From the NCBI RefSeq assembly GCF_039962115.1, contig NZ_JAMPKJ010000005.1, forward strand, positions 62,001 through 126,000: a DNA stretch of 64,000 nt, written 5' to 3'. Shown in pieces: positions 1 through 64,000 of the stretch (its first letter is position 1; the number at the start of each line of letters is the position of its first letter). The translations under genes and the position numbers were made by a program. This stretch comes from Funiculus sociatus GB2-C1. Its GTDB lineage: Bacteria; Cyanobacteriota; Cyanobacteriia; Cyanobacteriales; FACHB-T130. Under the pieces are notes generated by a model. It was not told where the DNA came from. It made no database searches and saw only the letters and a program-made list of their open reading frames with translations.

Positions 1-322
1 TGCGATTATCTGTAAGCGCTTCCACCAAAATCGCCACACCGCCGGAACCATAGCCTTCGTAACGAATTGTTTCTAGTTGAGCGCCACCTTCCCAAGTACC
101 AGCGCCCTTTGCGATCGCTCGATCAATATTATCATTCGGAATTCCCGCCGCCTTCGCCTTATCAATCGCCGTCCGCAGTTGAAAATTGCCGGTTGGATCT
201 GGGATACCGCTTCGAGCTGCCACAATAATAGCGCGAGACAGTTGCGTGAAAGTCTTACCCTTCACCGCATCTACTCTCGCCTTCTGACGCTTAATATTTG
301 CCCACTTACTATGTCCTGCCAT
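1..322 (-). CDS. YebC/PmpR family regulatory protein, partial (N-terminal part)
   Basis: The minus strand from the ATG at 322 reads [18 protein letters not shown], the hallmark start of the YebC/PmpR (TACO1-like) family, and continues through [14 protein letters not shown] and [14 protein letters not shown] into [18 protein letters not shown], where the window ends. About 107 of the usual ~250 residues are present, so the C-terminal part lies outside the window. Family members are cytoplasmic; some were described as DNA-binding regulators and more recently as ribosome-associated factors that relieve stalling, so the exact role is unsettled. The family assignment is firm; the function is family knowledge only. 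Confidence 0.95.
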
Positions 323-684
323 ACACTTAAATCATTAACACGCTTATTCAAAAATAGCTTGTAGCTTGTAGGTTAGGTTGAGGGTTATCCATCCCACATT
401 AATCCTACTCTGCTATATCAAATTTTTGGGTAATGTAAGTGTCTAGCGGTTCTATAACAATCTATTTGAGTAGAGCGTTGTATACAAAGAAGAGGTGATG
501 GATGTACGTCTTTTATTTGGAACAACTTAGATGTTCTAGTTAAGAATAAATAAAAGTTTGGGTTTATCATAGTAACTTTTAAATTAATCTAAATAATTAA
601 TTTTGTAATTATTATTTAAATATGTTGAGCTTTATAAATGTTAAGATTAATTCTATCTGTTAATATTAAATAATTTTTTATATT
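323..684. other. AT-rich intergenic region between divergent genes
   Basis: This stretch separates the divergent yebC and sugar-binding protein genes, so both promoters should lie here. It is very AT-rich, especially from 540 to 685, and has no HIP1 site. I see no ORF with family features, no strong hairpin and no clear -35/-10 pair. Confidence 0.5.
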
Positions 685-1974
685 ATGTCGCTGGGATTGG
701 ACGTATTGGGTCGCATTTTGCTGCGGTGGTTGCTGTTGGGTGTCTGTTTGCTATGTTTGGCGGGATGTCAAGTGCAGCAACAGGTGGGTGTAGTTAAGTT
801 GACGTTGTGGCAAGGGGTGAATCCGCCGCCGAATCGGGATGTGTTGCAGTCGTTGGTGGATAAGTTTAATCGACAGCATCCGGATATTCAGGTGGAATCG
901 CTTTATGTGGGTCAGGCGGATCAGCAGTTGCCGAAGATTCTGGCGGCGGTGGTGGGAAATGCGCCTCCGGATATGTTGTGGTTTTCGCCGATGCTGACGG
1001 GTCAGCTGGTGGAGTTGGATGCTATTCGTCCTTTGGAAGATTGGTTAAATGCGTCACCGATACGTGATGAAGTTGACCCAGCTTTGTTTGATTCGATGCA
1101 GTACGCGGGTCATACTTGGTCGGTGCCGTTTGGGACGAATAATGTGGGAGTTTTTTACCGTCCGAGTCTGTTTCAGGCGGCGGGGATAACTCAGTTGCCG
1201 AAAACTTGGGAGGAGTTGCGACAAGTTGCGCGAACTTTAACTAGCGATCGCGATGGGGATAACCGCATTGACCAACACGGGATGCTTTTGCCTTTGGGGA
1301 AAGGGGAATTTGCGGTATTTCTGTGGTTGCCATTTATGTGGAGTGGCGGCGGCGACTTTACGATTGGGAATGATAGGGCCAGTGTGAATCTTGTTAATGA
1401 GGGCGCGATCGCTGCCTTGCAATTCTGGCGACATCTCATAGATGATAAATCAGCGGTTTTGTCTTTGCCCGAACGCGGTTATGAGTTAGATAATTTTCTT
1501 ACTGGTAAGGTGGCGATGCAACTTACTGGCCCTTGGACGCTGGGACAATTGAACGCAACTGGTGTAGATTATGGCGTTTTCCCAATTCCGGCACAGACGC
1601 AACAGGCGACGGCGATGGGAGGAGAAAATCTATTTATCCTCAAAACCACTCCGGAACGAGAACGCGCTGCTTGGACCTTTGCCCAGTACGTTATCAGCGA
1701 AGAATTTCAAACTCAGTGGGCGCTGGGAACAGGTTATTTACCAGTAAATCTCAAATCGCGGCAAAGTGCGGAATATCAAGAATTTATTGCGAAGTCGCCA
1801 GCGCTGAAGGTGTTTTTGGAACAAGCAAAAGATGCGCGATCGCGTCCTATCTTTCCTGGTTATAATCGAATCTCGGAAAATTTGGGCAGAGCGCTTGAGG
1901 GGGTATTATTAGGTAAAAGTTCGCCTCAAGAAGCACTCAATGCTTCGCAGCAGCGACTAAATTTAATTTTTTAA
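685..1974 (+). CDS. Extracellular solute-binding lipoprotein, sugar ABC transporter type (family 1)
   Basis: The 429-residue product has a hydrophobic signal peptide ending in the lipobox LAGC (Cys28), so it should be a lipid-anchored periplasmic binding protein. The mature part has family 1 (maltose/glycerol-phosphate type) features: KLTLWQGVN at the first strand, LPKILAAVVGNAPPDMLWF, SVPFGTNNVGVFYRPSLF and MGGENLFILK. Such proteins capture sugars or polyols and deliver them to an ABC permease. No permease or ATPase gene is adjacent, so it is an orphan component here and the ligand cannot be read from sequence. A hairpin follows the stop codon. Assignment to family 1 is secure; substrate is unknown. 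Confidence 0.88.
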   Translation: MSLGLDVLGRILLRWLLLGVCLLCLAGCQVQQQVGVVKLTLWQGVNPPPNRDVLQSLVDKFNRQHPDIQVESLYVGQADQQLPKILAAVVGNAPPDMLWFSPMLTGQLVELDAIRPLEDWLNASPIRDEVDPALFDSMQYAGHTWSVPFGTNNVGVFYRPSLFQAAGITQLPKTWEELRQVARTLTSDRDGDNRIDQHGMLLPLGKGEFAVFLWLPFMWSGGGDFTIGNDRASVNLVNEGAIAALQFWRHLIDDKSAVLSLPERGYELDNFLTGKVAMQLTGPWTLGQLNATGVDYGVFPIPAQTQQATAMGGENLFILKTTPERERAAWTFAQYVISEEFQTQWALGTGYLPVNLKSRQSAEYQEFIAKSPALKVFLEQAKDARSRPIFPGYNRISENLGRALEGVLLGKSSPQEALNASQQRLNLIF

Positions 1975-2019
1975 AGCTTTAAGTAGCAGAGGTTAACGTT
2001 TTGATACAGCACATTTTAT

Positions 2020-2042
2020 CCCCCAATCCGATAAATTGGGGG
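2020..2042. terminator. Hairpin between convergent genes, likely bidirectional terminator
   Basis: CCCCCAAT at 2020-2027 pairs with ATTGGGGG at 2035-2042 across a 7-nt loop. It sits between the stop codons of the solute-binding protein (plus) and glucokinase (minus). T-runs are short, so strength is uncertain. Confidence 0.55.
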
Positions 2043-2075
2043 CTTTGAGAAGTTTCGCTATCCCAAAAGTATTGA

Positions 2076-3158
2076 CTACAATCTGGAGGCGCAAATAGCA
2101 GCACCGATGAGTCCGACTTGCGGATTTAAAACTATATGTACTGGCACCCGTTCTAGTAAAGGGCTGACGCGACCTTTGTGGGTGAAAGCATGAAGAAAAC
2201 TTCCCTCTTTTATAAGTGGGAGAATTTTAGCAGCGATGCCACCAGCAACGTAAAGACCGCCATAAGGTAATAGTTTGATAGCAAGATTACCTGCTTCGGC
2301 ACCATAAGCTTCTACAAATAATTGTAGGGTTTGCTCCGAGAGGCGATCGCTTTTTTCTAAGGCAGCTTTGGCAATGACAGCCGCGGGATCTACAGTTTTC
2401 TCACTCCTACCTGCTTCTTGTTCCCAAGTTCTGACCGTTTGTCCAATTTCTGGCATTTCAGTGGCAATTTGTCTGTCTCTCAAGAATTGGTAAATCGCCA
2501 CGATCCCTTGCCCAGAAACTACCCTTTCTACAGAAATTCGCTGGATATTGTGCTTATCGAGCAAGTATTTTAACAGCCCAAATTCTAATTCCGAGCGGGG
2601 AGCAAAGTCAGCGTGTCCGCCTTCGGAAGGAAACACCTGATAGAGATTGGCTGCCGTTCGGATCAAAAATCCTTGTCCTAACCCTGTACCAGCACCAATT
2701 ACCCCAATGGGAGCCTCTGGCTGATGTTTGCCAGTTTGCAAGGTATACAAGTCAGACTCAGCTAGACCCAAGACACCATAGCCAACGGCGGCAAAATCGT
2801 TGATTAAAATGATTGATTTTATTCCCAGTTGCTGCTCTAGACGTTTGGCATCCAGTGACCAAGTTAAATTGGTGAGGGTAGAGGTATTGTTGACCACAGG
2901 GCCTGCGATCGCAAAACAAGCCTTTTGCGGCACCAGCACTCCCCCTTGCATTTCCTGCGTTAAGGGCGGGGAAACTGGGGAAATTCTCTCCGTAGCAGCT
3001 TTGAGAAACTGCTGCACTATCGGCACTAAATCGGGATAGTTGCGGCTAGGGTAAATCGCTTCGTAGAGGGTGTGTAATGATCCCTCAGCATCAGCCGCAT
3101 TAACTAAGCGCAGAATGGTTTTGGTGCCGCCGATATCGCCTGCCAGAAGTAAGGTCAT
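2076..3158 (-). CDS. glk: Glucokinase
   Basis: This 360-residue protein belongs to the bacterial glucokinase family, which phosphorylates glucose to glucose-6-phosphate with ATP in the cytoplasm. Visible motifs are the phosphate-binding DIGGTKT at 8-14, the catalytic region IND at 119-121 followed by FAAVGYG, and the nucleotide-binding GAGTGLG at 155-161. The C-terminal GGLYVAGGIAAK corresponds to the adenosine motif. It lies 4 bp downstream of the histidine phosphatase gene on the same strand, so the two are probably cotranscribed. Length is close to cyanobacterial glucokinases (~340-350). In cyanobacteria it feeds imported or glycogen-derived glucose into the oxidative pentose phosphate pathway. 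Confidence 0.93.
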   Translation of the reverse strand: MTLLLAGDIGGTKTILRLVNAADAEGSLHTLYEAIYPSRNYPDLVPIVQQFLKAATERISPVSPPLTQEMQGGVLVPQKACFAIAGPVVNNTSTLTNLTWSLDAKRLEQQLGIKSIILINDFAAVGYGVLGLAESDLYTLQTGKHQPEAPIGVIGAGTGLGQGFLIRTAANLYQVFPSEGGHADFAPRSELEFGLLKYLLDKHNIQRISVERVVSGQGIVAIYQFLRDRQIATEMPEIGQTVRTWEQEAGRSEKTVDPAAVIAKAALEKSDRLSEQTLQLFVEAYGAEAGNLAIKLLPYGGLYVAGGIAAKILPLIKEGSFLHAFTHKGRVSPLLERVPVHIVLNPQVGLIGAAICASRL

Positions 3159-3162
3159 AACT

Positions 3163-3807
3163 CTAGTGAAACCGGATGACTTTTTCGCTTTGACTCAAGT
3201 GGGAGGTATCCCCGTTGAGTTCCATCACCCATTTTTCACCATCACGCACCAGCTTAACCAAACAACACAAAGCAGCGTTGACTTGGGTGCTTTCAGGCGT
3301 GCCGCCTACTAAGCCGATTGTCGCACCCAAAACGGATGCTCCGTGACCCACCAGCAGAATATCTTCTGAAAATGCTGCTAGTTGTCTTGCTGTTTCTCCG
3401 GAACGTTCTAGCGATTCTTCCCCGGTTTCGGGATACTTGGCAATAACGCGAGAGGTGTAACTCAGGTCAATTCGAGGAAATTGCTCGTGCAATGTTAACA
3501 AAGATAATTTTTCTGGCATTGCTGGCATCCAGTGAGGATTCAGCCATTCGCTTAAGCCAGACTCCAGTTTTATAGGTAAATCGAGGACGGATGCCACTTC
3601 GTTAGCAGTTTGCACTGTTCGCAAAAAAGGGGAGGCAAAAATGTGGGCAATGCTTTCTCCTTTCAGGCGTTGCGCGAGTTGTTTTGCTTGCACTACGCCA
3701 TCAGAAGAGAGGGGTGGATCGTAGGGACGTTCGGCGGTTAAGAACCAGTCGGGGTTCACGAAGTCGAGACGGTTGGCGTGTCTTGCAATCCAAATAGTTT
3801 GACTCAT
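3163..3807 (-). CDS. Histidine phosphatase family protein
   Basis: The 214-residue product starts with IWIARHANRLDF, a variant of the RHG/RHA motif (Arg9-His10) that forms the phosphohistidine in the phosphoglycerate mutase-like superfamily. The second catalytic histidine is in LLVGHGAS (His155), and PLSSDGVVQAKQLA and FASPFLRTVQTA are typical of the fold. Members dephosphorylate metabolites or proteins; the substrate here is not predictable. It lies directly upstream of glk with a 4-bp gap, which suggests an operon and perhaps a sugar-phosphate role, but that is inference. Confidence 0.88.
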   Translation of the reverse strand: MSQTIWIARHANRLDFVNPDWFLTAERPYDPPLSSDGVVQAKQLAQRLKGESIAHIFASPFLRTVQTANEVASVLDLPIKLESGLSEWLNPHWMPAMPEKLSLLTLHEQFPRIDLSYTSRVIAKYPETGEESLERSGETARQLAAFSEDILLVGHGASVLGATIGLVGGTPESTQVNAALCCLVKLVRDGEKWVMELNGDTSHLSQSEKVIRFH

Positions 3808-4192
3808 GCGTTTTTTTATATATTCCCACAGGCTCTGTTGCTAAGGGCGCATTCTGTTCATTGGCATCCCCAAATTCTTAATTTAAGTTTAAGTTTTTTA
3901 TTTTTGCGAAATTTAGCGCTTCAATAGCCCGTATTGCCTTCTACTCTCAGACCTTACTGCCTTTGTTTCCTCGCCTAACTGCCCGAATTTCCCACGTTAT
4001 AGCAAGCATCAGCAAAGTTTTTCTCATTTTGTTTTCCAAGATGCAATTGTCAAGGCTGTTCGTGGGTATCCTCTTAAATAGCTATACCGAAAGCAAGTAA
4101 GGCTAGGAAACCCCCTCCGGGGATAGACAAAGCAGCTTTAAGGAATGTTACAATAATTAACAAGCGATCGCTCTGATTAAAGACTAAGCACT
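3808..4192. other. Intergenic region upstream of the sigma factor gene
   Basis: Divergent promoters of the histidine phosphatase and sigma factor genes should lie here. The only structure seen is a small CCCC/GGGG hairpin near 4110-4121. A TACAAT hexamer at 4149-4154 with a poor TAGACA 19 bp upstream could be a promoter for the sigma gene, but it is weak. A HIP1 octamer lies at about 4164. No gene is supported. Confidence 0.4.
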
Positions 4193-5149
4193 ATGAAAAC
4201 TGCTCAGACCTCCACAGATACTGTCCGTGCTTACCTACGAGAGATTGGGCGCGTTCCCCTGCTAACGCACGAGCAGGAAATCCTTTTTGGGAAACAAGTA
4301 CAGCGCTCAACCGCCTTAATAGAACTAAAAAATACACTTTTAACTCAGTTAGGACATGAGCCAACTGAGGCAGAGTGGGCAAATGCAACTGGGTTGTCAG
4401 AGAAAGAATTACAGCAAGCGATCGCACTAGGAGAGATAGCCAAACGCAAGATGGTGGAGGCTAACTTGCGGCTAGTAGTATCGGTTGCCAAAAAATACAT
4501 CAAGCGCAACGTTGACCTGTTGGACTTAATCCAAGAAGGCACAATGGGAATGCAGCGTGGTGTCGAGAAATTTGATCCTACCAAAGGTTATAGATTTTCC
4601 ACCTACGCCTACTGGTGGATTCGACAGGCAATTACCAGAGCGATCGCAGAAAAAGGACGGACAATTCGCCTCCCAATTCATATCACCGAAAAGCTGAACA
4701 AAATCAAAAAAGCCCAACGCCAACTAGCTCAGAATCTAGGAAGAGCCGCCACAGCCGCTGAACTTGCTGCCGAACTAGAACTAACCCCCAAGCAAGTCAG
4801 AGAGTACCTGGAAAGGGCGCGTCAGCCGCTTTCCTTGGATCTGCGCGTCGGCGATAACCAGGATACAGAACTGGTAGAGTTATTGGAAGACGATGGCCCT
4901 ACACCAGAAGACTTCGCCACCCAATCATCTCTCCAAGTTGACTTAGAAAAACTGATGGCAGATTTGACCCCTCAGCAGCGCCAAGTATTGGCACTGCGCT
5001 TTGGTTTGGCGGATGGGCAAGCCTTGACGTTAGCAAAAATAGGCGATCTCCTAAACATTAGTCGGGAACGAGTGCGACAGATTGAACGAGAAGCCCTCTC
5101 CAAGCTCCGCAAGCGCAAAGCTGATATGCGGGAATATATTGCCAGCTAA
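4193..5149 (+). CDS. RNA polymerase sigma factor, group 2 (RpoD/SigA-like)
   Basis: The 318-residue product is a sigma-70 family factor. Region 1.2 is [17 protein letters not shown] (9-25). Region 2 spans about 84-160 with [20 protein letters not shown] and [16 protein letters not shown], the core-binding and -10 recognition segments. Region 3 is around 161-235, and region 4 contains [25 protein letters not shown], the -35 helix-turn-helix. The protein lacks the long N-terminal region 1.1 of the primary sigma factor, and its length fits cyanobacterial group 2 factors (SigB/C/D/E), which direct stress, light and nutrient responses. Which paralogue it is cannot be fixed without alignment. Confidence 0.93.
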
Positions 5150-5388
5150 TAGAAGGATGGCTAATTGTTTATTCCCATTAGCCATTCGCAAATCAGAAAC
5201 TGGTGATACAATCCGCCGTTTTGAGTTCGGTTCTACTCACTATACCCAGCCAATGAACTTGCTACATTTGTTTACATAAAGGTAAATAAATCTCGGAGCG
5301 AGTTTCCGGGTCAACCAGTACAACCAACAGATGAGCAGCAATCTATCCTGGTGCAAAGAACTGGGAGCATCTGCCGCTCTTGAAGAAC

Positions 5389-5393
5389 GGAGG
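5389..5393 (+). promoter_or_regulatory. Shine-Dalgarno sequence deciding the DUF760 start
   Basis: GGAGG lies 6 nt before an in-frame GTG at 5400. The upstream in-frame ATG at 5331 has no comparable site, so the GTG is the better start. Confidence 0.6.
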
Positions 5394-5399
5394 AACAAG

Positions 5400-5747
5400 G
5401 TGAACAACCCGTCAAATCGAGTCTCAGAATTCTTTGAAAACGATTCAGAAGGCGGCAACTTGCTTTGGCAATACGTCCAATCTATGAATCCAGACACGAT
5501 TACCCAACTTTCCAAACCCTCTTCTCAGGAAGTGTTTCAGGTAATGGAACGCAACATCGTGGGGCTGTTGGGGAATCTACCACCAGAACACTTTGGTGTT
5601 ACAGTCACTACCAATCGTGAAAATCTGGGGCGTTTGCTGGCTTCGGCAATGATTAGCGGCTATTTTCTGCGTAACGCCGAACAGCGAATGACGTTTGAGA
5701 AATCCTTACAAGCTGCCACTGAAGCCAACTCTTTTGAAGCTGAGTAA
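5400..5747 (+). CDS. DUF760 domain protein
   Basis: From the GTG at 5400 the product is 115 residues, beginning MNNPSNRVSEFFENDSEG and continuing with LLWQYVQSMNPDTITQLSKP, VMERNIVGLLGNLPPEHF and NRENLGRLLASAMISGYFLRNAEQR. This is the DUF760 family of cyanobacteria and plastids. The biochemical role is not known from the sequence; plant members have been linked to chloroplast proteins. No membrane segment or signal peptide is present, so it should be cytoplasmic. A longer form from the ATG at 5331 is possible but its extra 23 residues look non-conserved. Two hairpins follow the gene. Confidence 0.85.
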   Translation: MNNPSNRVSEFFENDSEGGNLLWQYVQSMNPDTITQLSKPSSQEVFQVMERNIVGLLGNLPPEHFGVTVTTNRENLGRLLASAMISGYFLRNAEQRMTFEKSLQAATEANSFEAE

Positions 5748-5789
5748 TAAACGTCAGGCGATGTGCTTTTCTTAAATGCCTGTAGAACA

Positions 5790-5826
5790 AGCGTCTCGCC
5801 TGTTTGATTATTGGAGGCGGGACGCT
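5790..5826. repeat. Imperfect inverted repeat downstream of the DUF760 gene
   Basis: AGCGTCTCGCC at 5790-5800 pairs with GGCGGGACGCT at 5816-5826 with one mismatch (a G-U pair in RNA). No T-run follows, so a terminator role is possible but not supported strongly. Confidence 0.45.
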
Positions 5827-5876
5827 ACGGTAAATCAAGGTACAGGCTAAATAAAGGTACAGCGTCCGATATAGCG

Positions 5877-5908
5877 ACTCGGCAGACGAGAAAGTAAGTC
5901 TGCCGAGT
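5877..5908. repeat. Perfect 11-bp inverted repeat upstream of the Nudix gene
   Basis: ACTCGGCAGAC at 5877-5887 and GTCTGCCGAGT at 5898-5908 form a perfect stem with a 10-nt loop, 32 bp before the Nudix hydrolase start. It could be a terminator for the DUF760 gene or a leader structure; there is no clear T-run. Confidence 0.5.
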
Positions 5909-5939
5909 TCTGCTATTTTGGAGGAAAAGTGATTCTCTT

Positions 5940-6350
5940 ATGAGCCAAACTTCCGCGCTTCTTCCTCATAAGTCAATTGGCGTTGCTGTTATCTGGAACG
6001 AGCAAAGACAAATTTTAATAGATCGAAGACGCCCAGGTGGTTTAATGGGCGGACTTTGGGAATTCCCCGGCGGCAAAATCGAGCCTGGAGAAACCGTCGT
6101 GGAATGTATAAAAAGAGAAATCAAAGAAGAGTTGGGAATTGAAATAGAAGTAGGCGATCGCTTGATCGTTATCGACTACATCTATAGCCAATTTAGCATC
6201 ACCCTCAACGTCCATCACTGCCAACACCTTACAGGCATTCCCCAACCTATCGAATCCGAAGAAGTGCGCTGGGTGACACTCGATCAACTCGATCAGTATC
6301 CCTTTCCCGCCGCTAATATCCAGATTATCAACGCCCTGCGGAAAAATTAA
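5940..6350 (+). CDS. mutT: Nudix hydrolase, MutT (8-oxo-dGTP diphosphatase) type
   Basis: The 136-residue protein contains the full Nudix box, reading GGKIEPGETVVECIKREI then KEELGI, which matches GX5EX7REUXEEXGU and binds the catalytic metal. It opens with SIGVAVIWNEQRQILIDRRR and GGLWEFPGGKIE, the pattern of MutT proteins that hydrolyse oxidised dGTP to keep it out of DNA. The size is normal for MutT. It is convergent with sasA, separated by a palindromic hairpin. The family is certain; the 8-oxo-dGTP substrate is the likeliest, not proven. Confidence 0.88.
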   Translation: MSQTSALLPHKSIGVAVIWNEQRQILIDRRRPGGLMGGLWEFPGGKIEPGETVVECIKREIKEELGIEIEVGDRLIVIDYIYSQFSITLNVHHCQHLTGIPQPIESEEVRWVTLDQLDQYPFPAANIQIINALRKN

Positions 6351-6367
6351 CAATTCTTCACTCATCG

Positions 6368-6396
6368 CTCGTTTCCAGGCTCAGCCTGGGAACGAG
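6368..6396. repeat. Palindromic repeat/bidirectional terminator between mutT and sasA
   Basis: CTCGTTTCCAGGC at 6368-6380 pairs with GCCTGGGAACGAG at 6384-6396 with one G-U type mismatch and a 3-nt loop. The same palindrome family (CTCGTTCCCA core) recurs perfectly at 11301-11331, so this is a dispersed repeat that may double as a terminator for the two convergent genes. Confidence 0.65.
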
Positions 6397-6405
6397 GGAA
6401 GAACT

Positions 6406-7608
6406 CTACCGATAAACTGGCAGGGTGAAGTGGAAACTGCTGCCTTTATCAGAAGCCGAATCTACCCAAATTCGCCCATAATGCGCCCGGATAATGCGCT
6501 GACACAACCCAAGACCAATCCCATATCCATCTTTTGCTTCATCTCGCTCCAGCCGATAGCGATCCTCAAAGATCCGGTCTTGATTCTCTACAGGGATGCC
6601 AGGGCCAGTGTCGTCAACACTCACTTGAATTTTCTGTGTAGTGCGGTGAAGCATTGAAACCTGGATTTTGCCTCCTTCTGGAGTGTACTTAATCGCATTG
6701 TCCAGCAGGTTTACGATCACCTGACGCACCCGTTCTTCATCTGCATAAACATAGGGGAGATCGTTGGGAATATCAGTTTTTAAGGATTGAGATTTTGCCT
6801 GACACCGATTTTTCAAGGAGTTGAGAACCTCATGGCACAGCGCCCCCAAGTCTAACTTCAGAGGTTTAATATGTAATTCAGCGCTCGTCCCCCTGGAAGC
6901 TTGCAGAATATCTGTAATCATCCTGTCCATAGCGCGGAGTTGGGAACGAGCCTGTTTGCTTAACTGCTCCATCTGCGCTGGGGTCAACCTGGGAGCGCCG
7001 CCACCATTGCTCCAGTTTTGGGTTATTTCTATAGTTTCCACCGCCAGAGAGGCAGCTGTCAGGGGACTACGCAGGTCGTGAGCCAACATAGCAACCACCC
7101 GGTCTTTGAACTTTAGCTGAGCCAGCAGTTCTTCTTTTTCTTTCTTGAGCCGAAAAATTTCGTCAGACAGTTGAATAAGTTCTGCGGAATAGGCAACGGA
7201 ACTAATTGCTGATTTTGGTGTCTGTGTTGTCGGTGCCTCAGTTGGGAGTGGTAAATTCTGTTGATATTCCTCAACACAAAGTTGCCAGCGGGGCCACCAA
7301 TTCTTCAACTGAGTTACTAAATCACTACCAGCAAGAGTCTGTCGGGGTTCTGGATGGATTTTAATCAGAGCAGGAGTCGCTATAAGTTTAAAGTGTTCAG
7401 CCAAATAAGGCTGTTCCCCCACCTCGATAACCTGAATTTCAAAGGCATACTGTGCTTTGAGCTGAGCTAAATAACTGTGTATTTGTTGAATCTGTTTGCG
7501 CGAACTAGGACGCTCATCAACGAACAGCACTAGCTGTAGTGACGCTTCAGAAGACGTAGGTTTTTCAGGAGCTGCCTGTATGTAATCTGGTTTCAGCACT
7601 GGCACCAA
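6406..7608 (-). CDS. sasA: Circadian clock output histidine kinase SasA
   Basis: The 400-residue protein combines an N-terminal KaiB-like thioredoxin-fold domain (about 23-110, [20 protein letters not shown] through [15 protein letters not shown]) with a coiled linker and a histidine kinase core. The phosphorylated residue is His177 in [13 protein letters not shown]. The ATPase domain has an N-box [26 protein letters not shown] and [16 protein letters not shown]. This architecture is diagnostic of SasA, which binds KaiC through the KaiB-like domain and phosphorylates the response regulator RpaA to drive rhythmic transcription. It is soluble and about the usual length. No kai genes are in the window. 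It is divergent from the DUF2079 gene. Confidence 0.95.
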
Positions 7609-7709
7609 CCGGGGACGCTTTGACTGTGAGTGAGACTAACTGACAGTTGAACAGAATCCAAGATCCGCTTTCAATTTAATATCTATTTAACATTTATAAA
7701 CGATTGTAA

Positions 7710-9353
7710 GTGATGTTGTTAAGATTACAGAAGCCGTCAGTGTTGCGGATGGTGATGGGCGCAGCGATCGCGTTCTTTTTGTTTACCCTGATTCTCACCC
7801 TGCACCGACACTACACCTTCTATTCCTCCTACGACCAGGGCATCTTTAATCAAGTCTTCTGGAACAACCTTCACGGTCGTTTCTTTCAAAGTACCCTTTC
7901 TTCCCAACTTTCCACTAACGTCGTCCACAATAGCGAAGTACCAGAGGTTTTTTACCACCGCTTAGGGCAACACTTCACCCCCGCCCTCTTGCTCTGGCTA
8001 CCGCTGTATGCTTTATTCCCGTATCCAGCAACTCTCACCGTTTTACAAGTCACTCTTGTAACTGCCGCTGGTTTGGTTCTGTACGTCTTGGCGCGACAGT
8101 ATTTGGAACCACCCCTGTCAGCGATGATTACCGTCAGCTTTTACTGCGCTAACGCTGTCCTCGGCCCTACTTTATCCAACTTCCACGACATTTGCCAGAT
8201 TCCCTTGTTTATGTTTACTCTGCTGCTGGCAATGGAAAAACGCTGGTGGTGGCTGTTCTGGGTGGTGGCTGTTTTGATTTTGGCGGTGCGGGAAGATAGC
8301 GGAGTGAGTTTGTTTGGTGTCGGCTTTTACATGATTCTCAGCAAACGCTATCCGCGCATCGGTCTTGCTGTATGTACTCTCAGCTTTGGTTACATGATTG
8401 TCCTCACCAATCTGATCATGCCGCTATTTTCCGAAGATATTTCCCAGCGGTTTATGATGGAACGATTTGGTCAGTACGCGGATGGCGATGAAGCTTCCAC
8501 TCTGGAAATTATCTGGGGAATGGTTAGCAATCCGCTGCGGCTAATAGTAGAGTTATTTTCACCTTTAGACCGCACGATTAAGTATTTGTTAGGCCAATGG
8601 TTGCCTTTAGCTTTTGTACCAGCGATCGCGCCCGCTTCTTGGATGATAGCTGGATTTCCCCTCTTAAAGCTGCTGTTGGGTAAAGGTATGTCCGTCCTCG
8701 CCATCAGCATTCGCTACGCCATGACAGTTGTACCTGGACTATTTTACGGGACGATTCTCTGGTGGGGGAGAAAGCAGAACAGAGGGGCAGAGGGGATGTC
8801 CAATTCCCAATCCCCAATTCCCAAATCCTTTCGCCGCTTTTGGATAATTTGCCTAAGCCTTTCTCTATTTTTTACCTTTACATCTAACCCGAATCGGACT
8901 CTTTATTTCCTGATTCCAGATTCCATTCAGCCTTTAGTTTATGTTCCACTTCCGCGACAGTGGGAACACGTCAGCCAAGTGCGTCCGTTGCTGGCTCAAA
9001 TTCCGCCAGATGCTAGTGTTACTGCAAGTACCTATCTCATTCCCCATCTTTCCGGTCGCCGCGAAATTATCCGCTTTCCTAACTTGCAGCTACGCAACGA
9101 TGCGCGTGAGGTTGTGAATGTGGACTACATTATTGCTGACTTGTGGCAGATGCAGCAATATCAAACCGCTTTTCGCGAGGAACGCGAACTCTTGCAAAAT
9201 GGCATTCCTTTTATTGAGCAATTGTCTAGTAGTGGGCAGTATGGGATTATTGGCTTCAAAGATGGGGTGATTTTGATGCAAAAAGGTGCTGCGTCGGTAG
9301 AACAAGCGATCGCATCTTGGCAAGCCTTTCGCCAACAGGTTCCGCCCAAGTAA
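7710..9353 (+). CDS. DUF2079 integral membrane protein
   Basis: The 547-residue protein has many hydrophobic helices in its first ~380 residues and the DUF2079 signature near the N-terminus: HYTFYSSYDQGIFNQVFWN followed by HFTPALLLWLPLYALFP and VLAVREDSGVSLFGVGFYM. It resembles polytopic GT-C-like membrane proteins, but no donor or acceptor is known. A soluble C-terminal part (about 410-547) follows. The start is GTG at 7710 or the adjacent ATG at 7713. An in-frame run of heptamer repeats at 8800-8827 encodes the low-complexity loop SNSQSPIPKS between membrane segments. A terminator-like hairpin follows. Confidence 0.85.
   Translation: MMLLRLQKPSVLRMVMGAAIAFFLFTLILTLHRHYTFYSSYDQGIFNQVFWNNLHGRFFQSTLSSQLSTNVVHNSEVPEVFYHRLGQHFTPALLLWLPLYALFPYPATLTVLQVTLVTAAGLVLYVLARQYLEPPLSAMITVSFYCANAVLGPTLSNFHDICQIPLFMFTLLLAMEKRWWWLFWVVAVLILAVREDSGVSLFGVGFYMILSKRYPRIGLAVCTLSFGYMIVLTNLIMPLFSEDISQRFMMERFGQYADGDEASTLEIIWGMVSNPLRLIVELFSPLDRTIKYLLGQWLPLAFVPAIAPASWMIAGFPLLKLLLGKGMSVLAISIRYAMTVVPGLFYGTILWWGRKQNRGAEGMSNSQSPIPKSFRRFWIICLSLSLFFTFTSNPNRTLYFLIPDSIQPLVYVPLPRQWEHVSQVRPLLAQIPPDASVTASTYLIPHLSGRREIIRFPNLQLRNDAREVVNVDYIIADLWQMQQYQTAFREERELLQNGIPFIEQLSSSGQYGIIGFKDGVILMQKGAASVEQAIASWQAFRQQVPPK
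8800..8827 (+). repeat. Heptanucleotide tandem repeat inside a coding region
   Basis: Four consecutive 7-mers (CCAATTC, CCAATCC, CCAATTC, CCAAATC) lie inside the DUF2079 gene. They resemble the CCCCARt STRR-type repeats known from cyanobacteria and recur at 13074-13115 and 55645-55672. Confidence 0.7.
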
Positions 9354-9367
9354 GTTTTAAACCAATT

Positions 9368-9404
9368 GTCCAGATAGACTGGGAAAACTATCTGGACTCT
9401 TTAT
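9368..9404 (+). terminator. Intrinsic terminator-like hairpin after the DUF2079 gene
   Basis: GTCCAGATAG at 9368-9377 pairs perfectly with CTATCTGGAC at 9388-9397, followed by TCTTTATC. It lies 15 bp after the stop codon. Confidence 0.65.
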
Positions 9405-9456
9405 CGGGACTCCGCCACAAGCCCCGTAAGAAGAGGCATACGCTGTAGGCGATCGC

Positions 9457-9766
9457 ACTTAGATATCAATCAGTCCACCCATGATCCGCATTCGCACGGA
9501 AGCCCTAGAGGGCGATCGCGTGACAATATTAATTTACAGATAACGACCCTTGGATGGCTGAAAATTTACGCGATCACATATTTGATCCGTTTTTCACCAC
9601 AAAAGCGGTAGGTAGAGTTACTTTTCTGCTCTTGTCTATTAGTTATTAGATTGTTGTGGAAAAACACGGTGGTCAATTGAAGTGTATTTCAGAGCTTGGT
9701 TTTGGGTCTTTAGGGATTGAGATTACGAGAAAGGCAGTACCTCAAAGGGTAGGGACTGGTAACTAA
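9457..9766 (+). pseudogene. Decayed histidine kinase C-terminal (ATPase domain) fragment
   Basis: Three reading frames in order give the end of a histidine kinase ATPase domain. PPMIRIRTEALEGDRVTI is read in the frame of 9481, ending at a stop at 9541. DNDPWMAENLRDHIFDPFFTTKAVG is read from 9539, the place of the usual DNGPGM and FDPFFTTKPVG boxes. IVVEKHGGQLKCISELGFGS is read from 9650 and ends at TAA 9764-9766. The GTGLGL box between the last two pieces is lost and the Gly of the G1 box is altered. The rest of the kinase is absent, so this is a frameshifted remnant of a sensor kinase with no function as a protein. Confidence 0.8.
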
Positions 9767-10046
9767 AAAGGCTCTTATGGAAAGAAAAGAATTTTTTACT
9801 TTGCCCTTTTTCTTTCTTTAAGGGCTGTGGATTAGGAAAACTTTTGTAATTTCCTGCATTTAACCTATTTTTTGATCGTCACTCAACTTAGAGCGGCGAT
9901 CGCAGCAACTTTGCTGTCAATCCCTGTTAAATGTTAAAAGATTATTAAAAGTTTTTACATCTTACACTAATTCAGGTATAAGACTATAACTTTGAGAAAT
10001 ATGTCAATCTATAGCAATTTGTAAATTTATTAGGGAGAGGGGAGTT

Positions 10047-11237
10047 ATGAAGATTTTGGTACTAACTTGGGAGTTTCCGCCGCGCATTGTGGGAGGGATT
10101 GCCCGCCATGTAGGAGAGTTATATCCAGAGATTGCCAAGCTGGGGCATGAAGTCCACTTGCTGACGGTAGAGTTTGGTCATGCGCCACTGTATGAGGTGG
10201 TGGATGGTGTACACGTGCATCGGGTGCCAGTCGGTTGCGGTCACGACTTCTTCCACTGGGTTGTGAATCTAAACCAAAGCATGGGGATTCACGGTGGTAA
10301 ACTGATGATGGAAGAAGGGCCGTTTGATTTGATCCACGCGCATGATTGGCTGGTAGGAGATGCCGCGATCGCGCTCAAGCACAACTTTAAAGTTCCCCTA
10401 GTTGCCACTGTCCACGCCACAGAATTTGGACGTTACAACGGCATCTACAACGACGACCACCGATATATTAGTGGCAAAGAAAAGCTTCTCGCCTATAACG
10501 CATGGCGGATAATTGTCTGTACCAACTATATGCGGCAAGAAGTAGAACGGGCTTTAGAAAGTCCTTGGGACAAAATTGATGTAATTTACAACGGCATCCG
10601 ACCGGAGAAGAAACGCAGGGCGCAGGAATTTGATGCTTGGAACTTCCGCGGTCGCTTTGCTGAAGACAGGGAAAAAATTGTCTATTACGTCGGTAGAATG
10701 TCCCACGAGAAGGGCGTTTCCGTGCTGCTGAATGCTGCCCCGAAGGTAATTTGGGAAATGGAAGGTAACGTCAAAATTGTGATTATTGGCGGCGGTAACA
10801 CCGACCCTCTCAAACAGCAAGCTTGGAATTTAGGCATTTGGGACAAGTGCTATTTCACAGGCTTTATGTCTGATGCTGATTTAGATAAATTTCAAACCGT
10901 TGCCGATTGCGCCGTATTTCCCAGCCTTTACGAACCCTTTGGCATTGTTGCCTTAGAAAGCTTTGCCGCTCGCGTTTCAGTTGTAGTATCAGACACGGGT
11001 GGTTTACCAGAAGTCGTGCAACACACCAAAACTGGAGTTGTGACTCAGACAAATAACGCTGATTCTCTGGCTTGGGGAATCTTAGAGGTGCTAAAAAACC
11101 CAGCTTACGCACAGTGGCTAGTGGACAACGCCTACAAAGATTTAGAACGGCGGTTCAGTTGGACAAAGATAGCGAAACAGACAGAGGAAGTTTATCAGAC
11201 AGTAGTGCAAGAGCGATCGCAAGTTCACTGGGCATAA
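10047..11237 (+). CDS. Glycosyltransferase family 4 (glycogen synthase-like)
   Basis: The 396-residue protein starts MKILVLTWEFPPRIVGGIARHVG, the N-terminal glycine-rich motif of GT4/GT5 retaining glycosyltransferases. The C-terminal Rossmann domain has VYYVGRMSHEKGVSVLLNA and the E-x7-E motif EPFGIVALES, which binds the nucleotide-sugar donor. It lacks membrane segments and is probably cytoplasmic or peripherally attached. The family includes sucrose/glycogen synthase-like and polysaccharide enzymes, and donor and acceptor cannot be read here. A Shine-Dalgarno GGGAGAGGGGAG precedes the ATG. No other polysaccharide genes are adjacent. Confidence 0.9.
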   Translation: MKILVLTWEFPPRIVGGIARHVGELYPEIAKLGHEVHLLTVEFGHAPLYEVVDGVHVHRVPVGCGHDFFHWVVNLNQSMGIHGGKLMMEEGPFDLIHAHDWLVGDAAIALKHNFKVPLVATVHATEFGRYNGIYNDDHRYISGKEKLLAYNAWRIIVCTNYMRQEVERALESPWDKIDVIYNGIRPEKKRRAQEFDAWNFRGRFAEDREKIVYYVGRMSHEKGVSVLLNAAPKVIWEMEGNVKIVIIGGGNTDPLKQQAWNLGIWDKCYFTGFMSDADLDKFQTVADCAVFPSLYEPFGIVALESFAARVSVVVSDTGGLPEVVQHTKTGVVTQTNNADSLAWGILEVLKNPAYAQWLVDNAYKDLERRFSWTKIAKQTEEVYQTVVQERSQVHWA

Positions 11238-11300
11238 TCCGATTTTGGAATTTGCTGAGGTCGGAGTTTCGGAAACTCCAATGATTTTGGATTGAGAAAT

Positions 11301-11331
11301 TCTCGTTCCCAAACTCAGTTTGGGAACGAGA
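11301..11331. repeat. Perfect 31-nt palindromic repeat
   Basis: TCTCGTTCCCAAACT at 11301-11315 and its exact complement at 11317-11331 flank a single C. It is the same palindrome family as 6368-6396 and lies between the GT4 and ComB-like genes. It can fold as a terminator-like stem, but the repeat copies suggest a dispersed REP-like element. Confidence 0.7.
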
Positions 11332-11375
11332 GACGGAATGGTCTGCATCACCATAAGGCTGGCTGAAAGAAAACT

Positions 11376-12146
11376 ATGAACACTCCCATATTTTCCCAGC
11401 ATCCGTACCGTTGCAAACTGGATTGGGGACAGAGGGGCGCTCGTCAGGCGGCAGAGAGAGGAGATATTATCGTCATTGTGGATACCCTCAGCTTCTCGAC
11501 AGCGGTAGCGTGTGCAGTGCATCATGGCGGCATTGTCTATCCCTGTTCAAAAACTGAAGATGTAGCAGCCTTTGCACAGCGCATTAGTGGTGAAGCATCT
11601 GTGAATCGGAGAGACGTACCTGACAAGGGGCGTTTTTCGCTATCGCCTCTGACCTACCTGGGACTAGAGTCAGGAACACGAATCGTGCTAGCTTCCCCCA
11701 ACGGAGCAACGTGCAGCCGCTTGTCTGGTCAGGTTTCTTACCTTTTCACGGGAGCATTAGTAAACGCAGCAGCCGTAGCTACAGCCGTGTCACAGGTTAT
11801 GAGTACAACTAATCTATCTGTGACAGTCATTGCCTGCGGAGAACAGTGGTCAATACCTTCTGAGGAAGGGCAACTGCGCGTAGCAATCGAGGACTACGTG
11901 GGTGCAGGCGCAATCTTGTCTTATCTAGAATATGAAAAATCACCTGAAGCCCGTGTGTGTGAGGGTTCTTTCAGGTATATTCAAAACCATTTGGAGGAGA
12001 CGCTTTGGGAGTGTGGAAGTGCGCGGGAACTGCGAGAGTCAGGATTTGAAGCCGACGTACAGCACTCCCTAACATTAAACCTGTACGATTCCGTACCCGT
12101 CATGCGAGGCGAGTATTTTGAAAAAGCCTACTTCAAAATCAACTGA
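11376..12146 (+). CDS. ComB-like (2-phosphosulfolactate phosphatase family) protein
   Basis: The 256-residue product matches the ComB fold: GDIIVIVDTLSFSTAVACAVHHGG at the N-terminal acidic site, LASPNGATCSR, GALVNAAAVATAV, and VIACGEQW then EEGQLRVAIEDYVGAGAIL. In methanogens ComB removes phosphate from 2-phosphosulfolactate during coenzyme M synthesis. Cyanobacteria do not make coenzyme M, so the substrate here is probably a different phosphoester; the family label should not be taken as function. The 3' end overlaps the convergent radical SAM gene by 19 bp. Confidence 0.78.
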   Translation: MNTPIFSQHPYRCKLDWGQRGARQAAERGDIIVIVDTLSFSTAVACAVHHGGIVYPCSKTEDVAAFAQRISGEASVNRRDVPDKGRFSLSPLTYLGLESGTRIVLASPNGATCSRLSGQVSYLFTGALVNAAAVATAVSQVMSTTNLSVTVIACGEQWSIPSEEGQLRVAIEDYVGAGAILSYLEYEKSPEARVCEGSFRYIQNHLEETLWECGSARELRESGFEADVQHSLTLNLYDSVPVMRGEYFEKAYFKIN

Positions 12147-14818
12147 CAGCGATGACTGTGCAAAAGTTGAAACTCCCGGCCTGCTACTTGTTCCAACATA
12201 GAAACAAGATGTTCAGGTCTTAAGATAGTTCCATCATTGCAATAACTACCCACATAACGCAAAGCAACTCCTTCCTCCTCTCTGCGCCCTCCGTGCTTCT
12301 GCGATTCCTTAACCTCCAACTCAAACAAGCGATCGCGCAGATTCACCTGTTTAATCTTCCCAGACTTCGTAGTTTGCTCTACCAAAATCTCGTCTTTAGC
12401 CTTAATCGCCTCCACCCAATCTAGCCACTGAGTTTCACCCTCAGTCACCACCGTAATCAAATACTCCGCCTTCTCCAGCAGCGCAGTCGCCGCAGTCCCC
12501 TTGAGATCAACATCTTCCACCCGATAAATCGGAATATCTGAAGGTAACTGTGCAGCTAACCTCTGGCGGAAAGATTCCTCATCCAGCCTTTCTTTCAACT
12601 CAAAATCCACAATCTCGCCACTGCTAGTCGCACCTAGAGTCAGCGCACTAGCAGGAGAAATTCGAGGACTAGGATGAAACCCACCAGTGAAAGAAATCGG
12701 TAAAGCCGCCCGTCGCACCGCCCGGTCAAATAGGCGCACCAAATCCAAATGACTCACCAGCGCCATATCACCCAGCTTCCCAAACCAGACTCGCAAACGC
12801 TGCACCCGGTCTTGATTTGGCGTGAAGTGTCCGGCAAATTCCGGAATCGGCAATGGCTTTACCACAATATTGTGACCAAAGTCAATACCGCAAACGCCAC
12901 AGTGAGAACAACCTTCAAAAGAGCAATCTGGAACCGTCGCCGCCTCTAGCGCGCGTTTGAGATCATCTTTGAGCCAGTTTTTATCAATTCCCGTATCTAT
13001 ATGATCCCAAGGGAGAGGCGCATCTATTAATTGGGCATTAGGCATAGACGACTGGGAATTGGGAGTTTCTTCTCCCCAGTTTCCAGTTCCTAGTCCCCAG
13101 TCCCCAGTTTCCACTAGGCGATATTTCCAGGTTAGATTAGATTGCGCGATCGCTTCTCCCCAAGCAGCAAAAGCCCGTTCCACATTATCGAACCAGGAAT
13201 CCATTCCCGCGCCCAATTCCCAGGCGCGACGTAACACCTCGCCTAAACGCCTGTCACCCCGTCCGATAAAATCTTCCATCGCCGAAAGCCGAACATCTGT
13301 GAAGTTTACCTTCACCCCCCTCATCCCGCGAAACTCCTCGCGTAGAAGTTTCTGCTTTCGTTTAAACTCAGTTGTTGATACCGAGTGCCACTGAAAAGGT
13401 GTGTGCGGCTTGGGCGTAAAATTAGAGATTGTCAGATTAAAATTCAGCCACCTTCTGCCCTCGGCACGACACTCTTGCTTTAGCCAGCGTACAGTTTCGG
13501 CAATGCCCAGCACATCAACATCCGTTTCCCCAGGCAAACCGATCATAAAGTAGAGCTTAATCTTATCCCAGCCCTGCTCGAAGGCCGTTTTCACACCCCG
13601 CAGCAGTTCGGCATTAGTCAACCCTTTGTTGATAATATCCCGCATCCGCTGGGTTCCAGCTTCCGGTGCAAAAGTTAGCCCACTTTGTCGCGTACCGCCG
13701 ATGATATTGGAAATATTTTCATCAAACCTGTCTACCCGCTGACTCGGTAAAGATAGGGAAATATTCTCATCTTTGAGGCGATTTTTGACTTCCATCCCCA
13801 CAGCTGGCAGAGACAGATAATCGGAACACGAGAGAGACAATAGGGAAAACTCGTTATACCCAGTTTCCCGCATTCCCCGCTCAATTGCTTCGACAACTTG
13901 CTCTGGTTCGACGTCCCGCGCCGGACGAGTCAACATTCCTGGTTGACAAAAACGGCAACCGCGAGTACATCCGCGCCGTATTTCTATCGTCAAGCGATCG
14001 TGTACTGTCTCCACGAAGGGAACTAAGCCGATAGAATAAGCTGGCATGGGTGCAGCAACCCGCCGCATAACCCGCTTTGGCACGTCTGGGCGGTTGGGAT
14101 GAACTGAGCCACTGATAAAAAGCTCCTTATCTTCCCCCTGTTGCGGGGGGATTGAGGGGGGTGCCATGTCATAAAATTGAGGCACGTAAACGCCGGGGAC
14201 TTGTGCCAAAGAAAGCAGCAAGTCTTCTCTACTCAATCCGGCTTTTTTGCCGCGTTCTACTACCCAGCCTATTTCTGGCAACAGTTCCTCGCCATCTCCC
14301 AGCGCAATAAAGTCGAAAAAGTCTGCGTAGGGTTCGGGATTCGATGTTGCAGTTTGTCCCCCTGCGAAAATTAGCGGGTAAGAGGAGTTGGGGGACTTGT
14401 CCCCAGTCTCTAGTCTCTCGCGCCACGTCAAAGGGATTCCTGCCAAATCCAGCATTTCAAGGATGTTGGTGGCTCCGAGTTCGTAGCTGAGGCTAAAGCC
14501 TAAAATATCAAAGTCTGTGAGACTGCGCCGTGACTCAACAGCAAACAGGGGCGTTTGTGTTTCTCGTAGCTTCGCCGCTAAGTCGGGAGCTGGTAAATAG
14601 GCGCGATCGCACAGTTGCCCTAGCTGAGCATTCAAAATATTGTAGAGAATGATATGCCCAAGGTTAGATGCACCCACCTCATAAATTTCTGGGTAAGTCA
14701 GAACCCAGCGCACCGCCGCTGCGTCCCAAGGTTTGTGTACCGCTCCTAACTCGTTCCCCAGATAACGAGCAGGTTTCTGTATGTCTGGCGTAAGTAACTT
14801 TTCGATTGCGATCGCCAC
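12128..14818 (-). CDS. TIGR03960-type radical SAM protein with C-terminal DUF2344 domain
   Basis: The 896-residue protein has an N-terminal B12-binding-like region, then the radical SAM cluster motif CTRGCRFC (Cys284, Cys288, Cys291) in IEIRRGCTRGCRFCQPGM, which holds the [4Fe-4S] cluster that cleaves S-adenosylmethionine. A DUF2344 domain follows at about 670-880 (VWFGKLGDMALVSHLDLVRLF, FHPSPRISPASAL). A CSHCGVCGIDFG segment between them may bind metal. This two-domain arrangement is widespread in bacteria, but its reaction is not established. Heptamer repeats have inserted low-complexity residues in frame (13074-13115). The last codons overlap the ComB-like gene tail to tail. Confidence 0.9.
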   Translation of the reverse strand: MAIAIEKLLTPDIQKPARYLGNELGAVHKPWDAAAVRWVLTYPEIYEVGASNLGHIILYNILNAQLGQLCDRAYLPAPDLAAKLRETQTPLFAVESRRSLTDFDILGFSLSYELGATNILEMLDLAGIPLTWRERLETGDKSPNSSYPLIFAGGQTATSNPEPYADFFDFIALGDGEELLPEIGWVVERGKKAGLSREDLLLSLAQVPGVYVPQFYDMAPPSIPPQQGEDKELFISGSVHPNRPDVPKRVMRRVAAPMPAYSIGLVPFVETVHDRLTIEIRRGCTRGCRFCQPGMLTRPARDVEPEQVVEAIERGMRETGYNEFSLLSLSCSDYLSLPAVGMEVKNRLKDENISLSLPSQRVDRFDENISNIIGGTRQSGLTFAPEAGTQRMRDIINKGLTNAELLRGVKTAFEQGWDKIKLYFMIGLPGETDVDVLGIAETVRWLKQECRAEGRRWLNFNLTISNFTPKPHTPFQWHSVSTTEFKRKQKLLREEFRGMRGVKVNFTDVRLSAMEDFIGRGDRRLGEVLRRAWELGAGMDSWFDNVERAFAAWGEAIAQSNLTWKYRLVETGDWGLGTGNWGEETPNSQSSMPNAQLIDAPLPWDHIDTGIDKNWLKDDLKRALEAATVPDCSFEGCSHCGVCGIDFGHNIVVKPLPIPEFAGHFTPNQDRVQRLRVWFGKLGDMALVSHLDLVRLFDRAVRRAALPISFTGGFHPSPRISPASALTLGATSSGEIVDFELKERLDEESFRQRLAAQLPSDIPIYRVEDVDLKGTAATALLEKAEYLITVVTEGETQWLDWVEAIKAKDEILVEQTTKSGKIKQVNLRDRLFELEVKESQKHGGRREEEGVALRYVGSYCNDGTILRPEHLVSMLEQVAGREFQLLHSHRCQLILK
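13074..13115 (+). repeat. Heptanucleotide (CCCCAGT) tandem repeat inside the radical SAM gene
   Basis: Six consecutive 7-mers (CCCCAGT, TTCCAGT, TCCTAGT, CCCCAGT, CCCCAGT, TTCCACT) lie within the coding region and encode on the minus strand the low-complexity segment ETGDWGLGTGNWGEE. Two further heptamers begin at 14401 in the same gene. Confidence 0.75.
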
Positions 14819-14941
14819 AGCAAAACTCTCCCCTGCTTCCAGTGCCTCAGATTCAACCCTAGCACCAATTCGCAGTCAGCAGTTTAGCTTCTAGTTTGAA
14901 GTAGTTACGCTCAGCGGGCAAAATTCGATATTTCCTAGTCC

Positions 14942-15277
14942 CTAGACTTTTTGAGCTGCTTCAAATGCTGACTGATTTTCAAAAATTTCAAATACACCGT
15001 CAAGTTGAGCCAGCTCAAAAATCATCCGAATCGAGGGCGAAACCGAGCAGAGTCCAAACTGCCGATTTAATTTATGAGCTAAACGGTGAGCGGATACTAA
15101 CGCCATGAGTCCAGCACTATCCAAAAGATCCACTCCAGCCATATCAACTAACACTATGGACTGTTCAGAGGAAACCGCCGCTGTCAGTTCACCTTGAAGC
15201 TCTACCGCGTTGGAAGCATTTACGTGACCTTGGGGGCAAACAACCGTAATGTTTAAGCGGACCAGTGTACTTTGCAT
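14942..15277 (-). CDS. STAS-domain protein (anti-sigma factor antagonist type)
   Basis: From the ATG at 15277 the product is 111 residues and is a single STAS domain: NITVVCPQGHVNASNAVELQGEL, then IVLVDMAGVDLLDSAGLMALVSAHRLAHKL, with the regulatory Ser in the DLLDSAGL loop that is phosphorylated in SpoIIAA-like proteins. Such proteins bind anti-sigma kinases and control partner switching. A short AGGA site precedes the ATG at 15277, better than the upstream in-frame start at 15307, and the extra residues there look unrelated. No partner kinase or phosphatase is adjacent. Confidence 0.87.
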   Translation of the reverse strand: MQSTLVRLNITVVCPQGHVNASNAVELQGELTAAVSSEQSIVLVDMAGVDLLDSAGLMALVSAHRLAHKLNRQFGLCSVSPSIRMIFELAQLDGVFEIFENQSAFEAAQKV

Positions 15278-15806
15278 AGCGTATATCCTGCTTGAGCTAA
15301 TAATCAAAAAATTGTCTGATAGCTTTGACGATATACTCTAAATTCTTGAATTGCCTACTCCTTCCTAGGTATTTTGCCAAATCTTCATTACTTGACCCCT
15401 ATTTTTTAAAGTTTTCAATAAGCTTTAACTTTCAGTGTCAAATACTACGGACATAATTTAATAAATCTATTAGTTGCATTTAGGCATATATCTTCTTAAC
15501 TTATTCCCCCTCCTTAAATCAAACCTATGGTAGATGCACTAGCTTTTAAATTATTCTTTATTTCTGCACTTAGCGAAGCCAAGCTAGGGTTCAAACCTAA
15601 GGCTAGACAATATCGCTTACCTTAGGAAGCCATAATATTTATGTTAAATCTGAAACAGATAAGATAAATAAAATTGTAAAAAAACTAAAAGTAATCTCAA
15701 ATTTAAAAAAACAGTGATTTGGATCACTTTGCTATCCAGTATTAGATCACTCTCTCAACTAGATATATAATTGATAATTTTTATATGCGGAGTTCTATAG
15801 GTTTTT
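15278..15806. other. AT-rich intergenic region
   Basis: This 529-bp stretch separates the divergent STAS gene and a small ORF. It is AT-rich and has one short inverted repeat (CCTAAGG at 15596-15602, CCTTAGG at 15620-15626). I see no gene, and a tRNA-like GGTTCAAACC motif near 15588 lacks the rest of a tRNA. Confidence 0.5.
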
Positions 15807-16001
15807 ATGAGAACTAGATTCGTTATTCGTCAACTGGTAGAAAAAGCTCTCCATATTAAGAAATTGACTCCAGATATAGAGAGTGAAATAAACTATGAAC
15901 TGACCAGGCTAGGCTACATCTCTGATGTAGATTATGAGGCACTGGAATTACTTATGTCAGAGATGGATGCAGGTCGCATTCAACTTGTGGCAAGTTGCTA
16001 A
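15807..16001 (+). CDS. Small conserved cyanobacterial protein, function unknown
   Basis: This 64-residue protein reads MRTRFVIRQLVEKALHIKKL, then TPDIESEINYELTRLGYISD and VDYEALELLMSEMDAGRIQL. It resembles a family of short cyanobacterial proteins of about 60-70 residues that share the NxELTRLGYISDxDYEALExLMxEM core. It is acidic and helical, with no signal or membrane segment. Function is unknown. A hairpin followed by T-residues lies just after the stop, consistent with a single-gene transcript. Confidence 0.7.
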   Translation: MRTRFVIRQLVEKALHIKKLTPDIESEINYELTRLGYISDVDYEALELLMSEMDAGRIQLVASC

Positions 16002-16039
16002 AAAGGCAAAATACTCATATTTGGGCGATCGCCTTTTTT
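16001..16039 (+). terminator. Hairpin with T-run after the small conserved gene
   Basis: AAAAGGC at 16001-16007 pairs with GCCTTTT at 16031-16037, ending in a run of six T at 16034-16039. The stem includes a HIP1-containing palindrome (GGCGATCGCC at 16024-16033). Confidence 0.6.
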
Positions 16040-16105
16040 GTCCCACTTGGCGGTAAACTGTCTGATGGTTCATTATAACGCCATTTTTTCAGTTGCTAAA
16101 CTTCC

Positions 16106-16596
16106 ATGCCGTTTGCTAAACGCCTAAAGAATATTTTGCCCTATATATTTGCTGAGATTAACAGCAATCAGGATGAAATAGTCGGCTTAGGGGTGGACAT
16201 AATCAACATGGACGTCGGCACTCCTGACCGTCCAACGCCAGCAGATATTGTCTAGGCGATGCACGAAGTAATTGACAATCCATTGACTCATCATTATCTA
16301 CCAGATCAGCGAACCAAAGATTACCGCTCATCTGCTGCATGAATGAAATACTGTTTTGCTGTCAAAGACTTAAATTCAAACACCGCAGTTGTGTATTTCA
16401 TAGGCTTGAAAAAAGTAATCCAAAATACCTGGAAAGAATTTATCTCCCTGTCTTAGAGAAATGCCGCATCATTGTACCCACTGTAAAGGCTACGATGTTG
16501 GGAAGCTTCTTCTGAATTACCTTGAGACTAGCAGATGAACGGATGTGCGAAGCGATTCAAGAAATGAAAGACGCAAACATTCGCTACGAAGCCTGA
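16106..16596 (+). pseudogene. Decayed LL-diaminopimelate/aspartate aminotransferase-like gene
   Basis: An ATG at 16106 opens MPFAKRLKNILPYIFAEINS and continues GVDIINMDVGTPDRPTPADIV, stop, AMHEVIDNPLTHHYLPDQRT, the N-terminus of a PLP aminotransferase (usual form GIGDPDxPTPxHIV). After a gap, the end reads EKCRIIVPTVKATMLGSFF, stop, ITLRLADERMCEAIQEMKDANIRYEA and stops at 16596, matching the C-terminus of the same family. The ~400-residue enzyme is reduced to its two ends with several in-frame stops and a large internal deletion, including loss of the PLP-lysine region. It cannot be functional. Confidence 0.8.
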
Positions 16597-16970
16597 AACT
16601 CACTTTTATAGACTTGCCAAACCTGGCGGACAAAGCAAGTAAGTTGCCGATGGCCTTCAGTTGCGTCGGTTATTGGCGCATTTGGAGCATCCATCTGGGT
16701 TAACAGAGGAATCACCTCTGTATCAAGTGCAGGTCGAAACAAACTTACAGGCCATACTAAATCTGCACCTTGACGCAAATTGTACAGCATTGGTAATGGG
16801 TTAGCATCCTTGTTTGGTAATACAGTAAGCATTAAAGGGCGCACCCAGCAAACCTGTCGTGAAGTCACAACTTGAATAACTTCAGCGTACAGGCGAGAAT
16901 TTTCATACTCTAAACAAACAATCTGGTAAGGCTGAAAGTTAGGAGCGGAACTGATTGAGGCTTGCTTCAC
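16584..16970 (-). CDS. Conserved cyanobacterial hypothetical protein
   Basis: The 128-residue product contains YQIVCLEYENSRLYAEVIQV, RQVCWVRPLMLTVLPNKD, and GADLVWPVSLFRPALDTEVIP. It has the look of a conserved cytoplasmic cyanobacterial family, small and beta-rich, but I do not know its function. The start is a GTG at 16970 with no obvious Shine-Dalgarno site, and the 3' end overlaps the aminotransferase remnant on the other strand by 13 bp. No functional link to neighbours is visible. Confidence 0.6.
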   Translation of the reverse strand: MKQASISSAPNFQPYQIVCLEYENSRLYAEVIQVVTSRQVCWVRPLMLTVLPNKDANPLPMLYNLRQGADLVWPVSLFRPALDTEVIPLLTQMDAPNAPITDATEGHRQLTCFVRQVWQVYKSEFQAS

Positions 16971-17145
16971 AGGAAGAAATAGGACTTTTCTTATTGCTTC
17001 TTTATTGTAGAAGTTAGATGCCCTTTAGGGGGTAAGCTTGGAGTACCTTTGGTGCTACGCTTGGCACGTCCTCCCAGATGAGCGATCGCTACCAAATATA
17101 ACAATAACAACCTAATATAACATCCCTAATTGGTTCCTGAAGGCG

Positions 17146-17178
17146 AGATCCCCGACTTTTTAAAGAAGTCGGGGATCT
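17146..17178. repeat. Hairpin repeat, copy 1 (GATCCCCGACTT family)
   Basis: AGATCCCCGACTT at 17146-17158 and its exact complement at 17166-17178 form a perfect 13-bp stem. Flanking bases (TTCCTGAAGGC before, GGCTAG then CACA after) are shared with copy 2 at 17519-17551, so the repeat unit is about 65 bp. Confidence 0.75.
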
Positions 17179-17208
17179 GAAGGGCTAGAATCTCACAAAT
17201 CAATATTT

Positions 17209-17455
17209 ATGCAAGAACTATTTACACTTAAAGAATTGCTGCTAAATCGGGCTATCCACGACTCATTGACGATTGTTGAATAACTCGAATCAAAAAGTAA
17301 AAATGGCATTATTAATAATATTAGCAGCTAGGCTATTACATCTGATAAGGGAGCAAGTCGAAAATTGCACAAATCGCTGTTGGGAAGTATCTATACTGGT
17401 TAATAAAAAGGAAATTTTGGCTGGTGCCTTGGCTTTAATGTCACTGCCAGAATGA
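17209..17455 (+). pseudogene. Decayed DUF29-family gene
   Basis: MQELFTLKELLLNRAIHDSL then TIVE followed by a stop at 17281-17283 resembles the start of DUF29 proteins. After the stop the neighbouring frame continues ALLIILAARLLHLIREQVEN and NCTNRCWEVSI, which matches the family core LLLHLIKQQVENRTTRSWDVSI. It ends with LVNKKEILAGALALM, close to the family C-terminus. The middle of the domain (the usual KAGGYYLT part) is missing. The shortened, frame-broken gene lies between two copies of a hairpin repeat. The family assignment rests on remembered motifs. Confidence 0.55.
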
Positions 17456-17518
17456 AGAAATTTTGACGCTTTGCGGATAAGCGATCTCTATAGCAGTCCT
17501 AAATGATTCGTGAATGCC

Positions 17519-17551
17519 AGATCCCCGACTTCTCTAAGAAGTCGGGGATCT
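17519..17551. repeat. Hairpin repeat, copy 2 (GATCCCCGACTT family)
   Basis: AGATCCCCGACTTCT at 17519-17533 and its exact complement at 17537-17551 form a perfect 15-bp stem with a 3-nt loop. Flanks match copy 1 at 17146-17178. Confidence 0.75.
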
Positions 17552-17649
17552 AAAGTGCTAGGACATCACAACTCAAATAGGATTGCTATATAATTTCTTT
17601 CTATAAGCAATATGCTATATTTCTTACCTAAATAAAAATATTAAGGTTT

Positions 17650-17685
17650 GCTCCCCAATCCCCGATAAATTAGGGATTAGGGAGC
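17650..17685. terminator. Hairpin downstream of pyk, distal
   Basis: GCTCCCCAATCCC at 17650-17662 pairs with GGGATTAGGGAGC at 17673-17685 with one mismatch. It may be a terminator for pyk on the minus strand or a dispersed repeat. Confidence 0.45.
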
Positions 17686-17726
17686 AAATGTGTTGCATCA
17701 CAACGTTAACCGAGATGTATTGTCCT

Positions 17727-17758
17727 CAACCCTTCTCCCATCAAGGGAGAAGGGGTTG
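17727..17758 (-). terminator. Hairpin directly downstream of pyk
   Basis: CAACCCTTCTCCC at 17727-17739 pairs with GGGAGAAGGGGTTG at 17745-17758 with one bulged base, 15 bp after the pyk stop codon. A T-run is weak, so it may also be a dispersed repeat. Confidence 0.5.
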
Positions 17759-17772
17759 GCAGTAAATCTCCC

Positions 17773-19554
17773 TTAAACTGGCAGCACCGAATTTGCAGAA
17801 TTCACTCCCATCGCACCGGAGTAAATCAAACCTCGTTGCATATCCAGCGTCAGAATCGCTCCATCCCGAATGATTTCCGTTGCCTTCTTCACGCCCACAA
17901 TTACCGGAACACCCAAGCGTAAGCCAATCACAGCCGCATGAGAAGCCAAACTTTCATCCTCAGTAATAATCCCAGATGCCTTGCGAATTACATCAACAAA
18001 ATCAGCATTAGTGCGAGGCACCACCAGAATTTCTCCATGATTGAAGTTTCCGATTTCCCTGGCAGTGTGAGCCACCCGCGCGCGACCACTGACCGCGCCC
18101 TGTCCGATGCCAATGCCCTTACCCAGAACCGAAGTCACCACCTCAACCTTAATTAAGTCGGTGGAGCCAGATACGCCTTGCAGCGTTCCGGCGGTCATCA
18201 CCACCAAATCGCCCTCAATCAGCATCTGCTTCTCTAGAGCCACATTGATTGCCGCATGGAACGTCTGACCAGCTGAAGGCAACTCCAGCACCAGTAGGGG
18301 TTTCACGCCCCACACCAGCTGCAATTGTCGCGCTACATCCACATGGGGAGTTATTGCCAAAATCGGTTTTTCTGGTCGGAACTTGGAAACATTTCTGGCA
18401 GTAGCGCCGCTTTTCGTAAGCGACATAATCGCCGCCGCCCCCAACTGTTCGGCAATCTGACCGACAGCCTGACTAATAGCATTAGTGATAGAGCGGGTGG
18501 TGCCTTTGACATTCGGGGCGATTTTTTCCTGCTCAATCCGCACGGCAATTGCTGCCATCGTCTGCACAGCTTCGATGGGGTATTTACCGACAGCAGTCTC
18601 ATTCGACAGCATTACCGCATCGGTACCGTCAAGAATGGCATTCGCCACGTCGGAAACTTCAGCCCTGGTTGGGCGGGGATTGTTCACCATGCTGTCCAAC
18701 ATCTGAGTCGCCGTAATCACGGGAATGCCCAGCTGGTTCGAGGTGGCAATCAGACGCTTTTGTAAAATCGGGACATCTTCCGCAGGCAATTCCACGCCCA
18801 AGTCACCGCGAGCCACCATAACGCCATCAGAGAGGGAAAGAATCGCCTCCATTTGCTCGATGGCTTCGTGCTTTTCAATTTTGACAATCACTGGCACTTG
18901 CTTACCAGCATTGGAAATTAGCTCTTTGATTTCCAGCACATCCTGGGGGTTGCGGACAAAACTCAGCGCTACCCAGTCAACGCCCTGGTCAAGACCAAAC
19001 ATTAAGTCTTTACGGTCTTTGTCAGTAAGCGCCTTAATTGACAGGTAGACACCTGGGAAATTCACGCCTTTGTTGTTGGAGAGAGTTCCCCCTACGACGA
19101 CGCGACAATGCAATTCCCGTGAAGTGCGGTCTATCTTTTCCACGACCATTTCAACTTTGCCGTCATCAAGCAGAATCGTGGCACCACAGGGGACTTCATC
19201 GGCCAGAGGTTCGTAGGTGACAGAGCTAATTTCCTGGGAGCCTGCGATTGGTTTGCTAGTTAGAATGAAATGATCGCCGTTCCTTAAAACTATAGACCCA
19301 TTTTCAAACCGTCCCAGACGAATTTTCGGCCCTTGCAAATCTTGCAAAATGCCGACTGGCTGATTTAGTTCAAAAGCTGTCTGGCGAATCAGGCGAATGC
19401 TACGCTGATGGTCTTCATGGGTGCCGTGGGAAAAGTTGAGGCGCAAAGTAGTCGCACCCGCTTCAATTAAATCGCGTAGGACTTCTGGACGACTGGTAGC
19501 GGGGCCAATCGTAGCAACAATTTTTGTCCGGCGCAGGAAATTTCGCAGTTGCAT
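17773..19554 (-). CDS. pyk: Pyruvate kinase with C-terminal PEP-utilizer mobile domain
   Basis: This 593-residue protein starts MQLRNFLRRTKIVATIGPAT, the pyruvate kinase N-terminus, and has LRLNFSHGTHEDH, ILQDLQGPKIRLG, VIVKIEKHEAIEQME with catalytic Lys, VMVARGDLGVELPAEDVP and ITATQMLDSM. It transfers phosphate from phosphoenolpyruvate to ADP. Beyond the usual ~475 residues there is an extra C-terminal domain of the PEP-utilizer mobile type, with GEILVVPRTNADFVDVI and SLASHAAVIGLRLGVPVIVG. Long pyruvate kinases of this kind are known in cyanobacteria and bacilli. An inverted repeat (19611-19640) lies upstream. Confidence 0.96.
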   Translation of the reverse strand: MQLRNFLRRTKIVATIGPATSRPEVLRDLIEAGATTLRLNFSHGTHEDHQRSIRLIRQTAFELNQPVGILQDLQGPKIRLGRFENGSIVLRNGDHFILTSKPIAGSQEISSVTYEPLADEVPCGATILLDDGKVEMVVEKIDRTSRELHCRVVVGGTLSNNKGVNFPGVYLSIKALTDKDRKDLMFGLDQGVDWVALSFVRNPQDVLEIKELISNAGKQVPVIVKIEKHEAIEQMEAILSLSDGVMVARGDLGVELPAEDVPILQKRLIATSNQLGIPVITATQMLDSMVNNPRPTRAEVSDVANAILDGTDAVMLSNETAVGKYPIEAVQTMAAIAVRIEQEKIAPNVKGTTRSITNAISQAVGQIAEQLGAAAIMSLTKSGATARNVSKFRPEKPILAITPHVDVARQLQLVWGVKPLLVLELPSAGQTFHAAINVALEKQMLIEGDLVVMTAGTLQGVSGSTDLIKVEVVTSVLGKGIGIGQGAVSGRARVAHTAREIGNFNHGEILVVPRTNADFVDVIRKASGIITEDESLASHAAVIGLRLGVPVIVGVKKATEIIRDGAILTLDMQRGLIYSGAMGVNSANSVLPV

Positions 19555-19610
19555 GGGGAAAATTTCAGGGAGAGCAGAAGAGGACTGCTAACAACACTAA
19601 AGCAAAAGGG

Positions 19611-19640
19611 ATACTATCATATTTCGCTGAGTGATAGTAT
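19611..19640. promoter_or_regulatory. Inverted repeat upstream of pyk
   Basis: ATACTATCA at 19611-19619 and TGATAGTAT at 19632-19640 are exact inverted copies, about 57 bp upstream of the pyk start. It could be an operator or promoter-proximal structure. Confidence 0.35.
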
Positions 19641-19681
19641 ATAGCTCTAATTTTGCGTTGCGATCGCGTCAGGGAACGAGC

Positions 19682-20107
19682 CTAGTTGTGGATTCTGCCA
19701 TCAGGCATAATTGTACCCTTGAGGTTAGCACCCGCCAACTCTGCTTTTTCTCTAGCGATCGCTCCTAAAAGACTTGCATTTTGCAAATCGGCGAATTGCA
19801 GATTTGCACCGCTGATGTTAGCACCATTGAGAACCGCATTGCTCAAGTTAGCATTAGCCAAATTAGCTCCCGTGAAGTCGGTATTTGCCAGAATCACACC
19901 GCTTAAGTTGGCGTTAGCTAAATTGGCACCTTTGAGCTTAGCATTGCTCAGGTCACTCCCTGTAAAGCTAGCGCCACTCAAGTCGCAAAATTCACATTGA
20001 TTCGTCGCCATTAACCGTTGAACGTGTTCTGGATTATCCGCCTTAACGGGCATCGCCCAATAGTAAGGCATCAACAACGCAGCTACAGTTAGTATTTCTC
20101 GTTTCAT
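19682..20107 (-). CDS. Exported pentapeptide-repeat protein (short)
   Basis: From the ATG at 20107 the product is 141 residues. MKREILTVAALLMPYYWAMP is a signal peptide. The mature part has HVQRLMATNQCEFCDLSGAS, then A(D/N)LxX pentapeptide repeats (LSNAKLKGANLANANLSG and on), which fold as a right-handed quadrilateral beta-helix. The CxxC pair before the repeats is shared with the larger neighbouring pentapeptide protein. Function is unknown for these exported proteins. A TTG at 20134 could extend it by nine residues but lacks a signal-like rationale. It is probably cotranscribed with the upstream pentapeptide gene (62-bp gap). Confidence 0.85.
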   Translation of the reverse strand: MKREILTVAALLMPYYWAMPVKADNPEHVQRLMATNQCEFCDLSGASFTGSDLSNAKLKGANLANANLSGVILANTDFTGANLANANLSNAVLNGANISGANLQFADLQNASLLGAIAREKAELAGANLKGTIMPDGRIHN

Positions 20108-20169
20108 GTTTTTTGATGCAACAGCTGCTTTCAATCAGTAGTAGTAGTCTTTTTTTGACTTTTACCTTT

Positions 20170-21546
20170 TTAAGGTGCTGCCGTTTCGGAAGGCGAATAT
20201 CTGTTCAAGCCGATAACACCTTTCAGCTTAGCCTCCTGCCAGTTGGCACCTGTGAGATTAGCCTCAGCTAGATTAGCCCCCTGAAAATCTGCTTCTGTCA
20301 GGTTAGCGTAACTTAGATTAGCATCTCCCAAATCAGCTCCGCTCAAATCTGCGGTGCTGAAATTGGTATAACTCAGATTAGCCTCCTTCAAAATGGCACT
20401 AATCAGATTGCACTGAACCAGATTTGCACCAACTAAAGACGCACCAGTTAGATTAGCAGAACGCAGATTTGCCTCGCGCAAGTTTGTGCCACTCAAGTTT
20501 GCATTAATCAGATTAGCTTCACTCAGGTAAGCATAATTGAGGTTGGCACCGCTCAAGTCAGCACCACTTAGATTAGCGATCGCTAACTTGGCATTTGTCA
20601 GATTAGCATTTTTCAGCCCAGCCGTAGTCAGATTAGCACGATTGAAACTAGCACCACTCAAGTTAGCACCACTCAAGTTAGCATCGGTAAGATTGGCACT
20701 CTGCAAGTTAGCATTCGGCAACAAGGTGCCAAGAAGAGACGCCTCAGCCAAAACAGCACCATTCAGGTCAGCATTGCCCAAGTATGCCTGATTAAGCTTG
20801 GCTTCGCTCAGGTTAGCACTACCCAGCTTGGCATTATCAAGTTCGGCACCCGTCAGGTTAGCAGCCGCCAGGTTAGCACCCGTTAAGTCAGCAATGTTCA
20901 GTTTTGCCTCTGCCAGGTTTGCCCTTACTAGATTGGCAACCGCAAGATTAGCATTACTTAAATTTGCCTTGAGCAAATCAGCATCAACCAGATTAGCAAA
21001 ATTCAGATTCGCATTCTCTAGCTTGGCACCACTCAACTGAGCTTTGGTTAGGACAGCGTTATACAAGTCAGCGCCCTTTAAATTGGCGTACCGCAAATCA
21101 GCAGGAAATTCCTTAGCTTGCTTAGAGTCCTTGCGGTCTTCATTACGCGATCGCATTATCCCCAATTTTGCTTCCCTTAAGTTTGCCTTCTCTAAGTTGG
21201 TAATAACCAGCTTGGCACCGTTCATCTTGGCACCTTCTAGCTTGGCACCACTCAGGTCAGCACTACTTAAGTCTGCCCCTTCCAAATCAGCATCCGTCAA
21301 GTCAGCACCCTTTAGCTTGGCATTGTCCAACTTGGCATTCTTCAGGTCGCATCTGGGACAGGCGTTTGTTTCGAGTAATCGTTCTACGTGTCGAGAATTG
21401 GCCGCTTGCGCTGGGTTGACCAACACTCCGACGACTAAAGTTGCAACCGCGCAAGCCAAACCCACGAAGGCGGGGTTAATATACCAGTTAGGGCGATGAA
21501 CTGCCCCATCAATGCAAGCAAATGCTTTCTCTGGCGCTATAGTCAT
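20170..21546 (-). CDS. Large pentapeptide-repeat protein with N-terminal membrane/signal segment
   Basis: The 458-residue protein has a hydrophobic segment at about 25-48 (VGLACAVATLVVGVLVNPAQA) ending in a signal-peptidase-like AQA. Then HVERLLETNACPRCDLKNAK introduces a very long series of pentapeptide repeats of the form A(N/D)LxX up to residue ~445. An insertion of charged residues (RSRNEDRKDSKQAKEF) interrupts the helix at about 130. The shared HVxRLxxTNxCxxCDL module links it to the shorter neighbour as a paralogue. It follows the lipoprotein gene on the same strand (7-bp gap). Its role is unknown; pentapeptide helices act in protein or DNA mimicry and scaffolding. Confidence 0.9.
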   Translation of the reverse strand: MTIAPEKAFACIDGAVHRPNWYINPAFVGLACAVATLVVGVLVNPAQAANSRHVERLLETNACPRCDLKNAKLDNAKLKGADLTDADLEGADLSSADLSGAKLEGAKMNGAKLVITNLEKANLREAKLGIMRSRNEDRKDSKQAKEFPADLRYANLKGADLYNAVLTKAQLSGAKLENANLNFANLVDADLLKANLSNANLAVANLVRANLAEAKLNIADLTGANLAAANLTGAELDNAKLGSANLSEAKLNQAYLGNADLNGAVLAEASLLGTLLPNANLQSANLTDANLSGANLSGASFNRANLTTAGLKNANLTNAKLAIANLSGADLSGANLNYAYLSEANLINANLSGTNLREANLRSANLTGASLVGANLVQCNLISAILKEANLSYTNFSTADLSGADLGDANLSYANLTEADFQGANLAEANLTGANWQEAKLKGVIGLNRYSPSETAAP

Positions 21547-21553
21547 TCATCCC

Positions 21554-22909
21554 TCATCCTTGATATTGAATGCGGTAAATTCGGTCATTTGCTTCCTCCG
21601 TAACTAGCAAACTGCCGTCAGGCAGTACGAGTAAACCCACCGGACGCCCCCAAGTGGTTGCTTGGGCTGGGTTTAGCAGAAACCCGGTGAGAAAGTCTTC
21701 ATAGTAGCTTTGAGGACGCCCGTTAGAGAAGGGGACGAAGACAACTTTGTATCCCGTGCCTTGGTCGCGGTTCCAAGACCCGCGAAAGGCAACAAATGCA
21801 CCATTGCGATATTTTTCTGGGAAGGTCTTCCCGTCATAAAACTGCAATCCCAAAGCTGCTGAGTGTGCTTGGAAGAGAACATCGGGCGTTTTTGTTTTCG
21901 CTACCAGGTCGGGGCGTTTACTCTTGCCATTGACCACCTGACGCGGGTCGAGGCGATTTGGTGCCAGATAAGCGTAGGGCCAGCCGTAAAATTCTCCTTG
22001 TTGGACGCGGGTTAGGTAGTCTGGTACGAGGTCGTCGCCTAGTCCATCGCGTTCGTTGACGGTGGCGTAAAGTTCGCCCGTGGTGGGATGAAAATCAAGT
22101 CCGACTGGGTTGCGTAAGCCGGAGGCGAAGGTTTGTTGGTTGGAACCGTCGAGATTCATCACCTGTACTGAGGCGCGTGGCAGTGGTTCTTCATCGGCGT
22201 TGGAACGGGAACCAACGGACACGTAAAGCTTTTTGCCGTCGGGTGCGGCTACTACGTTGCGCGTCCAGTGTTGGTTATAGCCGCCTGGGGTGAGGGTGGC
22301 GATTTTTTGACCTGTGCCGTTAAGTTGCTGTTGTCCTGGGTTGTAGGGATATCGTCGGACTTCGCCTGTGTTGGCGAGGAAGAAGTTGTTGCCTGCAAAG
22401 GTCATGCCAAAGGGTATATTTACCCCGTTTTGTGCAGTAGCAAAGGTTTTGTTGACATCTGCAACGCCATCGCCGTTGGTGTCGCGCAGTAGGCGAATGC
22501 GATTTTGTCGAGTTTCGGTTACTAGCACGTCACCGTTAGGGGTGAGGGTAAGCCAACGAGGGGCGTCTAAGCCCTCGGCGAAGACGTTGACTACAAAGCC
22601 TTGTGGGACGCGCAGGGTGGGGTTTTGGGGTACTGATACTACGTTGGGCGAGTTGGAGGCGCTGTCGGTGGCGTAGGGTTTGGGTAAGTTGTTGAGGGTG
22701 ATGCGAATTGGTTGGGGCGTGAGTGGTTGGGTTCGCACCACGTTTTTAGTCTGCGCGGCTTGTTGTGACTGTTGTTTTAGCTGGGGTGTAGTTTGAGGTG
22801 GTTGTTCAACTTGTTGAGTTGTCTGGGGGTCGAGGGATGCTTGTGTTGAGTCGCAGGCTGCTGTTGTGGTGAGTATTAGTAGCAGCAACAAAAAATATCG
22901 GGATTTCAT
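21554..22909 (-). CDS. Sorbosone/glucose dehydrogenase-like (PQQ-type beta-propeller) lipoprotein
   Basis: The 451-residue protein has a lipoprotein signal ending in LTTTAAC (Cys19), a Gln/Thr-rich spacer to about 60, and a beta-propeller of the glucose/sorbosone dehydrogenase family: VPQGFVVNVFAEGLDAPRWL, GDVLVTETRQNRIRLLRDTNGDG, FGMTFAGNNFFLANTGEVRRY, and LRNPVGLDFHPTTGELYATVNERDGLGDD. Members oxidise sugars using PQQ or bind them outside the cell. The PQQ dependence cannot be assumed for a cyanobacterium. It is probably the first gene of a unit with the two pentapeptide genes. The family is firm, the substrate is not. Confidence 0.88.
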   Translation of the reverse strand: MKSRYFLLLLLILTTTAACDSTQASLDPQTTQQVEQPPQTTPQLKQQSQQAAQTKNVVRTQPLTPQPIRITLNNLPKPYATDSASNSPNVVSVPQNPTLRVPQGFVVNVFAEGLDAPRWLTLTPNGDVLVTETRQNRIRLLRDTNGDGVADVNKTFATAQNGVNIPFGMTFAGNNFFLANTGEVRRYPYNPGQQQLNGTGQKIATLTPGGYNQHWTRNVVAAPDGKKLYVSVGSRSNADEEPLPRASVQVMNLDGSNQQTFASGLRNPVGLDFHPTTGELYATVNERDGLGDDLVPDYLTRVQQGEFYGWPYAYLAPNRLDPRQVVNGKSKRPDLVAKTKTPDVLFQAHSAALGLQFYDGKTFPEKYRNGAFVAFRGSWNRDQGTGYKVVFVPFSNGRPQSYYEDFLTGFLLNPAQATTWGRPVGLLVLPDGSLLVTEEANDRIYRIQYQG

Positions 22910-22970
22910 GTCAACAATTTAGGAACTCTAATTCCAGGGTAGTCATTGCGGCCCGATGCGATCACTTCCC

Positions 22971-23507
22971 TTACGAACTTGAGCAAAGTGCGATCGCTTC
23001 CTCACACCATGCCAGCCAACTCGTCTCGTCGCTAATACCTCTTTTGAGCGTTATGTAGCGAAATTTTGCTTCTGGTGACAAGTCTTGACCATTGTTAAAG
23101 TATTGCTGCTCTAAATCTCGATAAACAGCCAATCTTTGCTGGTGTAGTTCGCGGTGATGCTCTAATTCTTCCACTATCACCTGAGGCTCAACCACAGACC
23201 CCGCAAATATTTTGACTAATAAATCATCTCTAATCGGGCTAAGTTCGCACGGTTGGGCAATCCACTGTGTCAACTGCTTTTGTCCAAGTTCTGTCACCTG
23301 GTACAGCTTTTTATCTGGACGACCTTGTTGGCAAACAATCTCGGCACTCACCCAACCCTCAGTTTCCAGCTTGGACAACTCCCGATAAATCTGCTGCTGG
23401 CTTGCCTTCCAGAAAAAGCCCACAGAACTATTGAACTGCTTGGATAGATCGTAGCCACTACAAGATTGCTTAATCAGAGAGGCTAACAGTGCGTGAGCTA
23501 AAGCCAT
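22971..23507 (-). CDS. PadR family transcriptional regulator
   Basis: From the ATG at 23507 the product is 178 residues. The N-terminal winged helix has MALAHALLASLIKQSCSGYD, FWKASQQQIYRELSKLETEG and GRPDKKLYQVTELGQKQL, the DNA-binding pattern of PadR (subfamily with a VirR-like C-terminal helical domain, about 95-175). The start at 23507 is preferred because the preceding 26 codons are the AT-rich operator region and not conserved in the family. Two palindromes at 23528-23545 and 23559-23578 lie directly upstream, so autoregulation and control of the divergent gene are likely. Confidence 0.88.
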   Translation of the reverse strand: MALAHALLASLIKQSCSGYDLSKQFNSSVGFFWKASQQQIYRELSKLETEGWVSAEIVCQQGRPDKKLYQVTELGQKQLTQWIAQPCELSPIRDDLLVKIFAGSVVEPQVIVEELEHHRELHQQRLAVYRDLEQQYFNNGQDLSPEAKFRYITLKRGISDETSWLAWCEEAIALCSSS

Positions 23508-23527
23508 AAAAACTAACTTGTTGACAT

Positions 23528-23545
23528 ATACAACTAATTGAGTAT
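23528..23545. promoter_or_regulatory. Candidate PadR operator, half-conserved palindrome
   Basis: ATACAACTAATTGAGTAT shares the TTGAGTAT arm with the stronger palindrome at 23559-23578 but is missing two bases in the other arm. Together they look like paired operators between padR and the divergent gene. Confidence 0.55.
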
Positions 23546-23558
23546 AAATTAAAGATAC

Positions 23559-23578
23559 ATACTCAATTAGTTGAGTAT
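23559..23578. promoter_or_regulatory. Candidate PadR operator palindrome
   Basis: ATACTCAATTAGTTGAGTAT has perfect 8-bp arms (ATACTCAA / TTGAGTAT) around TTAG. It lies 52 bp upstream of the padR ATG and about 140 bp before the DUF3291-like gene. Confidence 0.65.
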
Positions 23579-23606
23579 AGTGCAACTAGAACGTGGAGGT
23601 ATTCCC

Positions 23607-23663
23607 ATGCCAACCGTCTCACGCACTCAGGCGGAAGAACAGCGGCGCATTCTGGAGTGCTAA
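23607..23663 (+). pseudogene. Possible gene remnant (18 codons) divergent from padR
   Basis: A well-placed Shine-Dalgarno (GGAGG) precedes ATG at 23607, but the reading frame MPTVSRTQAEEQRRILEC stops after 18 codons at 23661-23663. It may be the truncated start of a formerly regulated gene or a leader peptide. Confidence 0.3.
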
Positions 23664-23717
23664 AAGCACAGCTAGCTGCATAAGTTTTCAATCTATTAGA
23701 CACAGGAGAAACATCTA

Positions 23718-24179
23718 ATGGTGTTTATTTCAGCTACCCGCTTGCGCGTGCGATCGCCTCTATATTTACCAGCATTTTTGTGGAACAATGTGCTGTCTAC
23801 ATGGCAGATCATCAATACACCTGGGTTTTTAAAGGGTCAACTTCTGCGAGACTCTAACGGAACATTTTGGACGCTGACTGCTTGGGAGGAACAGGCAGCA
23901 ATGAAGTTTTACCGCAACTCAGGCGCTCACAAAAATGTTATGCCCCGTCTTCAGGACTGGTGTGATGAAGCTTCTGTTGTTCACTGGCAACAGGAAGATA
24001 GCAACCTCCCTGAGTGGGGAGATGTTCACCGCCGTATGGTGACAAATGGGCATCCTACCAAACTCTCTAAGCCTTCACCCGCTCACCTTGAGCGAAAAAT
24101 CCCAGAACCCCAATCATCTAAAGGTTTAGTTTTCAGCCCCAGAAGGAAAAACCCAGAAGCGAGTGTTAGAGGGATTTAG
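23718..24179 (+). CDS. DUF3291 / antibiotic-monooxygenase-like ferredoxin-fold protein
   Basis: The 153-residue product begins MVFISATRLRVRSPLYLPAF and continues FLKGQLLRDSNGTFWTLTAWEE, AAMKFYRNSGAHKNVMPRL and WCDEASVVHWQQEDSNLPEW. That matches small DUF3291/ABM-like proteins, where the W-T-LTxWE and MKFYRNSGAH parts shape the beta-sheet and helix. The enzymatic role is not known. It faces padR across the operator palindromes and may be its target. The last ~45 residues are rich in Pro/Lys and less conserved. The stop at 24179 lies 73 bp before the end of the convergent WD40 gene. Confidence 0.72.
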   Translation: MVFISATRLRVRSPLYLPAFLWNNVLSTWQIINTPGFLKGQLLRDSNGTFWTLTAWEEQAAMKFYRNSGAHKNVMPRLQDWCDEASVVHWQQEDSNLPEWGDVHRRMVTNGHPTKLSKPSPAHLERKIPEPQSSKGLVFSPRRKNPEASVRGI

Positions 24180-24252
24180 AGAATGCGATCGCGTGGCTGG
24201 TTGAGAAGTGCGATCGCGTCTTTTGTAGCACAGATAAAACACAAATTGCTGC

Positions 24253-27200
24253 CTACTGCTCAGTGCCAATACCGTCGCAAAGATGGCGATCGCTCTCACT
24301 CACAGTGGGGTTGGTCTTCAGATAGTCATGCAGCCAATTGCAGCCGCCCACCAGTAGATCATCGAGATCCAAATTCCATAGCTCTAGAGTAGGACAGTGG
24401 TTCCAACCCTTCAAGGCTAGCGTTTTGCCGTCCGGGCTGAAACTCAGTTGAAAGATAGGAGCCGTCTCAAAGCTTTTCAGTAAAATACCCTCGCGGCTCC
24501 AAAGTTTCACGGTCATGTCAGAACTGGACGAGGCAAGGATTTGACTATCTGGGCTAAAACTCACGTCAAACACACTAGACTGATGCGCTTCTAGAGTGCT
24601 CACCAACTTACCGTCACGATGCCAGAGTTGGATGATTTCCTCATCAACAATAGTGGCGATTGTCTGACCATCCGGGCTGACACTCAAGCTAGAGCGCCCA
24701 CCTAAAGTCTTACGAAAGGTGCTAATGCAATGCCAGAGCTTGAGGGTGTCATCTCCAATAGTGGCGATTGTCTGGCTATCTAGAGTGAAATCTATTTCAG
24801 GGAAATCAAGAATTTTAATCAACTTACCGTTACGATCGCGAAGTTTGACGGCGATTTCATCACTAGCGGAGGTAAGAAGCTGACCATCCGGGCTAAAAAT
24901 TACCCCAGAGACATCCAAGTCCAAAGTTTTGAGCATGGTGCCATCGACCCTCCAAAGTTTTACTGTCCTATCGGCACCAGCCGAGGCAATGGTCTGACTA
25001 TCTGGGCTGAAACTTACACTCCGGACACAATCGCTATGCCCTATGAGAGTTTTGATTTGTATGCCGCCGCAATCCCAGAGTTGAACTGTGTTGTCAGTAA
25101 TAGTGAGAATTTTCCGACCATCAGAGCTGAAACTCCCACTATGACCCTCCAAGGTTTTGAGCAACTTGCCATCAGAATGCCAGAGTGTGACGGCGCTACT
25201 GGTAGAAACCAGTGTCTTGCTGTCTGGGCTGAAACTCACACTAGAGCCAGAATCAATGTGCCCGTCGAATTTAGTTCTGCGATTTTCCCAGAACCCGATG
25301 CTAGTTCTTACTTTGATGCCCCAAAGTCTTAGTCTGCCGTCCCCGCCAGATGAGACCAATGTTTTGCTATCTGGGCTGAAAGTTACTTCAAAGATTTTAT
25401 CTCTATGCCTCTCAAAGGTTTTGACATGATTGACACCCTTAGACTTTAGCGGAGAGTAGGAACCTGGCTCAAAAACAAAGTCATGCGTCCAGAGTTCCAC
25501 AACGGAACCACTAGCTACAGCAATCAGTTGACCTTCCGGGCTGAAACTCACACTATCGACTCTAGGGCTATATCCTTGAAGAGTTCTGAGTAGGATGCCG
25601 CTACGACTCCAGAGTTTGACAGTGTTATAAAGTTTTCTCGACAAACGAAACATACTGCCGAATCTGTAAGACACTTCACTAGCAGTAGCAATTAGCTGAC
25701 CGTCAGGACTGAAATTCACGCTAGTGACCTTATCAGGACTCCACTTCCCGTCGCCAATCTCATCAGCATTGTAAAACCTGCTATCGACTCCATTAGGGCT
25801 TAGCTTCTCGCTAGTGACCTCTTCATTATGGTCAAGGGTTCTGATTCCCCTGCCATCACGGCTCCAAAGTTTGACTGTGCCGTCATCACTCGCCGAAGCA
25901 AGCAGCTCACCGTCGGGACTGAAGCTGACGCTATTGACGCTATCGCTATGTCCCTCTAGGGTTTTGAGAAAGGTGCTGTCGCTTTTCCAGAGCTTCACTG
26001 TCTTATCCGCACTCGCCGAAGCAAGCAGCTCACCGTCGAGACTGAAACTGACACTATTGACACTACCGCTATGTCCCTCTAGAGTTCGCCGTAAGGTGCC
26101 GTCCCTTCTCCAGAGTTTTACTGTCTTATCCGCACTCGCCGAAGCAATCAACTCACCATCAGGACTGAAACTAACACTATTGACACTACCGCTATGTCCC
26201 TCAAAGCGATTTCGCTCTATGATGCCGTCAACTGCATCCAGTAACCCAGTCAGTACCTGAATGCGAGTATCAGCTTTGACAACATCAAAGTTCTGTTTCA
26301 GCAGTCTTCCTGCTCTCAGGCTTTCCATAAGTGCATCAAACCTTTTACCTGAGTCATATAGTTCTCGTGAAGATGCACTAAGGGCACGGAGAGTTGCATT
26401 GACCTCGCCAATTTCCGCCCGCTTTCGCTCCTGCTCAGACTTTTCGTATAGCTTGTGCCATCGTTGCTCCTCCTGCTCTTGATGCTCTCGGCTTGCTTGG
26501 ATAAATTCTTTTTCTGCTGAATTGATAACGTCCTCTGGTTTTTTCATCCAGTTTTCAGCTTCTACCAGGAGCGCTCCTCGCAGGAACGCTCCTTCATCCT
26601 GTTGGCTTTTTTCCCATGTATTGATTGCAGCCCTTAGCCGTTCTTGCCAAATACGAAACTCGCGGTCAGCCTCCATCCACTGGCGCAAGCGTTCCCATCC
26701 CCTAATCAGTGCTTCATGCACAACCTCGACCGTTGCTTCTCCAGTCGTCTCATCGCATCCAGTTACAACCAAACGAGCATCCTGATTGGCTAAATATGTT
26801 ATTAAGTCCCAGTTGTCTTGTCCCACGTCAGTAAGGGTAGCCAGTCGGCGGGTATCATCTGTTCCTTCACCAGGACGCACCAATTGGGTAAAAATATGCT
26901 GTACCCGTTGCTGCTCATCCTCAGTAAGCTTTTGATACACATTCTCGGCATGGTTAGCTAGGGCTTTTTCGACTCCGCCAATCTCCTCGTAGGCAGCATG
27001 GGTAAGTTTGCCATCACTTCGTTTTTCCCAAAGTAACTTTAGGGCGAACTCCAACAACGGAAGGCTTCCCGGTTCTCTGCTTACCGTGTCTAGAATGCGT
27101 TCAGTCAGCCCCTCTTGAAGCTGCACATCGAGTTTTTGGGTTGGCTTTTCAATTGCATCTTTCAATTCCTGGGGGTTCATCGAGAGGATGAATTCCGGTT

Positions 27201-28176
27201 TCCACTGCTGCAACTGCTCCCCAAAAGGTGGGTAATCGAGCGCTTGTCCCAAAAAGTCGTCACGTAGGGTAATAAGCAGGGTGAAATTCGGTGTCCGTTT
27301 TTGCTCCACTGCTTCGACTGTTGCCACTAATTGATTTATAAACTGCTCACGCTCCTCGGCTACCGGACAAAGGGTGTACAGCTCCTCAAACTGATCAACC
27401 ACTAAGAGAAAGTGCTGGGCAGAGGGCGTTTTCTGCAAGATGGGTTCCACCACATCCTGTAACGCTAAGTCTCCCTGCTGAAGTGCCTCAGCCTGTTTTC
27501 TGACTTCAACCAGCTTATCAGTCTCGGTCATCTTCGGTTCCAGCAGGGGAATGAGCGCCTTAGCCAGATTGTAAAAAGGACGCTTTTCGGGTCTGAAGTC
27601 ACGGATGAGCCAACCCCTTTTTTGACCCAGCTTCGGGATGAGTCCAGCAAAGACCACTGAGGACTTACCGCTACCAGAACGCCCAATCACGGCAACTAAG
27701 GGCTTTTTCCGCACAGCTACCTCTAGCTGCTCAATGAAATTCTCCCGCCCATAGAAAAACAGTGCATCCTCTTTCTGGAACGCATCCAGACCGCGATACG
27801 GACAAGGAAGAACAACCTGCGAACGTGACTGAGATAGTTGAGGCAGTTCTGGCGAAGTGCCTTGATCTTGTGTAGGCTGGCTGCTCCATTCTGCATACGA
27901 ATAGCCAATCAACAGCCGACACAAGCCATCAACAAGCCAAAGCTCAGCAGTGTCTCGTTTTCCTTTCAAAACATTCAAGACCGCTTGGTCTGAAGGGGCA
28001 TCAGTCCTCAGTTGGATAGGCCAGTGGGTTAAAAATTCCCCAGTTCGGGCACGACTTTTTCCCGGCTTCTTGTACCTGTTCTCAAACGCTTCGAGTAACC
28101 TCCGCTGCAAGGCTGAGGACACCTGAACGGGGACGTTCCCCCGCTGCGGTTTGTCGGATTCCGGCGGCTCACCCAT
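24253..28176 (-). CDS. STAND NTPase (nSTAND1) with C-terminal WD40 repeats
   Basis: This 1307-residue protein has an unassigned alpha-helical N-terminal domain (about 14-100), then an NTPase that begins PYRGLDAFQKEDALFFYGRE, with Walker A GRSGSGKSS (165-173) and Walker B FLLVVDQFEELYT (256-268), typical of nSTAND1. Downstream there is a coiled segment (about 560-620) and at least 14 WD40-like repeats from ~655 to the end (GH...VSFSPDG...VKLW). STAND proteins are signal-transducing ATPases; some act in cell death or phage defence. No effector domain is recognisable, so function is open. The first three WD40 blades are nearly identical, pointing to recent repeat expansion. Confidence 0.93.
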   Translation of the reverse strand: MGEPPESDKPQRGNVPVQVSSALQRRLLEAFENRYKKPGKSRARTGEFLTHWPIQLRTDAPSDQAVLNVLKGKRDTAELWLVDGLCRLLIGYSYAEWSSQPTQDQGTSPELPQLSQSRSQVVLPCPYRGLDAFQKEDALFFYGRENFIEQLEVAVRKKPLVAVIGRSGSGKSSVVFAGLIPKLGQKRGWLIRDFRPEKRPFYNLAKALIPLLEPKMTETDKLVEVRKQAEALQQGDLALQDVVEPILQKTPSAQHFLLVVDQFEELYTLCPVAEEREQFINQLVATVEAVEQKRTPNFTLLITLRDDFLGQALDYPPFGEQLQQWKPEFILSMNPQELKDAIEKPTQKLDVQLQEGLTERILDTVSREPGSLPLLEFALKLLWEKRSDGKLTHAAYEEIGGVEKALANHAENVYQKLTEDEQQRVQHIFTQLVRPGEGTDDTRRLATLTDVGQDNWDLITYLANQDARLVVTGCDETTGEATVEVVHEALIRGWERLRQWMEADREFRIWQERLRAAINTWEKSQQDEGAFLRGALLVEAENWMKKPEDVINSAEKEFIQASREHQEQEEQRWHKLYEKSEQERKRAEIGEVNATLRALSASSRELYDSGKRFDALMESLRAGRLLKQNFDVVKADTRIQVLTGLLDAVDGIIERNRFEGHSGSVNSVSFSPDGELIASASADKTVKLWRRDGTLRRTLEGHSGSVNSVSFSLDGELLASASADKTVKLWKSDSTFLKTLEGHSDSVNSVSFSPDGELLASASDDGTVKLWSRDGRGIRTLDHNEEVTSEKLSPNGVDSRFYNADEIGDGKWSPDKVTSVNFSPDGQLIATASEVSYRFGSMFRLSRKLYNTVKLWSRSGILLRTLQGYSPRVDSVSFSPEGQLIAVASGSVVELWTHDFVFEPGSYSPLKSKGVNHVKTFERHRDKIFEVTFSPDSKTLVSSGGDGRLRLWGIKVRTSIGFWENRRTKFDGHIDSGSSVSFSPDSKTLVSTSSAVTLWHSDGKLLKTLEGHSGSFSSDGRKILTITDNTVQLWDCGGIQIKTLIGHSDCVRSVSFSPDSQTIASAGADRTVKLWRVDGTMLKTLDLDVSGVIFSPDGQLLTSASDEIAVKLRDRNGKLIKILDFPEIDFTLDSQTIATIGDDTLKLWHCISTFRKTLGGRSSLSVSPDGQTIATIVDEEIIQLWHRDGKLVSTLEAHQSSVFDVSFSPDSQILASSSSDMTVKLWSREGILLKSFETAPIFQLSFSPDGKTLALKGWNHCPTLELWNLDLDDLLVGGCNWLHDYLKTNPTVSESDRHLCDGIGTEQ

Positions 28177-28259
28177 AAAGTACCAGACGGTGATTTAAAC
28201 ATTGCTTCTTGCCTTCCAGCCATTCTAACAACAGAGTTTAGGGCTGACTTCCAATTAAG

Positions 28260-28302
28260 TTGGCTTTAAGTTGGCTTACTCGAAAATTGGCTTTAAGTTG
28301 GC
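28260..28302. repeat. 16-bp direct repeat in the divergent promoter region
   Basis: TTGGCTTTAAGTTGGC occurs at 28260-28275 and again at 28287-28302, 27 bp apart start to start. It lies between the STAND gene and the divergent small membrane protein gene and could be a regulator site or slippage product. Confidence 0.5.
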
Positions 28303-28394
28303 ATTTGAATTAGGGTTTAAAGTTCCTATTCAAAATCTCAAAAAGTTACAAATTAAACATTCAAGCTTCTACCTGCAAACCAGGATATAAATTG

Positions 28395-28652
28395 ATGGAA
28401 ATCGTTAAAGATGATTTCACCGAAACTGAGTCATTATACTCAAACCTCCAAGCCGAACAATTGCAACCAGACAATTTCAAGAGCGCTGAGCCATTGGCGA
28501 ACACTCCCAAAAAATTCAAATGGGATAAGAAAAAGCTGTTTATGATCGGTGAATTCACAGTTGTCAGTTTAGTCGGTTGGCTCGATCCAGCAGTAGGCTT
28601 TTGGATTAGTGTAGTTATGCTCGTCTGGCATCTGATTAAAGGCAAAGAGTGA
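28395..28652 (+). CDS. Small membrane protein, hypothetical
   Basis: From the ATG at 28395 (AGGA site 10 bp upstream) the product is 85 residues: an acidic N-terminal part (MEIVKDDFTETESLYSNLQA), a basic patch KKFKWDKKK, and one hydrophobic stretch FMIGEFTVVSLVGWLDPAVG followed by FWISVVMLVWHLIKG, giving one or two membrane helices. I do not recognise the family. It is divergently transcribed from the STAND-WD40 gene across direct repeats, so a shared regulator or function is possible but unproven. Confidence 0.55.
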   Translation: MEIVKDDFTETESLYSNLQAEQLQPDNFKSAEPLANTPKKFKWDKKKLFMIGEFTVVSLVGWLDPAVGFWISVVMLVWHLIKGKE

Positions 28653-28902
28653 GATATCAATGAGTGCGATCGCACATCCGTTTAGAGTTTTGCTATCGCA
28701 ACTTGTGTTTTCACTGTTTGCTACAGCACTAAAACACTTGCGCGTGCGGAGGGCGATCGCGTCTGTATTTCCCTATCAACAATTTCACAAGCCGCGATCG
28801 CACCCTCTACCTCCCTGCTAGCGATCGCACGCTGGCTTCAGCCTTGAACAAACGCGACAAGCTTACAAGCTGAGTAGGTGCCAAAGAATTTATCCCAGAA
28901 AA

Positions 28903-29184
28903 ATGCCCACAAATATTCATCCTATACTTGCATCTGACGAGATTTCAATCCCAGGCAAATCTTTATCGGAGCGAATTGAGCTAGCGAAGCGGGAAAACCT
29001 GGCGTTAGAAGTAGCTAACACGGGGAATTTTCCAGTGGAACTGTATCGGCAATGTCAAATTAGCGTTGTGCAAGCTTACGCCCGCGATCGCTACCAACTT
29101 CAAGAAGCTTTTCGCGTCCAAGAAACTGCTTCAGCGACTCGCGCTTGGCTGAACCCACCGAAACTGATAAGGTTCACCTTTTGA
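28903..29184 (+). pseudogene. Possible truncated sugar phosphate isomerase/epimerase-like ORF
   Basis: The 93-residue reading frame opens MPTNIHPILASDEISIPGKS, then LSERIELAKRENLALEVANT and FPVELYRQCQISVVQAYARD, which looks like the first strands and helices of a TIM-barrel sugar phosphate isomerase/epimerase. Such proteins are ~270 residues. From about residue 66 the sequence stops looking like the family, and the last 54 bp run antisense into the end of the CpcT/CpeT-like gene, so this is probably an N-terminal remnant rather than an intact gene. Confidence in the family is low; it may instead be a small lineage-specific gene. Confidence 0.4.
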
Positions 29185-29811
29185 CCCCCACACTTGATTT
29201 CCTGCGGCATCAAAAGCGCGATCTAATGTGTCCATTCCAGTAGAATGCAACACAATTCGGTTTGTTACCTTGACAGCGCCTTTGTAGTCGCTGGGACAAC
29301 CCGCCTCTGGTGTCTCGCCAATGTATTTTTCACCGTCAGGTTTTAAAAATACGCTGCATTTAGCAGTACCAATATCGTTTAATCTGACAACACGTTTTGC
29401 TTCGGGTTTGCTACATAGACCAATTAAAGCTTCTGGTGTTGGTGGTTTAAATGATTGCGATTCTACGCTTTGGTTATCAGCACTGGGGGCAATTTTTAGG
29501 AATCTCTGCCGATATGGTTTAGCAAGATTCTGGGACATGGCTTGTTCTTGGTAGAGGAAAACTACCTTGGGATTTTTTTTAGTATTTTCTACGCTGACTT
29601 TGCAGGTAGTCATTCTCACATTTGGGGCTTTGGGATTGGCTTGCGCTTGTGCAGACGTGTCCATTACTCCGACTAAATGCGACACTACTTCCCCAACTTG
29701 TTGCTGCATTGGTATCGATTGGATATTCGGTGCTGGACGCGAATAAGCCACAGTGCTAGTTGAGGAAAAAAGAGCGATCGCTATCAAATTTCTAATACTT
29801 GTATTCTTCAC
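29131..29811 (-). CDS. Exported CpcT/CpeT-like chromophore lyase family protein
   Basis: The 226-residue product has a signal peptide (MKNTSIRNLIAIALFSSTST, cleavage after about 24 residues). The mature part follows the CpcT/CpeT fold: YQEQAMSQNLAKPYRQRFLKI, then CSVFLKPDGEKYIGETPEAG and KGAVKVTNRIVLHSTGMDTL followed by DRAFDAAGNQVWGSKGEPYQF. CpcT-type enzymes attach bilins to phycobiliprotein beta subunits in the cytoplasm, so a signal peptide is unexpected and argues against classical phycobilisome work. A periplasmic ligand-binding role is possible. It lies 15-31 bp behind the split photolyase genes on the same strand, suggesting an operon. Confidence 0.75.
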   Translation of the reverse strand: MKNTSIRNLIAIALFSSTSTVAYSRPAPNIQSIPMQQQVGEVVSHLVGVMDTSAQAQANPKAPNVRMTTCKVSVENTKKNPKVVFLYQEQAMSQNLAKPYRQRFLKIAPSADNQSVESQSFKPPTPEALIGLCSKPEAKRVVRLNDIGTAKCSVFLKPDGEKYIGETPEAGCPSDYKGAVKVTNRIVLHSTGMDTLDRAFDAAGNQVWGSKGEPYQFRWVQPSASR

Positions 29812-29826
29812 AATAGTCTCCCAGTG

Positions 29827-30243
29827 CTAATCAAAAACATAACGTTCGGCAACGCGCCAGTAGCGAGAAAAGCGTTTAAGGTCAATATATCCGTCGTATT
29901 TCACAAATGGCTCAACAGGTAACACTTCGATAACCAGCGATTCCTCAATTTTGTCGCAAATGTGGTCAAATCGCGGGCTGGGACTTTCTGCTGTAACGAC
30001 TCCATCGGCATTGTGTTCCTTGGCAAAAGCGATAACTTCAGCAGCGACATCACCCCGCCGAATCGTTACTGGCAGTTCTAGCAGACACTCATAAATAAAA
30101 GTAATCCGCTTCAGACTCAGCTGCCACTCTTCGATCAAAGCATCATCCCAAACCCATATTGCAGGGCTTTCGGGGTATGCTTGCAATGCGGGATTTTCAG
30201 GACTTAAACACTCTCCATGCACCCAAATTATCGGCTGTTTCAT
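29827..30243 (-). CDS. Photolyase/cryptochrome N-terminal alpha/beta domain protein (free-standing)
   Basis: From the ATG at 30243 the product is 138 residues with IIWVHGECLSPENPALQAYP, AIWVWDDALIEEWQLSLKRI, FIYECLLELPVTIRRGDVAA and EVIAFAKEHNADGVVTAESPSPR, a Rossmann-like domain that in normal photolyases precedes the FAD domain and holds the antenna chromophore. Here it is a separate protein encoded directly after the FAD-binding partner, so order is reversed relative to a fused photolyase. A TTG at 30258 could add five residues. It probably assembles with the upstream gene product. Photoreceptor or repair function is inferred from the partner. Confidence 0.75.
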   Translation of the reverse strand: MKQPIIWVHGECLSPENPALQAYPESPAIWVWDDALIEEWQLSLKRITFIYECLLELPVTIRRGDVAAEVIAFAKEHNADGVVTAESPSPRFDHICDKIEESLVIEVLPVEPFVKYDGYIDLKRFSRYWRVAERYVFD

Positions 30244-30264
30244 TAATTCAAAACTCAAAACTTG

Positions 30265-31134
30265 CTAACGACGCTTCTTTCCGCGCTGAAAACTTCGGCT
30301 ACCGCCACTGCGATCGCTACCTTCAGCTTTGGGAAACAGTCGCTGCTCTAATTCTTCATAACTGCCCTCAAAATCGCAATTACCGTAAAGCGGACATTCA
30401 CGGCAATAAACGCCCTCTGTGTAGCGTTCTAAATTCTCCCGGTTGAAGAAATAAGCCTTGTGGCTGAAGGTGCTGGCAACCCACTGCCATGATAAATTGT
30501 TGCTGGCAGGATCGCCATCTAGCAAGTGTTGCAGAAACCATTTTGCCCCGGTTTGCCAACGGATGCGCCGCCAGTGGACAAGATATGCTGCTAACCACAT
30601 TCTGCCGTGGTTGTGCAGGTAGCCGGAGGAGTGCAAATCGCGGCTAAAGCTGTCAATACAGACCATACCTGTGCTACCTTTGTCAACATCTTCCGGTAAC
30701 TTTTCGGCATAATCTTGGGCTGTGTAGCCTGTCTTGTATGGCTCCTGGTCTTTCCAGATGTCGTTTCCCAGTTTGGCATAGAGTCGCTGCCAATAGTCGC
30801 GCCAGCCGAGTTCGTTGATGAGTTTTTCGGCATCGGCTTGGTTCTGGACTTTGCCCAGGATGGCATCCCGCACTTCTGCCAAGCTCAAGACGCCGTAGCG
30901 GAGATAAGGTGAAAGGCGGGTGACTGTCCCGGTGAAAAAGTTGCGGCTTTTGGCGTAACTGGGAGGATCTACTTTGCTCAGTGCGGCTTCGGCGGCTTTA
31001 CGTCCTCCGAGAATAGTGCTGATATGGCGATCGCGTTCGGCGGCGGCGGGGAATTGTTCGCCCAGGTAGGCGAGCAATTCGTCGCGGCTGGCAAATTCTC
31101 GCCGCATATCTCGATGGTTTGGGGTGGCGTTCAT
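30265..31134 (-). CDS. Short photolyase-like FAD-binding protein
   Basis: The 289-residue protein is the FAD-binding half of the photolyase/cryptochrome family without the N-terminal antenna domain. Visible are NFFTGTVTRLSPYLRYGVLS, LINELGWRDYWQRLY, LHNHGRMWLAAYLVHWRRI and HLLDGDPASNNLSWQWVAST, the segments that cradle FAD in a U-shape and include the DGDxASNN Asp/Asn. A C-terminal CRECPLYGNC cysteine cluster is unusual and could bind metal or an Fe-S cluster. It is followed 21 bp later by a separate alpha/beta-domain protein. Repair substrate (CPD, 6-4 or single-stranded DNA) cannot be read from sequence. Confidence 0.88.
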   Translation of the reverse strand: MNATPNHRDMRREFASRDELLAYLGEQFPAAAERDRHISTILGGRKAAEAALSKVDPPSYAKSRNFFTGTVTRLSPYLRYGVLSLAEVRDAILGKVQNQADAEKLINELGWRDYWQRLYAKLGNDIWKDQEPYKTGYTAQDYAEKLPEDVDKGSTGMVCIDSFSRDLHSSGYLHNHGRMWLAAYLVHWRRIRWQTGAKWFLQHLLDGDPASNNLSWQWVASTFSHKAYFFNRENLERYTEGVYCRECPLYGNCDFEGSYEELEQRLFPKAEGSDRSGGSRSFQRGKKRR

Positions 31135-31251
31135 ATAAAGAGCGATCGCGCAGACTTAATAAAGTTTAACAGGCGACCTGCTGCTGGCGGAAAGCAAAAA
31201 CCTCTTTTCAAGAGAGAAAATGGTTTTTTGGAAGAAACAAAAGTACCAGAA

Positions 31252-31935
31252 CTATCGGTCTCGCGAACTACCAGGGAAAGGCGAATCTTCAGGCAACAAC
31301 GGGGCTGTTATTTGTTGTCGTTCTAAAAATTGACTCAAAGCATAAGCCATATCACCACGACTCATAGGATTTAAAGGGTAAATGTTGCCTTGTTCATCAG
31401 TGTTTATAAACCGCTCATAAATTGCAGTTGCCATTGATTTTTTAGCCCAATCAGGTATATTTCCTGCATCTGGATGTTGGGCAATAATTGTTTGCACAGT
31501 TTCATCATTAAACTGAAATACACCGTGAGCTTGGGCAAGGATGGAAAAGGCTTCGGCACGATTGATTTTTTGATTTGGGAAAAACATATTTTTCCGATAG
31601 CCTTTCATAATGCCAGTTTTTAAAACTGTCTGAATATCTTTATATGCCCAGTGCGAAGCCGGAACATCTTGAACTTCAACAACTCCTGGTTTATCAGCAC
31701 CTTCACGCTTATCAAGGTTAAAGGTTTTAACTAAAATTGAAGCAAGTTCGGCACGGCTGATAATTTGTTCAGCATAAAAATTGCCATTTGGATAGTTAGT
31801 CATCAATTTGGCAGCAATAACTCGCTCAACGGGGTCAGATGGTAGTTCTGATGGTTGTGTTTGTTGAGCATTCACAGTTGCGGGAAAATATTGCAGAAGT
31901 GCTAATAAGGAAAGAGTGCTGAAGACGCGACGCAT
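31252..31935 (-). CDS. Exported S-layer homology (SLH) domain protein
   Basis: The 227-residue product has a signal peptide (MRRVFSTLSLLALLQYFPAT, cleavage near NAQQ) and three SLH modules: VIAAKLMTNYPNGNFYAEQI with ISRAELASILVKTFNL; VPASHWAYKDIQTVLKTGIM with INRAEAFSILAQAHG; and IPDWAKKSMATAIYERFINT with MSRGDMAYALSQFL. SLH triplets anchor proteins to cell-wall polymers in the periplasm. There is no additional domain, so it may be a structural linker. No partner is evident in the neighbourhood. Confidence 0.87.
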   Translation of the reverse strand: MRRVFSTLSLLALLQYFPATVNAQQTQPSELPSDPVERVIAAKLMTNYPNGNFYAEQIISRAELASILVKTFNLDKREGADKPGVVEVQDVPASHWAYKDIQTVLKTGIMKGYRKNMFFPNQKINRAEAFSILAQAHGVFQFNDETVQTIIAQHPDAGNIPDWAKKSMATAIYERFINTDEQGNIYPLNPMSRGDMAYALSQFLERQQITAPLLPEDSPFPGSSRDR

Positions 31936-32164
31936 GATGAAAATCCTTTTTAAGGTTACTATTACTGTACAAAAAATATATCCGGATACTCATCCCCCAG
32001 TCGGGTTAATCAAAGTAGAGTAGGGGCGCAGTTTTAAGTTTCCCCCTATGTAAAGAGAAGATGAAGGCTTTGGCTTTGTTCCGGCGGAGTTGGTCGAAAG
32101 CGATCGCTTCCCGTTTTCAGTTTTTTAGAGCAACATAGTTATATAAAATCGTCGTCATACCATT

Positions 32165-33466
32165 ATGAACAGCTTTCCAGATTTTTCTACCTACGGTTAC
32201 AAAATTGAAAGCGAACTAGGACACAATCGTGCTGGTGGTCGCGTCACCTATCTGGCAAGAAGTACCCCGCCTTACCAAGAGGAGGTGCAGGTTGTAATTA
32301 AACAATTTCAGTTTGCCCAATCAGGGGCAAATTGGGCAGATTTTGAGGCTTATCAGCGAGAAATTCAAGTGTTGCAAAGCCTCTCCTCTCCTGGTCTCCC
32401 GCAGTATCTCGATTCCTTTCAAACTCCCAGTGGTTTCTGCATGGTGCAGGAATACAAACCCGCACCTTCTTTAGCCTCACCTCGTTGCTGGACACTTGAC
32501 GAAATAAAGCAAATTGCCCTCTCACTATTAGATATTTTAATTTATCTGCAAAATCAAACGCCTCCCGTTATTCATCGGGATATTAAACCTGAAAATATCT
32601 TAGTAGGAATTGACGAGGAAATTAAGGTTTACCTAGTGGATTTTGGCTTTGCTCGTATCGGTGGCGGCGAAGTTGCTGTGAGTAGTGTTGTTAAAGGCAC
32701 TTTGGGATTTATGCCACCAGAACAAATGTTTAATCGTCAGCTGACGGAAGCATCCGATCTGTACAGTTTAGGTGCAACATTGATTTGTTTACTTACTAAC
32801 ACTCCATCAGCGAAAATTGGTAACTTAATCGATGCGTCTTATCGGATTAATTTTAAACATTTGGTGCCTCAGATAAATCAGCATCTTTTTGACTGGTTGC
32901 AAAAAATGGTGGCACCAGATTTTAAAGAACGCTATCCTAACGCAGCCGCAGCCAAAGCAGCATTAAAGCCAATTGATGTTAATCGCAGTTATAAGCGACG
33001 GAACTTGGAAATTAAGGCTGTTGCACTTTCCAGCCTTAGCTTAGTTGGTTTGGGGATTTTTGCTTTGATGATGGCACCAAGCTTTAACTTAAACGCACCG
33101 GAAATCAAGACAGTTCAATCGACTTTATCAGTTGATTTTTTGGCAAAGTTTAGCCATGCTTTCGATGATAAATATAAAGTATTAAATAAAGATATTTCAA
33201 TCTCAAAAAATAATAAGCGAATTTATTTTTATGTCAACTTTAAGTTAATTGATAAAGAATACGATTGTTTATGTCAAGTTTTTAGTAGTACGGGGCGCAT
33301 GGTTTATGCGGCTCAATCGACTCTTACGGCTGAAGAAAATAGTTTGAGTACGGGGTGTTTTTATGATTTTGATAAAAATGTTGACAAGCCGGGTGATTTG
33401 ACTTTTGTGTTCTCCCTAGATGGGCAAAAAGTGGTGAAGGAGAATATTACTGTTTTAGCTGAATAA
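32165..33466 (+). CDS. Serine/threonine protein kinase, membrane-anchored (paralogue 1)
   Basis: This 433-residue protein has a eukaryotic-type kinase domain (about 10-275): a variant glycine loop ELGHNRAGGRVTYLAR, VVIKQFQF with the ATP-binding Lys, catalytic VIHRDIKPENILV (HRD at 137-139), DFGFARIG and GTLGFMPPEQ. One membrane helix lies near 287-305 (LSSLSLVGLGIFALMM), leaving a ~125-residue extracytoplasmic C-terminal part of unknown type with a CLC motif. It and the next gene are close paralogues in tandem (about 290 bp apart). Pkn-type kinases regulate stress and development in cyanobacteria; the target is unknown. Confidence 0.92.
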   Translation: MNSFPDFSTYGYKIESELGHNRAGGRVTYLARSTPPYQEEVQVVIKQFQFAQSGANWADFEAYQREIQVLQSLSSPGLPQYLDSFQTPSGFCMVQEYKPAPSLASPRCWTLDEIKQIALSLLDILIYLQNQTPPVIHRDIKPENILVGIDEEIKVYLVDFGFARIGGGEVAVSSVVKGTLGFMPPEQMFNRQLTEASDLYSLGATLICLLTNTPSAKIGNLIDASYRINFKHLVPQINQHLFDWLQKMVAPDFKERYPNAAAAKAALKPIDVNRSYKRRNLEIKAVALSSLSLVGLGIFALMMAPSFNLNAPEIKTVQSTLSVDFLAKFSHAFDDKYKVLNKDISISKNNKRIYFYVNFKLIDKEYDCLCQVFSSTGRMVYAAQSTLTAEENSLSTGCFYDFDKNVDKPGDLTFVFSLDGQKVVKENITVLAE

Positions 33467-33755
33467 TGTCGATAGGTTATGCCAAACTGCCAGAATTGTT
33501 AACTTCTTTGGAGATACTGGGTTTCAAACGCGATCGCTGTGTAATAATTACAAGCCTCTAATGAGCTAGTTCTCAACTAGGTATAGTTTACCTACTTTGC
33601 TCGTGTGAATCACATCAAAAATTGGCATTCCGATTGCGGGACTTGTGAACTAGGATCAGAAGGGGCAACTTTGATCATTTGTCCCTTGTTTGCTGAGTGA
33701 TGCAATCCGTAGCGGTTGCATAAAATAGTTGAAATGAGCGTTCGTTCTCACACAC

Positions 33756-35552
33756 ATGAGTAACTTCCCAAACTTGTCTAGCCACGGTTATCAGGTAGTC
33801 CGACAATTGGGACAAAACCGCGCCGGAGGTCGAGTAACTTATCTGGCTGCAAATCTGAAAACCCGTCAACCCGTAGTTATTAAGCATTTTCAATTCGCCC
33901 AAACAGATGCCAGTTGGTCAGAATACGACAATTATCAGCGTGAAATTCAAGTGCTACAAGGGCTAAAACACCCCAGCATTCCCCGTTACCTCGATTCTTT
34001 CCAAACGCCAAATGGCTTTTGCATGGTGCAAGAGTATAAAAAGGCACCATCATTAGCAGTACCACGCAGTTTTGACCCCGATGAAATTAAAAAGATTGCT
34101 GTTTCTCTATTAGAAATTCTGGTTTACCTGCAAAATCGCATTCCCACTGTTATTCATCGGGATATTAAACCAGAAAATATCTTAGTCGATGAGAAAATTA
34201 ATGTGTTTCTGGTGGATTTTGGTTTAGCTAGAATTGGTGATGGTGAAGTGACGATGAGTAGCGTGGCAAAAGGAACTTTAGGTTTCATGCCGCCAGAGCA
34301 ATTATTTCATCGCCATCTTACCGAAGCTTCAGATTTATACAGTTTGGGAGCAACGCTGATTTGCTTGCTGACTGGAATAAAATCTACAGCAATTGGTGAG
34401 TTAATTGATGAAGATTATCGCATCAATTTTAAGCATCTTGTTCCTAAACTTAGCTTGCGGTGGATTGAGTGGCTGCAAAAGATGGTGGAAATTAAACCAA
34501 AAGACCGCTATTCTAATGCTGCTGCTGCCTTGGAAGCGCTGAAACCTATTTACGTGATGCGTGTACCAGAAGTTAAGCTGAGTCAATCGGGTTTGGAATT
34601 CAAGGCAAAAAAATTAGGTGAAAGGGTAACTCAAAGTATCGCGATAACTAACTCGATTCCCGATACGGTACTTGAGGGTAATTGGGAAGTTGCACCACAC
34701 GAAAGCGACCCACCGCATACCCCAGAGGAACACAGTTGGATTTCTTTTGATTTAGACAAGTTTGAAAGCAATCAATCTAATTGCAAAATTAAGGTTAATA
34801 CCAGCAGATTGATGGCGAATAAAACTTATGAGCGACAGGTTTTATTACACACTAATTCTTTGCCAGAAACTCACGCTGTAACTGTTAAAGTTCAGACCGC
34901 ACCGATTCCTATTGCTACAAAAAAACTCCCTTATATTTTTATAGCCTCGCTGGTTGCACTTGCTTTAGCAGGGGCTTGGGTGGAGGCGGAAGCTTGGAGT
35001 GGAGTTGTTGCTGATAGTGGTTCTATGGGTGTGGTAATGGCGACGTTTGTTACTTTGTTCGTCGCTGTGTTTGGGGTTGCGGCTGCGGTTGCGGCGACGG
35101 CTGCTGCTGCTGTTGCATCTAAACTTCTTGCCAAGAATAAAATTAAGTTTGCGGCTCTTGATGCAGTTGTGGCTTTGTTTGTGACTGGAATTGTGGCTTT
35201 ATTTGTCACTGGTTTTGGCGAACAGTTTAGGGGAGCTTCTGAGACTATTGCTGGGTTTGGCGCGGTAGATTTGGGTATGTTTATAACTGGTTTGGGAGCT
35301 GCAAGTTTGGCAGCAATTTGCTTAAAAAGAGGATTCAGTAACAGTCTGGCTGTGGGAGTTTCGCTGTTAGCAACTGCGTTAGGTATGAGTTTAGGAATTG
35401 GGTTGCAAATAGGCTTGTTAAATCCTTTTGTGATGTTGGCTGTTTTGGCAGTTGGTTTACCTTTGGGAACAATGCTTTTTTACCCGCCTTTTGAGCGTGC
35501 CAGGTTGATTTCTAACTATCGCAAGTTTGAGCAGCATTTGATTAAGTCGTAG
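33756..35552 (+). CDS. Serine/threonine protein kinase with C-terminal membrane domain (paralogue 2)
   Basis: The 598-residue kinase mirrors its upstream paralogue: QLGQNRAGGRVTYLAA, VVIKHFQF, VIHRDIKPENILV (HRD at 134-136), DFGLARIG and GTLGFMPPEQ. After the kinase (about 270) comes a beta-rich Ig-like segment (LGERVTQSIAITNSIPDTVL through PETHAVTVKV), then about five hydrophobic helices from ~390 (IFIASLVALALAGAWV to LAVLAVGLPLGTMLFYPP). So the two paralogues share the N-terminal kinase but have different C-terminal sensors. Which signal the membrane part detects is unknown. Confidence 0.92.
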   Translation: MSNFPNLSSHGYQVVRQLGQNRAGGRVTYLAANLKTRQPVVIKHFQFAQTDASWSEYDNYQREIQVLQGLKHPSIPRYLDSFQTPNGFCMVQEYKKAPSLAVPRSFDPDEIKKIAVSLLEILVYLQNRIPTVIHRDIKPENILVDEKINVFLVDFGLARIGDGEVTMSSVAKGTLGFMPPEQLFHRHLTEASDLYSLGATLICLLTGIKSTAIGELIDEDYRINFKHLVPKLSLRWIEWLQKMVEIKPKDRYSNAAAALEALKPIYVMRVPEVKLSQSGLEFKAKKLGERVTQSIAITNSIPDTVLEGNWEVAPHESDPPHTPEEHSWISFDLDKFESNQSNCKIKVNTSRLMANKTYERQVLLHTNSLPETHAVTVKVQTAPIPIATKKLPYIFIASLVALALAGAWVEAEAWSGVVADSGSMGVVMATFVTLFVAVFGVAAAVAATAAAAVASKLLAKNKIKFAALDAVVALFVTGIVALFVTGFGEQFRGASETIAGFGAVDLGMFITGLGAASLAAICLKRGFSNSLAVGVSLLATALGMSLGIGLQIGLLNPFVMLAVLAVGLPLGTMLFYPPFERARLISNYRKFEQHLIKS

Positions 35553-35580
35553 GGGAAAAAACGCCACTCCTGTTTGCAGC

Positions 35581-35748
35581 TACCGTGTATACAGAGGTCT
35601 TGGGTCTAGAGTTTGGGGTTGTAGATCCCGCTAAATCCCCCTTTTTAAGAAGGACTTTGACTCTGATTTCCCCCCTTTTCAAGGGGGGTCAGGGGGGATC
35701 GAAAACTCTAATTGCTAACCAACCAAAACCATTTCTGTATACACGGTA
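35581..35748. mobile_element. MITE-like element with 15-bp terminal inverted repeats
   Basis: TACCGTGTATACAGA at 35581-35595 and its exact complement at 35734-35748 bound a 168-bp segment with no ORF, containing an internal CCCCCTTTT/AAGGGGGG hairpin. It sits between the kinase and ABC transporter genes. The inside is related to the dispersed CCCCCTTTTTAAG repeats seen near 57800. No transposase is encoded, so it would need one supplied in trans. Confidence 0.65.
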
Positions 35749-35778
35749 GTGCTGTTAACGGGGAGGGTTAGAGAGGGG

Positions 35779-37830
35779 TTATTTCTCGCTGACGGCTGAT
35801 ACTTTGGTTCGCTGTTGCTGACGCTGCTGAATTTGTTCTAAGCTGCCTGTGGGAATGGCGGCAATTAACTGGCGGGTGTATTCCTGTTTCGGTTCGAGGT
35901 AGAGGCTTTCAGATGAACCAATTTCTTCGATTTTGCCTTTGTTCATTACCATAATGCGATCGCTCATAAATTTCACCACACTCAAGTCGTGAGAAATGAA
36001 AATATAAGTTAGCCCAAATTCGCTCTGTAATTCTTTAAGCAAATTCAGCACTTGCGCTTGTACGGATACATCTAGCGCTGATACAGATTCGTCGCAAATT
36101 ATGAACTTGGGATTTAGTGCCAAAGCACGAGCAATGCACACCCGCTGGCGTTGTCCGCCAGAAAACTCGTGAGGGTAACGGTTCATCAAGATAGGATTTA
36201 AACCTACGCGCTCTAACAGATAAGTTGCGCGATCGCGGCATTCTTTTTTTGTCTTCGCATAGCCATGAATGCGTAGCGGCTCTATCACAGCTTCTCCGAT
36301 TTTCATGCGTGGATCGAGGGAGCTATATGGGTTCTGGAAGATAATCTGCATTTCCCGCCGCAATAGCCGCAGATACTTTCCAGAGAGTTTGGTGATGTCT
36401 TGATTTTCAAATATCACCTGACCGCTCATTGGCTCAATCAAGCGTAGTAAGGTACGTGCTAAGGTACTTTTGCCACAACCCGATTCTCCTACCAATCCCA
36501 GCGTTTCACCGGGAAAAACATCAAAAGAGACATTATTCACCGCCATCATATAGCGTTGGGTTTGACCAAACATCCCTTTTATTGGAAAACCTACTTGCAA
36601 GTCGCGGACTTGTAAAATTGGGGTTTCCGTTGGTGGTTCATCGTTATTAACTATGAACGAGGAAGCATGACCCATTCTGATTGATTGTTCGGGGTTCGTT
36701 GTTAATGGTTCATTACGCACTATGAAAGATGAACTTTGACCTACTATTGTTGATGGGTCATTCCTATTAACGATTAAAGGAGAACCTTGAGCAGTTGTTG
36801 TTAATGATTCGTTATTATCAACTATTTCCCTATTAACCGTTTTTTCCCGAATCTCGATTTCGCCGCTGGAGGTAGTCACAACTTCCATGAAGTCAGAGAC
36901 GGTGGGGAGATATTGCACGCGGCGATTCAGGCTGGGGCGACAAGCTAACAAACCTTTGGTATAAGGATGTTGGGGATTGGAAAAAATCTGCTCAACTGTT
37001 CCGTACTCAACAATTTTGCCCTGATACATCACGGCTACAGTGTCAGCAATTTCCGCAATTACGCCCAAGTCGTGGGCGATAAACATCATCGACATTCCAC
37101 GGGCATCGCGCAATTCTCGCAGTAAGTCCAGAATTGTTGCCTGTACTGTCACATCTAGGGCTGTTGTCGGTTCGTCAGCAATTAGTATTGCTGGGTTACA
37201 GGAAATGGCCATTGCAATCATGATCCGCTGCAATTGACCGCCGGAGAGTTCGTGGGGATAGCGATCCAATATTGCCAGTTTTTGCTGATTGATGTGGCGA
37301 TTAACTTCCGCTTCGCTTAACGCTTCATTTGCTTCTAAATAGCGTTTTCTCAACTCCTCATCGCTGGGGAGTAACTTAACTTCTTGCAGGTGCGCGATCG
37401 CTTGTCTTTTTGCCTCCTTTTCGGAAATATCTTGATGCTGACGGATTGCCTCGACTAGCTGATACCCACAGGTAAAAACTGGGTTTAAGGAACTCATCGG
37501 TTCCTGAAAAATCATGGAAATCTGACCACCGCGATACGAACGCAGTTCTTCGGGTGTCAGATTTAGCAGATTAACTTTTTCTTTGCTATTCGCTTTTGAG
37601 TTTTTAAACCAAATTTCGCCGCCTTTTATCTTCCCTGGACTTGGCACCAGACCCATAACTGCGAGGGAAGTCACCGATTTTCCCGACCCCGACTCTCCTA
37701 CAATTCCCAGTGTTTGCCCACCCTCCAGTTTGAAGGAAATACCATCAACTGCCAAAATTTGCTTTTCGTCAGTTGCAAATTGAACTTGCAGGTTGCGAAC
37801 GTCTAGAACGGTGTCACTCATGGTACTCAA
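35779..37830 (-). CDS. Fused dipeptide/oligopeptide ABC transporter ATPase (DppD-DppF type)
   Basis: This 683-residue protein carries two ABC ATPase domains. Domain 1 has Walker A GESGSGKS (45-52), signature LSGGQ (195-199) and Walker B ILIADE (215-220). Domain 2 has Walker A GESGCGKS (448-455), then FSGGQRQRV and [15 protein letters not shown]. Both have the C-terminal oligopeptide-binding extension ([26 protein letters not shown]). It powers peptide or nickel import with permeases that are not in this window. The linker (~318-403) is low-complexity with [19 protein letters not shown] repeats encoded by repetitive DNA, an unusual insertion. Confidence 0.9.
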
Positions 37831-37975
37831 GGTTTGAAAATTAACTGCATCTTAACAATTCATTCCATCTTGGGGAAATAGTTCTCAATGTTTCTGTAAT
37901 CAAAGATGCGATCGCGATCGCCAATGCACCTATAAACCTGTCTGGCGCTACCTGAAGAAAGTTCCTCAAAAGCAT

Positions 37976-38926
37976 TTACTGTATGGGACGCGAACCATCA
38001 GGGCATTTTATTTCTGATGAACCGCTGCTGGGAGCAGTGGGCATAGCCGGAGGCGAAGTTGAGGGTTTAATTGTCTCGCAAATAGTTGCAATTGTAGTGG
38101 CTTTACCGTTACTTTTTGTGACGAACACAACCCCCGTGTAGCTAGGAAGTTTAGAATCCTTGGCTTGGGCGGTTATCATCACGCTTTCTTTCTCATTACC
38201 TGGTGATGCAAGCCGATAAGTGTAATACGCGCTTCCTGGCTCAGTTCCCAGTCCTGTCTCTTCAAATTCTGTTGCAAATTTACCTTGTTCTCGATAATAA
38301 ACCTGCTGCGCTTTGTTCATCATCCCGATATACAGCTTGGCTTCGCTTTGCGGTCTGGGAAGTTGATTATCAGCTGCATTTTTCTTTTCAGTTTCTAGGT
38401 CAATTACTTGAGTGTTGGCGGGCAATGTTGTTGTCTGAGAAACCTTCTCGAAAACTGTTGCCTCAGAACTAAAAGCAGTAGGTCTAGATTGTCCAGCTTT
38501 GCGACCTTCTAACTCTACGCGCAGCTGATTTTTATCGGTAAACTCAAAGATGCTTTTAATGCTTTCTTCTTCGGTAAAAACTAGGTCAATTTGTCCGGGT
38601 TTCGCGGTGGAATTAATTTGATACTTAATTCCTAAAGCTACAGGAGGGGCTTCGGGTGCGCCTTCGGGTGCAGGAAATAAAATAAATAATTTTCCTTCCG
38701 GTGCGAAAATAAATGTAACCAAATCTCCCGATTCTGGATCTTTAGTTTGCCATTGCCCCAAAAGCTGCTGTTTAGCAGCGTCTGTTTGTGGTGCAGGTTT
38801 AGTTTGAGCAATGAAGGTGGGAATTGTGGCTTGGGTACTTACCGATATAGCTAGAGTGCTGCCCATTGCTATCAGTACGCTGGATGCAACAAACAAGCCC
38901 TTAACTGGAACGTTAAAGTAAATCAT
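37976..38926 (-). CDS. Type IV pilin-like G/H family protein
   Basis: The 316-residue product has an N-terminal membrane/signal segment (LFVASSVLIAMGSTLAISVS). A first domain (about 48-160, LLGQWQTKDPESGDLVTFIF and DLVFTEEESIKSIFEF) resembles a small beta-barrel. The second (about 195-290) is the cyanobacterial pilin-like G/H module: EAKLYIGMMNKAQQVYYREQ, GKFATEFEETGLGTEPGSAY and YTYRLASPGNEKESVMITAQ. The tail is Pro/Ser rich. It lacks a classical prepilin peptidase site, so it is not a normal pilin; the fold may be an extracytoplasmic binding domain. Role is unknown. It lies between ABC and gyrB genes, all on the minus strand. Confidence 0.8.
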   Translation of the reverse strand: MIYFNVPVKGLFVASSVLIAMGSTLAISVSTQATIPTFIAQTKPAPQTDAAKQQLLGQWQTKDPESGDLVTFIFAPEGKLFILFPAPEGAPEAPPVALGIKYQINSTAKPGQIDLVFTEEESIKSIFEFTDKNQLRVELEGRKAGQSRPTAFSSEATVFEKVSQTTTLPANTQVIDLETEKKNAADNQLPRPQSEAKLYIGMMNKAQQVYYREQGKFATEFEETGLGTEPGSAYYTYRLASPGNEKESVMITAQAKDSKLPSYTGVVFVTKSNGKATTIATICETIKPSTSPPAMPTAPSSGSSEIKCPDGSRPIQ

Positions 38927-39169
38927 TATGTTTTGGCAATTCCTTAATAATTTTTTGGGAATATTTTAAGGTTTTTTCGTTACTTTTGGGAGTTCAGTAT
39001 TTATAAGTAGCACATAAATTAGTATATTTTATTTTTTTGATATTGTTTTACCACAGGATAAACGAGCGTAGTTTGGTTTATTGGAACCAAATCCAACCTT
39101 CTGAAGGATTTGTTAGGTAACACTTGCGTCGCCTGGTTTCAACCGACAACTGTGTAAATCGCAACAAGA

Positions 39170-39203
39170 GAAAAATTCACCGCCTGATGGCTACAGGCGG
39201 TGA
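39170..39203 (-). terminator. Intrinsic terminator of gyrB
   Basis: On the minus strand TCACCGCCTG pairs with CAGGCGGTGA (39177-39186 and 39194-39203) over a 7-nt loop, followed by ATTTTT. It lies about 30 bp after the gyrB stop codon. This is the clearest Rho-independent terminator in the window. Confidence 0.8.
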
Positions 39204-39234
39204 GGATTTGATGGCGTTCTACAACTCAGGTAAT

Positions 39235-41178
39235 CTAGATATCTAGATCGGCGAGGTTAAGGCGAGAACCGTAGGTTTCGATGAATTCGCGGCGGGGTGC
39301 GACGCGATCGCCCATTAAGACGGTAAAGATGCGATCGGCTTCAGCAGCGTCTTCAATTTCCACCCGTTTGAGGGTGCGAGTTTCCGGGTTCATGGTAGTA
39401 TCCCACAACTGTTGCGGCATCATTTCACCCAAGCCTTTGAATCGCTGGATGGTGTAATTAGCATTGGCGGGGAACTCGTTTTGCACCAGGTTGTTGAGTT
39501 CGCGATCGCTATAGCAATAGTAATGATTGCGTCCCCGTTCTACCTTATATAGTGGAGGACAAGCGATATAGATGTAACCCTGCTCAATCAGCGCCCGTTG
39601 ATAACGATAGAAGAACGTCAATAACAGCGTCCGAATGTGCGCCCCATCTACGTCAGCGTCAGTCATAATCACGATGCAGTGATAGCGCAGCTGAGAAGCA
39701 TCGAACTCCTCACCCTTGACACCCAACCCCAGTGCAGTAATCAGCGCCTGGATTTCGGTGTTTTTGTAGATTTTGGCATCGTCGGTTTTCTCGATGTTGA
39801 GAATTTTACCGCGCAATGGGAGTATAGCTTGGTTGCGTCTGTCGCGTCCTTGTTTGGCACTTCCTCCGGCTGAGTCCCCTTCTACGATGTAAATTTCAGA
39901 TTCTGAGGGATCTCGCGTACTGCAATCGGCTAATTTACCCGGTAAAGGAGAAGATTCCAAAACCGATTTGCGGCGCACTAATTCTCGTGCGTGACGCGCT
40001 GCTTCGGCGGCTTTGAAAGCTTGAATCGCTTTTTCCAGAATCGCATCGCCAACGTTTGGACGAAACTCTAAATATTCTGTTAGAACTTCGCCTACCAGAG
40101 AATCAACGATTCCCCGAACTTCGGTGTTACCGAGTTTGGTTTTAGTTTGTCCTTCAAATTCCGGATCGGGGACTTTGACGGAGATCACGCCCGTTAAACC
40201 TTCGCGGACATTCTCTCCGCCGAGGTTCGGTTCATTTTCTTTGATTTTGTTGCGCTTGCGAGCGATCGCATTCAATGTCCGAGTCAACACCGCCTTCAAC
40301 CCTTCCAGGTGAGTACCGCCGTCAACTGTGCGAATATTATTTGCAAACCCCAGCAGAGTGTCTGTATAAGCATCAACGCACCACTGCAACGCCACCTCTA
40401 CCTGCACATTGTTGCGTTCGCCGGATACATAGATAATTTCTTCGTGGAGAGCCTGCTTATCGCTATTCATATAGGCGATATACTCTTTAATACCTCCCTC
40501 GTAGCAGTAGGTTTCTACTCTGGGCTCTCCACCCTTAACCAATTCCAGGCGGTTGTCAGTAAAGGTGATTTTGACACCCGCATTTAAGTAAGCAAGCTCC
40601 CGCAGACGGCTCGCCAAGGTGGTGTAATCAAACTCAATGCCAGTAGTCACAAAAATCTGCGAATCTGGCTTGAAACTAATTGAGGTGCCTGTTTTGGCTT
40701 CTTTAATTGGCTTGGCTTTCAGTTCTGTGACAGGAATACCGCGCTCAAAGCGCATGGTATGCTCCCGCTTCTCCCGCCAAACGGTCACGTCTACCCACTC
40801 GGACAAGGCATTCACTACTGAAATACCGACACCATGCAAACCACCAGAAACCTTGTAGCCGCCACCACCAAACTTACCTCCGGCGTGCAGCACTGTCATC
40901 ACCGTTTCTAAGGCTGATTTGCCAGTGGTAGGATGAGTATCTGTGGGAATGCCTCGCCCGTCGTCTGTAACTGTGACAGAACCATCGGCGTTGATGTCTA
41001 TCTCAATATGAGTGCAGTAGCCAGCCAGAGCCTCATCAACCGAGTTGTCCACTACCTCGTAAACTAGATGGTGAAGTCCACGGGGTCCAGTGGAACCGAT
41101 GTACATCCCCGGTCGTTTCCGGACTGGTTCTAAACCTTCCAGAACTTGAATCTGATCGGCACTGTAACTGCTCGTCAT
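39235..41178 (-). CDS. gyrB: DNA gyrase subunit B
   Basis: From the ATG at 41178 the product is 647 residues, starting [20 protein letters not shown] and [12 protein letters not shown]. The GHKL ATPase part has [14 protein letters not shown] and [11 protein letters not shown]; the TOPRIM domain has [19 protein letters not shown] and [10 protein letters not shown]; the end is [17 protein letters not shown] and [20 protein letters not shown]. Together with GyrA it introduces negative supercoils using ATP. Twenty upstream codons could extend it in frame from 41238, but the ATG at 41178 has a GGAG site and matches the usual start. A strong terminator follows. Confidence 0.97.
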
Positions 41179-41350
41179 GAAAAGGATTCTCCAATAATGG
41201 CTTGGAACCCTACCGGGACTCCAAAAAGGGAAAAACACTCCGAAATTGTAACATAAAAGCTTTCAAAGCGGCTGTAGGTCAATATAAAGAGCGATTTGTC
41301 TAGGGGATATACCCATGAATAACCGGGTAAAGTTAGAGGCGAGGAGTTAG

Positions 41351-42256
41351 ATGCTCATCGTAATCTGTGGTGCAACGGCAACGGGTAAGTCTGGGCTAGG
41401 TTTGGCTTTGGCGCAGCGGCTGGGTTCGGCGATTCTCAGTGCTGATTCGCGTCAAGTGTACCGCGAATTTGATATTGGGACAGCTAAGCCAAGTGAGACG
41501 GATAAAAAGTTGGTGCCACACTACTTAATTGATATCTGCGATCCCACGGAAACGTTAACTGTGGCAGATTACCAGCAGCAGGCGCAAGCTTTGATTGCTT
41601 GTGTACCTGCTCCTTTGGTAATGGTTGGAGGTACTGGACTTTACATCAATTCTGTGGTTAAGGGGTTAAAGATTCCCAGGGTGGCACCGCATAAGGAATT
41701 GCGATCGCAACTTTCCTCTCTCGGTCAAACTCAACTTTACGCCTTTGTGCAACAAGTCGATCCAGCCGCGGCAAAGAAAATTCATCCCAACGATCCTGTG
41801 CGGACGTTACGTGCCTTAGAAGTATATTATGTGACTGGTCGTGCCATCTCCGAGCAGCAAGGAGAGAACCCACCCGATTATCCCATTTTGCAAATTGGGT
41901 TAGATTGCGATCGCTCTGATCTCACCCGCCGCATTGAACAGCGCACAGAACAAATGTTAGCGGCTGGTTGGGAAGCAGAAGTAAAAGCCTTGTGTCAAAA
42001 ATACAGTTTTGATTTGCCTCTGCTGAATACGTTGGGATATCGAGAAATGAAGCAATATTTGGCTGGGGAAATTTCTTTGAATGAAGCAAAACAATTAACA
42101 GTTTTGCACACTTCCCAATTTGCTAAGCGACAGCGCACTTGGTTTAAGGCATATCCTCAGATTGAATGGTTTGATGCAGAGTCTCCCGATTTATTAGAGC
42201 AAGTATGGCAGCGAGTGCAAGATTTTCTCAAGAATCTGCATAGTTTTAATCCCTAA
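41351..42256 (+). CDS. miaA: tRNA dimethylallyltransferase
   Basis: The 301-residue enzyme has the P-loop GATATGKSG (7-15), SADSRQVYREFDIGTAKPS and VMVGGTGLYINSVVKGL, the MiaA signatures. It transfers a dimethylallyl group to A37 of tRNAs reading UNN codons, a modification that aids decoding. GAGGAG precedes the ATG at 41351 by 4 bp. The gene is divergent from gyrB and convergent with the end of the ebo cluster; this arrangement is probably not functional coupling. Confidence 0.96.
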   Translation: MLIVICGATATGKSGLGLALAQRLGSAILSADSRQVYREFDIGTAKPSETDKKLVPHYLIDICDPTETLTVADYQQQAQALIACVPAPLVMVGGTGLYINSVVKGLKIPRVAPHKELRSQLSSLGQTQLYAFVQQVDPAAAKKIHPNDPVRTLRALEVYYVTGRAISEQQGENPPDYPILQIGLDCDRSDLTRRIEQRTEQMLAAGWEAEVKALCQKYSFDLPLLNTLGYREMKQYLAGEISLNEAKQLTVLHTSQFAKRQRTWFKAYPQIEWFDAESPDLLEQVWQRVQDFLKNLHSFNP

Positions 42257-42325
42257 TAAAGATTAAATTTTTATTGGTAGAAATTCCTGCGAAATTATAC
42301 CCTTTCCTCTACCGACCATTTTGGG

Positions 42326-43699
42326 CTATACCTTTTGTAAGTGGGATAAGATGATATCGTGGATGTCTGTCGCCTCTAGGGTAGCTGGCAGCAGATTGGT
42401 ATTATTAGTAATAATTAATGGCGCATCGTCAGGAGAATTAGGAAGTCGCCCATGAGAACCTTTCACTAATGAAGCATCTAAGGAAATGACATCTAACAAA
42501 GTGCGAAAGCCCAGCTTCTTCTTAAGTAATATTCCAGCTATCTTCAACTGAGGAAACTTAATAGAAGGGTCGATAAATAACTCCGCTGGGTCGTAGCCCG
42601 GCTTGCGGTGAATATCTACATTGCGGGCAAAATCTGGTGCTTTGGTGTCGTCCAACCAGTAATAGTATGTGAACCAAGAATCAGGAGCAGCAATAGCTAC
42701 TAATTCACCAGAGCGAGGATGATTTAGATGGTAATTTGCCTTCTCTTTTTCGCCTAAAACTAATTCCACACCTGGCACTTCTTCGATTAAATTCCGCACT
42801 TGTGAAACTTTGTCTTTGTCGTTTATATAGATGTGAGCCACTTGGTGATCTGCGACGGCGAAAGCAATACTGGCTCCTGCATCCAGTAACTCTAATCCCA
42901 ACTCTTCCCTCACTGCAAGATAGCCATTTTCCCGCAATATTCGGTTTAATGAGACGGCTTTATTTACGGGTGTTATTCCATATTCAGAAAGAACTATTAC
43001 TTGCGATCCGCGAGATTCGTAAAACTGGATTAAGTCCTTGCATACGTCGTCTACCTCTTTTAAATCAGTTGCGAGCGCTTGCTCATCAGTACCCAGCCGC
43101 TGCAAGTTGTAATCTAAGTGCGGAATATAAATTAAAGTTAATGTGGGAGCATACATCTGCTCTACAACCTTAGCTGACTCGGCGATCCACTGACTGGAAC
43201 GGATAGACGTTTTTGGGCCCCAAAACTCGAATAAAGGAAAAGTACCGAGACGATCTTGAAGATGCGATCGCAACTCGGCAGGTTGAGTATAAATATCCGG
43301 AATTTTTCTGCCGTCAGCCGGATACATCGGTCGTGGTGTCACCGAAATATTTGCTGAAGAGTACATGTTGTACCACCAGAAGAGATTAGCACAGGTGAAT
43401 GTCGGGTCAAGCGATCGCGCCGTTTCCCACACTTTCGGAGCCTGAATTAATTTGTTAGACTGTCGCCAAAATTTTATTTCACACTCGTCTCGAAAGTACC
43501 AACCATTACCAACAATTCCATGTTCATTAGGCCATTTTCCAGTTAAGTAAGTCGCCTGAACCGAACAAGTTACAGCAGGCAATGCTGGTTTAATCGGAAC
43601 CACTTGTCCTTGTGCCGCCCATTCTGATAAAAACGGTGTATGTTTTCCTAATAAACTGGGCGTTAATCCCACGACATTGAGAACAACTGTTTTCTGCAT
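42326..43699 (-). CDS. eboF: Alkaline phosphatase superfamily protein, ebo cluster (EboF-type)
   Basis: The 457-residue protein is a nucleotide pyrophosphatase/phosphodiesterase-type member of the alkaline phosphatase superfamily: VVLNVVGLTPSLLGKHTPFL, PALPAVTCSVQATYLTGKWP with the nucleophilic Thr, EHGIVGNGWYFRDE, and VIVLSEYGITPVN with metal ligands. It is the last gene of the minus-strand ebo arm, 235 bp behind eboE. In Nostoc punctiforme the ebo genes are reported to be needed for moving the scytonemin monomer to the periplasm; the reaction of this enzyme is not known. No signal peptide is seen, so it should be cytoplasmic. Confidence 0.85.
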   Translation of the reverse strand: MQKTVVLNVVGLTPSLLGKHTPFLSEWAAQGQVVPIKPALPAVTCSVQATYLTGKWPNEHGIVGNGWYFRDECEIKFWRQSNKLIQAPKVWETARSLDPTFTCANLFWWYNMYSSANISVTPRPMYPADGRKIPDIYTQPAELRSHLQDRLGTFPLFEFWGPKTSIRSSQWIAESAKVVEQMYAPTLTLIYIPHLDYNLQRLGTDEQALATDLKEVDDVCKDLIQFYESRGSQVIVLSEYGITPVNKAVSLNRILRENGYLAVREELGLELLDAGASIAFAVADHQVAHIYINDKDKVSQVRNLIEEVPGVELVLGEKEKANYHLNHPRSGELVAIAAPDSWFTYYYWLDDTKAPDFARNVDIHRKPGYDPAELFIDPSIKFPQLKIAGILLKKKLGFRTLLDVISLDASLVKGSHGRLPNSPDDAPLIITNNTNLLPATLEATDIHDIILSHLQKV

Positions 43700-43934
43700 T
43701 ATTTTTATTGATTATTAGTTATCTGAAATTTAAGCGATCGCGTTGATAAAGAGCTTCATGCCCTACCCTTGTTTAGTAACCAGAGACCAAGAAAATCCAA
43801 ACTTTTATTGCTTCCCTCTTGGGATATTTAAAAATAACAGAATCAAACTTTTATTGCTCCCCGTTTACTGAGAGTGTCTTGAGGCGAGCTTCTTACAAAC
43901 AGGTTTGATATTATTACTCAAGAACTAATAGAAG

Positions 43935-45158
43935 TTAGCAAGTAACAACTGTTGCTAACACCCATTCATACTCTCTCTGGATAGATGTTAATAAATCCAT
44001 CTTCATCTCGGATGGCAACACATCCCAAGTGTAAGTTTCAATCTCCAACTGCTTACAGGTGGAGTTTTCTTGCAGCAGATCCAGAACAGTCACAATATCG
44101 TCTTGAGTAGACTGTAATATTTGATAATCGCGGATAAAAATTGGGACGTGAAAGTGAGTTCGCCACTCCTCGGCGGATGATTGCTTGAGGTACGGTAAAG
44201 CAGTTGCTAAGTCAGGATAGTGATGCAAAGTTCCATCACCATTCCGCTCTATAACTTGGTGCAGATAGGTAGATTCTGCAAAAGGATGCAACCGTTCAAT
44301 TAGCAAGTTCTGTTCCTGAATAGTAGAAGGCAACGCCACCTGAATTGCGGCGCTTAGCTGAATCTTGCCAATTTGAATTCCCGCCGCTTTGAAACTTTTA
44401 AAAACTGATATTGGATCTTCATATTCCACCGCGAAATGACAGGTGTCATAGCAAACGCGCAGGTGTTCAAACAACTTCGCCTCGGCTAATTCCTGCGAAA
44501 TATCCAAGTGTTTTGCTAACCACGCTCCTCCGATTGGTAATAACCAATTTTGGAAGAAATCAATTACTTCGGCAGCATTTTCAATTAATCCATCCGGTTC
44601 CGGTTCCAAATCCAAATGCAGCAGTTTCCCTGTTTCTTCCCGGATGCGTACCATTTCGGCAGCAGCTAAAGCTAAGTTTAAACTGCTGTTTTTGAAGACT
44701 GCATCGCAGCTTATTTTGTCTTCTACCCACCACGGTTTATAAGATAACGGCAATGTAGAAATTCCGCCGTCAATTTCTTCTGGTAATAAGGCTGCCAGAA
44801 TTTTCGTCAAGCGGATTGTATAATCTAACCGTTCCTTCTTTGACCAATCTGGAGCATAAACTTGGTCTTTTACAACTTGCCGGTGAAATCCCCCGTAAGG
44901 AAATCCATTTAAGGTAAACACGTATAAATTTTGTTGATTCAGCCATATTTGAAACTGAGCTAAAGTATCTTCTTCCAGCAGTTCCCGTGCTGCTATATCT
45001 GATAACCGTAACCCAATACCGAATGGTTTCCCTGGTGCCAATCTTGCTTGGAGATTTGGAACATATTTTTTTAGGTTGGCGAAGACTTCGCTCCAGTTTT
45101 CGCCTGGATGAATGTTTGTGCAATAAGTTAAGTGAAAGCTGCTGTTCCCAATTTTCAT
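43935..45158 (-). CDS. eboE: EboE: xylose isomerase-like TIM-barrel metabolite traffic protein
   Basis: The 407-residue product begins MKIGNSSFHLTYCTNIHPGE, NWSEVFANLKKYVPNLQARL, with TGKLLHLDLEPEPDGLIENA and VCYDTCHFAVEYED, the acidic/His residues typical of xylose isomerase-like TIM barrels that bind divalent metal. It is the EboE family, found with eboA-D and F in scytonemin and other bacterial clusters. The gene is on the minus strand, preceded by a MITE-like repeat (45178-45305) and followed by eboF. Function is inferred from the cluster: assistance in metabolite handling. Confidence 0.88.
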   Translation of the reverse strand: MKIGNSSFHLTYCTNIHPGENWSEVFANLKKYVPNLQARLAPGKPFGIGLRLSDIAARELLEEDTLAQFQIWLNQQNLYVFTLNGFPYGGFHRQVVKDQVYAPDWSKKERLDYTIRLTKILAALLPEEIDGGISTLPLSYKPWWVEDKISCDAVFKNSSLNLALAAAEMVRIREETGKLLHLDLEPEPDGLIENAAEVIDFFQNWLLPIGGAWLAKHLDISQELAEAKLFEHLRVCYDTCHFAVEYEDPISVFKSFKAAGIQIGKIQLSAAIQVALPSTIQEQNLLIERLHPFAESTYLHQVIERNGDGTLHHYPDLATALPYLKQSSAEEWRTHFHVPIFIRDYQILQSTQDDIVTVLDLLQENSTCKQLEIETYTWDVLPSEMKMDLLTSIQREYEWVLATVVTC

Positions 45159-45177
45159 GCTTACGTTCCCTACTATC

Positions 45178-45305
45178 GAATGGCACTGAACTTAAGCCCT
45201 AAACTTTAGTTTAGACTAAAAGCTAAAACCCGCTGGAACGGGTTCAGAGCTTAAGTAAGCTTTGAACCCGAAATTTATTTCGAGGCTCCTAAATCAGTGC
45301 CATTC
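45178..45305. mobile_element. Small inverted-repeat element between eboE and eboD
   Basis: GAATGGCACTGA at 45178-45189 and its exact complement at 45294-45305 bound a 128-bp segment with an internal AACCCG/CGGGTT hairpin near 45229-45244. The flank TACTATCGAATG at 45171-45182 recurs at 45311-45322. No ORF is inside. Confidence 0.6.
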
Positions 45306-45359
45306 TTCGCTACTATCGAATGACACCTAACTTGATAAGGTAAGTTGGGTGAACGGTAC

Positions 45360-46586
45360 TCAACCCAAACTACAAGTTACTGTCTGCTTAGCTTTATCAA
45401 GCTGTTTCAGGATAGAAACGGCTTGCATATATAAAGAGATATCCACTTCGTGAACCTCAATTCCCTGCCCAATTCCTTGCAGCAGCATTAGGGTTAATTC
45501 ACCGCCCAAATGTTCCCGAAACTCGGTTAGTCCCCGGAATAAGCATCGGGAATTTCCTGGCTGTGTTGGAGCTAGTTCCGGCACATAAAGCGTAAAACCC
45601 AATACCTTGAGTGTATTTATTATCTGCTGCCAGTGCGACGCGGGAAGCAGTCCAGCTAGATAAGAATAGGTGCTATCTAGTGCAATTCCAATCGCTACTG
45701 CTTCGCCATGACGCAGGCTGTAATTTGTCAAATGCTCTAGCCTGTGAGCCGCCCAGTGGCCGAAATCTAGGGGACGCGATGAACCCATTTCAAAGGGATC
45801 GCCGCTGGTGGCAATATGTTGTAAGTGTAACTGGGCGCAGCGATAGATTAGCTGTTGCATGATGTCCATATCGCGACAAGCGATCGCTTGTGCGTGTGTC
45901 TGGATAAACTCAAAGAATTTCCTATCTTTAATCAGTGCAACTTTGACCGCCTCAGCAACACCGGAACGCCAGTCTCGCTCGTTCAAAGTAGTCAGAAAAT
46001 CAAAGTCATTCAAGACAGCATGAGGAGGTGCAAAAGTACCGAGAAAGTTCTTTTTTCCAAAGGCATTAATTCCGTTTTTTACTCCGACTCCGGAATCATT
46101 TTGTGCCAATACTGTTGTAGGAATTCGGATTAATCGAATGCCTCTGTGAGCAGTCGCTGCGGCATATCCTACCATATCTAGCATGGCTCCTCCCCCAATC
46201 GCCAAGATGTACGAATGGCGACATAAGCCAGCTGAATCAATAAGTTTGTGAATTTGCTCTAGCAACATTGGTTCGTTTTTAGCTGCTTCTCCCCCAAGAA
46301 CTATCATCGGCTCAAGCATGAGCGTTAGGATGTCTCTATAATGCTCGCTATACGCTGCTAATTTACCTAACAGCCCCCGATGAAACCGCAATAACCCTCC
46401 ATCTACAACTGCTATTACTTTCTTTGGTTCCGCGTCTCCTTCGGATGCGATCGCTTGTGCAAGTAAAGGATTGTTCAATTCAAACAAACCTTTGGTAAAG
46501 TGAACGTTATAGCGAAAGGTAACGGGGACACATTGATGAATCGGTTCCAGATTCAAATCAGTCTTTTGCTTGATGCCAATTGTCAT
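45360..46586 (-). CDS. eboD: EboD/AroB-like sugar phosphate cyclase (3-dehydroquinate synthase family)
   Basis: From the ATG at 46586 the product is 408 residues. NAD- and metal-binding features of the dehydroquinate synthase family are visible: YILAIGGGAMLDMVGYAAAT, HRGIRLIRIPTTVLAQNDSG, SGVAEAVKVALIKD, and PLDFGHWAAHRLEHLTNYSL with RHGEAVAIGIALD (Zn ligands). It could be shikimate-pathway AroB acting in aromatic supply, or the ebo-specific homologue EboD. In N. punctiforme the order tyrA-dsbA-aroB is found in the scytonemin locus, and the same order is seen here inside the ebo genes, so both labels may describe one gene. A GTG at 46628 would overlap the dsbA-like gene. Confidence 0.85.
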   Translation of the reverse strand: MTIGIKQKTDLNLEPIHQCVPVTFRYNVHFTKGLFELNNPLLAQAIASEGDAEPKKVIAVVDGGLLRFHRGLLGKLAAYSEHYRDILTLMLEPMIVLGGEAAKNEPMLLEQIHKLIDSAGLCRHSYILAIGGGAMLDMVGYAAATAHRGIRLIRIPTTVLAQNDSGVGVKNGINAFGKKNFLGTFAPPHAVLNDFDFLTTLNERDWRSGVAEAVKVALIKDRKFFEFIQTHAQAIACRDMDIMQQLIYRCAQLHLQHIATSGDPFEMGSSRPLDFGHWAAHRLEHLTNYSLRHGEAVAIGIALDSTYSYLAGLLPASHWQQIINTLKVLGFTLYVPELAPTQPGNSRCLFRGLTEFREHLGGELTLMLLQGIGQGIEVHEVDISLYMQAVSILKQLDKAKQTVTCSLG

Positions 46587-46621
46587 ATTTTTGTTTTTTA
46601 AATTACCGCGAACAATCGTAC

Positions 46622-47275
46622 TTACCACAAAGAATTCACTTTCAACGTTTCCGGAAGTGCAGCGCGTTCCAAAGTTTGAAGAAACACCTCTACCGACTGA
46701 GAACCATTGACGTTGATTTTGTTATTGAAGATGAAGAAAGGCACGCTGTTGATACCGCTACGTCGCGCAGATGTCGCATCAGCCATAACCTCATCTAAGG
46801 CAGCATCACTGCTTAAAAGGCTGCGTAATTGTGTAGCATCTATGCCAGCAGCTTTGCCCACAGAAACAAGGGTTTCGATGTCTCCGATGTTTAACCCTTC
46901 TTCAAAGTAAGCTTTGTAAATTGCTTCAACTACAGCATTTTTACTTTTTGTTGGGGAAAGTGCGATCATCTGATGGGAAAGCGTTGTATTAACAGCCAAA
47001 GATATTTTGTTGAAATCTAGTTTTACGCCAGATGCCTCACCTCTTTGCTTAGTGTAGTCAAACAGGCGTTTCAATTCTTCGGGTTCCATGCCTTTCCTCG
47101 CTTTCATAAAGGCGCGAAACTCAACTCCTTGAGGGGGAATTGTGTCGTCTAGCAAGAAGGGATGCCACCGAATCTTTATCGCTTCGTATTGCCATTTTTC
47201 AAGGGCATCGAAGAGATGTTTTTTGCCAATATAGCACCAAGGGCAGGCGGTATCGTGAAAAATTTCAATGAGCAT
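46622..47275 (-). CDS. DsbA-family thiol oxidoreductase (FrnE-like)
   Basis: The 217-residue protein has the redox site CPWC in MLIEIFHDTACPWCYIGKKH, followed by a helical insert and the cis-Pro region GINSVPFFIFNNKINVNGSQ of the DsbA/FrnE fold. No signal peptide is visible, so it would be cytoplasmic unless exported otherwise. A dsbA-like gene lies in the N. punctiforme scytonemin locus next to tyrA, and this is its equivalent position. A role in the oxidative maturation of scytonemin is inferred, not shown. It starts about 35 bp ahead of the eboD start and follows a repeat element. Confidence 0.87.
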   Translation of the reverse strand: MLIEIFHDTACPWCYIGKKHLFDALEKWQYEAIKIRWHPFLLDDTIPPQGVEFRAFMKARKGMEPEELKRLFDYTKQRGEASGVKLDFNKISLAVNTTLSHQMIALSPTKSKNAVVEAIYKAYFEEGLNIGDIETLVSVGKAAGIDATQLRSLLSSDAALDEVMADATSARRSGINSVPFFIFNNKINVNGSQSVEVFLQTLERAALPETLKVNSLW

Positions 47276-47335
47276 ATGGCAATCTGGTTTTATTTTTGAA
47301 GATTAATGAACCTCAGAGGAGGAGAAAAGAGGGAG

Positions 47336-47442
47336 TTATATACCAATCCTGAGTTTTGAAAGTTACTTTTTAAACGAACTACCCAGGAGCAAAAGAGGAG
47401 GAAAGGGAGAAGTTCATAAATTACTGAGGATTGTTATATAAA
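47336..47442. mobile_element. Small inverted-repeat element between tyrA and the dsbA-like gene
   Basis: TTATATACCAATCCTGAG at 47336-47353 and CTGAGGATTGTTATATAA at about 47424-47441 are inverted copies with 16 of 18 positions matching, bounding ~107 bp without an ORF. Looks like a short non-autonomous element. Confidence 0.55.
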
Positions 47443-47472
47443 TGAATTTTGATTGTTGTGGTTCTATTTTAC

Positions 47473-48513
47473 TCAGTTAACCAAAGCATTAAGTGTGTAT
47501 TCTTTTTCTGTGGTTTGGATGATTTCTTCGGCGAAAAAGTTTTGAACTGTTTCAAATTCTTCGATTAAGGCGGAGCGGTCTTTCTGTGCCACCAGTTGTG
47601 CTAATTGGCTGTAGGTGTTCGCCAATCTCTCAATAGTTTGACATCTGTCTTCTGTCGCCAGCATGATGTCTACACATAAGGGCGGACTTTGGGCAAACAA
47701 ACGTTTTACTATGTCAATTTCTAAGCGATAACTTGGGGTTGACATCGACAAGCTACGGTCTATATCTATTCTTTCTGCTGCTAGAAAAACACCGAGACTA
47801 AACCTGGAAAAATGCCGCGTTGCTTGAATAATTACCATCATGCGGTCGTGTTCTTGGGGAGTGCATACAATCAGCTTGCTACCCTGACTTTCTATGAAGT
47901 CTAGAAACCATTGAAATGAATCCTGATTTCGCCCTGGACAAACTACAACTTTTTGGGATAGGAAAGATTTGACAGTTGGGCCAAACATGGGATGTAATCC
48001 GATTACAGGCCCAGCATGGAAATCGAGCATTGCTTGTACTGGCTGAGTCTTGATACTGGTAATATCTGCCAGTGCTGTAGTTGGAGAAAGATATTTAGCT
48101 GTACGCTTGATTACATCTATCGTTCTGTCAATAGGAACGCTAATTAAAACTAGGTCTGCTTGGCTCAGCAGTTTATCTGCATTATCCCAATCATTGTGTT
48201 CAAGAATGCTAACGTTGTGGCCTGCTGCTGACAGTTGTTGTGTAAACAATTTTCCCATTCTGCCAAGCCCGCCAATAATGGTAATTTGTCGGGGTCTGAC
48301 ATTATTTATAGATGAAAAGTTATCGGTACCGGCGAGACAACTCGTTACTACATTTTCCCAAACAGATTCCGGAACACCAATCTGGGCAAGAAAGGGAGCA
48401 ATATAGGATAGTTGTTCTTCAATTGGAACTTCTGATTCACTCAAAATCGATATGCGATCGCGTAATAGCTTGATTAGAAATTGGTCAGTTTGCTTGAGCT
48501 TATCTGGTATCAT
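47473..48513 (-). CDS. tyrA: Prephenate dehydrogenase TyrA (scytonemin locus)
   Basis: From the ATG at 48513 the product is 346 residues: MIPDKLKQTDQFLIKLLRDR is a short chorismate-mutase-like helix, ITIIGGLGRMGKLFTQQLSA is the NAD-binding motif, and LADITSIKTQPVQAMLDF plus VIGLHPMFGPTVKSF are TyrA signatures. It makes 4-hydroxyphenylpyruvate from prephenate, the aromatic acid that condenses with indole pyruvate in scytonemin synthesis. A longer start at 48579 adds 22 residues (NGNEQLAAISNENN) that look like repeat-derived DNA, so the shorter form is preferred. It is encoded between eboC and the dsbA-like gene. Confidence 0.87.
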   Translation of the reverse strand: MIPDKLKQTDQFLIKLLRDRISILSESEVPIEEQLSYIAPFLAQIGVPESVWENVVTSCLAGTDNFSSINNVRPRQITIIGGLGRMGKLFTQQLSAAGHNVSILEHNDWDNADKLLSQADLVLISVPIDRTIDVIKRTAKYLSPTTALADITSIKTQPVQAMLDFHAGPVIGLHPMFGPTVKSFLSQKVVVCPGRNQDSFQWFLDFIESQGSKLIVCTPQEHDRMMVIIQATRHFSRFSLGVFLAAERIDIDRSLSMSTPSYRLEIDIVKRLFAQSPPLCVDIMLATEDRCQTIERLANTYSQLAQLVAQKDRSALIEEFETVQNFFAEEIIQTTEKEYTLNALVN

Positions 48514-48597
48514 ATAAAACCGCTCGTAAGTATTGTTTTCATTACTAATTGCGGCTAATTGTTCATTACCATTAGCCATGAACGCGGAGGCTAGGCT

Positions 48598-49512
48598 TCA
48601 AGTCACAGCAAATATTTGCGCCAGTATCATTGAAATTGGTAGCAGGCTCAAAACCAACAAACCGTAAGGTAAAGTTGCGAAACCAGCTGCAACTGTCGCA
48701 TCCAAGACTATTAACGACAATACGCCCGCCTTCACTGCGACTCGAATTAGGTCTGGAGTTGGTTCGCGGGCGGCTTTTACAAAAGCAGGTAACACACGCC
48801 CAGCGAATAAAAGAATAAACGGCAATGCGGCAAGAACTTGATAATCTGGCAAAAGCCCCAGCGCTAATATGCTAACAATGACTGCACCAACAAATAGCAA
48901 AGCTGTTATTCCCGTACTCGCTTTTCCCCCATGTACTTCACCTTTGCTAATAGCGGTGACAGCAGCAATGTAGGTGATAGGAATTAAAGCTAAAAACCAG
49001 CGTTCTCCCAACATTGCTGGTACAGCACTCACGCCAAGCAATAAATTGCCGCCGCGACAAATGCCCATGTTGACGGGGCCAAGAATTGAGTGGTGTTTGC
49101 CGAAAGCATCATATAGTAGAGCGGCAAAGGCGATGGTAGCAGCGATCGCGCCACTCAACCAGGATACTTGCAAGGCTGCAACTATGCCGACAGCTAAAAG
49201 CAGACTTCCAAGCGCGATCGCACCTTGACGAGATGCGCGATCGCTAGGAATTGGTCTTTCTGGTCGCTCTTTGGCATCCAGTTCAGCGTCGAATACATCA
49301 TTAAATACTACACCGCCACCGTATAAACCTGTGGTAGCTAGAAGTAACCATGCAAGTGTTGCCGATCCTGTTAGCGTTTGATTTAGGAATGCGATCGCTC
49401 CTGAAGCTGCAAAACCAACTAGAATGTCTGCCCAAGCAGTAACAATATTTGCAGGCCGCATTAGCTGTAGATAAGCCCACAAACGGTGGGAACTCAAACT
49501 TGCAGCATTCAC
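48598..49512 (-). CDS. eboC: EboC: UbiA-family prenyltransferase-like membrane protein
   Basis: The 304-residue product has eight or nine hydrophobic helices and the UbiA Asp-rich motif NDVFDAELDAKERPERPIPS. The second UbiA-type region (KGEVHGGKASTGITALLFVG) is less acidic. UbiA enzymes attach prenyl chains to aromatic rings; EboC is a conserved member of ebo clusters. A GTG start at 49512 has GGAG about 9 bp upstream. It lies between eboB and tyrA. Membrane location fits a transport- or lipid-linked step in moving the scytonemin precursor, which is inference. Confidence 0.9.
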   Translation of the reverse strand: MNAASLSSHRLWAYLQLMRPANIVTAWADILVGFAASGAIAFLNQTLTGSATLAWLLLATTGLYGGGVVFNDVFDAELDAKERPERPIPSDRASRQGAIALGSLLLAVGIVAALQVSWLSGAIAATIAFAALLYDAFGKHHSILGPVNMGICRGGNLLLGVSAVPAMLGERWFLALIPITYIAAVTAISKGEVHGGKASTGITALLFVGAVIVSILALGLLPDYQVLAALPFILLFAGRVLPAFVKAAREPTPDLIRVAVKAGVLSLIVLDATVAAGFATLPYGLLVLSLLPISMILAQIFAVT

Positions 49513-49613
49513 TGTGATTCTCCGTGATTATAAGATTTTTTTCGGGAGTTATGAGGTAGAAGGCTATTTTTTGCTAATAGCTAATAGTGAATTGACCATG
49601 AGCCATGAGCCAA

Positions 49614-50537
49614 TTACTCAATGAGTGCAAAGTCGCGGTTAGACTCTACGACTGGTGACTGTCCGCGCAGTACGGAATTTCCGTTGAAAAGTTCGCGTTG
49701 GTCAATAGGTAAGGGTTCTAGCCAGTCTGCTTCTTTCATCTGACCGCTTTGGCTATAAGCTGTTAGGGCATTTTCGTAACAGACAGCCCGCACATACTCT
49801 TCTGAGATTCCCCGTTCTAGCATTAGCTGGGCTGTCTTAGGTACAGCTAGGGGATCGCTGACTCCCCAATCTGCACTACTGTCTACGATTACGCGATCGC
49901 ATCCATACTGGCGCACGATCTCCACCATCCTTGCATTCCCCATCTTGGTCTGCGGATAAATCGTGAAAGCAGCCCAGAAACCTCTATTTAGTACCTCTTC
50001 AACAGTTTCCTCGTTGTTGTGGTCTATAATTACCTGCGCTGGATCTAATCCATGCTCAATACAGCGATCCATGCTACGGCTAGTACCTGCTTTCTTGTTG
50101 CGGTGGGGAGTGTGAATCAACACCACCATATCCAATTCTTTTGCTAACTCTAGCTGTAGACGAAAATATTTGTCCTCAGCTGGTGTCATATCGTCATAGC
50201 CAATTTCACCAATAGCAACCACGCCCTCTTTACAGGCATAAAGTGGCAACAGTTCCATAACTTCTTCTGCTAACGCCTCGTTGTTAGCTTCTTTCGGGTT
50301 CAAGCCAATTGTGCAGTAGTGTTTGATCCCAAACTGGCTGGCTCGGAATCGCTCCCACCCGACAATGCTGCTGTAATAGTCCTTAAAACTCCCGGCGTTA
50401 GTCCGGGGCTGTCCCAACCAGAAGGAAGGTTCAATGACGGCAACAATGCCATACTCTCGCATCACGAGGTAATCGTAACTTGTGCGGGAGGACATATGAA
50501 TGTGAGGATCGATGAACATCCTGCTGTTGTTAGACAT
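49614..50537 (-). CDS. eboB: EboB: TatD-like metal-dependent hydrolase
   Basis: The 307-residue protein starts near MFIDPHIHMSSRTSYDYLVM, with the HIH metal site of the TatD/amidohydrolase fold, then VVAIGEIGYDDMTPAEDKYF, MVVLIHTPHRNK, VIIDHNNEETVEEVL and VIVDSSADWGVSDP with the last Asp ligand. It is the EboB family member. Substrate is unknown. The gene is between eboA and eboC on the minus strand, about 100 bp from eboC. An alternative start at the inner Met of MFIDPH would give 301 residues. Confidence 0.88.
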   Translation of the reverse strand: MSNNSRMFIDPHIHMSSRTSYDYLVMREYGIVAVIEPSFWLGQPRTNAGSFKDYYSSIVGWERFRASQFGIKHYCTIGLNPKEANNEALAEEVMELLPLYACKEGVVAIGEIGYDDMTPAEDKYFRLQLELAKELDMVVLIHTPHRNKKAGTSRSMDRCIEHGLDPAQVIIDHNNEETVEEVLNRGFWAAFTIYPQTKMGNARMVEIVRQYGCDRVIVDSSADWGVSDPLAVPKTAQLMLERGISEEYVRAVCYENALTAYSQSGQMKEADWLEPLPIDQRELFNGNSVLRGQSPVVESNRDFALIE

Positions 50538-50844
50538 GGTTACTTCTTGAATAATGGATTTCGCAGAATTATGAGTTTTGAGTTATGTGCAACTTTTCTC
50601 CCCTTGTTAAGGGCGTTCTGACTTGGAAAGTGACACATCACATGAGTTTTGAATTATTAGAAAAGATTTAACTCAAAACTTTTTCAGATTGTGGCTTATT
50701 GCATTCATATTCCTGTAAATAAATTTCCGGCTGAAAACTTAAACCCGTTAAAACAGGTTGAAACATTTACCAAGGAATAGTGACGATGACTTTAGTCTGT
50801 GAAGCCCCTTAGACGCTTTGCGGCTTCTGGAAGAGTATTTTAGT

Positions 50845-51762
50845 TCAGGGCTGAATTAATGCCAGAAGTCTATTTTGGCTAAAACTGCTCCAAGTCAGAC
50901 GACCCTGCTCAATAGATGATTGCAAGTTTGGGTGACGAGCGAGTAGTTCTTGAGCTTGGGGTAAGGGACATTGAGAACAAGCCAAAGCAGCTGCTTCTTG
51001 CTGGACTGCATCAGGAGCGTTCAGCACCTTTTCCAAATCCGCTACTATCCGGGTGTCCGCAAACCGCCCGACTGGTCGCCAGAGTTCCGGCGTTACTGGA
51101 CGTTTAGCCGCCCAACGTTCGTGAGCATAGTCTGCCAACATTCTTGCTAAATCTGGGTTAGCACGACGGTCGAGTCCGACGATGAGATGCAAGGGACTAC
51201 CGACAAAAACAGCTTTTAGTACCATTTGGTTCCAGGCGTTGTTGTCGAAATAGTCAGCAGGATAAGGGTTTTGCAATGCGATCGCATTAAACACGGAAGT
51301 CATGTTACTCCGTACTCCCTCAGCAGCTCTGGCGCAAAGCCGTTCTGGGTAGGGTAATATTGGCAAGCTTTGATAGAGAGCGACTAGCTCTCCCACGTCA
51401 GCGGTGGTGAAGATTTGCTCAAGCGATCGCAGATATTTCTCCACATTATCCTGCGGCAGCGCCAGTATCAGTAAGGTGCGAGCCGCTTGATCTACGCTCC
51501 AATGACCGGGGAACCAACCTCTTTGTATTGAAACTGCTTGTAAGTCTTCTGGTGTTAGTTCCAGGTTTTTTTTGCCCGTATAGCGAGGCACAGCACTGAA
51601 GGAGGTAAAGAATACTCGCTCCTGATTACCTTCGGCAATCTGCTTTATCTTCTCATCTAGCCAGGTGAGACTTTCTTTGGCGATATTTTGTGCTAGCCAG
51701 CAACGGAGTAAGCCGTTTACGCCCTTTAGATCAAGGTCAATTAAAGAATACATAATACTCAT
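50845..51762 (-). CDS. eboA: EboA domain protein
   Basis: The 305-residue protein reads LLRCWLAQNIAKESLTWLDE, FFTSFSAVPRYTGKKNLELT, GWFPGHWSVDQAARTLLILA and LVALYQSLPILPYPERLCAR, then FVGSPLHLIVGLDRRANPDL, all typical of the EboA family, a helical-repeat-like protein with no known activity. It is the first of the ebo genes behind the AraC-type response regulator (166-bp gap). eboA family genes occur in scytonemin clusters and other bacterial clusters. The gap to eboB (307 bp) holds AAACCCG-type repeats. Confidence 0.88.
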   Translation of the reverse strand: MSIMYSLIDLDLKGVNGLLRCWLAQNIAKESLTWLDEKIKQIAEGNQERVFFTSFSAVPRYTGKKNLELTPEDLQAVSIQRGWFPGHWSVDQAARTLLILALPQDNVEKYLRSLEQIFTTADVGELVALYQSLPILPYPERLCARAAEGVRSNMTSVFNAIALQNPYPADYFDNNAWNQMVLKAVFVGSPLHLIVGLDRRANPDLARMLADYAHERWAAKRPVTPELWRPVGRFADTRIVADLEKVLNAPDAVQQEAAALACSQCPLPQAQELLARHPNLQSSIEQGRLTWSSFSQNRLLALIQP

Positions 51763-51928
51763 TAAAAGGGTTGGCTTTGGTTCAAGGTTCGCCTGGTGTG
51801 TGCGAATCGAATACTAGATTACAAAAGTCATGAATTATGAGTTTATAACTCCTCGCCTCCTAACTCCTTACTCTTAACTTTTAAGAATTTAAGGCAAAGT
51901 TGCAATGAATAATCTTTTGATACATTGG

Positions 51929-52747
51929 TCAATTCTTTTGATATTGTTGTGTCTCTAGCTTTAGGCGATGAGTGCTTCTCCAGCCTTGAGGAGTTGTATC
52001 GTAAAATTGGCGAAATTGGCGGCTGAAATGGCCTGCGTCTTTATAGCCGACTGCTTCAGCAATTTGATTTACTGCCTGGTCGGTTTCTTGGAGCAAGAAA
52101 AGCGCCTGTGCCATCCGACGCTTGACAATCCAGCGGTATATACTCTCTCCGGTATGTTGCCGCACTAAGCTAGTCAGGTAAGCCGGAGAGTAACCAAATG
52201 CCTGAGCCACATCACAGAGCGTAATCGGTTGATGATAATTACTCTCAATAAAATTGAATATCTCAATCATTTGGGGACATTCAGGAAATATTGACTGCGG
52301 AGAAGACGCGCTTGCAGCTTCAGTAGAAGGTGAATCTGATCGCTGGTTCTCAGATGAACTCCACTGTAGTAAGGTAGCTTGTTTTTTCAAACGGGTAGCG
52401 ATCGCGCTCAGCAATTCCTCTCCCATACAAGGTTTAGTGAGATAGTCATCTGCTCCCAGTTCCATGCCTTTGCGGAGGTCAGGCCGTTCCCCCTTGCAAC
52501 TGACAAAAATGAAAGGAATAATCGCTGTCAGGGGGTTAGAGCGCAGCGTAGCTAGGACATCGTAACCATTTGTTTCCGGCATTACAATGTCGCAAATTAT
52601 CAGGTCGGGTAGCTGTTTTTGTGCCTTTTGAATTCCCAATTTACCGTCTTCAGCATCAATAGTGTAGAAACCTCCAGCTTTAAGGCATTCTACAAAGAAA
52701 TTTCGCGTTGGGGCATTATCCTCAATTACTAAAATTTTTTTCACCAT
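51929..52747 (-). CDS. Response regulator with AraC-type DNA-binding domain (scytonemin locus regulator)
   Basis: The 272-residue protein has a receiver domain (1-120) with phospho-acceptor Asp53 in LIICDIVMPETNG, an acidic pocket at IEDN, and conserved Lys in ADDYLTKP. After a Ser/Pro linker comes an AraC-type helix-turn-helix (about 163-262): FNFIESNYHQPITLCDVAQA, FGYSPAYLTSLVRQHTGES and AVGYKDAGHFSRQFRQFY. In N. punctiforme a histidine kinase and an AraC-type regulator flank scyA; here only the regulator is found, so the sensor is elsewhere. It lies upstream of the ebo arm and divergent from scyA, well placed to control both. Confidence 0.88.
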   Translation of the reverse strand: MVKKILVIEDNAPTRNFFVECLKAGGFYTIDAEDGKLGIQKAQKQLPDLIICDIVMPETNGYDVLATLRSNPLTAIIPFIFVSCKGERPDLRKGMELGADDYLTKPCMGEELLSAIATRLKKQATLLQWSSSENQRSDSPSTEAASASSPQSIFPECPQMIEIFNFIESNYHQPITLCDVAQAFGYSPAYLTSLVRQHTGESIYRWIVKRRMAQALFLLQETDQAVNQIAEAVGYKDAGHFSRQFRQFYDTTPQGWRSTHRLKLETQQYQKN

Positions 52748-53607
52748 TTTCCCTATTACTCAACACTTACGTATGTGAACACATCCAGTTTCATCAAGTA
52801 AGAAGAGAGCTTGAAGATTCAAAAAGTGCAAATTTGTAAAACCAATGACGCACTTCAAGTTTACCAAGCAAATTATGGACTTTCCCTAATCAGGTTAAGC
52901 CCTTATTTTTACACATTTTTTTTTGCTAAATGAAACAGGATACAGTTACTTGGTGGAGACTAGGTAGATTTTAGATTGGGTTAATCTCTCCTCTACGAAA
53001 ATTCTCTTTTTAATGTTAATATTTGTAAATACTCCTAAAGGTAGAGATAAAAAACATCGTGTGTTTGTCTATACAAGGCAAGTCAATAGAATATAAACTG
53101 ATTAAATTCATAGGGCTTTAAGCCTTGCTGTGAGCCAATCACAGCAAGGTAGGCGGCAATACTTACGTATATATAAAGAACAAAATCGAAAGAATTGACA
53201 AATATATCAATAGATTATTCATTGCAGCCTCACCTTAAAGTTTTGTAAGCTTCTTCACAGGGAAGACCCAACACGAAAGTGCTGTTAACTCAAATTTAAT
53301 AATTAACAGAGTGAGCAAGCACTAAAAAACACAAAAAGAACAAAGAAAACTTGTTGCGTTCTAATGAAAAAGTTAGGTTAGTGAATCTGACGCAACAGAA
53401 ACAACGTAGTTTAAGCCTATTAAAGGGCTTGACTTTAATTTAAGAATTTTAATCGGGCAGTCGAGGCATAAACGGAAGGCACTCCTAGAGATTACATATT
53501 CTCAGTGCTGCTGGGTGATGTTCAAATTTTTAAGAAGCATACAGGGGCTTGCTTCAACTTCCTAGAAATATCGCAACCAAACGACCGAAAACTATATACC
53601 AACTCCA
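52748..53607. promoter_or_regulatory. Bidirectional regulatory region between the response regulator and scyA
   Basis: This 860-bp region separates the two arms of the cluster and must contain both promoters. It is AT-rich. ACTTACGTAT occurs at 52765-52774 and again at 53161-53170, near the response regulator start and in the middle. A perfect 11-bp palindrome, CCTTGCTGTGA at 53123-53133 and its complement at 53139-53149, sits between them. No ORF with family features is visible. These could be binding sites for the AraC-type regulator, but this is inference. Confidence 0.55.
53123..53149. promoter_or_regulatory. Palindrome upstream of scyA
   Basis: Perfect inverted repeat with 11-bp arms and a 5-nt spacer, about 460 bp upstream of scyA and lacking a T-run. 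It may be an operator or an RNA structure in a long leader. Confidence 0.5.
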
Positions 53608-55446
53608 ATGAGTATTGAGTCCTACAAAGCATTCGCAACAGATACCTACACCTATGTAGATTCCGCGCCAGCCGATCCAACGCGCAATTATCAAAGCATC
53701 GATGACTCAAATATCAAGCCGGTTCTTAGCAACCAGCCGGAAGTATCGCTTAGTGTCGCCGAAGCGATCGCTTCAATGCTGGAAGAATTAGGAGTAAGCT
53801 ACGCTTTTGGTGTCGCCGGGGGTGCAATGGCATCGCTTTGGGGTTCCCTGTCTAATAGCCTAATGCAGGTGCTTAACTTTCGTCATGAAAGCGGAGCCGC
53901 CTTTGCAGCCGTTGAAGCGTACTTTGCCACAGGTCGTCCAGCTGTTGTATTCACCACAGCCGGGCCAGGAATCACCAACGCGCTGACCGGACTGTTTGCA
54001 GCGCGTGGTGAGGGTGCAAAGGTGATTCTCTTGTCAGCTTGCACCACAGCACCGCAACGCGGGCGCTGGGCTATCCAAGAAACCAGCGGATACACATTGC
54101 CGAAATCCGGGATATTTAGTTCCGGCGAGTTGTTCAACTATGCAACAACTATTGAGTCTCCTGAAGAACTTCCACAGATTTTTCGCAGACTTGCTTTGGG
54201 ACTGTCACAACCGGGCGGCTTTGTCGCCCATTTGAGTATTCCCACCGGAGTGCAGACAAGTTTGGTGAATACATCTTTGCCTCGGTTAGACCTGTCTCAT
54301 TCTCTGTTCGCGCCGAGTTCCGAAGCGATCGCAAAATGCGTACAGATGCTATCACAAGGATCGTTTGCCATCTGGGTTGGCTTTGGGGCGCGGGGTGCAG
54401 CGGATGCAATTCGCCAACTGGCCGAAAAAACGGGGGCGGCTGTGATGTGTTCGCCGCGTGGTAAGGGCATCTTCCCAGAAGATCATCCACAGTTTGTCGG
54501 TGTCACAGGCTTGGGCGGTCATGCTTCCGTACTGACATATATGCAAGAGCAACCGCCTTTGCATACCCTGGTACTGGGAACGCGACTCGGCGAACCTACT
54601 TCTTTCTGGAGTAATTCGCTGGTTCCCTCTGAGGGATTCATCCATGTTGATATTGACCCGGAAGTGCCTGGGGTTGCCTATCCATTTGTGAAAACGTTGC
54701 CCGTTCAATCTGACGTAGGCGTGTTTGTAGAAGCCTTGCTGAAGCAATTGCCAGAACGCCCTAGCGGGTCAGAGGCGGTGTCCCTGCCTAATCCTGAACG
54801 GGAAGCGATCGCTCCCGGCGCAGACAGCCCAGTGCGCCCGGAAATACTCATGGATGCAATTCAACGCATCATCGTCGAAGGCAGTGATGCAATAGTAATG
54901 GCAGAGTGCGGAAACTCATTTACTTGGGCAACTCACCTGCTGCGATTTTCCCAATCAAATCGTTACCGAGTCAGCACCGGAGTTGGATCGATGGGTCATA
55001 CTGTCGCGGGTGTTGTCGGTGCAGCCCAAGCACGAAACGGCAAAGCTGTTGCCATTGTCGGAGATGGAGCCATGCTGATGAACAACGAAATCAGCACAGC
55101 TGTAAAATACCAAATTCCTGCCGTTTGGATTGTACTTAACGATGCCCGCTACAATATGTGCCACCAAGGGATGACATTGCTGGGACTCAAAGGTGCAGAT
55201 GCGGCAATTCCCCCAGCGAATTTCGTTCAGATTGCTTGCGGGATGGGAGCTGAAGGGATTCGCGTCGAAAAAGAGTCTGATCTGCAAGCGGCATTAGAGA
55301 AAGCGATCGCATCCACCGTCCCCTTCGTTGTCGATGTCGCTATCGATGCCAATCGACCTGCACCATCCAAAGGGCGTAATCAGAGTCTTGCTGCACAAGG
55401 AGCCGTATCAACCCCGGTTAAGCACCTTTCATTCCCATTAGTTTAA
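53608..55446 (+). CDS. scyA: ScyA: thiamine diphosphate-dependent acyloin synthase
   Basis: The 612-residue protein is an acetolactate synthase homologue with the N-terminal catalytic Glu94 in NFRHESGAAFAAVEAYFATG, a central domain VQTSLVNTSLPRL to TGLGGHASVLT, and the C-terminal ThDP motif beginning GDGAMLMNNEIST (485-497) and ending VLNDARYN. In N. punctiforme ScyA couples indole-3-pyruvate to 4-hydroxyphenylpyruvate, forming the acyloin precursor of scytonemin. Its N-terminal ~45 residues are an extra stretch before the first ThDP-fold domain. It starts the plus-strand arm of the cluster. Confidence 0.93.
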   Translation: MSIESYKAFATDTYTYVDSAPADPTRNYQSIDDSNIKPVLSNQPEVSLSVAEAIASMLEELGVSYAFGVAGGAMASLWGSLSNSLMQVLNFRHESGAAFAAVEAYFATGRPAVVFTTAGPGITNALTGLFAARGEGAKVILLSACTTAPQRGRWAIQETSGYTLPKSGIFSSGELFNYATTIESPEELPQIFRRLALGLSQPGGFVAHLSIPTGVQTSLVNTSLPRLDLSHSLFAPSSEAIAKCVQMLSQGSFAIWVGFGARGAADAIRQLAEKTGAAVMCSPRGKGIFPEDHPQFVGVTGLGGHASVLTYMQEQPPLHTLVLGTRLGEPTSFWSNSLVPSEGFIHVDIDPEVPGVAYPFVKTLPVQSDVGVFVEALLKQLPERPSGSEAVSLPNPEREAIAPGADSPVRPEILMDAIQRIIVEGSDAIVMAECGNSFTWATHLLRFSQSNRYRVSTGVGSMGHTVAGVVGAAQARNGKAVAIVGDGAMLMNNEISTAVKYQIPAVWIVLNDARYNMCHQGMTLLGLKGADAAIPPANFVQIACGMGAEGIRVEKESDLQAALEKAIASTVPFVVDVAIDANRPAPSKGRNQSLAAQGAVSTPVKHLSFPLV

Positions 55447-55644
55447 CCAAACTAGGGAAAAAGTAATTTTTAGGTTGGGCTTACCGTGTGGAAACCCAAC
55501 AACTTGCTAAGGGAATCTTCAAGCCCCTCCCCGCGTAGGGGTGAGGTTGGGGAGCGAAAAGTTTGAGCGGAGGGTTCCTTCGATCAAAGCTTTTCAAGAG
55601 AGAGGTTTCTTCGCGGCGAGACCCAACCTACCTTCTCTCCCACT

Positions 55645-55672
55645 CCCCAATCCCCAGTCCCCAATCCCTAAT
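55645..55672 (+). repeat. CCCCARt heptamer array between scyA and scyB
   Basis: Four contiguous heptamers (CCCCAAT, CCCCAGT, CCCCAAT, CCCTAAT) lie in the scyA-scyB gap. A GC-rich hairpin (CCTCCCC/GGGG at about 55526-55546) lies just upstream. They are insertions into the scy operon and not coding. Confidence 0.75.
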
Positions 55673-55693
55673 TAGGCGTATCAGGAGAGCTGT

Positions 55694-56755
55694 GTGAAAC
55701 TGTTTGAAACTACGAAAGAAATGGGTCATGAGCAAGTTCTCTTCTGCCATGACAAAGAATCAAATCTGAAAGCAATTATCGCCATTCATGACACCGGACT
55801 AGGTTCCGCGATGGGTGCAACACGTCTGTGGCCTTATGTAACCGAAGAAGATGCCTTGCGAGACGCACTTCGTCTTAGTCGCGGAATGACCTACAAAGCA
55901 GCCTGTGCCAACATTCCAGTCGGCGGCGGAAAAGCAGTAATTATTGCTAATCCGGAAAATAAAACCGATGAACTTTTCAGAGCCTACGGACGTTTTGTAG
56001 AAAGCCTAAACGGACGTTTTATTACCGGGCAAGATGTAAATCTTTCTCCTCAAGATGTGCGTCAAATTAGTAAAGAAACAAATCATGTTGTCGGTACTTC
56101 CGAAAAATCGGGAGGCCCAGCACCCATAACATCTATAGGAGTTCTTTTAGGAATCAAAGCTGCTACAGAGTTCCGGTTGCAAAGAAATGAACTTGCTGGG
56201 TTAAAAGTTGCAGTACAAGGACTGGGAAATGTAGGCAAGAATCTCTGTCAGCGCTTACATGAACATGACGTGAAACTCTTTGTCACTGATGTAAGTAAAG
56301 AGAAGACAGAAGAGATAAAACGTTTATATGGGGCAACCGTTGTTGAACCAAACGAAATTTACTCTCTTGATGTTGATGTTTTTGCTCCTTGTGCATTAGG
56401 AGGAATTCTTAATAGTTCCACAATTCCTCAGCTTAAAGCTCTAATTGTGGCTGGTGCTGCAAATAACCAGCTTGAAGATGAGCATATACACAGTAAACTC
56501 CTTGAATCAAAGGGAATCCTCTATTGCCCAGATTACGTAATCAACGCTGGAGGATTAATCAACGTTTACAACGAAATGATTGGATATGAGGAGGAAAAAG
56601 CTTTAAGCCAATTAAATAACATCTACAGCACTTTATTGGAAATTTTTGAGAGTGCTGAGAAAGAAGGTTATACAACTTATGAAGCTTCTAAAGTTTTGGC
56701 TGAAAAGCGAATTCTGAAAGCTAAGCATATCAAGCTTATGCAGCAAACAAATTGA
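55694..56755 (+). CDS. scyB: ScyB: Glu/Leu/Phe/Val dehydrogenase family tryptophan dehydrogenase
   Basis: The 353-residue enzyme starts at a GTG at 55694 with AGGAGA 5 bp upstream. It has the amino-acid dehydrogenase active site (Lys68 in SRGMTYKAACANIPVGGGKA, and Lys80) and the Rossmann motif VQGLGNVGKNLCQRLHE (GLGNVG at 176-181). In N. punctiforme ScyB oxidatively deaminates L-tryptophan to indole-3-pyruvate, one of the two substrates of ScyA. It is 12 bp ahead of scyC, suggesting cotranscription. Family and cluster context agree. Confidence 0.93.
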   Translation: MKLFETTKEMGHEQVLFCHDKESNLKAIIAIHDTGLGSAMGATRLWPYVTEEDALRDALRLSRGMTYKAACANIPVGGGKAVIIANPENKTDELFRAYGRFVESLNGRFITGQDVNLSPQDVRQISKETNHVVGTSEKSGGPAPITSIGVLLGIKAATEFRLQRNELAGLKVAVQGLGNVGKNLCQRLHEHDVKLFVTDVSKEKTEEIKRLYGATVVEPNEIYSLDVDVFAPCALGGILNSSTIPQLKALIVAGAANNQLEDEHIHSKLLESKGILYCPDYVINAGGLINVYNEMIGYEEEKALSQLNNIYSTLLEIFESAEKEGYTTYEASKVLAEKRILKAKHIKLMQQTN

Positions 56756-56766
56756 AGGAGTGAACC

Positions 56767-57717
56767 GTGGAAAGAAATACGTTTGCAACGTCTGCTTATA
56801 TTGCAACTTCGCCGGAGATAGCTTTTGACTACCTGTGTAGTTTAAAAAATCTGGACGAGTGGACTCTCTTCAGCCGGATGGTAGAGCAAGTTGATGAAGA
56901 TACCTGGCTGGGAACAGCATCTGGCTATCACAAAAATCTCTACTATCACGTTAAAAAACTAGAAAATCCGCTATTTTACGGTATTGAATGGCACTGCGGA
57001 TTTGAGTATCAGAAATATTTTCAAGTTTACCCTGTGTTGCTTTTTCCCGCTGACTACATTGAGCCGGGAACTGATGAAAAAGGAGTCTATTTTCACTGGC
57101 TCAGTTTTGTCGATCCAAAACGACAGACTCAGATGATTATGCAGGGAATTCATACGGTACACACTTCCGAGTGTCGTTCTCTCAAAGGTGTTTTGGAACG
57201 CAAAGCTGGTCTTACCGCAGCAGCGAAAGGGCGCTACTTTATCGATACTGACACCATCTATGTTGATGCGCCAATTGAAATCGGGGTTGAATACTTAAAA
57301 GACTTGCGGAACATAGATGAGTGGGCGCATTTACTACGACCGAATGGAGAAATAAGTCCTGAATTTGGTGAATTCAAGGATGAATATGACCAGAAGGTGA
57401 AAGTTTCTCTGAGACTGCATACTTTGAGCAAATATTACTTGCTTGAACAAGAAAATTTCTATCCAGACTACGACTTTTATCAGCGGTCTGTGGCGCTGAT
57501 AATCCCAACATCTTATGCTTTCGGAGACCCGGAAGCTCCTGGGTTCATCCTGCATCGGATTACATTTTGGAAAACAGGTGAAACTCTCGCCCACGGCAAA
57601 CTCCAGATTGAGGATTTTGGGGCTGAGAGCATGAACATTAAGCGATTCGCAGAAGCGAAAGCTGGCAACGTTAAGTCCTTTGATCGTGGGATGAGTTATG
57701 TACCAGTTAGCCATTAG
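56767..57717 (+). CDS. scyC: ScyC: scytonemin cyclase-type protein
   Basis: The 316-residue product begins MERNTFATSAYIATSPEIAF and contains two similar halves of a SRPBCC/START-like fold (IATSPEIAFDYLCSLKNLDE and VDAPIEIGVEYLKDLRNIDE). In N. punctiforme ScyC cyclises the ScyA product towards the scytonemin monomer. The GTG start at 56767 has an AAGGAG site 7 bp upstream and lies 12 bp after scyB. No membrane segment or signal is seen, so it should be cytoplasmic. The internal duplication is direct from sequence. Confidence 0.9.
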   Translation: MERNTFATSAYIATSPEIAFDYLCSLKNLDEWTLFSRMVEQVDEDTWLGTASGYHKNLYYHVKKLENPLFYGIEWHCGFEYQKYFQVYPVLLFPADYIEPGTDEKGVYFHWLSFVDPKRQTQMIMQGIHTVHTSECRSLKGVLERKAGLTAAAKGRYFIDTDTIYVDAPIEIGVEYLKDLRNIDEWAHLLRPNGEISPEFGEFKDEYDQKVKVSLRLHTLSKYYLLEQENFYPDYDFYQRSVALIIPTSYAFGDPEAPGFILHRITFWKTGETLAHGKLQIEDFGAESMNIKRFAEAKAGNVKSFDRGMSYVPVSH

Positions 57718-57924
57718 CTGTTTGCTAATAACTAAGAGGATGTTTGAAAGATCATAATCGAGACTCTTAGATGGTGGAGATCCTCCTGGCATACTTCTTA
57801 AAAAGGGGGACTAAGACTTGATTCTCCACCGTTGAAAAGGGGGCTGGGGAGATCAAACTAGCTTTTGACACTTCTGGGACATCCTCTAATTCTCAAAAAT
57901 TACTTAGAGCCAATATCGCCTGAG
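57718..57924. repeat. Repeat-rich gap between scyC and scyD
   Basis: This 207-bp gap contains dispersed CTTAAAAAGGGGGACT-type and GGGGGCTGGGG-type sequences like those within the MITE at 35581-35748, plus inverted copies of TGGTGGAGA / TCTCCACC. It separates the cytoplasmic scyABC genes from the exported scyDEF genes. Confidence 0.5.
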
Positions 57925-59196
57925 ATGAAAGTAAAGCAATTTCCTATTGCATTTCTAACTTTTTGTAGTGTCGCTGTTGTGGGAGCAAAAGCCGCAGAAG
58001 CAGTATCTTTTACAATACTTGCGGACGGTCTTGATAATGCAAAGGGTCTTAGCTTTGGCCCTGACGGTGCGCTGTATGTTACAGAGGCGGGAACGGGGGG
58101 AAACGGGGTTTGCGTTCCATCACCGAGCGCCCAAGGCGATTCTTTATGTTATGGAACAAGTGGTGCAGTAACCAAAATTGAGAATGGGACTTTCAAGCGG
58201 ATACTTACCGGACTTCCTTCGGTAGCATTACCAGACGGTACGGGAGCAGCTGGCCCTCACGATATAAAATTTGATGCCAAAGGTTCGCCTTATGTTCTGC
58301 TTGGGTATGCTGCTAATCCAGCTTTACGCGATCGCATAATCGGTGACACTGACCTTGGCAAAATCATCTCTCCCGACTTCAATACAAATTCGTGGAGCAG
58401 TATTGCAGATTTAGCTAACTATGAACTCGCTAACAATCCCGATGGCGGCGATTTAGTTAGCAATCCCTTGGATTTTCTCATAGATGGCAATAACTTTGTT
58501 GTAGTTGATGCAGGTGCGAACGACTTGCTGGGTCTAGGGATTAATGGGGACGATTTGAGAGCGATCGCGCTCCTTCCCACCCAGATATTGACTAATCCAG
58601 TCTTTCCAGGCCCTGACTCCGTACCTTTCGATCCCGGACAGGTACCTCCTCCTGATACTCTTCCTGATACACCACCATTGCAGTTTCCAGTTCAACCAGT
58701 ACCCTCAGCTGTGGCAAAAGGTTTGGATGGTGCTTATTACGTCAGCGAATTTACTGGTTTTCCTTTTCCAGAAGGTGGAGCAAAAATCTATCGTGTTGGT
58801 GCTGATGGTCAACCAACCGTCTACGCTGATGGCTTTACGCAACTAACAGACTTGGAATTCGATGCTGCGGGTAATTTGTATGCCTTGCAGTACGCCAATC
58901 AGTCAGCCTGGAAAGGTAATTTAGAGGCAAGTCTCTTCAAAATAACCCCAGATGGCGATCGCACAACTCTCCTGGGCGGTAATGGCCTAGAGTCGCCTAC
59001 TTCCCTGACTCTGGGCCCCGATGGTGCAATCTACGTCACAAATCGCGGCGGTCGCCCTGGACAAGGGCAAGTCCTAAGAATTGATCCCAAACCTGTGCCA
59101 GATCCTAGTTCTGCTATAGCCTTATTCACCCTTGGCATAGGTGTTACTCGGATGCGGAAGCGTAAATGTGCGATCGCAGATCGTCAAGTCAACTAA
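57925..59196 (+). CDS. scyD: ScyD/ScyE-family exported beta-propeller protein with PEP-CTERM-like tail (first copy)
   Basis: From the ATG at 57925 the product is 423 residues with a signal peptide (MKVKQFPIAFLTFCSVAVVG, cut near AEA). Propeller-like motifs follow: LDNAKGLSFGPDGALYVTEA, VAKGLDGAYYVSEFTGFPFP, LEFDAAGNLYALQYAN and TSLTLGPDGAIYVTNRGG. The C-terminus is a PEP-CTERM-like sorting tail: VPDPSSAIALFTLGIGVTRM then basic RKRK, with PDP in place of PEP. ScyD and ScyE homologues are needed for or linked to periplasmic steps of scytonemin formation. It is a paralogue of the next gene. Confidence 0.85.
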   Translation: MKVKQFPIAFLTFCSVAVVGAKAAEAVSFTILADGLDNAKGLSFGPDGALYVTEAGTGGNGVCVPSPSAQGDSLCYGTSGAVTKIENGTFKRILTGLPSVALPDGTGAAGPHDIKFDAKGSPYVLLGYAANPALRDRIIGDTDLGKIISPDFNTNSWSSIADLANYELANNPDGGDLVSNPLDFLIDGNNFVVVDAGANDLLGLGINGDDLRAIALLPTQILTNPVFPGPDSVPFDPGQVPPPDTLPDTPPLQFPVQPVPSAVAKGLDGAYYVSEFTGFPFPEGGAKIYRVGADGQPTVYADGFTQLTDLEFDAAGNLYALQYANQSAWKGNLEASLFKITPDGDRTTLLGGNGLESPTSLTLGPDGAIYVTNRGGRPGQGQVLRIDPKPVPDPSSAIALFTLGIGVTRMRKRKCAIADRQVN

Positions 59197-59232
59197 CAAA
59201 CTTTCATTCACTTAAATCCAACTTTGCGACAC

Positions 59233-60612
59233 ATGAAACTCAAGCAATTTACTCTGACATTTCTGATTGGTCTTACCGCTATTACCGGAACCAAAGCCGC
59301 CCAAGCTGCATCGTTGACTGTGGTTGTGGATGGAGTCAGTAACGCACGCGCTGTTAGTTTTGGTCCTGACGGTACGCTCTACGTAGCCGAGCCCGGTATC
59401 GGAGGAAATGGCAAGTGTCAGGCATCACCTAGTACGATATTTCAGCCGATCTGCGCTGGAAATAGTGGCTCAGTTGTCAAACTTACGCCAGACGGTCAGC
59501 AGTCGCGGATATTTCAAAACTTCCAGTCTCTGGCAGAACAACCCTCTGGAAATCAAGGAGCTGGTCCTCAGGATCTACAATTTGATTCTTTTGGTAATGC
59601 TTATCTTCTAACTGGGTTTGCTGGTTATCCGGGAAATCGTGATGCAGAAACAATTGCCCTTGGCGCTAATTTTCCAATCCCACCAACGCAACTCGCTACT
59701 TTCCCTCCAGCCGCACCCGATGAAGTCTTAAATACTCCTAACTTGGCAAAACTGTTCAAAGCTGATTTGGTCACACAAGAGCTAACTGAGATTTTCGACT
59801 TCGGCAAATATGAAATCATTAATAATCCTGACGGTGGAGACGTAGTTACCAATCCCTACGACTTGACTATTAGTGGCGATACTGCTTATGTCATTGATGG
59901 CGGTGGGAACGTAGCCTATAGCCTCAAACTTGATGGCAGTGATGCAAAAGCAGTTGCACTTCCTCTGAACATCATTACTAACCCACAACTTCCACCACTT
60001 CCACCAGGAGTAGAGCTTCCACCAGGGCTAGTAAACTTTCTACCTCCAGATGAAGCAGGAAACCCTCGGATCACAATTCAATCCGTACCCACTGGTGGGG
60101 CAATTGGTCCCGATGGTGCTTTATATGTTGGTGAATATTCAGGCTTTCCCTATCCACAAGATCAAGCGCGGATCTTCCGAATTGGGGAGAATGGTATACC
60201 AGAAGTTTATGCTGAAGGGTTTAACGCAATTACAGAACTAACGTTTGATAAGCAAGGCAACTTGCTAGTCTTACAGTTCAGCGACCTGTCACAGTTAACA
60301 AGTCCGAACATCCAGAACCTGCCTGGTTCTTTAATTCAACTAGCTCCTGATGGGACTCGCACAACCCTCGTCGCTGCGGGTGAAGGGCTGGAGTCGGCTG
60401 ATGGTCTTGCTATTGGTCCTGACAACCAAATTTATGTCACAACACGCGGTGTTGGACCCGGGCGAGGACAAGTCGTTCGCGTTGATACCACACCAGTTCC
60501 CGAACCCGCTTCGGTACTGGGTTTATTAGCCATTGGCACAATAACTGCTGTTACCAGAAAGGGCAACAAACAAAAACACAAAAACAGTAAAGCTTTGGCA
60601 GAGACGATCTAA
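59233..60612 (+). CDS. scyE: ScyD/ScyE-family exported beta-propeller protein with PEP-CTERM (second copy)
   Basis: From the ATG at 59233 the product is 459 residues. A signal peptide MKLKQFTLTFLIGLTAITGT ends near AQA. The same family motifs as its neighbour appear: SNARAVSFGPDGTLYVAEPG, NPDGGDVVTNPYDLTISGD, AIGPDGALYVGEYSGFPYP and DGLAIGPDNQIYVTTRG. The end is a canonical PEP-CTERM: PVPEPASVLGLLAIGTITAV then TRKGNKQK. It should be exported and then sorted or anchored by an exosortase system. It is one of two tandem family copies; a TTG at 59224 could add three residues. Confidence 0.85.
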   Translation: MKLKQFTLTFLIGLTAITGTKAAQAASLTVVVDGVSNARAVSFGPDGTLYVAEPGIGGNGKCQASPSTIFQPICAGNSGSVVKLTPDGQQSRIFQNFQSLAEQPSGNQGAGPQDLQFDSFGNAYLLTGFAGYPGNRDAETIALGANFPIPPTQLATFPPAAPDEVLNTPNLAKLFKADLVTQELTEIFDFGKYEIINNPDGGDVVTNPYDLTISGDTAYVIDGGGNVAYSLKLDGSDAKAVALPLNIITNPQLPPLPPGVELPPGLVNFLPPDEAGNPRITIQSVPTGGAIGPDGALYVGEYSGFPYPQDQARIFRIGENGIPEVYAEGFNAITELTFDKQGNLLVLQFSDLSQLTSPNIQNLPGSLIQLAPDGTRTTLVAAGEGLESADGLAIGPDNQIYVTTRGVGPGRGQVVRVDTTPVPEPASVLGLLAIGTITAVTRKGNKQKHKNSKALAETI

Positions 60613-60715
60613 CAACTTTTGGTAGATGCCTTAACGCATGGTTGCGATCGCCTGAATGAAAAAAGTGTAGCGCGATCGCAACCATATAAACCCACCCAAC
60701 CAGGAATTCAATCTT

Positions 60716-61876
60716 ATGGGATTACTAAAAAATCTTTCAATTGCCATTCTCAGTACCGGATTTATAGTTGCAGCAGCAGCTGAAGCCAAATCACTAACCT
60801 TAACCTACGAGCGTAGTATTGGCAGTCCTGGTTTCGGCCCTGGGCAGCTGTTTGTTCCCCAAGGCATAGCAGTGGATGCCTCCGGGAATACCCTCATCAG
60901 TAACGGTCGCGGTCTTAACCCAGACGGCAGTTTTAACCCGGACATCGGTAACAAAGTTGAAGTCTTCGACCCTCAAGGTAACTATATAGGAGCAATTGGC
61001 GAGGGCGGCAAAGGCCCCGGACAATTCGACGAGCCATCAGCTTTAGAAATCGATCCGGATACTGGGAATTTATATGTAGGGGATGTTTTCAACAACCGCG
61101 TTAATGTCTACGATCCCCAAGGTAATTTTATTAACTCCTTTGGCTCATTTGCCGGACTCATACCCGGTAGGGCTTTCTTTGGCCCATCTGGTGTGACATT
61201 CGACAAAGCTGGCAATGTGTATGTGGGTGATTTTAGCGGCGACAAGATCAACAAATACACTAAGGACGGCGAGCTAATCGGTTCCATTGGCAGCTCTGGA
61301 ACCGAACCTGGGCAGTTCCAAGGGCCAGCAGGTTTAAGAATTTCCCCAGTTAGTGGAAATTTCTTTGTGAGTGATCAGTTTAACAACCGCGTTCAGGTAC
61401 TCGATCCAGAAGGTAATCCTATCTTGACATTTGGCAAACAAGGCACCGGGCCTGGAGAGTTTAATCAGCCAATTGGCCTAGAAGTGGACGAGTTTGAGAA
61501 TATTTATGTGGCTGATTCTATCAACAGCCGCGTTCAGGTATTCGATAAAAACGGTAACTTCCTCACTGCATTTGGTTCAGCTGTCGCAGCACCACCTCCC
61601 CAATTAGGTGAGCCACCCTTTGGCAACCCCCTCGACCTCTCACCAGGGAAATTTAACTGGACGGCTGGCACAAGCTACAAAGATGACAAACTCTATGTGG
61701 GCGATTTCTTCCAAGGTCGCGTCCAGGTGTTAAACATAGACAGAACCGCAGTACCTGAACCTTCCTCCGTATTGAGTTTAGCGTTCCTGGGGATTGGAGC
61801 GGCGGCGACATTGAGAAAACGACAACAAAAGTCAGTCATCAATTTGACAACCGATCGCGATCGCACTGCTGTTTAG
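60716..61876 (+). CDS. scyF: ScyF: NHL-repeat exported protein with PEP-CTERM
   Basis: The 386-residue protein has a signal peptide (MGLLKNLSIAILSTGFIVAA, cut near AEA) and five or so NHL repeats: GQLFVPQGIAVDASGNTLIS, GPGQFDEPSALEIDPDTGNL, YVGDVFNNRVNVYDPQGNFI, QFQGPAGLRISPVSGNFF and GEFNQPIGLEVDEFENIYVA, forming a six-bladed propeller. It ends VPEPSSVLSLAFLGIGAAAT then LRKRQQK, a PEP-CTERM tail. ScyF is the N. punctiforme equivalent found after scyE. It may act on or bind scytonemin in the periplasm; the reaction is not known. Confidence 0.88.
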   Translation: MGLLKNLSIAILSTGFIVAAAAEAKSLTLTYERSIGSPGFGPGQLFVPQGIAVDASGNTLISNGRGLNPDGSFNPDIGNKVEVFDPQGNYIGAIGEGGKGPGQFDEPSALEIDPDTGNLYVGDVFNNRVNVYDPQGNFINSFGSFAGLIPGRAFFGPSGVTFDKAGNVYVGDFSGDKINKYTKDGELIGSIGSSGTEPGQFQGPAGLRISPVSGNFFVSDQFNNRVQVLDPEGNPILTFGKQGTGPGEFNQPIGLEVDEFENIYVADSINSRVQVFDKNGNFLTAFGSAVAAPPPQLGEPPFGNPLDLSPGKFNWTAGTSYKDDKLYVGDFFQGRVQVLNIDRTAVPEPSSVLSLAFLGIGAAATLRKRQQKSVINLTTDRDRTAV

Positions 61877-62009
61877 CAACTAAACATGAGACAGAAGCGG
61901 GGAGTATTGAAAAACCGAACACAAGCGTCATAAAGCAAGTGAAGGTTTGTCTTTTTGATGTTCCTCCGTCTCTAACAAATTTTTCCCTAAAATAAGAGGA
62001 CTATTACTG

Positions 62010-64000
62010 ATGGACGCAAATGAATCCAGGGGTAGCAACCCGTTTGCTGGTGGCAACCCATCATCTACTGGTAACAGCAACCCAAATAGCGGTGGCACCT
62101 TGCCTCGGCAATCACCCTTTGATCGGCTGTCTGTAGTTCTTGGTGATAACTCACCCTTTGGTGGAAGCGGTTCTCCTACAGGTGGTAATTCCTTTAACGA
62201 CCTACCCTATGGTGGCAACCCGTTTGCTGGTGACAATCTCTTCACTATCTTCGGTGGCGGTGCCAACCCCCTGAGTCGTAGCAACTCATCTACTGGTGGA
62301 AGCAATCCATTTGCTGGTGGCGGCGGAAGCAATCCATTCGCTGGTGGTAGCGGCAGTGGAAGTAATCCATTCGCTGGCGGCGGTAGTGGCGGCGGAAGCA
62401 ACCCGTTTGCTGGTGGCGGTGGAAGCAACCCGTTTGCTGGCGGCGGCGGAAGCAATCCTTTTGCTGGCGGTAGTGGCGGAAGTAATCCTTTTGCTGGCGG
62501 TAGCGGCGGTGGAAGTAATCCGTTTGCTGGTGGCGGTAGTGGTGGCGGAAGCAATCCGTTCGCTGGTGGCGGTACTGGCGGTGGAAGCAACCCGTTTGCT
62601 GGCGGCGGTACTGGCGGTGGAAGCAACCCGTTTGCTGGCGGCGGTAGTGGCGGCGGAAGCAACCCGTTTGCTGGTGGCGGCGGAAGCAATCCGTTCGCTG
62701 GTGGCGGTGGAAGTAATCCATTTGCTGGTGGCGGTGGAAGCAACCCGTTTGCTGGCGGCGGTACTGGCGGTGGAAGCAACCCGTTTGCTGGCGGCGGTAC
62801 TGGCGGCGGAAGCAACCCGTTTGCTGGCAGCGGTAGTGGCGGTGGAAGTAACCCGTTTGCTGGTGGCGGTACTGGCGGTGGAAGCAATCCGTTCGCTGGC
62901 GGCAGTAGTGGCGGTGGAAGTAACCCGGTTGCTGGCGGCGGCGGAAGCAATCCGTTCGCTGGTGGCGGTGGAAGCAATCCGGTTGCTGGTGGCGGCGGAA
63001 GCAATCCGTTCGCTGGCGGCGGCGGAAGCAACCCGTTTGCTGGTGGCGGTACTGGCGGTGGAAGCAATCCTTTTGCTGGCGGTAGTGGCGGTGGAAGTAA
63101 CCCGTTCGCTGGTGGCGGCGGAAGCAATCCTTTTGCTGGCGGTAGTGGCGGCGGAAGCAATCCTTTTGCTGGCGGTAGTGGCGGCGGAAGTAACCCGTTT
63201 GCTGGCGGCGGTGGAAGTAACCCGTTTGCTGGCGGCGGTAGTGGCGGTGGAAGCAATCCTTTTGCTGGCGGTAGTGGCGGTGGAAGTAACCCGTTTGCTG
63301 GTGGCGGTGACGTATCGTTCAATAGTAGTAACGCACCCATTGGGAATGGTAACAGGGACATCGGAAGGGATAACGCAACCATCGGCAATGGTAATTCGGA
63401 CTTCAGTAGCGACAACGCAACCATTGGTAATGGTAATTGGCAATTTGGAAGCGATAACGCAACCATCGGTAATGGTAACTGGCATTGGGACGGAAGTAGC
63501 GACAATGCAACCATTGGCAATGGCAATTGGTATTTAGACTACGTTAGCGATAACGCAACCTTGGGTAATGGTAATTGGCACTTCGGAAGCAATAACTCAA
63601 CTATCGGTAACGGTAACTGGGACTTCGGAAGTAACAACACGGTCATTGGTAATGGCAATTGGCTGTTCACCAGTAATAACACAGTCGTTGGTAATGGCAA
63701 TTGGCTAGTTGATGGTGACAACATCACCAGCCCGGAGACATTATTGCCAGAGATAAAGACTACTGTTGACGACTTGATTAACTCCCTCATGGGCAAGATT
63801 GGTGAAGACTTTATTGGGTTAACAGGCAATTTAGTGGAATCGGAAAGTCAGACGTTTAACCGACTCATCCTTGCCAAAGATACTGGTACTAATGACGGTA
63901 ATGTTCAGTCTGTACCTGAGCCTGGATTTTCAACACCGCTGGTAGTGCTGGGACTCTCATTTTTACTGTATTCAAGGTTCAAAAAGCGGAGTAGACAGAA
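62010..64000 (+). CDS. Very repetitive PEP-CTERM protein (SNPFAGG and IGNGNW repeats), partial
   Basis: The frame of the ATG at 62010 stays open to the end of the window (about 663 codons). Residues 1-97 are Gly/Ser/Asn rich. From 62300 to ~63305 come about 32 repeats of the form GSNPFAGG plus variable Gly/Ser/Thr. From ~63318 to 63720 nine IGNGN(W) repeats follow (DNATIGNGNW). After a short helical segment (LLPEIKTTVDDLINSLMGK) the protein ends with VPEPGFSTPLVVLGLSFLLY and basic RFKKR, a PEP-CTERM tail. No N-terminal signal peptide is obvious. It follows scyF by 133 bp in the same direction. I do not recognise the family; an extracellular sheath or pigment-associated structural role is only inference. 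Confidence 0.8.
   Translation, partial: MDANESRGSNPFAGGNPSSTGNSNPNSGGTLPRQSPFDRLSVVLGDNSPFGGSGSPTGGNSFNDLPYGGNPFAGDNLFTIFGGGANPLSRSNSSTGGSNPFAGGGGSNPFAGGSGSGSNPFAGGGSGGGSNPFAGGGGSNPFAGGGGSNPFAGGSGGSNPFAGGSGGGSNPFAGGGSGGGSNPFAGGGTGGGSNPFAGGGTGGGSNPFAGGGSGGGSNPFAGGGGSNPFAGGGGSNPFAGGGGSNPFAGGGTGGGSNPFAGGGTGGGSNPFAGSGSGGGSNPFAGGGTGGGSNPFAGGSSGGGSNPVAGGGGSNPFAGGGGSNPVAGGGGSNPFAGGGGSNPFAGGGTGGGSNPFAGGSGGGSNPFAGGGGSNPFAGGSGGGSNPFAGGSGGGSNPFAGGGGSNPFAGGGSGGGSNPFAGGSGGGSNPFAGGGDVSFNSSNAPIGNGNRDIGRDNATIGNGNSDFSSDNATIGNGNWQFGSDNATIGNGNWHWDGSSDNATIGNGNWYLDYVSDNATLGNGNWHFGSNNSTIGNGNWDFGSNNTVIGNGNWLFTSNNTVVGNGNWLVDGDNITSPETLLPEIKTTVDDLINSLMGKIGEDFIGLTGNLVESESQTFNRLILAKDTGTNDGNVQSVPEPGFSTPLVVLGLSFLLYSRFKKRSRQ
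62300..63305 (+). repeat. Tandem SNPFAGG-coding repeats (about 32 units)
   Basis: About 32 units share a GGAAGCAA(T/C)CC(N)TT(T/C)GCTGG core, with spacers of 0-4 extra codons (GGGG, GSGG, GTGG). Two units have Val for Phe. Codon usage differs between units, and the array is open in several frames on both strands. Confidence 0.9.
63318..63720 (+). repeat. IGNGN(W)-coding repeats (9 units)
   Basis: Nine imperfect units of ~14-18 residues with consensus DNATIGNGNWxFGS follow the SNPFAGG array. The asymmetric G-N spacing looks like a beta-solenoid-type repeat, different from the disordered SNPFAGG part. Confidence 0.8.

Follow-up and report, generated by a model that had tools for sequence, protein, structure and literature searches.

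Directly downstream of scyF in the cyanobacterium Funiculus sociatus GB2-C1, a long open frame encodes a member of a conserved family of repeat proteins whose genes lie within the scytonemin locus or are inherited together with it. Members combine short motifs, a variable Gly/Phe array, a predicted aromatic-bearing beta-roll and a cap, followed by a hydrophobic tail in about five-eighths of relatives. Both its presence across genomes and its place within them tie the family strongly to scytonemin. Because it is largely confined to genomes that carry scytonemin genes, and frequently lies next to those genes, we propose, as a reading that falls a little short of probable, that the repeat protein plays an accessory, structural part in the scytonemin system, acting in pigment handling or deposition. 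No described protein is known to us that retains scytonemin outside the cell, and the literature searched yielded none; the family is a concrete, testable candidate for the step that takes scytonemin from periplasm to sheath and for its retention there, present in many scytonemin-gene genomes, including lineages far from Nostoc punctiforme.

The window, by which we mean the whole stretch of 64,000 nucleotides analysed, carries scyA to scyF and the repeat gene in the same direction on the plus strand. Four genes pass NCBIfam equivalog cut-offs: scyA (53608..55446; NF035923, 1118.3 bits, cut-off 1020), scyB (55694..56755; NF035922, 670.6 bits, cut-off 600), scyC (56767..57717; NF035924, 620.7 bits, cut-off 400) and scyF (60716..61876; NF035926, 627.8 bits, cut-off 350). 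The genes scyD (57865..59196, 394.9 bits) and scyE (59224..60612, 372.9 bits) pass the subfamily cut-off of 80 for the ScyD/ScyE family NF033206 and take their individual names from gene order. The ebo genes lie upstream of scyA on the opposite strand, where EboA passes its cut-off, and the downstream neighbour of the repeat gene is a fused trpE/G (TIGR01815, 1197.9 bits, cut-off 739).

The repeat gene follows scyF after 133 bases. It is a genuine open frame of 667 codons (667 aa) at 62010..64013, plus strand: the earlier note had described a single frame up to the window end, which is confirmed for 62010..64000, and the gene itself continues to a stop codon at 64013, 13 bases beyond the window, as read from the host genome. 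A Shine-Dalgarno-like AGAGGA (61995..62000, +) precedes the start codon at 62010, and AGGAG-type sequences stand close 5' of the start in many genes of the family. A scan for promoters and terminators at the repeat gene returned sites no commoner than in shuffled sequences, and therefore indicates neither an operon nor a promoter of its own. We reject chance or artefact as the origin of the gene in view of its repeat scores and of a family spread across many genera, and an orphan gene in view of the relatives present in other genomes.

Five parts make up the protein, in the order N-terminal module, SNPFAGG array, xGNGN repeats, helical cap and PEP-CTERM-like tail. The N-terminal module (62010..62300, +; QSPFxxL ... 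PYGGNPFAGDNxxxIFxGGxNP in alignment A4, 28 sequences) has motifs in common with sibling genes of other genomes and is predicted to be disordered (AlphaFold2 mean pLDDT 54.5), which makes plausible the flexible part supposed at the outset, the array itself lying outside the model. The array (62301..63308, +; residues 98-433) is variable in copy number and contains 46% Gly; about 32 SNPFAGG repeats had been estimated, and the array is indeed there, with 30 exact copies, or 33 when counted as SNP[FV]AG. Its repeats are spaced by 9, 11 or 12 residues, once by 10, and reach a Tandem Repeats Finder score of up to 1157. The nine IGNGNW repeats of the first description are better written as nine xGNGN repeats, of which the first two end in R and S and the other seven in W; their coils form a predicted beta-roll (63330..63722, +) of 14 residues per coil, two coils having 16. 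The helical cap (63744..63866, +; VDDLINSLMGKIGEDF...QTFNRLILA) consists of two AlphaFold2 helices at model residues 147-167 and 178-187. The tail (63913..64000, +) carries VPEPGF, then a hydrophobic stretch, modelled as a low-confidence helix at 211-230, and then RFKKR.

No Pfam family matches the window protein at E <= 1. Outside the tail, the repeat protein family is left uncovered by Pfam, NCBIfam and PHROGs, apart from weak matches in single relatives. These weak Pfam matches, one relative each, are to CBM39 (E 0.008), DP-EP (E 0.0096), DUF4962 and GA. The PHROGs phage families gave none for four proteins, and a search of solved structures by sequence returned no relative. The earlier note's remark that it knew no characterised protein of this design holds at the level of covering families; it does not extend to the fold of the IGNGNW part, which is already known.

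That fold emerges from an AlphaFold2 model of window positions 63306-63998, built on an alignment of 45 rows (mean pLDDT 81.8, pTM 0.74). Model residues 21-130 form a beta-roll in which each coil consists of two short strands, with pLDDT of 91-97 in blocks of 10 residues, so the solenoid suspected in the repeats is predicted with confidence. A table of 146 stretches of 14 residues, from a start pattern that also caught half-coils (261 spacings of 7) and with 81 spacings of 16 excluded, shows N1, G5, N6 and N8 conserved at 95-100%, I, L or V at position 4 in 99%, W at position 9 in 68% and F or Y at position 11 in 89%. With VIA-align the nearest solved structure is the ice-binding protein of Lolium perenne (3ULT; Z 16.3, rmsd 1.0 A over 112 aligned residues, 28% identity). 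Next come heads of adhesins, namely UspA1 (Z 14.4), AtaA (13.7), BoaA (12.0) and YadA (11.9), with CbpF among these adhesin matches at Z 11.9-14.4, and then left-handed-helix acyltransferases at about 10. In the ranking by Foldseek alone, the top match is the adhesin CbpF (E 0.001), and 3ULT takes ninth place (E 0.036). The likeness to trimeric autotransporter adhesin heads such as YadA, UspA1 and BoaA concerns the predicted parallel beta-roll; in contrast to those adhesins, the window protein has neither a signal peptide-like segment nor the YadA anchor family of Pfam, and its tail is of PEP-CTERM type. The shared fold in itself identifies no ligand.

The association with scytonemin genes was measured in several genome samples. 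In an order-level sample of 291 genomes, the C-terminal 234 residues used as query gave strong matches in several families. With scyF called at E <= 1e-60 (18 of 291 genomes) and the repeat family at E <= 1e-10, a threshold set by eye, the family is present in 17 of the 18 genomes with scyF versus 2 of the 273 without. The strict count is 15 of 18, because the matches of G065 and G264 belong to a paralogous TGNGNW type; the match of G254 contains an internal stop, and G247 is a genome 65% complete with the gene near a contig end. Three genomes narrowly miss the threshold (G246 at 1.2e-9, G134 and G174), and at the looser E <= 0.01 matches appear in 69 of 291 genomes, mainly as short low-complexity pieces. 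Within family f33 (217 genomes, apparently Nostocaceae), the repeat gene occurs at E <= 1e-15 in 100 of 119 genomes with scyF versus 3 of 98 without, counts that include a weak match only in G369 (1.7e-16) and a frame of just 113 aa in G264. Among the three carriers that lack scyF, G468 has scyC about 10 kb away on the same contig, and G375 and G409 have no scyC match. The Fisher values for co-occurrence, 1e-37 and 2e-24, overstate independence since the genomes share kinship. The contrast is visible inside genera as well: in g127 the sole genome with scyF carries the repeat gene and the seven listed genomes lacking scyF do not, and in g128 the gene is found in six of six genomes with scyF and is absent from the one listed genome without scyF. 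The scytonemin link put forward in the earlier note is borne out by these low numbers of carriers lacking scyF (2/273 and 3/98); homologues common in scytonemin-negative genomes and unlinked to scy, the finding named beforehand as speaking against it, did not turn up.

The repeat gene is accessory rather than required, because 19 of the 119 scyF-bearing f33 genomes lack it, 14 of these belonging to genus g87; scyC is present in all 19, and the sibling gene in 3 and missing in 16. Further afield, a class-level sample of 291 genomes contains the family in two (E <= 1e-12) and scyF in four; G228 and G671 have scyF but not the family, and G671, a member of the class that falls outside the order, carries scyC as well. 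A scan of named genomes with repeat-derived patterns retrieved 91 relatives, reduced to a set of 80 loci, from Nostoc, Calothrix, Scytonema, Rivularia, Brasilonema, Aliterella, Chlorogloea, Chroococcus, Microseira and other genera. Many scytonemin producers belong to these genera. A sibling-type frame, with motifs like QSPFG and YGGNPFAGDNFWNIFAGGVNP, ends at most 2.5 kb upstream of 58 of 83 repeat-gene frames; sibling-type N-terminus and beta-roll are joined in one protein in the window gene, Microseira and UBA11371.

Gene placement points in the same direction. In f33 the repeat gene and scyF share a contig in 47 of 100 pairs, 37 of them within 40 kb (14.4-29.0 kb apart, median 21.3 kb) and 10 more than 40 kb apart; these linkage counts are lower bounds, since contig ends cut many loci. 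The gene lies between scyF and eboA in six genomes (G092, G164, G185 and G205, and, by the coordinates of both matches, G048 and G225), and beside eboA in G247, on a contig that begins just before the gene and is without scyF. In G147, G160 and G196 it comes after a cluster-type series of trpE, C, A, B, aroG and trpD; the distance to scyF is 35 kb in both G147 and G196. Upstream of scyA in G065 stand five family-like genes rich in Gly, of which one has GNGNW repeats. Of the 80 named loci, 40 contain one or more genes (scy, ebo, trp, aro or tyrP) resembling those of the window cluster, a count that may include housekeeping trp/aro copies and that leaves out two loci with regulator-like genes only. 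Among these 40, scy genes occur in 6 and ebo genes in 7 (one of them without scy); of the linked loci without scy, about 30 have at least two trp/aro genes and 3 have one only. No cluster gene or ebo gene is found in 37 of the 80 loci, incomplete contigs counted among them. In many Nostoc genomes the repeat gene lies away from the scy genes, and in G167, G239, G277 and G173 no cluster gene falls inside the 19 kb covered.

The earlier note had assigned the protein a PEP-CTERM tail and the direction and sorting signal of scyD-F, and had suggested a surface or sheath location. The PEP motif, hydrophobic helix and basic C-terminus of this protein class (Haft 2006; TIGR02595, PF07589) are all readable in the window protein; PEP-CTERM models give it no match at E <= 1, the only NCBIfam result being Heimdall-CTERM at E 0.3. 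Many relatives keep VPEP and a basic end, and at E <= 0.1 the tail is matched weakly by TIGR02595 in 6 of 16 relatives and by PF07589 in 7 of 45. The direction is common to scyD-F, and of the sorting signal only the C-terminal half. The Kyte-Doolittle 15-residue maximum over the N-terminal 45 residues is 0.09 in the window protein, compared with 2.13 in ScyD, 1.57 in ScyE and 2.17 in ScyF. Because a cut-off of 1.6 would skip the control ScyE N-terminus (1.57) and ScyD tail (1.45), a second cut-off of 1.2 was used. The N-terminal hydrophobic segment is missing in the window protein and in 81 (below 1.2) or 82 (below 1.6) of 83 relatives, a few of whose frames are truncated or start internally; a C-terminal hydrophobic tail is present in 52 of the 83 at 1.6 and 53 at 1.2, leaving 30-31 without. 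PEP-CTERM proteins generally carry a signal peptide, in 97% of cases after start-site re-analysis, according to the available text of PMC1569441.

A signal peptide hidden 5' of the window gene start is ruled out, since no ATG, GTG or TTG lies between 62010 and the preceding in-frame stop at 61956-61958. For relatives it is unlikely, as the ribosome-binding-site-like sequences that precede the N-terminus of many of them favour the short start. The hydrophobic N-terminus of one relative (L078) is a product of the mechanical ORF start, its near relative L079 beginning with MATNES. A surface location consequently depends on the tail alone, given the 81 of 83 relatives without an N-terminal hydrophobic segment, and, with the tail itself absent from 30-31, the location first suggested is conjectural. 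The protein would be either exported by an unrecognised route or kept inside as a tail-anchored scaffold, and the family poses a puzzle in that its tails resemble PEP-CTERM, yet the proteins show no signal peptide.

The host genome encodes cyanoexosortase B (TIGR04156, 474.9 bits, cut-off 300), known as CrtB, which the available text of PMC12188702 describes as necessary for scytonemin in N. punctiforme; there, ScyF was detected in the exoproteome of 2 of 3 wild-type replicates versus 0 of 3 of a crtB mutant, and the route of scytonemin through the outer membrane is called undefined. In the available parts of PMC2726228, PMC4870267, PMC12188702 and PMC6282210, the PEP-CTERM proteins named for the scytonemin locus are ScyD, ScyE and ScyF, and the present family is not mentioned; a search of the available text of PMC9796282 gave no match, nor did the motif strings of the repeat protein in the literature searched, a body that excludes subscription papers and supplements. 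The repeat protein resembles ScyD, ScyE and ScyF in locus, direction and a C-terminus that has a VPEP-like motif, a hydrophobic helix and a basic end; unlike them, it lacks a signal peptide-like N-terminus and any NHL or ScyD/ScyE domain, and carries the low-complexity array and beta-roll instead. Its position after trp/aro genes in some genomes recalls NpR1259, which in N. punctiforme is the last gene of unknown function in the scytonemin cluster. NpR1259 is set apart by its description, with two transmembrane domains (PMC2726228, available text) versus the C-terminal stretch only of the family; neither NpR1259 nor NpR1270, described as a glycosyltransferase, was accepted as the same gene. 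The 80 named loci do not include N. punctiforme ATCC 29133.

In the accessory role proposed here, the tail would keep the protein bound at the inner membrane or hand it to cyanoexosortase B, the array may serve as a sticky, spaced tether, and the beta-roll could offer a regular repeating surface binding scytonemin or sheath polysaccharide, so that pigment might be gathered, oriented or retained once ScyE has made it. A stronger version, in which a dedicated scaffold stacks the flat pigment on an aromatic ladder of the beta-roll, gels it into the sheath through the Phe/Gly array, leaves the cell without a signal peptide and has the sibling gene product as partner, strikes us as quite doubtful. 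It is fairly unlikely that the protein is a general sheath or adhesin-like matrix component without action on pigment, co-inherited since scytonemin producers have sheaths: the adhesin-like beta-roll, the distance from scy in many Nostoc genomes (10 of 47 same-contig pairs) and the 37 loci lacking cluster genes would fit such a protein, but presence and absence follow scyF within g127 and g128, and several distinct placements occur inside the scytonemin cluster.

An unlikely reading keeps the protein in the cell, as a scaffold anchored by its tail on the cytoplasmic side, whose array and motifs would bring ScyA-C together, by condensing or tethering them, and pass monomer to Ebo at the inner membrane. 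ScyA and ScyC are assigned to the cytoplasm in the partitioning of PMC6282210 (available text), which credits the Ebo system with carrying the monomer out. The near-universal lack of an N-terminal hydrophobic segment, the short N-terminus, preceded in many relatives by ribosome-binding-site-like sequences, the conserved motifs within a module predicted to be disordered and the six genomes with the repeat gene between scyF and ebo all favour this scaffold; the VPEP and basic end kept in many relatives, however, fit a periplasm-facing protein, and the neighbouring ScyD-F carry export signals. Adhesin-type beta-rolls act outside cells, which also counts against it. An ice-binding or desiccation function is very improbable. 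The close superposition on ryegrass 3ULT and a match of PF21300 (LbR_Ice_bind) at E 0.037 in one of 45 relatives speak for it, but the same model scores the window roll at 6.9 bits, under its cut-off of 30, the tabulated coils are rich in Trp, Phe and Tyr, and the distribution, compared with that of scytonemin genes, tracks the latter. The Lolium perenne protein moreover comes from an unrelated organism and unrelated genes, and the repeat protein differs from it in its aromatic coil residues, array, helical cap and membrane tail.

A second copy of the gene, in a same-species genome (G005), encodes 536 aa with 20 SNPFAGG repeats, the array copy number being a draft-assembly value. The two copies differ by 7.5 synonymous and 5.5 non-synonymous changes over the C-terminal 234 codons (pS 0.05, pN 0.01) and by 6 and 1 over the 97 N-terminal codons (pS 0.081, pN 0.005), rates that come from few differences (13 and 7). 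Array length thus changes between copies, and the remainder of the protein looks constrained by these comparisons. Such a naturally varied Gly/Phe array, joined to a rigid predicted beta-roll, may be of use in pigment-binding materials.

The repeat gene's PEP-CTERM-like tail is not the only such signal at the scytonemin locus of the host genome: the tyrosinase gene of this cluster, which lies outside the window (L002:11419-12714), also ends in a PEP-CTERM tail (NCBIfam, 21.7 bits against a cut-off of 16), and its predicted product is an additional PEP-CTERM protein of the locus. Among the relatives of the repeat gene, the copy of Microseira wollei (L050:8966-10006) has its PEP motif interrupted by a stop codon, with loss of the tail, which is present in a 91% identical copy at another locus (L049). 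At a further locus, an HpsJ-like, cyanoexosortase A-associated gene (L053:7490-8194; 212.1 bits against a cut-off of 140) is located between trpD and the repeat-family genes, and a similar gene, as judged by eye, occupies the same position in L054 and L055.

The family gene of genome G264 is reduced to a short C-terminal piece (contig C3, 4405337-4405609). The open frame that holds this piece is 113 aa long and lies some 18 kb away from scyF. On contig C2 of genome G468, scyC lies about 10 kb from the family gene, and despite the presence of both, a search of this genome for scyF returned no match. In genome G065, scyA is immediately preceded by five Gly-rich family-like genes in tandem (L056:9342-13072).

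Six loci (L057, L058, L059, L060, L061 and L127:9549-10757) carry a second type of gene, paralogous to the first, whose product has repeats resembling TGNGNW and a C-terminus of the Y-x-F type but lacks a PEP-CTERM tail. No scy genes occur near the paralogues of L057-L061 in the 19 kb read; a cluster-like aroG (82%) is present in L059.

Within the window, the SNPFAGG array is overlapped by long open frames on the opposite strand and in a different forward frame (62207-63526 and 62296-63537), which appear to arise merely from the codons used in the repeats.
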